DNA of 64,000 nucleotides, from contig OZ037773.1 of the NCBI GenBank assembly GCA_964035545.1, forward strand, positions 4,943,251 to 5,007,250. Direction: 5' to 3'. Every line of letters starts with the position of its first letter. The first letter of the stretch is position 1. The DNA comes from Bugula neritina. Its lineage: Eukaryota > Bryozoa > Gymnolaemata > Cheilostomatida > Bugulidae. Below the pieces are notes generated by a model. That model saw only the letters and a list, made by a program, of their open reading frames with translations. It did not search any database and was not told the DNA's origin. Shown here in pieces: positions 1 through 64,000 of the stretch. Position numbers and translations under genes: made by a program.

Positions 1-950
1 TAGTGAATTGCTAATTATCATTGTTTCATTACTCCAAATGAATAGCTAGCAACTGGTGTCTGCATAATGGTAGCCATAAATTAATAAGCAATACAATTAC
101 AGCTATCTATAGTAACATTATTAGTCTTACTAGAAATTCCTTAGCACTGGCTGCATAAATGCTTGTATAAATAGAATTCACATAAATATTAAGCCGATGC
201 CAACATTATTCAAGAATTTTTTATTGTATTATCTATAGGCAATAGTGTAACACTTCAAAAGAAAACTCTATAAAATTATCAAAAAAATAAAGCAATTCCT
301 TAAAATACAATATAATATTTGTTATATACGAATTGCCATCATGTATACAGATCCTAACTCAGTCAAACACAAGAATAACTAAACAGCTGTGAAGTGATTA
401 AACATGTAAGTAAAATTTAGTAAGAATTTTTTAGAATATATGATTATTTAAACATAAAATATAATATTTGTATTATAGATTCAAGCACCATACCTACCTA
501 ACAGGGATATATTTAAAAGGATTATTATTTAGCAAATTCATTAACATATTTTATGAGAAAATTGATAGCTTCAGATTTTATAGAATGCATCTCAAAAGTT
601 GTTTCAATTATGCAACGCCAAAAGAGCAACATACTTGCTTCTACCATTTCAACTATATATAAATTTTGACCAAGGGGTAAACTAAAACTATTGCGAAATA
701 TAGAATAGTAAGCGTTGAAATAATTGCTACCTACACTTACAGCAGCAATTTAATCCAGTATGATAAAATTGTCAAGTTACTTTATGCCCTAAATACTACG
801 CACAACAAAACTGTTAGTTTATACCGGAAGCTGAGAAAGCAAAATAGTACTAGTTAATTTTGAACCATCACCGAAAGAAATTACTTCACCATTTTTACGG
901 TTATAAAGAAAAGAGTGTTATTTCTATAAATTATCAGAATTGTAATTTGT
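1..950. other. No gene recognised; AT-rich flank
   Basis: I see no convincing coding exon here. A 64-codon open frame at 468-662 has no domain signature, no paralogue and no flanking splice logic, so I do not call it. The segment is plain AT-rich DNA downstream of the tetraspan gene. Confidence 0.5.
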
Positions 951-956
951 TTTATT
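951..956 (-). terminator. Probable polyadenylation signal of the tetraspan gene
   Basis: On the minus strand this reads AATAAA, about 30 nt past the stop codon at 985-987. The hexamer is seen; its use is inferred from spacing. The resulting 3' UTR would be very short. Confidence 0.45.
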
Positions 957-984
957 GCAGACTTCAAAAGCAAAACCTTGACCT

Positions 985-2605
985 TTAGTGTAAGCAATTG
1001 TGTAGTTGTATGGCAGCGACAATTGCGGCAGCAAGACAAAGGATGGTGGACACGCAGGCTATCCCGTAAGACCATCCCAGATACGGCACATGCACTCCAA
1101 ACACAATCACAGCAATAAGCAGTAGAGTAACTGTAAGATAAAAGACTATCTGCAGTGTAAATATAAAAAAAGACTATCTGCAATGTAATTATATCAGAAA
1201 AGATTATCTGCTGTTCAAATTTAAGAGAAAAGAAAATCTGCAATATAAAGATAAGAAAGGGGTATACGCAGCATAACTATAAATACGAATACAACGAAAG
1301 ATTGTCAGTAGTGCAATCAATCAAAATGAGGAATGTTGCTAACTCAACCATACAACTGATGAAAGAATGAAAGTTTATGTTTGATGTAAATGTAACATGG
1401 CAGACGTGAGAGGTTACTTATTAACCAAGCAACTGATCAAAAGGGATACAAAAACTACGCATCACACAAGGCCTTTGGGACATTAAACATTACTCACTGA
1501 TATGTCAATTACATGCAACTGGTTTATGCTAAAATTTATCATCTTTTTGAAATATTGTCAACTGTTTCCGAAGTACTTTTGAAATAATTTAAACGCCAAA
1601 TAACTGTAAAATAAAGAGTTATCACTCTTGCATCCACAGCTTTACCTATGAGCAGCTTTACCAAACTTCACATATCATTCTTGAACTTACATTACATGCT
1701 TACAATATATAACGTGAAATGAGTGTAAATTCTCAAAATTGAACGCAGGTGAAATTGGGCACTGAAATAATTAAAGAGTTTACTATACCGTCCTGTACTA
1801 TACTATACATAAACTATACTATACACTTCCTGTACTAATGGATAATACACACTGTACATTGATTATACTTTCCTATAATACTTACATGTGATAAAGCTAG
1901 TAATCACAAGTCCAAGTAGCACTTGATATTTGCTGATGGCAGTAGCAAACAAATAAAGGAATACCAGGATAACTATAACCACCACACCAACCAGAGCCAG
2001 GCACATCAATATCTGAGTGGCCAAGTGGTAACCAGAACCTAAGGTTGCAAAAGAGAAATGCAAAATCAGGAGAAGTCAAAATAGAAATTCAAATACTTAT
2101 TTGCCTTAGCTTTTCCTTTAAAAACCAGATACATTGGAAAACTCCAGCCCTTGGAGTCAGTGTTGTTTTAGGTTTTATGTAATTACTCTCAATCATAAAC
2201 ATGAAGTTCACCAAATTCCACCAAAGTGACACAACACCTGAGTATTATTAAACACAGGCTTACTGACTGGTGGACACACAGCACAGGAACAGGTAGATGC
2301 TCAATAGATACATAAAACTGTATATATCAGAAGCAGAAACAACGGCAAAGCTGTTACGTATAATTATAACAAGTCTTACTAGAGGATATAGTGTGGCATT
2401 GCTCCCATAGTCCAAGGTGACTTCCATAGAAGCTAGACAGACGAGTCCTCCATCCCGATGTGGTGAAGGAAATAAGAAATGTTAGAAAACATAAAAGAAC
2501 AAGTATAAGTATAGCCCCAGCTCTTCCGTGTAGACTCAGATCATGGTGTGTGGTGCGTTGGGTCACCCTGGCACCCGTACTAACAGTTGTGACAGTTGTA
2601 GGCAT
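985..2605 (-). CDS. Claudin/PMP22-like four-transmembrane protein, 174 aa
   Basis: Three exons join in frame: 2380-2605, 1886-2038 and 985-1130 (226+153+146 = 525 nt, 174 codons plus stop). Both introns are GT-AG and phase-compatible. The product has four hydrophobic stretches: about residues 31-48 in exon 1, two in exon 2, and one in exon 3 (with GWSYGIACVS). The first loop contains SGW followed by GLWEQC, like the W-GLW-C signature of the claudin/PMP22/EMP superfamily. The second Cys expected in that loop is absent and the loop is short, so a classical tight-junction claudin is doubtful. The N-terminal 28 residues are Thr/Val-rich and polar; the start is the first Met of the open frame. Other tetraspan families remain possible. 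The exon joins are well supported, the family name less so. Confidence 0.65.
1140..1262. repeat. Degenerate tandem repeat in intron 2 of the tetraspan gene
   Basis: About four diverged copies of a unit of roughly 35-40 bp built on 'agactatctgcagtgtaa', starting a few bases upstream (in gene sense) of the last exon's acceptor. Confidence 0.5.
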
Positions 2606-2688
2606 TCTCTCTTGTCAACAGCTATTTTCTGTTAACACAAAAATACGTTAATCATTGTTTTCCTTTGCTCTTTAAACTTGAATCTGTA

Positions 2689-3119
2689 AGCGTAGGGCCA
2701 CACGATGCGTTTTTACACGTTCGTGACATGTGAGAAAACCCGTTCGGACATGCCACACACAATGCGTGTGTTGCGAGTGAGGAAATTTATTAGCTAATGA
2801 TGCTAGCGTTGAACTTTACTGCTCGCCTACAGACGCTTGTTTATAAAACTACGCCATCGGCAAAGTGACTAGATATTACAAAAGCGGAAATGCAAATTAT
2901 ATGAAACTGTTTTAATTCAGTTTGCTAAAAGCTTAAACGTAAATTGAAATAAAAGTGTGCTCGCTAAATGATAATGAGCCAATTAGATCAAACACGCACG
3001 AGCTTGCCACCCTTCTCGCTCAGCATGTTAGACGCGTGAAAATCTTGCTCTCATTTTTGGGCTATACAGGTTTTCTCGCACGTCACAAATGTGTAAAACG
3101 CGCTGTGTGGCCCTACGCT
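2689..3119. mobile_element. MITE-like element with about 50-bp terminal inverted repeats
   Basis: The left end (2689 to about 2745) starts agcgtagggccacacgatgc. The reverse complement of the right end (about 3064-3119) starts agcgtagggccacacagcgc, and the match continues through the GTTTTT/TTTTACAC and GTGA-GAGAAAAC segments for about 50 bp with few mismatches. The interior of about 320 bp has no transposase; an 87-codon open frame across the right end is part of the element. Size and structure fit a non-autonomous DNA transposon. The flanks suggest a 2-3 bp TA-type target duplication but do not settle it, so I do not assign a superfamily. Confidence 0.7.
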
Positions 3120-3499
3120 AATATATTACATGCAGCTTATGTAAAAGTACTCTTTTTATTTCAACACAAGTGTACAGCATGCGGCAAATGGCATGATAAC
3201 ACATTAAAAATACTGTAACTCTGATTCTACAACTGCAAATCATATAATTAATCATTCATTGTAAATATGAGACCAACTTTAATCTAATCCAACTTGACAG
3301 TATATAACTTAGAAAAATGAAACATGTCTAAAGTGAAAACTTCACTTCAGGCAACTATGCATATAATAATAAAGTTAGACTGAATAAAATTGCAATGAAT
3401 AAAGAATACATATATTGCATTGTTTCATGAATTACTGTAGTTGGTATTCAAACAGATATATTTTCGCAAAATTTCTAAACAGTCGAGCATGATTTTTAG

Positions 3500-4560
3500 A
3501 AAAAAGAGTACAGTAATAATGGCTATCACTATGAATATTAGTATTATTACTAACCTGTTACTATTGGACTTAATATGAAAAATCAGTATTAGTATTACTG
3601 ACAGACACTGTTACTGTAGTCTGTAAGTGTATGAGTATCAGTATCAATATGAGAATCAGTAGGACTATGAGTAGCCTATAACTATAAGTGTAATATGTAT
3701 AATACTAATACTCTAATAGTGTATAAATATTTCTATTACTGAGTATGATTATTCAGTATTTCTAGTTCTTACAGTTACCCAGTGTACTTATAGCTAGCTA
3801 TAGCCTATACCTATCACAGTCACTTCTACCACCTAGTTTTAATACTCACACTATCAGTATCACTATGAATATAAGTAATACTAATACTTAAAGTTAGAGT
3901 CAATACGATAATTATTATCATTATAAATGTAGTGATTTTAATTTTAATTGAAATAAAAACTATATCATTATAATTTACAATCACATGTATACTAATACTG
4001 TATTATTATTGATACTATTAATATAATTATATCAATAATATTAATATTATCATTTAACATTAATATTATTATTAATTACCAATACAATACCAATAGTTAT
4101 ACTTATACTTATAGTAATCAGTATAGCAAATAAAATAACGGTATAGTTATAATTTAAACTAAAGTCTTAAAGTATCACTATAAGTATAAGTATAAGTATA
4201 AGTATAAGTATAACTATAACTATAAGTATCAGTATCACCATCAGTATGCGTAAAAGTAAAACTACAAGTAAAACGTAAACTAAAAGTAAAAGTAATAATT
4301 ATAATATTACTATTAGTATTAGTATTACGGTATTAGTATTATAATAATAATTATTATTATAGCATTATATTTAATTTTATTAATACTAATAGTAATAGTA
4401 ATAGTAATACTAAATCTAATAGTAATACTAATACTAATACTAATAGTAATAGTATTAGAAATATTATTGCTTATACTAGTTAATAAAAGTTATACTATGA
4501 CAGTATATCATTAACTACAAGTATAAGCACTGTAATACTACAATTATAATATAATATAAT
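3500..4560. repeat. Degenerate TA-rich simple repeats
   Basis: About 1 kb of imperfect short repeats of the type agtatTAgtattactaata, with a cleaner hexamer stretch (agtata)n near 4175-4215. No gene is visible. Confidence 0.6.
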
Positions 4561-6015
4561 TATTTAAGCAGGGTGATGGTTATTTCCTCAACATTTGCTA
4601 CACCAACGTGATTAAAATAATATTTCGGTTTGGAAGTTAACCGTATATTCGAAACCATGAGGCACAGGCTATTATGATTACCGACTAATCACCAAGTGAC
4701 TTTCTTGAGATTTGACAATCAAGGAAGCTAGAGAACGTCTAAAAGAAATATGAGAGTTAATACTATTTTAGTCCGAAATACGACAGCAGTTAACGGATAT
4801 AAAATTACTAACAAATCACAATAGTATAGCTGCTATAGCATTCATAATTATTATTATTGTTATTATATCACGTCGAATAATTGAAAAAAAAACATTAACA
4901 GCAACCCAAATTAGTAGTTATTTTACAAAATAAGACATGTCTTGGCTCTTGTTTATGATTGTCCTATTGTAGTAATAGTATTGATAATAATATTTTTATT
5001 TCATATCAACCAGGTTTGTTTGAAGACCTAAGTTGGAGCCCAGAGTTCGAGGTAGGCGTGTCTTATGAAGTAAAAGTCAAATGCCAGGCCTCAATCCTCC
5101 AATCAAGTTTTTGGACTGCATAATAGCGATTTCTATTGCTTTACAAATCAATCATTACACATATTGCGTGCTGGCCTGTCACCTATAAACTGCAACAATA
5201 ATCAAATTATTTAGTCCTTGTATATCTGGAAGCTACATAAAAAAGTTATTGTTGAAATTGAACACAACAAATTACCAAATAATATATTTATATTCATAAT
5301 CAAATTGAGGATGTAAAAATATTTTTCACTTGAAAACAGCTGCGAAAATCATTGTTGACCTGTGCAAGTTGTTAGTGAAGGTTACCTAAAATCTCCCTAT
5401 GCTTCAGAAATATATATTTCATTTACAAAAGCCTCTCCGTACACGATTACCATATCACTAATAACTTAGTAGTTATAGTGACAAGTTTTTTAGTTGTTTG
5501 TCAAAAACACTTTAACAAATGAGTGAAAAGCATATTAGTACGTTTGTCATTAATTACAGACCAAATGAAACCAGGTACTTTTATTTTGTTGTTTTAAGCC
5601 TCCAAGTCTTTTTAAATATTTATAATTGACTGTTGGTTATATAACCTATGATGCCTTTTGATTCTCTCCAGGGCTAGAGTAACTTGAGCATACCTAAATC
5701 AATATGTGACACTTTTATCGTAACTTGTCAGGTAATGCCTATAAGCAATTGTATCTTAGAAAAAAAATCAAAGCTCTATAACTCAAAGTTTCATCAAAGT
5801 CATTGTACCATCTATATTATCTACTAAGAATGCCTATCATCACCATACAATTTGTTCCAGCATGCTCTTACGAAAATAGCATTTTAGCATTCTTCCTTCA
5901 AGTAGTTAACTTGATAAAGTTGCGGACAAGGGCTCCACACTGTCAATAAAATGGTGCTGCAAAGGTTGAAACTTCAGTATTGGTGTGTATGTCAGAATCG
6001 TTCCATAAGAAACTT

Positions 6016-6150
6016 TAAGTTAGGGGTGATTGAGTGCAGTAGTTTGAGATTCTTGAGTTTTGAGTTGGCGGGTTAAATTAGAATTTGAAACCCCTATAAC
6101 TCTAAACTAGAGAATCTCAAACTATTGCACTCAGACACCCCCAACTCGAA
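6016..6150. repeat. Fold-back (inverted repeat)
   Basis: A left arm around 6016-6053 (ending tagtttgagattct) and a right arm around 6111-6150 pair as imperfect inverted repeats of about 38 bp, separated by about 57 bp. It could be a small MITE remnant or a chance palindrome. Confidence 0.45.
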
Positions 6151-7394
6151 GCTGTTTATATAATAGTTCTGTATGCTTTTCTCTTGACCAAAATATAATG
6201 GTTAGCTAAATAATTACAATTTACATAGCTATTTCAAACTTGTTACAAGAGAAGACGATAAACTGAAAAACATGTCCTATATTATCAACAGCACACACTT
6301 ACCTCTAAGCTCCAATACAGTACATCTACCTCAAACAGTGTGAACTATACGTAGATATGCGTATAATAAATTACTACAACTTCAGTAGCTGACATATAAA
6401 TCTACTCACTGCCAACCAATTTAGCAGCGTACACTGAACTATGCTACCTCTTTAACTACACCTGCACATCCCCAACTATAACTAAATTGTAGCATTTATA
6501 TTAGCACAATGTTTTGTGCCTAATGAGCTGCAACAGCCTGCAGTGAAGTTAGTGGCATTCTTAATAATTTATAATAGATTTAATAGCACGAACTATGTAA
6601 TGCCCTGCCAGTGTATTGTGTGGTAGTTCAACATGACGGTACAGTATGATATAATAAGTGCATCTGCAGTTAGCATCTCCATTTGTAATGGATAATATAA
6701 TATTATGATCAACTTCTATGACTAATAAAAGATAAATGGAGGAGATATAGCAGACTATCAGCAATAGAAAATAACAGGTCTAAGATGGGGAGGGGATCAG
6801 CCCTCACCATCACTAATCATAGGCTGTCCTAAAAATAAGGCTAAATAATGAGCTCATTACTAAGAACTCACTCTACACTATATTAAAGATCTTTAATCTA
6901 TAACATTGATGTAGTTAGCTGTGTTTGGAATTAAACAAGTGCTACAGATAAAAAGTTATTGTAGCAAATACAATTATAGTTACACAATCTAGGTTATAAT
7001 TCAAGAGAGTATAAAATAAATTGAAAATAATATACCTCAAGTGAAGGGAAAATTTTTATACAACATCTATCAATTGTTGGGGCACAAGTTCCCCACCCGC
7101 CTACTGATGACTGTTAAATCCTTAGTCTTCTGGGACTTAAATACAGGTAAACTATCAATTATATAGCCAGGAATCAAGTGATTATAACGCATTGAATTGG
7201 TTTGAGTTTCTGATCAATTTTAGCTTTTTAGACAAACTTGTTAGAGGATTCGTATGATCTTGGTATTTCTTGATACAAACTTGTAGTTGGTTTTGGTTTT
7301 CTGTACAAATAAGGAATGTAAATAAGGAGTGGGGGAAGGGGGAAGGGGAGTTATCTGAACTATAGTTATAAGCATTAGTAATATAAAGTACTTA

Positions 7395-7560
7395 GTAGTT
7401 CAATATAGTGTAGTAGTGATATAGTATATAGTAGTGATATAGTATATAGTAGTGATATAGTATATATAGTAGTGATATAGTATATTATAGTAGTGATATA
7501 GTATATAGTAGTGATATAGTGAAGTAGTGATATAGTGATTCGAAGTAGTGATATACGGTA
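7395..7560. repeat. Tandem repeat of 'gtagtgatatagtatata'
   Basis: About eight imperfect copies of an 18-20 bp unit lie in intergenic DNA downstream of tandem gene 1. Confidence 0.7.
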
Positions 7561-8193
7561 GTGGATTTTAGTGTTGTGTATCTTGTAATATATTCTGTTA
7601 CATTGTGTATATTGTGTAATATATAATAATATAGTATATTTTTTGTTAAAATTTATAGTGTATTATGTAATAGTGTATTGTGCAATTTCATAAAATAATT
7701 ATAAAGAAGTAATAGGATCTTAATAGGGGAAAATATCTAAAAAGAAACTAATTTCTTATTTAAAATTGCTCGACTAAAGGTTGTTGAAAAACAGAGTCTT
7801 ATTTACAGGAGCATAAATTGTTTTTATAAATTTTCATAAATAGCAAAAAATTAATTTTATTCATTCTTTAATATTATGCAAAAATAAAATTAATAATTAA
7901 TTATAATAAATTAGTTATTTGTTAATTTGCTGATAAATACTTTCCATAGTTATTATAGATAATTAATTGAATTTTGCTTTCAAAAAAATTTGAAAAGCGA
8001 TATACATACATGACAAAAGTTGTGTGCATTCATTTTCTTAATGTTATTCAGTGGGTAGTAAAATTACTTATACTAATTGTTGCTTCTAGTTACAAAACAA
8101 CAAGTCTCTACTCCGTATCTAGCTTACATTATACTTCATGCTTAGTTACAGTGCAACCTCGTTGTCATGCACTTGGCGTATGCATGCTGGCTT

Positions 8194-8342
8194 TTAAGTC
8201 TCGCTGCTGTAGGTCTTTGGAGAGAAACTTAAAGTGAGGTTGGGCAGACTCCCGCCCCTAATCTTGTTTATTATGAAAATGATGAGAACACCCAGACCGA
8301 TACCAGCTACCAGGAAGGCAATGGCTATTCCAGCAGCAGCAC
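8194..8342 (-). other. Last exon of gene 1: transmembrane helix and cytoplasmic tail
   Basis: The exon encodes Gly/Ala-rich then Val/Ile/Leu-rich residues (AGIGLGVLIIFIIN) followed by a basic stop-transfer (KIRGG) and a short tail ending LSFSPKTYSSET before TAA. The matching exon of gene 2 (21717-21868) has the same order, including AGIGLGVLIIF and LSFYPSTY. The conserved tail pattern (LSF-P-TY) may be a binding or sorting motif; that is inference. Confidence 0.8.
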
Positions 8343-11300
8343 CTGAAATTATACAACAAAGTTTAATTAAATATTGCTTAGCATAATGCTTAATAAAGTT
8401 ATAAGCTTGTATAAAACTTTCTACCTTGGTTCCTGTAATGTTTGTATATATGTTTACTAAAGCTATGTTTATATTATCCCATGACTTATTATATACCTTA
8501 TATTATGGAATCATAACAACAATCCCAATACTAACGGCCATACCTTTGCCATTTTTATTGAGTTACAAAGAATTGCTTACCATAACTAAATAGTGCATGC
8601 TGGTTTTTAAAGACTTTTCAAATTATCCAAATGCGTGCATCCAATATAATATTATAAGTTTATAACTCTATTTATTTAATAAACTCTTAACAATTTCCGT
8701 GGAGTTGTCTTTTCACTGAAAAGTTGAACTTCGTCTCAATTTTTCTATAGGGTATTAGGATGCTAAACAGTGTTAAATGTTTATTGGAATTAATTTTTTC
8801 TAGCAAAATATAAACCATTTAAATTTTATTTACGCGTGGCACTAGTCTTAGCAAAAATTATCTTTCTTGAAATTTTAAGAGTTATTGAACATTTAAAATG
8901 TAATATTTAATTGTTTTTACCCTTTGTAATTTTTTATTGTATGGGAGTAGACAAGGATTACAAAAGCCAACAATTCTTTTTTCAACCTTGACTTATAACA
9001 ACACGTGGTATGCAGTTCAACCGTGCATGATGGTTGAAGTTTACCTGCTAACATCTTAGTTTACTGCACGTCATGTAAGTATACTATACGTTAATTTTGA
9101 GTATACAGCTCTAAAACATAATTTATTATGAAAAGCTTATAAAAACCCGTCACCATTATTGGTTAAATCAACAATACAGCCACATAAATGCGACATACGT
9201 TGCTATGCTGACGTTAAATGATTGAGTCATTCCAGTTGTTATTATATTGTAGTCATGACTACTCACCTGCATCTAGTTTAATGACAGGAACTTCCTTCAC
9301 TGTCGTTACAGTCACAGTCTTTGTGACTGTGACAGTGTTGTTGATGTATCTAACTGTAGTACCATTCGCAAGATGTGCTATAGTATTCGGGATGGCAGAG
9401 ATTGGTCTCAGCTATAACATAGAATGCTGCATAGATTAGGTTTATGATAGTAAGACACTATGAATGTCACTGCAGCTCATCTATTGCAAATGTAAGTTAT
9501 TTTTAAAAGATGACACACTATTTATTAAAGTATTCTGTGCTAATTCCAGCTTACAGCTGGCATTCATGTATATTATATTTATATTTAAAAGCTGGTAAAT
9601 ATTAATGAATTTTTATATTAGAAAGTTAAATTTATATCAAAGTAATTATATGTCACTTTTTCAATGTTTCAAATCATTTTTTTAGGAAATATAGTTGAAC
9701 AAAATATAAATTATAATTACTTTATTTTAAAGCCACAAGCAAATTTTTAAACAATATTTACAACCTGCTAAGCTAAAAACTGTTTCTTTGAGCCCAAAAA
9801 TTGCAACTATGATTTCATGATCATATATAATTTCATCATTATAGTAGGTCATTATTGACATGCATTTTACCAACTTTCAAATAGTTTTATCAAAATCAAA
9901 AGTTAAAAATTGCCAAAAACTTTGACCAAATAAATACTTAATGTTTATAACTAAGACTTACCGTCCCGTCACCTATTGATCCAGTTTCAACAATAAAGTC
10001 ATTAGTAGTAATAGCCTTGTCGAGAGCTGCAATGGCGTTAGAAGTGGAGACAAGATACTTGGCGGGTAGACGGTCTATAGTACTTCCTTGTATTGTGGGC
10101 GGATCCAGGATCTGGAAACTGACTCTTATCTCGTTTCTGGTATCAGATTTCTCCCACTATAGTAAATGGACATCAAATTAAGCAAAATATTATCACACAA
10201 TATACTATGTTGGCCTCATCACATATATAATGTAACTGGTGATATATATATAAAGCAATAGTTTTGTTTAAATAAAATAGATGAACTTTATACAAATTAC
10301 CTAACTATTCTATTTGGACTTACATTTATGTTATTAACTCTGATAGGAGAGATTCCAAGATAACCAATCACAGATATAAGGAGCCAATAGTGAAACTCCT
10401 CTCTGTGCATTTCAATGCGTTCCGCTTGATCTCCTTCAATGTAGAAATGCACGTTTGACTTTTGATCGTCACGGAAACAGTTTCCAACATCAAAGACCCA
10501 AGGATTAGGCTCATCTTCATTGAAGTCAAAGATGTTATACGTTATTGTGTAGCCCAGACTCTAAAATGTAAAACATAATTTTATCCTAGAAAATACAAAG
10601 TTGTAAAAATATAAATTGTTTAAAGTTCCTTATAATTATAGTTTAAAGTAGCAACAAATAAAACCTAATTTTTGCCTAATAAAATTTTTTCTAAAAAGTA
10701 ATGCATGGCAATACATGCGTTGATGACAAATTAAATTTGTAGAAAATTGTTTTTGGCTTAATGGATTATATTTTCAACGCAATATTAGTTGTAATACTTG
10801 ATAGAAAATTTTGCCTAATCTATAGAAATAGGCACAATTGAAGAAATAATGTATTTTTTGCAATTGCTGTAAATAATATATTGTGAGTAAAACTGCATTG
10901 ATCAGCATATCTTTAGGATACAGCATTTTATTTAAAAAATACTTAAAACTGTTTCAACTTCTTGCAACATTTGTTATATTAATTACATGTGGTGAATTAT
11001 CATACTTAAAATTGTTATTTATTTAATGGAGTTTTTCAAGACTGCTAAAAATATTTGAAACTACCATGTCTTATAAAAAATAAATATGTTTTATCATGTA
11101 CAGGAGGTGTTAACTAGTTTAATATAATGAAAACAGTATACACCTATAAAACATTAGCTATTTAGCTGACAGCTTTCAAAGCTTTTTTCTCTAAAAGCTT
11201 GTATAGCTACAATGCTATGATTCAACACATGGTTATACTGTAGTTATTGTAAGAAAATGCCTACTTATTTTGTTTTACTGTTGGGTATCGTAAAAGCCAA

Positions 11301-14300
11301 CGTGGTGAACAAAGTTGCTGGTGTAACGTCTTGTAGTAATTTCCATATACTCACCGGTACCGTAACCCACAATCTCAATGGCTCCATCACCTCAAGTTCA
11401 CCGGTTCCGGATGTAACATCAAAGTATGCTGGGGAGGTGAAAGCAATCTCCCAGGTGGAGGTAACATTATCGGGAGATCCATCGGGGAAACCCGATCTCT
11501 GGGATACGAACACATCTGCGGTTATGTCTCTAATCTTCCTCTGTAAAAGATATATAAATGTTCTTTGCTAAGTGATATACATGTGTTTCAAATAATGTAT
11601 TATATTGTTATATATATAATATGATATATGTAATATATAATATAATATAATATATAATATAATATATAATATAATATATAATATAATATATAATATAATA
11701 TATAATATAATATATTATATAATATATAATATAATATAATAATATGATGAAGAATATAATATTCCGAAGAATATAATATTATACAATACATGAATTATAT
11801 TATTAAATTTTTTAAGTGACACACCTTTGGTAGGCATTGGAAAAAAACGAAAACAATGAACAGATGCCTGTTTCAAATCACTTGATAAACCTGTGATGCA
11901 CCTTCTAGTTTAAGAGTATTGAACAGTTTTATAATCTTATGTTATATATAAATTTTTTTTATTTCTCAGGTCAGCAATCTAACTCTTATAGTAAGATAGT
12001 GCAACTTATATTAGCTAAAACCATGCTTTAAAAATACTTTTTTCATAAATAGATGAAACTAACCACTCACAGTTGGATTTACAAAAATATATTCAAATTA
12101 CAAACTTAGAAATTAAAATAGTATTAATTTGATTATATTTTCAAAATATTTTCAACAATTTCATAAAAATATCAGTCAAATAAAATCCAAATACTTGATT
12201 CTTTATGACAAATATTTTGCTTTTTTAAACAACTACTTTAAAATCTTTTAAGACTATGGCCCTTCTTTAAAAAATAAGAGTTTGACATTATGATTTAAAT
12301 GAATACATTATATGTACTGTATTTCTGGATTTAATTAATTAATAAAATAGACCCTGTTATAAAATTTATATTAAAACAAGTTTTTTAAAAGCAAAAAATA
12401 AATTGAAAACTTTTCATAGGCACTATAGAGAGCCAACACATATAAACCAGAAAGTTAGTGATTTATATATTTTATCTGATAAATTTGCTTGACCCTGATT
12501 TAATTTGGTTTATTATTACTGAAGAAAAATATAGCTATAGTGGACAGATTGCTACTCAGTTTGTATTATATGTATCTCCTTATGAGTCACAGGACAGACT
12601 GACCTGTATGAAAGACAACTCCCAAATTATTAGCATTTGTACAGATAAATAGGTAAATTAATAAAAAAATACTACATAGCAACAGTTTTACCTGCCCAGT
12701 ATAAGTCCAGTTCATGCCAGCAGCTTTTGTGCCAAATCCAAAAAATTCCTTCACCGTTTTCATTCGAACATGGTTAGCATCAGTAGTCGAGATAACATCA
12801 AAATTTCCAGACTGGCTGAGTGGTTTAACCGAACAGTTACCCAGCTCCATATCCATAACGTAGGCGACACCTAAACATACAATGCACTTTGTTGTCACAC
12901 TGTCTTAGTATGTAAATTAGTTTGTGAAGGCAACAAGCTTGGTGGCTAAAATTTCCGATTTACTTTTCCTATAAGCACGCACTAGAAACGTATATTCTTG
13001 GATAGAATTCGGAGTTTGAACTTAAATCACTTCTGACTCATTTTTAGGCAAATAAAACCAATGCTGTATAACGTGACTCGTGCCATAAACACTTTAATTC
13101 ACTGCACATTTTTATTAGGTATGCCCAAAATTTTGCATCAATTCTATGCAGTTAGTTTAATAGGTCAGAAAAACTTTCTGGGTTATCACACATCTTGTGA
13201 ATCTTCAATAATTTTTTCAAGCCAAATAAAATTGAAAGTTGGTAACTTTTGAATCAAGATGTTTATGCTTTTCTAAAAATACAGAATCATACTAGAACAT
13301 TAAAAGACAAATGTCTATGATATATTTAAACTTATTCAGAACTGTAATGATAATATTATTAAATAATTTCAATATGCCAGCATTCTTTTACAAAACTTAG
13401 CTTATAACAAAATGTTGTAGCTATAAAACTTCAAGTTCGAAAATGAAATGTTTTAGTGGCTTCATAATTTTAGCTAATTTTAACTAACTCAGTTATACCT
13501 AAACAAAAACTGGAAGACTACCCACTAAGCGGTTTCATGCAAAGCCTGCAATGAGATGTTATCTGGATGGCCAATCACAAGATGATGACAAACAACATGA
13601 TATCGCCCAATCAGGTAATATTTACCAATCATGTGATAGTAATATTGACCAATCACAGAACTTCGAGATTACCTGTCAGAAAGTCATGGACTTCACTGAT
13701 TGGTCGCTGAGCACCTGGTGTGTTATAGCCTAAGAGTGTTCCTTTTGGTGTGTAAATGTAATTAGAGAGGTTGAGGGTAGAGTCGTAGTATTCCTGAAAT
13801 AATAAGACAAATTTTGATAGTTTCTTATTAAGTCACAGAGATAAACAAATCTAAATACGCATGGAAAAGCTTTATGTTATACTGGCATTTATTTATAATC
13901 TATCTTCAATTAAACGCTCTGACAATAGCATGGTTCCTTCAATGCAAAACTCTAACATATTGTGTGAGAATGCACGCCAATTATGTAACTGTAGCAAGGA
14001 CCCTAAGGCTAAAGTGTAAAATAGTTTTAGCTTATGACGGTAAGCTGCAATCTGCTCTATCTTTATATCTGAAATAATAAAAGCGCTTTCAATGTGAATC
14101 AATGACTGCTTTGATGCCAATTGCTTTATAGCTGATGGCTGCTAAACAAAATGATGGACTAAGATATTGATCAAAATAATAGTATAGTGTGTACATTGCA
14201 AATGCAAATGAGGGTAAAAAAGAGAAGACAACTCGGTAACAGCTTAAAAATTATTTTGTATAATAATGAGCTCCGTCAATAATATCGTTAATTAATTGTT

Positions 14301-17300
14301 TGTTTTTACTTATAATTGTTTAATTAAAGCTCAGCAAATGCTTGTAAACACGCTCAGCTAAAACCCACTATAAAAACTGCTATAGCATACTTTAGAATGA
14401 GTCATTGCTAGACGGAATAAATATCTAAAAGACTCCAGGTTTTCAAGACACTAAGCAAACTTCCAAAAACCTAAAATACCTTAATAGTAGTAAACAGTCC
14501 AGTGTCTTTCGCCACTTGTTGGATGAACTCAGCTTCAAAAGAGAAGTAGCCATTTGCAGCTAATGGTGGAATATCGTGGGGCTGAGATTGTCCAATATCA
14601 AAGTTCTTCAGGTGTGGACACGCAGTGCCAGCTGGAATCTGAAAAAGCACTCGGCTTTGATACTTTTTAATAAATTATTCATATTGAACTACTAATTTGT
14701 AATTTTGAATGTTAGAGCTACATCGCAATTAATATTTTTCCTCAGAACTAAAATTAAATATCTGATGTCATAACAAACTACAATAAATATCAAACATAAA
14801 TAAGAATATTGATATGATCCTAGCCTATATTGCTGTTGATTAGCTACATGATATTTGCATGCATTATGGTTAGGACTATATATAACTTATACTATGGTTA
14901 TCATGAATGTATATTATATAGTAGTTGTGTATGTGTGTGATTGCTTATTTGCAATATAAATTATAGGTATAACCATCGTATAAGTGATATATGTGTAGCC
15001 ATCTGCTGTATTTATTTCAAACTAAAACGAACTATAGGCTAGAAAGTCATATTCATATACCGAAAAAAAACAGATCTCAATTATAGTAATGATTAACTTT
15101 AAAAACATAATAATTATACTGTATATGCACACAGTTTACACTTACTTGGAAATATGTTGCCTCTTTTGTACTTATTGATGGTTTGAAACTATTAAAGGTG
15201 TAGGTGTGATCAATATCTCGAATATCTCCGAGTCGACCTTTAACCTTCAACATTACTGGTGTGGGATTGTTTGCTCCTGCAGCCGGTGTCCAATCATCTG
15301 AATCTGAAGATAATGTAGAATGTGTGCAGTGCAGTACAGTTCAGTTCAGTGCAGTGCAGTGCAGTGCAGTGCAGTGCAGTGCAGTGCAGTGCAGTGCAGT
15401 GCAGTCCAGTGCAGTGTAGTGCAGTCCAGTGCAGTGCAGTGCAGTGCAGTGCAGTGCAGTGCAGTCCAGTGCAGTGCAGTCCAGTGCAGTGCAGTGCAGT
15501 CCAGTGCAGCATAGTATAGTATATATTGCAGTATAGTATAGTATATATTGCAGTATAGTATATGATGTAGTGTAGTATAAGATGTAGTGTAGAATAAGTT
15601 AGTCACTAGTGTAGTGTAGACTATAGTATAATTTTGTTTTATAACTTTTTAAATGCGTATATTTGAAAAGTTATAAAACGCCTGAGACTTATTAAAAAAG
15701 TAAAACCGTGTATATTATTTTATTATTTTAGAGTAGGTACCTGTGAAATACCATTCAGCCGTGACTGTGGCATCTAAGGCTGGGATATAGTGACAGTCCC
15801 ACCATTTCTCTACTTTGATTCCAAAGTCCAATTCTTCTTTTCCCTAAAGTAAAACAAAAGATATCAACCTATTTCTATTGATTGCACATTACATGCATCA
15901 TTTGTTATGATCTTTCAAAATATGCTATCAATATCATTACAAATGTCGATTATATGATTTGCAAAATATTAAAATTTGAATTATAATTGTGTGTCAATTG
16001 TCGTGATTGCAATTCAATGAAAACTAGTTTTGTGAAATCAATTATTTTTCAAATTAAAATCATGTTTTAAAAACTCTTGAGTGAGACCGATGGCTAGACT
16101 ATGTATAGTAGATATAATATATGAATATCCTTGAATTACCTTATAGACTGGTGGACAGACTATGTATAATAGATATAATATATGAATATTCCTATATTAC
16201 CTTATAGACTGATGGACAGATTATGTATAATAGATATAATATATAAATATTCCTGAATTACCTTATGGACTGGTGGATAGACTATGTATAGTAGATATAA
16301 TATATGAATGTCCCTGAATTACCTTATAGACTGGTGGCAGACTACGTATAATAGATATAATATATGAATATCCCTGAATTACCTTATAGACTGGTAGATA
16401 GACTACGTATAATAGATATATTATATGATTATTTTTGAATTACCTTATAGACTGGTAGATAGACTACGTATAATAGATATAACACATGAATATCTCTGAA
16501 TTACCTTATAGACTGGTGGATAGACTATGTATAATAAATATAATATATGAATATCCCTGAATTACCTTATAGACTGGTGGATAGGCTGGATTTATTAGAA
16601 AAGCAGACTTGGATGTGAAACCACTCTGTGAGTTGACGTCATCTCCAAATACAAAAGTGTCAACTCCTCTGCCATCCAGCTGGGAGGCGTTGCAGTAAAA
16701 TGTGTCTGTTTAACAGAAATGTTGCAGTAAAATGTGTCTGTTTAACAGAAATGTTGCAGTAATATGTGTCTGTTTAACAGAAATGTTGCAGTAATATGTG
16801 TCTGTTTAACAGAAATGTTGCAGTAAAATGTGTCTGTTTAACAGAAATGTTGCAGTAATATGTGTCTGTTGAACAGAAATGTTGCAGCAATATGTGTCTG
16901 TTTAATAGAAATTATTCAACTTTTACTCAAAAGTTTACTGTAACATATAAACAGAATAATGAGATATAAATAGAAGTACACTGAAGTAATACTTATATAG
17001 ACATGCTATACTACATCTTTGCTAAGCATTTGAATCTCTTCCTAAATGATTTACTCATTTATCAAACTTCTAATTTTGACAGTGTTTAGAGTATTTTAAA
17101 ACAAGTATATTTTAAAATGTAAAACACAATTTTCTAATAGTTAAATCAATCTGCAAACTTTAAACTTATGACAATTGCAATTGCATAACTAATATAACAT
17201 TCTAATACCCTGCACTGTGTATTAGAATACTCTGTTCAACTATACTAACTATATAGATGTTATATATATGTATAAATCTTATTTTAATACTCCAGAAATA

Positions 17301-19022
17301 AAGATTGAAAGCCATCATACCATCAGGTAAGTTTATGATCTCAACGATTTGATTACTGTAGAAGTTGTAGATGTCCCAACCAATCAGACTGATGTTTTTA
17401 TATTTCCCCGCAGCCTCTCTTTCGCCTACAATCGCTCGGTTTCTGGCTGTAAAGTTTTCAAAAAGCGAATTCAGCTTTTAAAACGAGTAAGCAGTTTTGT
17501 ATAAAATCATTTACAATATAAGACACATTTTGTAAACAAAAATAATGTAAAAATTGTTAGAACTAAAATTTCATACTTGAATATCTGGCGCAAGTTGTTT
17601 AGAAAGACACAGTATAAACTAACATTAAATAATTTTTTTAATTGAAGTCAATAGTTTGTAAATATAAGAGATGTTATCCAGCAGCATGCATGGGATTTAT
17701 AAGTTGTACTAGCACTACCATGTGTATGCTATAACTAGGTACCATATAGACTAACACCACCATATGCACCAGCTAGTTAGTATGACTGTCCAGTTGTATT
17801 AGCACCATAATATGTATACCAACAAGTTGCACTAGTACTATCTTGTATACTGCTGTCAAATAAATTTTTAGCTAGCTTTGAATTTGATTTTCAATTTTTA
17901 GCGATTTGTAATTATGACCTCTTGCAACCAAGACAGTATATTTCTACTTACGTGAGTCAAACATCTCAAAGAGAGATCTAGTAGTCTTATTCTGAGCCAC
18001 GTACATCTGTATTTCTACTACGTAAACATCAGGTACTGAAGGGAAGTCTTTAGATATAGGATCTGTAACAGATATTTAGAAATACATGAATAACAAATAT
18101 TTTACATAATTCATGTTTCATTGAGTTGAAAACATCCAGTTTCAAGACAACGCTGGCTTGTAATTAAAAGGCAAAAGGCAAACTATACATTAACGATTCT
18201 TATTATATAAAGCCCGGCAAATGCAACTAAGTCTAGTAGGTAATTATGCATAAAGTTGCAAGTAAGTTATAGTAAGTACATGTCACAATAATATTTAGGA
18301 TGAATAAGCTAAGCTGTCTATTTTGAGTGTATGGGATTTCTATAACCTATATAGTGAACAAAATATTTTATATTATCACTTATTGGCTATAAGCTGGTGG
18401 TTACACAGGTGAATCACTTGCTCACTATATACTGTAGCTTTATTAGCCTTTGATTTGTTTTTTTAAAAATGCACACATTTAATATAATCAAAAGTTAAAA
18501 TTATACATTTGCTTAAAATTTCAAGAGTTGTCCGCTCTCTAGATATAAAACCACATTAGCTATAATAATCAAATATTTGAAACAAAGCTTCAGGTCATCC
18601 TGAAATATCAAAAACAAGAGCCAATCTACATAAATTACGAACTCTGTATGACGATTCAAATTTTTATATTCTTCCACCAGACACGCAGGTTATATCTTGA
18701 AATAGTAAAAGTGTGTCAAAAATTTAAATAGTAAATTGTGAAATTTAGAGGTCCAAAAATAGCCTAACTAGACTAATTAATATCTTAGCTAGAGTTTACT
18801 CATGCATTCTGCAAATTAAAAAGTTGTTCAAACATGAGCAGGAATGACAACTCCTAATACTACATGATGAAATCATGGTGTTTACTATATCTTGCAAAGA
18901 AGAACAAAGTGTTCACCTGGTTTTTCTTGGCCGGGTTCACAAACGTTTTTATTGATTCCTGCAGCCAAAATGTCTGAAACCAGACAGGCGCCAACAACCA
19001 AAAGCAGAATTTGGCATTTCAT
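8194..19022 (-). CDS. Tandem gene 1: single-unit type I membrane protein, 704 aa, function unknown
   Basis: Fourteen exons join in frame (2115 nt): 18917-19022, 17952-18062, 17321-17446, 16566-16705, 15741-15843, 15146-15303, 14480-14638, 13673-13793, 12692-12870, 11355-11540, 10324-10560, 9962-10156, 9267-9411, 8194-8342. All introns are GT-AG. A signal peptide (MKCQILLLVVGACLVSDILA) is followed by one extracellular unit (about residues 25-607) with six Cys that recur in every paralogous unit: CEPG, TFYC, WDCHY, ACPHLK, GNCSV and GNCF. Next come a Thr/Val-rich stalk (about 608-655, TVTVTKTVTVTT), one membrane helix and a tail of about 25 residues. Exon sizes match those of gene 2 almost one for one, which strongly supports the model. 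Motifs such as DCHYIPALDATVTAEWYF and VHDFLTGVAYV resemble a broad, uncharacterised family of invertebrate secreted proteins, from memory sometimes annotated as LolA-like; this is tentative. No enzyme motif is visible. Confidence 0.85.
11620..11745. repeat. (TATAATA)n-type AT microsatellite
   Basis: Alternating tataatataatata runs in an intron of gene 1. They give long stop-free frames of Tyr/Ile/Leu that are not genes. Confidence 0.85.
15325..15510. repeat. Pentanucleotide repeat (GCAGT)n
   Basis: About 36 copies of a 5-bp unit, some with a GTCCA variant, start about 20 bp outside the acceptor of exon 15146-15303 of gene 1. Because 5 is not a multiple of 3 and the unit has no stop, several frames on both strands appear open; none is a gene. 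Diverged agtatagtatat repeats continue to about 15600. Confidence 0.9.
16097..16580. repeat. 61-bp minisatellite carrying exon end plus splice donor (gene 1)
   Basis: Eight copies of a 61-bp unit. The copy bordering the exon contains the true junction at 16566, reading ctataag|gtaattcagg on the minus strand. The other seven repeat the last bases of the exon and the donor downstream in the intron, with few changes. Confidence 0.85.
16688..16910. repeat. 32-bp minisatellite carrying splice acceptor plus exon start (gene 1)
   Basis: Seven copies of a 32-bp unit. On the minus strand each reads ctgttaaacag|acacatttta followed by ctgcaac, that is, acceptor plus the first residues of the exon (TFYC). 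The innermost copy is the real junction at 16705. Confidence 0.85.
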
Positions 19023-19048
19023 GATTGAAGATCCACACACTAATCACC
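18917..19048 (-). other. Gene 1 signal-peptide exon with 5' UTR acceptor
   Basis: The start ATG is at 19020-19022. The exon extends 26 nt upstream to a good acceptor (ttttacag|ggtgatt), so a leader intron separates it from an upstream non-coding exon whose donor (ttcg|gtaagttt) lies at 19419/19420. Confidence 0.75.
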
Positions 19049-19419
19049 CTGTAAAAGTTTGCAAACACAACATTAGCTTGAGGCTTGTATGTAATTGAAA
19101 AGAATATTGTAGAAGTTTTACTTCGTTTATATGGCATAACCAATATTGAATAATCAGAAAAAAAGATTTGCAAAGCAAAACAAATACAAATAAAACTCAG
19201 CTATACGGACTATAATTACTAAAATATTAAAACATTATTTTGAGAGGAATGAAAGTAATATAGCTTGTGGAAAAAAGCAAATAATTAATAATTTGCTAAA
19301 AAACATGTAACAAATTTATTTGATTATTTGCAGAAATAAATTTGCTAGATACAAAATTATGCAATTTTGTTTCTGCACAGCAATAATCTTAGACAGGTAG
19401 GAGAAGAGAATAAACTTAC

Positions 19420-19570
19420 CGAACACCTGTGTCAATTGATCTTCCACCAACCTAAGTAACTCTCGCTCTGGCCCTAGAGTGATACCGACCAGTGAAAACG
19501 CCCACTAGAGATAACGATATCAAAGAGTAAACAGCTGAGATTGTACAACTCAGACCAAATCAAACTGAGG
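19420..19570 (-). other. Probable 5' non-coding exon of gene 1
   Basis: A strong donor (gtaagttt) at 19412-19419 bounds the exon. The upstream limit is estimated from a possible TATA box about 30 bp further up. Transcript data would be needed for the true start. Confidence 0.4.
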
Positions 19571-19596
19571 TAGGTTAATCAACCCCCCAAAAAGAG

Positions 19597-19602
19597 TTTA
19601 TA
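19597..19602 (-). promoter_or_regulatory. Possible TATA box of gene 1
   Basis: On the minus strand this reads TATAAA, about 180 bp upstream of the leader-exon donor. In AT-rich DNA this hexamer is common, so the support is positional only. Confidence 0.3.
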
Positions 19603-21065
19603 GTAGCCTTAGTTATTCTTGGGCTATGATAAAATAAACTGAATCATGTACAATGTGCCACATGAAGATAAAATAGTTGCATGAGGTGATTTACTTCTTA
19701 AAAATATACATATTGTGTAAAGTTTACGACAATACTTAAATCTCACATGGTTTTGTTTACAAGATTCAGGAAAATTGCTATTTTTGGTAAAATTAGTTAA
19801 AGAGTAGCTGAAACAATTGCATTCCATTACATAACTAAGCATTTATAATTACATAACCAATAGTTTGGTTACATAAGCAACAATTAAATAAATAGTGATC
19901 AGTGGTGCAACATTAACAAAAAATATTATTTAAAATGCCATTTTTTGAATACTTTTCAAGCTATCCACCTAATATTAATCCAACAGATAAATTCAAAAAA
20001 GTATTAGATATACTAATGTTGACGCTAAAATAAGTTATTATTATGTCAAAATAATAACTGATAGATTTTTTTATATTTTCCAACATAAAACAAAACAAGG
20101 CAACAATTTTATGTTGAAATTCAAGTGAATAACTGAGGAATGGTACTGCACTGTATCAGTTGCCAGTTAGATTAGCTTAGTGCCAGCTAACGCTAGGTAT
20201 GCCTCTATCACACGATTGATACTATCAGGAGAATGTTCATGAGTCTTGGAGGAAGGGGTGAAGTGTTTACATAGTCTGATATAGTCAAGATATTAGATAA
20301 CATGGAGTGAAATCAGATAGCTTACGACAACAAGGAGCAAACACCCAGAGCCGTGAAGTTGTAAAAGCTCAATAGTAGCTTTCAATGGTACAGGCTACCC
20401 TTGATGTACGTAAAGCTATGTGCTGTAAGGTCTGTAACATAATATTTGTATAACTTTTGTTTTCAAACCAGCTACAGGTACAACACAGCAAAATTGCAGC
20501 TGTTCTATAGCACTTTGGAAGTGAAATAAAAACCAGACAGCTTTAAATAATAAACAGATAGTCTTTATATTTTACATTTTCTATAAAACCATCCAAAATT
20601 AGATCAGGCAACAAAGAGAAACTACTTTCATTTCAGATAAAGTTTATTGCTTTGCTAGAGCAATAAAGCCAGACTAGTAATTAGTTAAACTAATGGTGAA
20701 TGATCACACAACCAGAAAAAAACTAAACTGGGCTGAAAATCTGAACAAAGACATTAATAATGCAGGTTACATCATCACCATATTATATTCTAAAATTCTG
20801 AAGAATTGTTCTAACAGAGGATTGTTTACCGTGCAAGAACATGGTTGCTGTGTAGGTAGGTGGCCAGCTTAATGGAACTACAGCATTGTGTTGGAAAGAC
20901 TTTAGTTTTTCAAAATAATGAGAGTGAAATCAGCTGCATTCACAGGAAAACTAGTATATGGAACAAACTCGAGCAATGATTAGTTTTCGTTTGTGGACAA
21001 AAATGGCAGTGCGAATGGCATGTATTTCTACCACTCAGTTATATACATATAAACACACATAATTA

Positions 21066-21081
21066 TATATATATATTTATA

Positions 21082-21150
<69 letters not shown>

Positions 21151-21215
21151 CTAATGTTTACGCTCTAGATTTATTTCTATAGAGCACTCTAGTAACGTTT
21201 TATAAACACTCATTT

Positions 21216-21275
<60 letters not shown>

Positions 21276-21305
21276 ATATTTATAATTATATATATATTTA
21301 TATAT
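21066..21305. repeat. Two (TA)n microsatellite tracts
   Basis: Near-perfect TA runs of about 80 bp each, separated by about 75 bp of unique sequence, in the spacer between the tandem genes. Confidence 0.95.
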
Positions 21306-21716
21306 TGTATAGATTTTTTATATCCTTTATAGTTTATAGTTTATAGTTTATTAGCTTATTGGTATTTTCATTTAATGCTTTGCTTATAAAGATTTGAAGA
21401 CTGGAAGGCAAACAGGATCAGTTTTAGTATAATATTGATAAAATAGTACAGTGCTGCAGAAAATATTCCAGATGTTTCCATTTTGTGTGATGTATTTTAT
21501 ATGCTTACATGTACTAGTAAATAGAGGTTAAAGACGACAAGTTCAAGAATTATATTATGCCATGCATAAAATATTTTAAAACGAAAAAAAACAATAATTA
21601 AAAGACATAACATATAGCTCCTTGCACCATTTATAATAAAAGTACATAATTTTTAGAATAAGTATATATATGCTTATAATATATGAGTAGTAGAAATATT
21701 AGAACAATATAATTGA

Positions 21717-45833
<24,117 letters not shown>

Positions 45834-45852
45834 ACTGGATCAGTAGGTCATC
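45834..45852 (-). other. 5' UTR of gene 2 in the signal-peptide exon
   Basis: The exon reaches 19 nt upstream of the ATG to an acceptor (ttctacag|gatgacc), implying a leader intron as in gene 1. A possible donor for the upstream non-coding exon is at 46305/46306 (tgag|gtaggttt). Confidence 0.55.
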
Positions 45853-47502
45853 CTGTAGAAGTTATCGACAAACCAGTTAAGACTAAAGTTGTGCAATAAA
45901 CACAACTTTAACTGATCAACAACCTCACAACATTAGTCCTTGTTTGGTGATTACATTGTGGGCTTAGTAAACAAGAGGTAATTAGTGATTCAAGTTTAAA
46001 CTAGTGATGTTAGAAAGAGCATCCAGTTATAATTACTCCTGTGTCACATATGAAAGGAGCCCACTTTTAAAAGCCCTTTCCATCAGTGGTTCTTACAGGG
46101 ATAGCAACTACACACCAACAGTCCTTATTGGGTAACCACAGATATGGCACACCAACCATTCACATATTAGCTACAAACTTACAACAAAACAGCTCTCTTC
46201 ATTCATAGCTCAATGTAAAACTACTTGACAATAAACAAAAAACTTGAATAGTTCAAAAAATAGATACTACATACTTAAAAGTTCCATGATCATGCTCAAA
46301 CCTACCTCATAAGTTGTACTAAATGATAATGGTAAAAGCTACGTGACTCTTATCTTCAACTGATACAGAGAGATACAAAGGAAACGGAACGCCTACCAAA
46401 GATAGTATCGCCTACCAAAGATAGTATAGAAAAGCAAACAATCTTAGAAAGTAACCATTTACGAACTGCTATAGGAAATATAGAATTTCTTAGGATTTGT
46501 TGAAATTTTTAATAGGCTTTGGTCTCTTTTTAGTAAAGACATTTCAACAGTTGCTGATAGCCTCTCAAAGAGAAGGTTGACAAAATTTAATGAAAGAATT
46601 ACTACTATCAAACACTGACAGCTAGAGTATGCACTACGTAGTCAGACAGCTTTCAGCTGAACGTTATAAATCACGGCTAACTCCAAGATAGTCACACATA
46701 TGCATGCTTTCAACTTGTCCCCAACCTAATGTCTCGCATCTGTCAGCTTGCTGCAAATTATTAACAAAAATCTAAAATGTGCCGACGCATATCTTCATGC
46801 ATGTGAAAAAATTAACCTACAAGTTAATGTTTCACATCCATAGGAAGCTAAAGGTATGGCTTGTAGTGACTAAGCAAAAGAAAAATAGGTTTTCTATAAA
46901 AAATACTTAGGCTAATTCCGATTTATAACAAAAATCATGAAAAAGGTTTGAAATAAAATAATTTAGAGGTCAACAATTCTTTAAGGATAAATGCAGAAGA
47001 TTGCATCATAGAGAGTAGACATGCATGTAGATGATTAAATGTTAGACATGAGAGATAAAGACTAAACCAATGACTAGAATTCGAAGAAATATACCCATGA
47101 CTTAGAAATCAAACGTAAAGTATTTAGAAGATATGATGCAATTTCACAACATCATACTTGAACAAATGTTAATATCGTGTAAAGGAAAGGGTGCATATTA
47201 CAACTTATACAAATCTTCTATCTCAAAAATCAGTATTTTAACAAAATAAAGGAATGCATTTGTTAAATAAATTTATTTTGGTACTCATTAAAATTTTAAA
47301 AAAATGTTAGATAACAATTTGAATAACAAAAAACATATAATCACATGCATTGGCCTAAGATCAATTTAAATAGTGGAAAAAATTTAAAAACTGGAAAGTA
47401 TTGCAAAATGAGTGGCTTGTAGTCTGAGTAACACACCAACGCAGGTAGTCAGGTGAGACCGGACCTACCTGCGTACCTGCGCGGTGAACTACTGTCATAT
47501 TA
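45853..47502. other. Leader intron of gene 2, intergenic DNA and 3' UTR of ACO1
   Basis: No coding exon is seen. It contains a truncated SINE (46008-46108) and a possible ACO1 polyadenylation signal at 47272-47277 (AATAAA on the minus strand, 226 nt past the stop). The remainder is unique AT-rich DNA that should include the promoter of gene 2. Confidence 0.5.
46008..46108 (+). mobile_element. SINE, copy 5 (body and tail only)
   Basis: It matches the body and tail of the complete copy (gttagaaagagcatccagtt, then tcagtggttcttacagggat) but lacks the tRNA-like head. Confidence 0.6.
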
Positions 47503-50500
47503 CTAGAGCATTTTCCGTATCATATAGTTTAGGATTCCGCCATTCCGGAAATATTCTAATTCTACTTCTGTGTCAAACCTGGCCAGCACTTGGAACTCCT
47601 TGCCAGAGTTTACCTGCAGAAGAAATATTCCACACCAAAATAAAGGAGGAGTTGTAGAGAAAACAATACACTGTGGATCTATAAAAAATATTTAAGTAAA
47701 TCTGAAAATTGCATTTAAACTTAAAAATATGTTTATATATTTAAGGCAGCAGCGTATGGGTACATAAAGATGGCAGCATTGAGTATATAACTTATCATGT
47801 TACTTTAAAATATAATATTACAACTATTAATTCCCATTATTTCAGAAATGTAATAATATAGGTTACGTAATACACCAGCACATTTAGTTTGTGGCTCATC
47901 TTAAATCAGAAGTTGTGAGATCGCAGGACAGGAATGAAACTAGGTGTTATTTCTCTTGAGTGTTAGCAGACAACACAAATTAGTTCGCGCAGCCATCTCT
48001 GTACTAGAACTATAATTAGCTCAGATCTTATTAGGATATTACCTTGACAGTGACCAGCTGACCAGTGGTCAAGTCTTTAGGAATGTGAATGGAGAACTGC
48101 TCTTTACCAGTTAGCCCGAGTGACTCTGCCGTGTCACCTGACTGATACTGGAGAGGGATAAGGCCCATCCCCACCAAGTTACCTGTGCAAAAGTAAAGAT
48201 TAGAGGCTATATAATCTCAGTTGTTCAATGTTGAAATTGTGAGCTATGCAAATTGTATTCTGACTAGGAATGCTATAATGAAAGCCGCTAATAAAATTAA
48301 TTCCGAGATAGGATAATTTGCAGTATTGCAGAGCATAAATCACATTATGCAATACTTTCAATGTGAAACAGCAAAAAGCGTTACATGTAACTGCATGAAT
48401 AAAAATCTCAGACTGAGAAAACTGTCAACTGTAAAACATTGACAGCTTGCAGCTCTACTTACTTCTGTGGATTCTCTCGTAACTCTCAGCAATAACAGCT
48501 CTCACACCCTGGAGGAAAGGACCCTTAGCTGCCCAGTCACGGCTACTTCCTGATCCGTACTCTTTGCCGGCGAGTATGATGACCTGATTGTCCTCCGACT
48601 TGTATCTCTCGGCAGCATCAAACACGTCCATCTGCAACACAACACACACTACTGCATACAGTACAGCATACAGTATACACTACACACTACTGTATACAGT
48701 ATACATTACAGCATACAGTATATACAATATACACTACACACTACAGTACATACAATATACACTACACACTACAGTACACAGTACACACTACGGTATACAG
48801 TACACACTACGGTATACAGTACACACTACGGTATACAGTACACACTACGGTATACAGTACACACTACGGTATACAGTACACACTACGGTATACAGTACAC
48901 ACTACATTATAGTACATACTACGGTATACAGTACACACTACGGTACACAGTACACACTACGGTACACAGTACACACTACGGTACACAGTACACACTACGG
49001 TACACAGTACACACTACGGTACACGGTACACAGTACACACTACGGTACACAGTACACACTACGGTACACAGTACACACTACGGTACACAGTACACACTAC
49101 GGTACACAGTACACACTACGGTACACAGTACACACTACGGTACACAGTACACACTACGGTACACAGTACACACTACGGTACACAGTACACACTACGGTAC
49201 ACAGTACACACTACGGTACACAGTACACACTACGGTACACAGTACACACTACGGTACACAGTACACAATACGGTACACAGTACACACTACGGTACACAGT
49301 ACACACTACGGTACACAGTACACACTACGGTACACAGTACACACTACGGTACACAGTACACACTACAGTACACAGTACACACTACACATTACAGTACACA
49401 GTACACACTACAGTACACACTACGGTATACAGTACACACTACAGTATACAGTACAGTACACAATACAGTGCATACTGCAGTTGACACTACATTATACACT
49501 ACGGTATACACTGCATGCTACAATATACACTAAACCAAACAGCATACATTATAGCATACACAACACACTCAACAGTATACACTATAGTCTATACTCTATA
49601 AACTATACAATCAGTATACAGTATAGACTACACTAAACTACACTAAAGCTGTTACACTAAAATACTACAGCTACTACAATACAGATACTACACTACAGCT
49701 ACTACAATACATATACTACAATACAGATACTACACTACATATACTACACTACAGCTACTACAATACATATACTACACTACATATACTAGACTACATATAC
49801 TACAATACAGCTACTACACTACATATACTACACTACATATACTACACTACATATACTACACTACATATACTACACTACATATACTACACTACATATACTA
49901 CACTACATATACTACACTACATATACTACACTACATATACTACAATACAGATACTACACTACATATACTACACTACATATACTACAATACAGCTACTACA
50001 CTACATATACTACACTACATATACTACACTACAGATACTACACTACATATACTACACTACATATATTACAATACAGCTACTACACTACATATACTACACT
50101 ACATATACTACACTACATATACTACACTACATATACTACAATACAGATACTACACTACATATACTACACTACATATACTACAATACAGCTACTACACTAC
50201 ATATACTACAATACAGATACTACAATACATATACTACACTACATATACTACACTACAGATACTACACTACATATACTACACTACATATACTACAATACAG
50301 ATACTACACTACATATACTACACTACATATACTACAATACAGCTACTACACTACATATACTACAATACAGATACTACAATACATATACTACACTACATAT
50401 ACTACACTACAGATACTACACTACATATACTACACTACATATACTGCATTACATAGTGACTACATACAATTGTCAATGTCTTATGAGACAGAAAAGAGCA

Positions 50501-53500
50501 GCTGTTATAAACGTAGATGTGACTATATCGATGCAATTCAGGTCAGGTGATTACCTCATCTCCACTGGGCACGTGCGTAGTCTTGGGGCCGGATTTAGAT
50601 GCCAGCTTGTTGACGAGTCTGATGTTAGCAAAGGTTCCTCTGGCCATGATGTCATCATTACCACGTCTCGCTCCGTATGAATTGAAATCTTTGGGAGTCA
50701 ATCTAAAGAGTAACCAATCATTCAATAAAATAAAATACCACAACAAAACTGCAGTAAAATCGTAGAATGAAGTGAAAAAGCATTTCTATCTCCAGACATA
50801 TAATAGCCGAGTTTAAAGTTTTATTAAATCGAAATTCAAGATCTAAATAATAGATCATATAACCATTATAGAGCAAATCCAGAGAGTTGATTGATATGGA
50901 AAAACATATGCCATGGCATTTTTATTGTCAGCTCCGGACCCCCAAAAATTGCAAATTATATTATAAAAATGAGGATTCAAATCAGTATTTAATTGGTATG
51001 CTTGCAACTAATTTTATATTTAAATTTACTAGATCAAATTTTATAAAGCAATCCTACTCCAGCTCAAAACTCAGACTACTCAATACATGATCAATCCACT
51101 ACTAGAGTATTCCACTAAAAAGAATACTTCACTAACTAATAGAGAGAAAGGTGCAGATTTGTAACATAATCAATAAGTAATGTAAAGTTGTTTGAAGTAC
51201 TAGGACATTGAGTTTTAACTGTTTACACAACATATTAGCAACCAACCCTTTACTAGCAAGATATCTGGCAGCAGGACTAGTCCTAGCGATACTTCCTGCA
51301 GGTGAAATGTGGTCAGTGGTAACAGAGTCTCCTAGATTGAGGAGAGCGTATGCATTCTCTACCTGCCTGAATCCTGGGGCATCTTTAGTCTAGGAGATAA
51401 AATACAGTCCTGTCACATACTTCTTCAAACAACTGAGGAAGCAAAAGAATTATTAACAGAAACTCAAACGACCCAACAGAATTATTCGCTAAGACTCTGT
51501 GGAATTTTATTGGTCAGATTTGAACCCCAAAATCACACAATTTATTTTATAATGCACATAATTCTATATTACATCATGTGATAGAAACATGCCAGTTTTT
51601 AATAAACAATAAACATGTTGAAAGAATTTTCAAAAAATATGAACTATGTTGAGTTTTCTGGAAGCAAAGGCACTTTGAAAACAATTGGCTGAAGCTTGAG
51701 ACACTATTCGTTCAGTAGGATGTGAAGAAAAGGATTTGCTCCTCACTAAAAACAGAGCCACACAACAACCTGCCAAACACATTACATCACCTTTCACTAA
51801 CAGCTTACATGACTATTTCACAGCTGATAATGTCAAATAAAATTATCAGCTAAATAGATCATGTGACCCAGCTTTATCAGCCTTGTCTACCATGTGAATG
51901 GTGCTAAGTACTAAACAGATAGCACCCACTAACTACAGCAAGAATACATGAATTGTCAAAGTTATTTGTTAAATTTCTCACACAATTATTCAATGCATTT
52001 CTATTTTAGCACCGAAACAATGCAAGGCATTACTGTAGGGTCTAAATTTGTGTTGCTTTTCAGACTTTAAGACTAAATTTTAATTATAAATCATTACACA
52101 CAATGAAAGTTACTATATTATATTAATAACTTGTTAAAAATTGTGTTGTTATTCAGAAATTAAGACTAAGTTGAAAATTACACATCATTCTGTCTGGAGA
52201 AAGTGACTATATATTCACAACTTCTGCGTTCTATGAACATATTGCAATGTCCTCAAGTAAACTAGTACTACCCACTAGTGTGTTTGATACAGAGACAAGA
52301 ACCAAGGCTATTACCATGTTGTCAAAGAAAGGCGGGCTCTTGATGTAAGTTGAGGAGACGTCCCATGGATACAGCTGACTAGACGGCACGGCTAGGCTGT
52401 TCCACTTCTCATTCCCAGCCTAAAGGTAATATAACAAGAATTATTATAATATAATATAATAATATATATCAATAATTAACTACCACAGTATTGTATTAAA
52501 TATTTAGCTGGAGAGCTCAAAGTAATATTGAAAACGTCTGTTATTAAGAAAAGATATCAAAAGGGCAAACTTTATTTTCAAGAGTTGTCTTCTACTGCCA
52601 CTTAATTCAGAACATGCACCAGTATCATTACTTATTATAATCCTTGCTTTATGCAAGTTTGTCAAATAACCAGCAAGACTCAATTGCTGAAGTCCCAGAC
52701 CATTTCAATTTATAAATAAAACTGACGAGTTATAAGGTTTGCTGTATCTGACAAGGAAACTATTGATATGAATGCGTTATTATAGAGGAACAAACTATGT
52801 AATCAATACACATATTATATAAGAATTTAAATTAGCCTCTTCAAGTCTTTTTGTACAGAGTTCTCCTAGGTAAAGAAGATAACTCTTAAAAGTTTAATAA
52901 TTGAATCACAACTTTTTAATGAAAAATGGCTAGCTGGGAGAACTGCTAGCTGGAAGAAGAGCTAGCTGGGAGAAATACTAGCTGAGACAAGAGCAAGCTG
53001 TGACAAGAGCTAGATGAGATATTCCTGTGACAATGTAGACTCACCGTGATAGAGCCGTATACTTTGTTATAAAGAGCTGGCACTATGACTCTCTTCTCTA
53101 CGTCCTGAATCTGCTCTCTCGTAGGCCAGATATCTCTCAGGAAGACTGGCTTACCATCTGGACCCTCACCTAATACCATTGAAAGACAATCGTGGAAAAT
53201 TGGTTACAGTTACACAAGCCTATTTTATATTGTCCGTATTACTATTTTGTATATAGTATTACTGTATATATAATACAATTATGGTAAAATGTGCTTTAGT
53301 ACTACTATACTACACATAGTAATAATATATACATATTATTACTATGTATACCATAGTTCAACTATTTATAAATTTACTATCTATAATAGTATAACTATTT
53401 AGTATGAACTATGTATATATAGCTATACAATATACATAGTAATACTGTATACACAATGGTATAGTTACACGACAATATACTTTATATATAGTAATACTAC

Positions 53501-56500
53501 ATCATACATAATAATATAGGATAGTATTGTTACACTAGACTACAATATATGCTGCATACACAATATAATATCATAGTATAGTATGGTTACACCACACTAC
53601 AATATATAGTAACACTATATACAGTATACTGTAGTACCTAGAGGAGTTTTCTCAAAGTCTATAGAGACAGTTCCAGCAAGAGCATAGGCTACGACTAGGA
53701 GAGGAGAGGCTAGGTAATTAGCTCTAGTCAAGGGGTGAATACGTCCCTCAAAGTTTCTATTACCAGACAATACTCCACAGGTTACCAAATCACCTGAACA
53801 CAACAGAGAATATCATGGGCACATCTTTACAAATATAATTGTTGACTGCAACCAGCTGATCATCTAATTCTTAGCTATGTGGTGCAGATAATGAGATGAC
53901 TACTATCCAATAGTTTTTTCCCTAAACAAAATGAAGCAACAAATCAAAGCATATATAGAAAAGTATTTTCAAAACAACTGATTAATGAGCATTAAGTGAT
54001 AAAACATGATATTTTCAGTATAATACAACTGATACATCACACTGGGGAAAGGGGTTGCTAGAAAGACAAACCTTTCTCAATAGCCTCGCTGACAGGATCG
54101 GGCAGAGGGCCGGAGTTGCCTATGCACGTCATACAGCCGTACCCAACAATGTCAAACCTACAACAGACGGTTATCAGACTATATAGCTACAAAACACTGT
54201 GTGCGGCGCTACTTAATCTCACACACATGTACATGAATTGAAAGGCTTGGGAGCAGTTTCAAAGATTTAGTTAAAAAGACGGTTTCTAAACTGCATGTGG
54301 GTTTGTGAGCTATAAAACTGTTTATCATCAACAAGCTTGTCCCTGCTTATGTTTAACACAAACAATTCGCTACGATCTTTCTAACCAACATTTTAGTATA
54401 TCCACATGAGTGAGGAACCTATTTTAGACAAACAGACAGAGCTAGAAACTAAACCTAGATAAACACGACATCACATTTAATTTGCAAAATAAATATGCCT
54501 CTAATTAATAATTCACGGATATGATATGTTTAGTTTATAATTTAGACTATTGGTGAACTTAAAATATTTTATCAAATTGAATGAGTGAAGTTCTGGAAAA
54601 TACAGACGTAACATTTTGTCCAATAGGAACAGAGATCATCCAATAGGTTCATCACTTGTAATTTGAGAAAACAAAATCGAAACTAGCTCGATTTAGCTAC
54701 ACAAATTTCACCAGTATTTTTGCCAACTGTCACAAAACGAAAAAGAAGCTCCACAATTAAACTTCAACTTTAAACTCAAGAAAAATATTATTAAAAACTA
54801 ACGGTGCACAAACTACTAGAATATTGTGAATAAAGTACCCGAGTTTCTCCATGAAGGGAGTGACTCCACTTTCATTGAGGTAGTAAGTTACCACCCCGCT
54901 TCCGGGACTCAACGAGGTCTTGATATAAGGCTTCACCCCTAAACCCTTCTCTACAGCATTCTTAGCCATCAAACCTACAACCAACATATGAATACTGTAC
55001 GAGTTATTTGATATATATATAAACACCACCCAACCCTGACCAACTATTATGAGGGAAGGCTAAACAGAAGGCCTTTCTTGGCATTTACAATCTAACAAGG
55101 TCATTTAGCTGAGCTTGCAACAGACAAGTTACTGCAGATGTGACAGACTATTGTATCATAGCATTCTCATCTATACTTACACACTTCTACAGGAACCTAA
55201 AACCAGTGCTTTTATTAACAGAAAAGCTAGAATAGTACAACTCCATTACCAGTTGTCACAGAAGTTATGTTAAACATTAGAAATACACACACTCGAGAAT
55301 CTATAGATACTTGATGTAAAGGGCAGACAACTACACAAGAACACACTACATTTACATCAAGATATCTACACAAACTCTGTACAATAATCCCATAGACCGA
55401 CCTGCGCCCAACATAACCGACGGGTTGCTGGTGTTGGTGCAACTAGTAATGGCAGCTATGACAACGTCTCCGTGTGCCAGAGTATACTCCTGTCCCTCGT
55501 ACACAAATGGCACTCTTGTAGACTGCTTTTCTGATGGTATAGCAAACCCCTGTAAAAACAAAAGAGTGTAGTAAACCCCTATGATAACGAGGAGTGGAGT
55601 GAACCCCCTATGATAACAAGGAGTGTAGTGAACCCCCTATGACAACAAGGGGTGTATGAATCCCCTCCAAATCTCTTACAACAAAAAATGTAGCCAGCTC
55701 AGTAGAGATGAAAATAGCACATACCTGCAATAAAAAGGCCTTAAGGAGTCGTGAAAAACTAATCAAATGGTAGAAAATATTTAGATCAGATGTGTACAAA
55801 CAATAGCATAGCTATGTTGTTAACTTGCTTGGTAGGAACTAGATTTGTTACTCAAACATTGTGAGGGTCACTAGGAAAGCCCCAACACCACCGTAGCCTG
55901 AGGCCCATACGCTGTGGAGCTTACTGGAGACATTGCCTTACCTTGAAGCCGATCTTATTGTTGAGGCAGCTGTTAAAGTCTGACATCATTTCCGACACTG
56001 GCACCTTGTCGTGGGGCCGTTTGGGTCCAGAGCAGCATGGGACAACAGAAGACAGGTCCAACTCTACTACCTGCAACAGTACCTTCCTATTGTATGTATT
56101 CTATACTGTACAGTACCTACAGTAGCTCTTACTAGGACTATTCTATGAGTGATGTGTATTCAATCAGAAAATAGATAGCAATACCTCACAGATTGCTGAA
56201 ACGTTTCAGCTTCGATTCTACTTCATAGTTGTATCATAATAAAATTTTACAGTAGGGAGCTTTAATAATATGTTCAGTAAGATGTTCTCATATTTCTTAG
56301 GAATAGTTTAAGAGGCTAAAATCTTGAAAAAACATTATCTAAGAATGCTATCCCCTAAACTAAATACAAGTAAAACTCAACAGTTTCATCTCTTTTTTAT
56401 GTAGAAATTATATGTTTCAAACATTGATGTTATTTCATATTAAGAGAATAATTTTCCACTGAGGAATAAAACATCCAGCTAATTGTAATATCTACAGAGA

Positions 56501-59500
56501 GCCCACCTTGCTGAACACCGGGTCCTCTCCACTATTGGTGTAGTCTCTAAACATACGGTTAGCTTTCAGATACGCCTCAATATACGCCACTTTCTCCGCG
56601 TCTCTACCTGCAGCGTATATACACAGACTACGCTGTGACATCATACCAGGTCTAATAGTCAGCTTACCACAGAAGAGTACAGAAAGTGAGGCAGAGAGAA
56701 AGTTGCACAATTACAGCATGTAGCAGAGTGGACAGGACTTCATGTATCTTAGAGTTACGGGCAGGCGACCAGCCAGCCCCCAATTGAACTTAGAGAAATC
56801 AGATTCAATGCAACTGTGCAACAAGTCAATAGCAAAGTTTGGAAATTTTTTCACCATAGCATGTATATAGCTGCTACTTATAGTATTGAAAAAATTGACA
56901 GACCTGTCTGGTTGAGGTAGGAGATGGTGGCAGTGTCAGGAGGGAAGTATCCTACGGTAGCCCCGTACTCTGGACACATGTTGGAGATGGTGGCTCTATC
57001 AGCCAATGAGAGAGCGGCTACACCGGGGCCAAAGAACTCCACAAACTTTCCCACAACTCCGATCTGTCGCAAGTGCTACATCAACAAACATATTCAGTAT
57101 AGACCTTCAGTTAAACCTACTGTTTCAAACTCACATGTTTTCGGTAGAAATTCAAATCAACTTACCTACACAATAACTAAACAATGATTACAAACACTTC
57201 TATACATAAGCTTATATAAGCATTTTAGACTTTGGTTACAATGCAAGTTTTCCAACAAAAAATGCATTTTGGCTACACGAGAGCACAACTTCAAAAATAA
57301 TAAACAATTAAATGTTTAGAACAATATTTAGTCAAATATAAAGTTCAATCAATTTAAAAGAATAAAGCTCATTGATTTGAATTTAGCTGTAAATCCAAAA
57401 AAATTAGCCCGATTACCACAGAGTAGAACGTAGACTGGGTACCAGAGAACTAACCTTGGTGATGGTGAGCACGACATCTGTGGAGGTCGACATGGGGTCA
57501 AGGTTACCGTGTATCCTGTAACCTATGACCTCTGGCAGCACCATGGAAATAGCCTGTCCCAACATGACAGCCTCCGCCTCAATACCTGTTAGCAAAACAT
57601 AACATCAGTTAGGGAAGGTGAAAACTTGTCCTTGTGAGAAACCCCTGATGGAAAGGGTCTTTTTTAAATTGGGCTAAGGACTTATTCATATGTGACAAAG
57701 GAGCAATTAATTATAAATGGATACTCTTCTTAACATCACCAATGACCTTTGTCAGGGTTGGAACCCATGACTTTGTGTTTACTAGGCAAACACTCTAACC
57801 CCTAGACCAGGAGTGCTGAACTTGATGGGCATAAAGTGATATTAAAAAAAACATCAGTAAAAAGTCAAGATTTGTTCACAAATTCGATATAAAGTTTCTA
57901 CACAATGTAAATATAAAGAATATAGAACAAATGAATACCATAGAACAAAGATAATATAAAAAACATGAAAATATGCAACACATTAGACTAAGACTCATTC
58001 TTACACTTTGTGAGACTCCAACCCTTGGAATGTATGCCAGTCACAAGCTATAATTAACTTCATAAAGTTACATTGTAAACATCAATTTCACAAACATATA
58101 ACATGTTTAACTTATCTTATTAGCTGGACTGTTGGAGTGACACCCAGCAAATTAAAACCGGTTTCGATTTACTAAATATACAAATTACATAGACATACAC
58201 AGTGGTATAGTATAGTATAGTATAGACATACACAGTGGTATAGAAGGATCTGTTTATACAAAACATATTATTAAGGTGTGTATAACACTCGAGTACAAAA
58301 CCTTATAGTGGCTTTCTAGAAGATTCCAACATGATGGGAATTCTCATCAACAACTAAAAACCTCTCATATCTATTCTAGAAGGTTCCAAACACATGACTC
58401 ACCGCCAACGCCCCAACCAACGACACCGAGGCCATTTATCATAGTAGTGTGGGAGTCAGTGCCCACTAAGCTGTCTGGATACAGCCAATCATCTTCACAG
58501 AACACCAGGCGAGCCAGGTACTCCAAATTCACCTGCAAAGTTTCAACACCATTGCTATGATAGCGGCTATCAGCACATTTGTAGGTTACAGGGTTCTGCC
58601 AGGTATTGTTTCTCACCATATTCAAAACTTATTGCCATGATGTTTCAACTTGTTTTTCATTATTTTGCTCAAAAATTAACTAATATTTTAGGAAGTGAAG
58701 ATTATTCTCATTAAATGAGATCCACAATATCTTTCTCGACTGTAAAAAGGTATATATACTGTACACTGTAACATTATAAACATAGCAAAGACCATTTTAT
58801 AACAGTTTAGGAGTTACTTCCACATCATATTAATTATACAGTAGTTATGTAGAAGCAGTCCAGATAAATGCTAAAAATATACATCTTTAGCCTATGCAGC
58901 TGCATTTAATACTAAACATATTTTATGGATCATCACTTTTTTACTTAAGAAAAAAATCCGAATTATTTCAATCTACTTTCCATAAATATGTTGTCAGAAA
59001 AATTCTTTCTATGTTAAAGGAGGCCAAAGGCGTTGTACAGACACATGTGAAGCTGAAGTATACTGTTTTCAGCCCATTATAGAGTAGAATATATATTTAG
59101 ACTGTACAGAAAGCTGTGCTGAGTAGAACTAATAAGTCTTATGCCCAAAAGAGATACAAAAAGATGATGGTGGTAGGCAAACCTCTGATAGAGCACCCAG
59201 CAGGTTTGTATTGAAACACAGTGCAGTCAGGTATGCTGGTATGAAGGCAACTTATTATAACAGGTATCATAGTTACACAGGAAACGGGTTTGAGAGACCG
59301 GTATATCCGTTCATATGTGACATCAAATCAGCATACATTTCATACTAGGCCAGCAACAGCCTCGACTCTGTATTTCAGTACAGCAGTGAATGCAAAATAA
59401 TTTACTCTCACACAAGTTTATAATCACCATTCCTGTGAGAACCCCTGATAGAAAGGATTTTTGTTAAAGTGGGCTGAGAACTTATTCATATGAGGCACAG

Positions 59501-62500
59501 GAGCAATTATAACTAGATGCCCTTCCTAATATCACCAATGGCCTTTACTGGGGTTTGAACCCATGACTTGGTGTTTGCTAAGCTAAACACTGTAAACCCT
59601 AGACTACAGCTGCTCCCTGCAACTTACTTACTGACTTAGAGCTTACTGAAAATAATTACAACTATAGGAGAAACACAAGTGTGGCTGCAGAGTAAAGTAA
59701 AGCTGTGAAAATTTACCTGATGAACAATACCACTGCCAGGGGGAACAATTAACATATTCTTGAAAGCCTTGGCTCCCCACTTGAGAAAGTTAAACCGCTC
59801 CTTATTTCTTTCAAACTCCATGTCTTGGTTCTGCTTCAAGGCATCGGCACTACAGTACAAATTAAACAGTTGATTAGAACTAAATCTACCATAGAAACCA
59901 GAGAAACTTGTGCGTTTAGCAGCAGACGTTCTGTAAGCAGCTGCACATTTGCTTTTACAAATGTGTGTTAACAAAATTAATGCTGGATATCAAATATCCA
60001 AAGCAGAGAAATAGTAAAAGTGGATCTTCCATCGTTGTGTACCAACCCGACAGATCTTTCCTTGTGAAACGGGCACAGGGGATCGCAGACCTTGTTCTCA
60101 TTACCGGGCATCCGACAGCAGACTTCCCGACAGCACCCGGCAGCACCCTTACACGGTGTTCTAGGCCGCTGTCGGCTGGGTGAACCTTTCGGTGAAAGAC
60201 GAACATTGTCTAGTGTGTTTTGAGTATTTTCTAAGTTGCTTGCAGTCAGTCTGAGTAAACTAGAGTCTGAGTGAGACTGAGTGATGAGATCTTTACATGA
60301 CTGTCTCTCACATTCCCCCGAGTCACTTCTCTCACAAAGCGGGGAGGGGTACTTGCTGTTACTTTTATATTGAGGCCGTAGCCTTATAGGACTTTGTGTA
60401 GGGTCGATATTTGATAGGCGAGGTCTATTTGGAGATTGTCTCCCCGGTGCTGAGTAGTTTTTAGCTCTGTGTTGTGGACTGTTGCTAGACTGACCACTTC
60501 CATGGTTTCGCGTTGAGTTGAGCAAACTACAACGAGAAACCATACAAAGTGGTCAGTTAGTGCACAGCTCACACACAGCTCTGTCAAGTTTCTCTTCAAA
60601 AAGTGCCAGCTTTGTGGAAATTCAAGAACTTTTATTGTAAAAAACTAGCTACTGAATTGAAATTATGAAACAATAACAAGAATGCACCTGGTGAATTCAG
60701 CTAACTCAAAACACTTCCCTTAATAGAGACTTTGCATTGGTTATGCAGAGAACCTGTCAATGTTACATCCTTAAAGAATCAATTTTGAAAACAATTACAG
60801 CAATAAACTATATTTAAAACTATGTTGCTGAAAATCACACATTACGGCACAGATGAGAGAGAAGGTATTTGTGCCAACTACATGAATCATTTTAGATGAA
60901 AACTGTAAACTAGGAAAATCCTGTTCCTAGCATATACTTAAATAGTATTAGATCTCGTGGTGAATATCCATCTCCAGAGGGTAAAGTGCACCTCCCCTCT
61001 CGTAAGAGATTCAAATTAGCACACAACTATTATTCATGAATGCATGCGCTTTGCTACTATTTGATTCTATTGAGAGGTTGCATTCAGTTGTTAAACCTAT
61101 ATTATTTAGACATTGGACGAAGCCACGTGAATAATCTGTGCAAAATATGCGTACGTGACCTGTTAAGAGTGATAAACTACGTTGTCTCAGCTGATATGCC
61201 AGGCATGGACAGTCCACTTATCCACAGATAAACGCATCACACACAACCTGTAAGCCCCTGTAAGCCGGTAACCCCAGGCCCAAAGCTACTCCAGGTGATT
61301 CTGGGCCCATGATATGCAGTATTAGCACTGGAGTGTATACTAACAACAGGGTATCTAAATCATACTTGCGAGCAGTGAGAAATTGAGAAGTTATGTTCTC
61401 AAAATAAATTCAACCCATGCCCAAAACCAAAATCTATTACAAAAATTAAAGACCTTAAGCTATTAAAAATTTTTCCACTACTACTTCTAAGTGTCACCTG
61501 GGTGACATCAGCTATCATGTAGGCAATGGGTTGTTAGCATTGTTTAACTGCTACCCTAGTACTACTTTTATAATTAAAATAATATGTATAACAGTGGAGA
61601 CTCAAAAAGTTTGAAACTTACGGGATTGCAATACTAACTTCCCCAGTTACATGTAATTGCATCATTAGACTGGAAAATATAAAGTTACCAGTGGCCTTTA
61701 AACAAGCAACAAAAGCCGACACATTTAATATAAGCAGAAGATGAACAAATTGTCTTACTACACTCATACAATATAACTTAAATTATTTGCGATAAAAAAG
61801 AAGGAAAAGGTGTTTTACTATACTGACACTTACTGGTGGAGTGTTAAGAGGTGGTGGATTGTGGGAGTGAGAGGGGGACTATATTTTACTATACTAGCAC
61901 TTTTGACAAAATAATTTTTCAAATTGTTTAGTTGAAGTACATATACTAAAACATCTAACCCCTAGGAAATTTGTAAAAAAACATTTGTGTAAATTTGCCA
62001 ACAGGTATACTAGAGTATAGCCCTAACTTCTTACCTGCGGGCTACATCCACTTGCACTGAGTGATCTATAACCAGGTCAGCTGGACAAACAGGATTAATC
62101 TTTTCAGGGTCACCCCCCAATCTTTTAACAGCGTCCCTCATTGCTGCGAAGTCCACAACTGCTGGAACTCCACTAAAAGAGAAATATGCATCAAATATAT
62201 ATCAGTATCTAGAACGAGGCTTTAAATATTTTAAAATTTTCATTTCGATAAAAAATCGCTGGCTTTGGATAGAAAACTACCTTTCATGTTCCGTTGCACT
62301 AAAAGCATGTTGTGAGTATAAAGTAAAAATAAAAGGAAAAAAACAGTTACTACAGTAATTGTTTCAGCCTGATGCATAACATAATATTTTACAACTACGG
62401 ATGGAAAAACCACATAAATAGTCAAAAAGGTGATGATGAATTATTTTCAATTCAAGGATTTGAAATAACATAAATCACCACCGATTTGACTTCATTTTAC

Positions 62501-63746
62501 CAACTAACCTAATATAACAATACAAAAAACTTAAGCACGCAAGAGCTGGGCCTAAGTATTTTTACTTTAGGTACTTAGAAAAATTGAGCAAATTTGTTAA
62601 CATAATGACTTGACTCGCTCAGCTATTTGATTCAACTTGGATATTTTAACTGGATTGCTACGAATTTAGGCAAGTAAAATTCTGAAACAGAAAAATTACT
62701 ACAAAATTTGTATTATAGACATACGCAAATATAACTAAAAATTAAAAATATTGACTGGCATCACAGGAGTATAGGTTAATTTAAATAAACTTAAATGAAT
62801 TTAAGTAGTTACTTGAATTGACTTGGATATGACTTAAATTTTTCTCCACCTGAACCATGACTTGACAAAAAACTCAAGTTCATCCTAACTCTGAGCTCTG
62901 ACACTGGTAGGCAAATTAATAATGTTAAAAGTCAAGTGTGAGGTGAGTGTAGCTAGTACAGCTAGCTAGCATAAAAGTGTAGCTAAAACAGGAGTGTAGC
63001 CAGTGTAGGGGTAGCTAGTACAAGAGTGTAGTTAGTAAAAGGGTTTAATTATTATTATGAGTGTAACAATTACAAGCGCAACTAATAAAAACATGTTGGC
63101 AACAGTAGTGTTCAGTGTTAGTAGCAGTAAGCCCAGTACTACTTACGTAAAGCCCAGTACTACTTACGTAAAGCCAAGTACTACTTACGTAAAGCCAAGT
63201 ACTACTTACGTAAAGTCTTGTAAAATGACCCTGCTAGGTTTGAAGGGCACCTCTGTACTGTTACTCTGATTTTTCTCCCAATCCAATATCTTCTTAACGT
63301 CATCTTCCTTTACAAGAAAGTTGTCACAGTTTCTCACAGCTGACTCTAGCAGCACTCGTACAGAATATGGTAGCTTATCTGAGAAAATGAAATAGAAAAA
63401 TAAAATAAGAACTCATAAATAAAATAAAATAAGAAAAAAAATAGTACTCAATTCAAGTTCACAAAGTACTAGTAATATTAATTTCAGAGTCTGAAAAAAT
63501 AAAATGAAATTTTTGACAAAAAATTGGCAACTTTGTCGTAACAATCGCTTAGAAATAACACGCTGCAGGCAAAAAAGAGAAATATTTTTCACATGACAGA
63601 CCCTACAGTAGCGACATTACACATTCACATCACTATAGAACACTCACCATATCTATCATCAGAGAGTTTAGTTAGGTTAAAGAATTTATATTCCTTGCCA
63701 TTACTGGTGAGCGAATCCTCGCACGTCTTATATGGATTATTACCAC
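47503..63746 (-). CDS. Cytosolic aconitase / iron regulatory protein 1 (5' end outside window)
   Basis: It isomerises citrate and isocitrate when it holds a [4Fe-4S] cluster and, in animals, binds iron-responsive mRNA elements without it. Twenty exons join in frame: 63648-63746, 63210-63378, 62035-62172, 59717-59849, 58403-58532, 57455-57585, 56904-57075, 56507-56607, 55942-56070, 55402-55549, 54839-54974, 54072-54157, 53638-53793, 53045-53169, 52315-52419, 51247-51389, 50555-50702, 48463-48631, 48043-48182, 47503-47613. They give about 889 residues, like IRP1; only the start Met and a few residues are missing and should lie past 64000. Motifs seen: [27 protein letters not shown] (first cluster Cys), [10 protein letters not shown] (other two Cys), [28 protein letters not shown] and ERIHRSN. 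The protein is cytosolic, with no mitochondrial signal seen. An extra IRP2-like exon is listed separately. It is IRP1-type without that exon. Confidence 0.95.
48640..50455. repeat. 1.8-kb compound minisatellite in an ACO1 intron
   Basis: From about 48640 to 49490 there are about 40 copies of a 19-bp unit (acactacggtacacagtac). After a short transition, from about 49670 to 50455 there are about 50 copies of a 14-bp type unit (tactacactacata, with cagatac/cagctac variants). A 298-codon open frame on the plus strand (48588-49484) arises because 19 is not a multiple of 3 and the unit lacks stops; it is not a gene. Confidence 0.9.
53220..53630. repeat. Degenerate AT-rich repeats in an ACO1 intron
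   Basis: Imperfect 'tatacatagtaatactgtat' type repeats fill most of the intron between exons 53638-53793 and 53045-53169. The last copies reach the donor at 53638. Confidence 0.6.
54072..54157 (-). other. ACO1 exon with two of three iron-sulfur ligands
   Basis: It encodes [16 protein letters not shown]; the two Cys correspond to human IRP1 Cys503 and Cys506 by family alignment. Together with the Cys in SCTNTS (exon 55402-55549, equivalent to Cys437), the cluster site is complete, so aconitase activity is expected. Confidence 0.93.
55563..55675. repeat. About 30-bp tandem repeat in an ACO1 intron
   Basis: Three to four copies of 'gtagtgaaccccctatgata' plus acaaggagt, just upstream (in gene sense) of exon 55402-55549. 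Confidence 0.75.
57620..57815 (-). mobile_element. tRNA-derived SINE, copy 2
   Basis: Reading the minus strand: A-box-like ctggtctaggggttagagtg, B box gggttccaaccc, body and tail as in copy 1. It lies in an ACO1 intron in the same sense as the gene. Confidence 0.75.
59435..59617 (-). mobile_element. tRNA-derived SINE, copy 3
   Basis: Reading the minus strand: gggagcagctgtagtctagg head, B box gggttcaaacccc, body with attaggaagggcatctagtt, tail with aaaaatcctttctatcaggg. It lies about 100 bp from an ACO1 exon, in the gene's sense. Confidence 0.75.
60047..60526 (-). CDS. Candidate IRP2-type regulatory cassette exon within ACO1
   Basis: This 480-nt segment (160 codons, no stop) sits between ACO1 exons 62035-62172 and 59717-59849. 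Its acceptor is cgttgtag|tttgctc and its donor gtcgg|gttggtac; the same donor type closes exon 51247-51389. Its phase at both ends matches the flanking exons, so inclusion or skipping both keep the frame. The N-terminal part (about 105 residues) is rich in Ser, Arg, Pro and Asn and looks disordered. The last part holds [16 protein letters not shown] and LCPFHKE. Vertebrate IRP2 has its 73-residue insert at exactly this point, with LPCRG, further Cys and LCPFH, the last being its haem regulatory motif. Homology is an inference from position plus motif. Alternatives are a constitutive exon, an alternative first exon (an ATG lies 17 nt upstream of the acceptor) or a chance open frame; the Cys/LCPFH match makes chance unlikely. 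Confidence 0.75.
62173..63209. other. ACO1 intron with degenerate 'gtgtagctagtacaggagt' repeats
   Basis: No further exon is seen in this intron of about 1 kb. A diverged repeat of about 25 bp occupies 62940-63040, followed by the donor-carrying 21-bp repeat. Confidence 0.5.
63131..63214. repeat. 21-bp repeat multiplying a splice donor of ACO1
   Basis: Four head-to-tail copies of gcccagtactacttacgtaa(a). Each reads ttta c|gtaagtagta on the minus strand, a strong donor. The outermost copy (63194-63214) contains the real exon end at 63210 (VILQDF then AC). Confidence 0.9.
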
Positions 63747-64000
63747 CTAAACCAATAAGAGGGAGAAACTAGCTGCATTATGCTCATTGTATTTAATCAT
63801 GCTGTTTTGTAAAATGAAGTGATAATGAACAGAGTATAATGTACTTGCAAAAGTTATCATAATAATATCCATAGACCATAGGGCTACAAGTACATGGAGT
63901 TATATTGCTAGTCATACTCTGCTAATACTCACACACTTAATAACTATATAAGTGTGTGAATATTAGACTCAGTAATTGGAACTTACAGGTGTAAGACTAA
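63747..64000. other. ACO1 first intron region; start codon not found
   Basis: A donor-like acttac (gtaagt on the minus strand) at 63981-63986 would fit an upstream exon. The 14 bases before it give an in-frame stop and no ATG in the phase needed, so it is not a credible first coding exon. The start codon probably lies beyond the right edge. Confidence 0.4.

What the first reader, a model, noticed from the sequence alone, without database searches (positions are those of the whole stretch)
60047..60526. IRP2-type insert exon inside an invertebrate IRP1-type gene
Seen: an open, in-phase, 160-codon segment with acceptor and donor in the ACO1 intron between the ...VDVAR and ADALKQNQ exons. Known: vertebrate IRP2 (IREB2) differs from IRP1 by a 73-residue Cys/Pro-rich insert at the same junction, generally treated as an IRP2 novelty and linked to iron- and haem-dependent turnover. 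Inferred: the insert may predate the vertebrate IRP1/IRP2 duplication, with one gene able to make both an IRP1-like (skipped) and an IRP2-like (included) protein. The cassette is about twice the vertebrate length because of a Ser/Arg/Pro-rich N-terminal part.
Basis: partly seen in the sequence, partly recalled or inferred. Interest (0 to 1): 0.92.

Follow-up and report, generated by a model that had tools for sequence, protein, structure and literature searches.

The report
Ancient optional exon behind IRP2's insert
A gene for an iron-sensing protein in what looks like a bryozoan carries an optional-looking extra exon that matches the piece thought to set vertebrate IRP2 apart from IRP1; the same piece occurs in IRP1-type proteins of many invertebrates and a coral, so it seems older than the vertebrate gene pair.

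Summary
On the minus strand, 60526..60047 is an open 480-base, phase-2 segment in one intron of an IRP1/ACO1-type gene (20 exons modelled, 63746..47503). The animal is bryozoan-like (core 88% identical to Watersipora) and no second IRP gene of its own was found in its assembly. The segment ends in CPFH plus six residues. Of 180 retrieved proteins, 54 have an insert at this junction with CPFH (52) or CPYH (2), always six residues from the junction; none of the other 126 has that motif anywhere. Named carriers span seven other phyla, including a coral. Human IRP2 has the same motif and spacing. Sea-urchin isoforms X1 and X2 differ only by the 56-residue insert. So the 'IRP2-specific' insert looks like an old cassette of IRP1-type genes. 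An ark-clam paper cloned an insert-bearing IRP1 without linking it to IRP2. Limits: no transcript from this species; outside CPFH the bryozoan insert is poorly conserved (profile search not significant); heme/redox control is inferred from mammalian IRP2, where it is disputed; vertebrate duplication is favoured but another rooting is not rejected.

The parts
62035..62172 (-). Constitutive exon upstream of the cassette (..GVPAVVDF...VQVDVAR), ends in phase 2 with donor CAG|GTAAGA
   Evidence: tblastn with human IRP1 and splice modelling
60047..60526 (-). Cassette exon, 480 bases, phase 2 at both ends; codes for a 161-residue segment (SLLNST...KERSVG, split end codons included)
   Evidence: open frame, donor rank 1 of 146, CPFH six residues from the junction as in 54 of 54 other inserts with the motif
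60076..60153 (-). Cys-rich stretch [26 protein letters not shown], the part that aligns with human IRP2 CRGQTTCRGSC
   Evidence: phmmer against 6vcd; local alignment, weak taken alone
60064..60075 (-). CPFH motif (the heme regulatory motif of IRP2)
   Evidence: CPFH in 52 and CPYH in 2 of 54 other inserts, in none of 126 other rows
59717..59849 (-). Constitutive exon downstream of the cassette ([15 protein letters not shown]...), starts in phase 2
47503..63746 (-). Host gene: IRP1/ACO1-type, 20 constitutive exons modelled in the window; a likely first coding exon (MS|G) lies 356 bases beyond the window's end
   Evidence: all three Fe-S cysteines and 66 of 66 IRP1-type columns kept

Best explanation
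60047..60526 is an optional (cassette) exon of a bryozoan IRP1-type gene and is homologous to the 73-residue insert of vertebrate IRP2. Shown by sequence: it is open, phase-neutral, has splice sites, and carries CPFH exactly six residues before the same junction as inserts in IRP-type proteins of seven other phyla and in human IRP2. Inferred: skipping gives an ordinary bifunctional aconitase/IRE-binding IRP1; inclusion adds a flexible Cys-rich loop in domain 1 ending in the heme-binding CPFH motif, which lets heme or oxidation tune RNA binding or turnover of the same protein. In vertebrates the two forms were divided between two genes: IRP2 kept the insert and lost IRP1-type residues, IRP1 lost the insert. 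My estimates: homology and age 0.93; used as an exon in this species 0.8; heme or redox sensing as its job 0.45.
For: Same junction and spacing: 54 of 180 retrieved proteins plus the window have CP[FY]H in an insert at this junction, six residues from its end in 55 of 55; a pattern on raw sequences finds the spacing in 53 of 54, the exception (P0034) having M for L further on; 0 of 126 other rows have CP[FY]H anywhere. The last insert residue is G, C, W, R or S in 55 of 55, the residues whose codons have G in second place, as a conserved phase-2 boundary after G would give (my inference). Human IRP2 (6vcd) has CPFH-x6 at the junction (my count). A coral has it (P0123). Isoform pairs: Strongylocentrotus X1/X2, 0 mismatches and one 56-residue gap; Amphiura X3/X4, 1 mismatch and one 51-residue gap; Amblyomma X2/X5, 3 mismatches and gaps of 34 and 20. 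A cloned ark-clam cDNA codes 942 residues, with Ser138-Gly189 'absent in vertebrate IRP1s' (PMC8947174 section 16). Frame and donor statistics. Chance of CP[FY]H from the cassette's composition: 3.8e-6 at the fixed place, 6.1e-4 anywhere. One IRP gene of its own in the assembly, and a ferritin gene with an IRE-like hairpin (C bulge, CAGUGU loop) 79 bases before its ATG, so a target exists. Heme: the IRP2 peptide TPILCPFHL binds heme, KD 0.82 +/- 0.69 and 1.84 +/- 1.53 uM (PMC10377097, table passage). Insert predicted disordered: pLDDT under 50 over residues 129-193 of an annelid homologue.
Against: No RNA from this species. The listed bryozoan-type proteins, Watersipora isoform X2 (P0066) and P0030, lack the insert, and no bryozoan protein with it was listed. 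A profile of other inserts gives the cassette E 0.71, second to an unrelated ORF at E 0.49. Against human IRP2's insert 80 of 2000 shuffles score as high; a scorpion insert 130 and an annelid-like one (P0044) 355 of 2000; only oyster, brittle star and amphioxus (4 each), the annelid P0025 (7) and coral (8) are clearly better than chance. The acceptor is weak and codon usage is not frame-specific. The window lacks the PNPGGG-like start. Octopus P0126 has PNPGGG but no CPFH; crab P0124 has the long insert but no CPFH. The hairpin's folding energy is ordinary (53 of 200 shuffles fold as well) and Rfam's IRE models found none. No hemerythrin domain, hence no FBXL5, was found in the genome, a search that split exons can defeat. 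A control peptide AAAACPAAA also binds heme, KD 3.77 +/- 1.58 uM. Mammalian IRP2 without the 73 residues is still degraded in iron-replete cells (PMC2267205, passages).
Confidence: 0.72

Rival explanations
1. The cassette is a dormant or decaying copy of the ancestral exon in this lineage: homologous, but no longer spliced in, with the CPFH end left over.
For: Weak acceptor, no PNPGGG, low similarity outside CPFH, no bryozoan protein with the insert among those listed.
Against: 191 codons without a stop, reached in 0 of 5000 simulations; best donor of the intron; exon-like GC; CPFH and spacing intact.
Confidence: 0.15
2. The exon is real and used, but as a disordered linker with a structural or phosphorylation role; CPFH binds a metal or another protein and heme is irrelevant.
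For: The insert varies from 28 to 297 residues (leaving out the truncated P0034) with little conserved sequence and is predicted disordered; the mammalian insert was found dispensable for iron-driven decay (PMC2267205); a plain CP peptide already binds heme.
Against: The one near-invariant piece is the IRP2 heme-binding motif, Cys and His included (PMC10377097).
Confidence: 0.4
3. IRP2 is an ancient paralogue lost from invertebrates, rather than a vertebrate duplicate; the insert is then older still.
For: AU test does not reject the rooting with human IRP2 and lamprey outside all other animal IRPs (p 0.432; human IRP2 alone 0.285); PMC8947174 draws IRP2 as a separate branch.
Against: Vertebrate IRP1s, human IRP2 and lamprey group with SH-aLRT 99 under two models; that rooting would place vertebrate IRP1 beside all invertebrates and need many losses.
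Confidence: 0.12
4. Chance open frame in an intron with an accidental LCPFH.
For: Frames of 160 codons arise in 12 of 5000 simulations; the profile search does not single it out.
Against: Motif, spacing, phase, donor and exon-like composition together.
Confidence: 0.03

Closest known systems
Human IRP2 (IREB2) 73-residue domain, PDB 6vcd
   Same: Junction, Cys-rich middle (PCRG..C..C), LCPFH, six residues from CPFH to the junction
   Different: In IRP2 it sits in a protein that differs from IRP1s at 66 conserved columns; here the host is IRP1-type at 66 of 66, the insert is about twice as long and lacks PNPGGG
Strongylocentrotus purpuratus cytoplasmic aconitase isoforms X1/X2 (P0031/P0154)
   Same: One IRP1-type protein with and without an insert ending CPYH-x6, otherwise identical
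   Different: 56-residue insert with PNPGGG; CPYH in place of CPFH
Ark clam SbIRP-1 (PMC8947174; passages and section 16 seen)
   Same: Cloned cDNA of an IRP1-type protein, 942 residues, with a segment Ser138-Gly189 absent from vertebrate IRP1s
   Different: In what I saw the authors treat the segment as part of the aconitase domain, do not connect it with IRP2, and report IRP2 missing from that genome
Porites harrisoni (coral) P0123
   Same: Insert SQTQLFDPGGNWPKKDDPCPFHLLPIDC at the same junction
   Different: 28 residues, with only the CPFH Cys and one at its very end

Membership tests
IRP1 / cytosolic aconitase (host gene) | Three Fe-S cysteines (human C437, C503, C506) | tested here: met
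   All three present
IRP1 / cytosolic aconitase (host gene) | Aconitase and IRE-contact residues | tested here: met
   R269, S371, K379, T438, N439, R536, R541, S681, P682, R713, S778, R780, D781, W782 identical; R699 is K and N685 is S, as in some other animal IRPs. List from PMC4184891 and PMC12896564 passages and partly recalled
IRP2 | Insert in domain 1 at the R135/A136 junction with Cys cluster and LCPFH | tested here: met
   Same junction, CPFH-x6
IRP2 | PNPGGG at the start of the insert | tested here: not met
   Absent from the window; [ND]PGG present in 43 of 54 other inserts
IRP2 | IRP2-type core residues | tested here: not met
   0 of 66 diagnostic columns IRP2-like, 66 of 66 IRP1-like (the columns were chosen with two near relatives among the 36 invertebrates)
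IRP2 | Iron- or heme-dependent degradation | not testable with these tools
   Needs protein experiments; a hemerythrin-domain search for FBXL5 found nothing but is inconclusive
Alternatively spliced cassette exon | Length a multiple of three, matching phases, splice sites | tested here: met
   480 bases, phase 2/2; donor best of 146, acceptor weak
Alternatively spliced cassette exon | Transcripts with and without it from this species | not testable with these tools
   No RNA data; a near-relative contig, P0030, gives the skipped form only

The most novel reading that the evidence does not exclude
Before corals and bilaterians parted, animals had one iron regulatory gene whose splicing chose between a plain Fe-S-sensing IRP1 and a form with an added heme/redox-sensing loop; many phyla still run that switch from one gene, and the vertebrate IRP1/IRP2 pair is that splice switch turned into two genes.
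Probability: 0.45. Interest if true: 0.86.

Novelty: new variant of a known kind. Interest (0 to 1): 0.74.

Why it matters
The 73-residue insert is described as 'unique' to or 'specific' for IRP2 (PMC2267205, PMC2854138; passages), and its role is disputed. If it is an optional exon of the ancestral IRP1 gene, IRP2's origin becomes a case of splice forms split between duplicates, and the part that evolution kept, CPFH with its Cys and His, points to which of the disputed residues matter. It also offers animals with one gene and both forms (sea urchin, and perhaps oyster and bryozoan) in which the insert's effect can be measured with everything else equal.

Tried and rejected
Chance frame: rejected on phase, motif spacing, donor and simulations. 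Other donors: of seven GTs near the end three keep the frame, and only 60046 has a reasonable donor context. Retained-intron artefact as a general explanation of the database inserts: five vertebrate IRP1 models (P0129, P0132, P0149, P0153, P0157) and P0152 have long unrelated sequence at this junction without CPFH, which shows what artefacts or private exons look like. A profile-HMM search did not single out the cassette. A search with a short mollusc insert alone found 2 proteins, one of them the query. Rfam found nothing in the window; genome-wide searches for its two IRE families found nothing, but nothing rang in the control genomes either. A hemerythrin-domain search of the assembly found nothing; inconclusive.

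Of 180 proteins, 117 have at most one residue at this place, 1 has six, 8 have 12 or more without CPFH, 54 have the motif.

Literature: ten searches, judged by their listings and by passages of eleven papers opened, gave no paper that links an invertebrate IRP1 insert with IRP2's; the library lacks most subscription journals, and one likely paper (PMC1894933) is not held.

Sampling: searches matched 1361 and 2668 proteins but each lists only the best 120, chosen by likeness to insert-bearing queries, so 54 of 180 is no estimate of how common the insert is, and absence from one isoform is not absence from the gene.

Full report
What is there. The window's minus strand holds an IRP1/ACO1-type gene. 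With human IRP1 as a guide, 20 exons from 63746 to 47503 were modelled, giving 888 residues with no frame break. The first coding exon is beyond the window; the best candidate, MS|G with donor CAG|GTGGGT, lies 356 bases further on in the assembly. In a tree of 109 proteins the core falls with Watersipora subatra and an unnamed contig (support 100); identities are 88.1% and 88.7%, so the animal is very probably a bryozoan of or near Watersipora's order. A search of its assembly with the Watersipora protein hit only this gene and one small contig, C286, which reads as an aconitase only if TAA and TAG are taken as Gln and so looks like a ciliate contaminant. No second IRP gene of the animal was found; further aconitase exons on C4, matched by the domain model but not by the IRP1 query, are presumably the mitochondrial enzyme.

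The finding itself. Between exons 62172..62035 and 59849..59717 lies a 2185-base intron with an open segment 60526..60047. It is 480 bases long and starts and ends in phase 2, so skipping and inclusion both keep the frame. Only one of six frames is open. Its donor is the best of 146 GTs scored in the intron by a matrix from the gene's own donors; its acceptor is weak, 44th of 134. Simulated sequence reached 160 open codons in 12 of 5000 trials and 191 in none. Composition is exon-like, but codon usage does not pick out the right frame.

Relatives. A search with the insert and its right flank and one with a brittle-star insert and both flanks gave 180 distinct proteins. 54 of them, 51 from the first list and 3 new from the second, plus the window, have an insert with CPFH or CPYH at this junction; the distance from the motif to the junction is six residues in all 55, checked on raw sequences in 53 of 54 (the odd one, P0034, has the same six residues but another residue further on). 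None of the other 126 has CP[FY]H anywhere. Named carriers cover Mollusca, Annelida, Arthropoda (ticks, a mite, spiders, a scorpion, a millipede, crustaceans), Echinodermata, Hemichordata, Chordata (Branchiostoma, Petromyzon) and Cnidaria (Porites); with the window, eight phyla. In 43 of the 54 the insert has [ND]PGG, as in human IRP2's APNPGGG. The last residue of the insert is G (33), C (10), W (8), R (3) or S (1): the residues whose codons have G in the middle, as expected if the exon ends in G in phase 2 (inference; human IRP2, with E there, does not fit).

Both forms from one gene. Strongylocentrotus X1 and X2 differ by one 56-residue gap and no mismatch; Amphiura X3 and X4 by one 51-residue gap and one mismatch; Amblyomma X2 and X5 by a 34-residue gap there, a 20-residue gap elsewhere and three mismatches; two Ornithodoros turicata models on different contigs differ by 75 residues there, seven mismatches and two small gaps. 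These are database gene models whose RNA support I did not see. Contigs of 3.4-3.6 kb that code whole insert-bearing proteins (P0012, P0033, P0044) seem too short for a gene with such introns and so look like spliced transcripts, as does the insert-free, bryozoan-like P0030 on 3.1 kb (inference). The ark-clam paper reports a full-length cDNA with a 2829-base reading frame for 942 residues and a segment Ser138-Gly189 'absent in vertebrate IRP1s', which in the parts I saw it does not compare with IRP2; it states that IRP2 is missing from that genome. The earthworm cDNA codes 890 residues (PMC4184891, passages), and the razor-clam protein's numbering (Cys443, Cys509, Cys512) leaves no room for an insert (PMC12896564, passages; inference). 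Sponge work reports IRP1 only (PMC7034838, passages), and the Dysidea protein P0147 has no insert.

How weak the rest of the match is. Outside CPFH the bryozoan insert has diverged. A profile of the other short inserts and the human one gives E 0.71, no better than an unrelated ORF at 0.49. Alignment scores against human IRP2's insert are reached by 80 of 2000 shuffles; against oyster, brittle star and amphioxus by 4 each, annelid P0025 by 7, coral by 8, but a scorpion by 130 and P0044 by 355. Homology therefore rests on position, phase, frame, the motif and its spacing (chance 3.8e-6 from composition at the fixed place, 6.1e-4 anywhere in the insert), not on overall similarity.

IRP1 or IRP2? 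The core is IRP1-type. Of 386 columns at least 97% conserved in 36 invertebrate IRPs and equal in human IRP1, human IRP2 differs at 66; the window has the IRP1 residue at 66 of 66, lamprey P0045 at 56, with 9 IRP2-like. Trees put vertebrate IRP1s, human IRP2 and the insert-bearing lamprey protein together (SH-aLRT 99 in both), and lamprey with IRP2 (98 and 95), under two models. An AU test does not reject a root on the IRP2 side (p 0.432 and 0.285), with one long plant outgroup. Either way the insert is older than the IRP1/IRP2 split.

Targets. The same assembly has a ferritin gene (C3) whose start codon is preceded, 79 bases upstream, by a hairpin with an unpaired C, five paired bases and a CAGUGU loop, the usual make-up of an iron-responsive element. 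A pattern for that shape gave this one hit in 89 kb, both strands, of the two ferritin loci, the 5 kb beyond the window and the window. Its folding energy is unremarkable (53 of 200 shuffles fold as well) and Rfam's IRE models did not report it.

How it probably works. AlphaFold on the annelid P0025 gives pLDDT under 50 for residues 129-193, which take in the insert, in a protein of mean 76.4: a flexible loop from domain 1. The conserved end is the heme regulatory motif of IRP2; its peptide binds heme near 1 uM, a plain CP control peptide near 4 uM. One review ties heme oxidation of the domain to degradation through HOIL-1 (PMC10340119, passages), while PMC2267205 cites several groups that find the domain dispensable for iron-driven decay and HOIL-1 not required. 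I take the most likely reading to be that splicing decides whether an otherwise normal IRP1 also responds to heme or oxidants; a plain disordered linker is nearly as likely.

What is new. A mollusc IRP1 with this insert is in print, but in ten searches (listed under Tried and rejected) I found no statement that the IRP2 insert is an old cassette of IRP1-type genes. The window adds Bryozoa and a long, divergent version of it.

Noticed in passing
L014 1725 (minus), assembly contig C3 near 30619725: IRE-like hairpin (C bulge, CAGUGU loop) 79 bases upstream of the ATG of a ferritin gene in the same genome.
   Followed up: partly
L001/L002, assembly contig C286 (67,711 bases): An aconitase frame of 561 codons that is open only with TAA and TAG read as Gln (16 such steps): probably a ciliate contaminant contig in the assembly; its aconitase has no insert at this junction.
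   Followed up: partly
window 48644-50468: About 1.8 kb of minisatellite (19-base and 14-base units, 42 and 57 copies) in the intron between exons 50702..50555 and 48631..48463; it makes long repetitive open frames on the plus strand that are not genes.
   Followed up: partly
window 16084-16912, 28827-29275, 36422-36806: The same pair of tandem repeats (61-base unit, then a 32-base unit) occurs three times, about 8 to 13 kb apart, as if a segment had been duplicated.
   Followed up: no
window 12587-12904 and 33552-34088 (minus); 31910-32233 and 40249-40563 (minus): Paired similar open frames (..YVMDMELGNCSVKPLSQSGNFDV.. / ..YVRDVELGNCTVYPLSKSPNFDV....YTITYNIFNFNEEEPDAW.. / ..YTTKYNIFNFNEDEPDPW..) suggest tandemly duplicated genes; three of the four were scanned and had no Pfam match.
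   Followed up: partly
P0037, P0040, P0047, P0051, P0052, P0063, P0064 (crustaceans), P0054 (Aplysia): The insert has grown to 228-297 residues in these crustaceans and a sea hare while keeping CPFH-x6.
   Followed up: no
P0126 (Octopus), P0124 (Portunus): Inserts with the usual start but no CPFH: possible loss of the motif or annotation errors.
   Followed up: no
window 63129-63215: Four copies of a 21-base unit that contains the donor CGTAAGT, so the donor of exon 63378..63210 lies in a tandem repeat that copies it.
   Followed up: no
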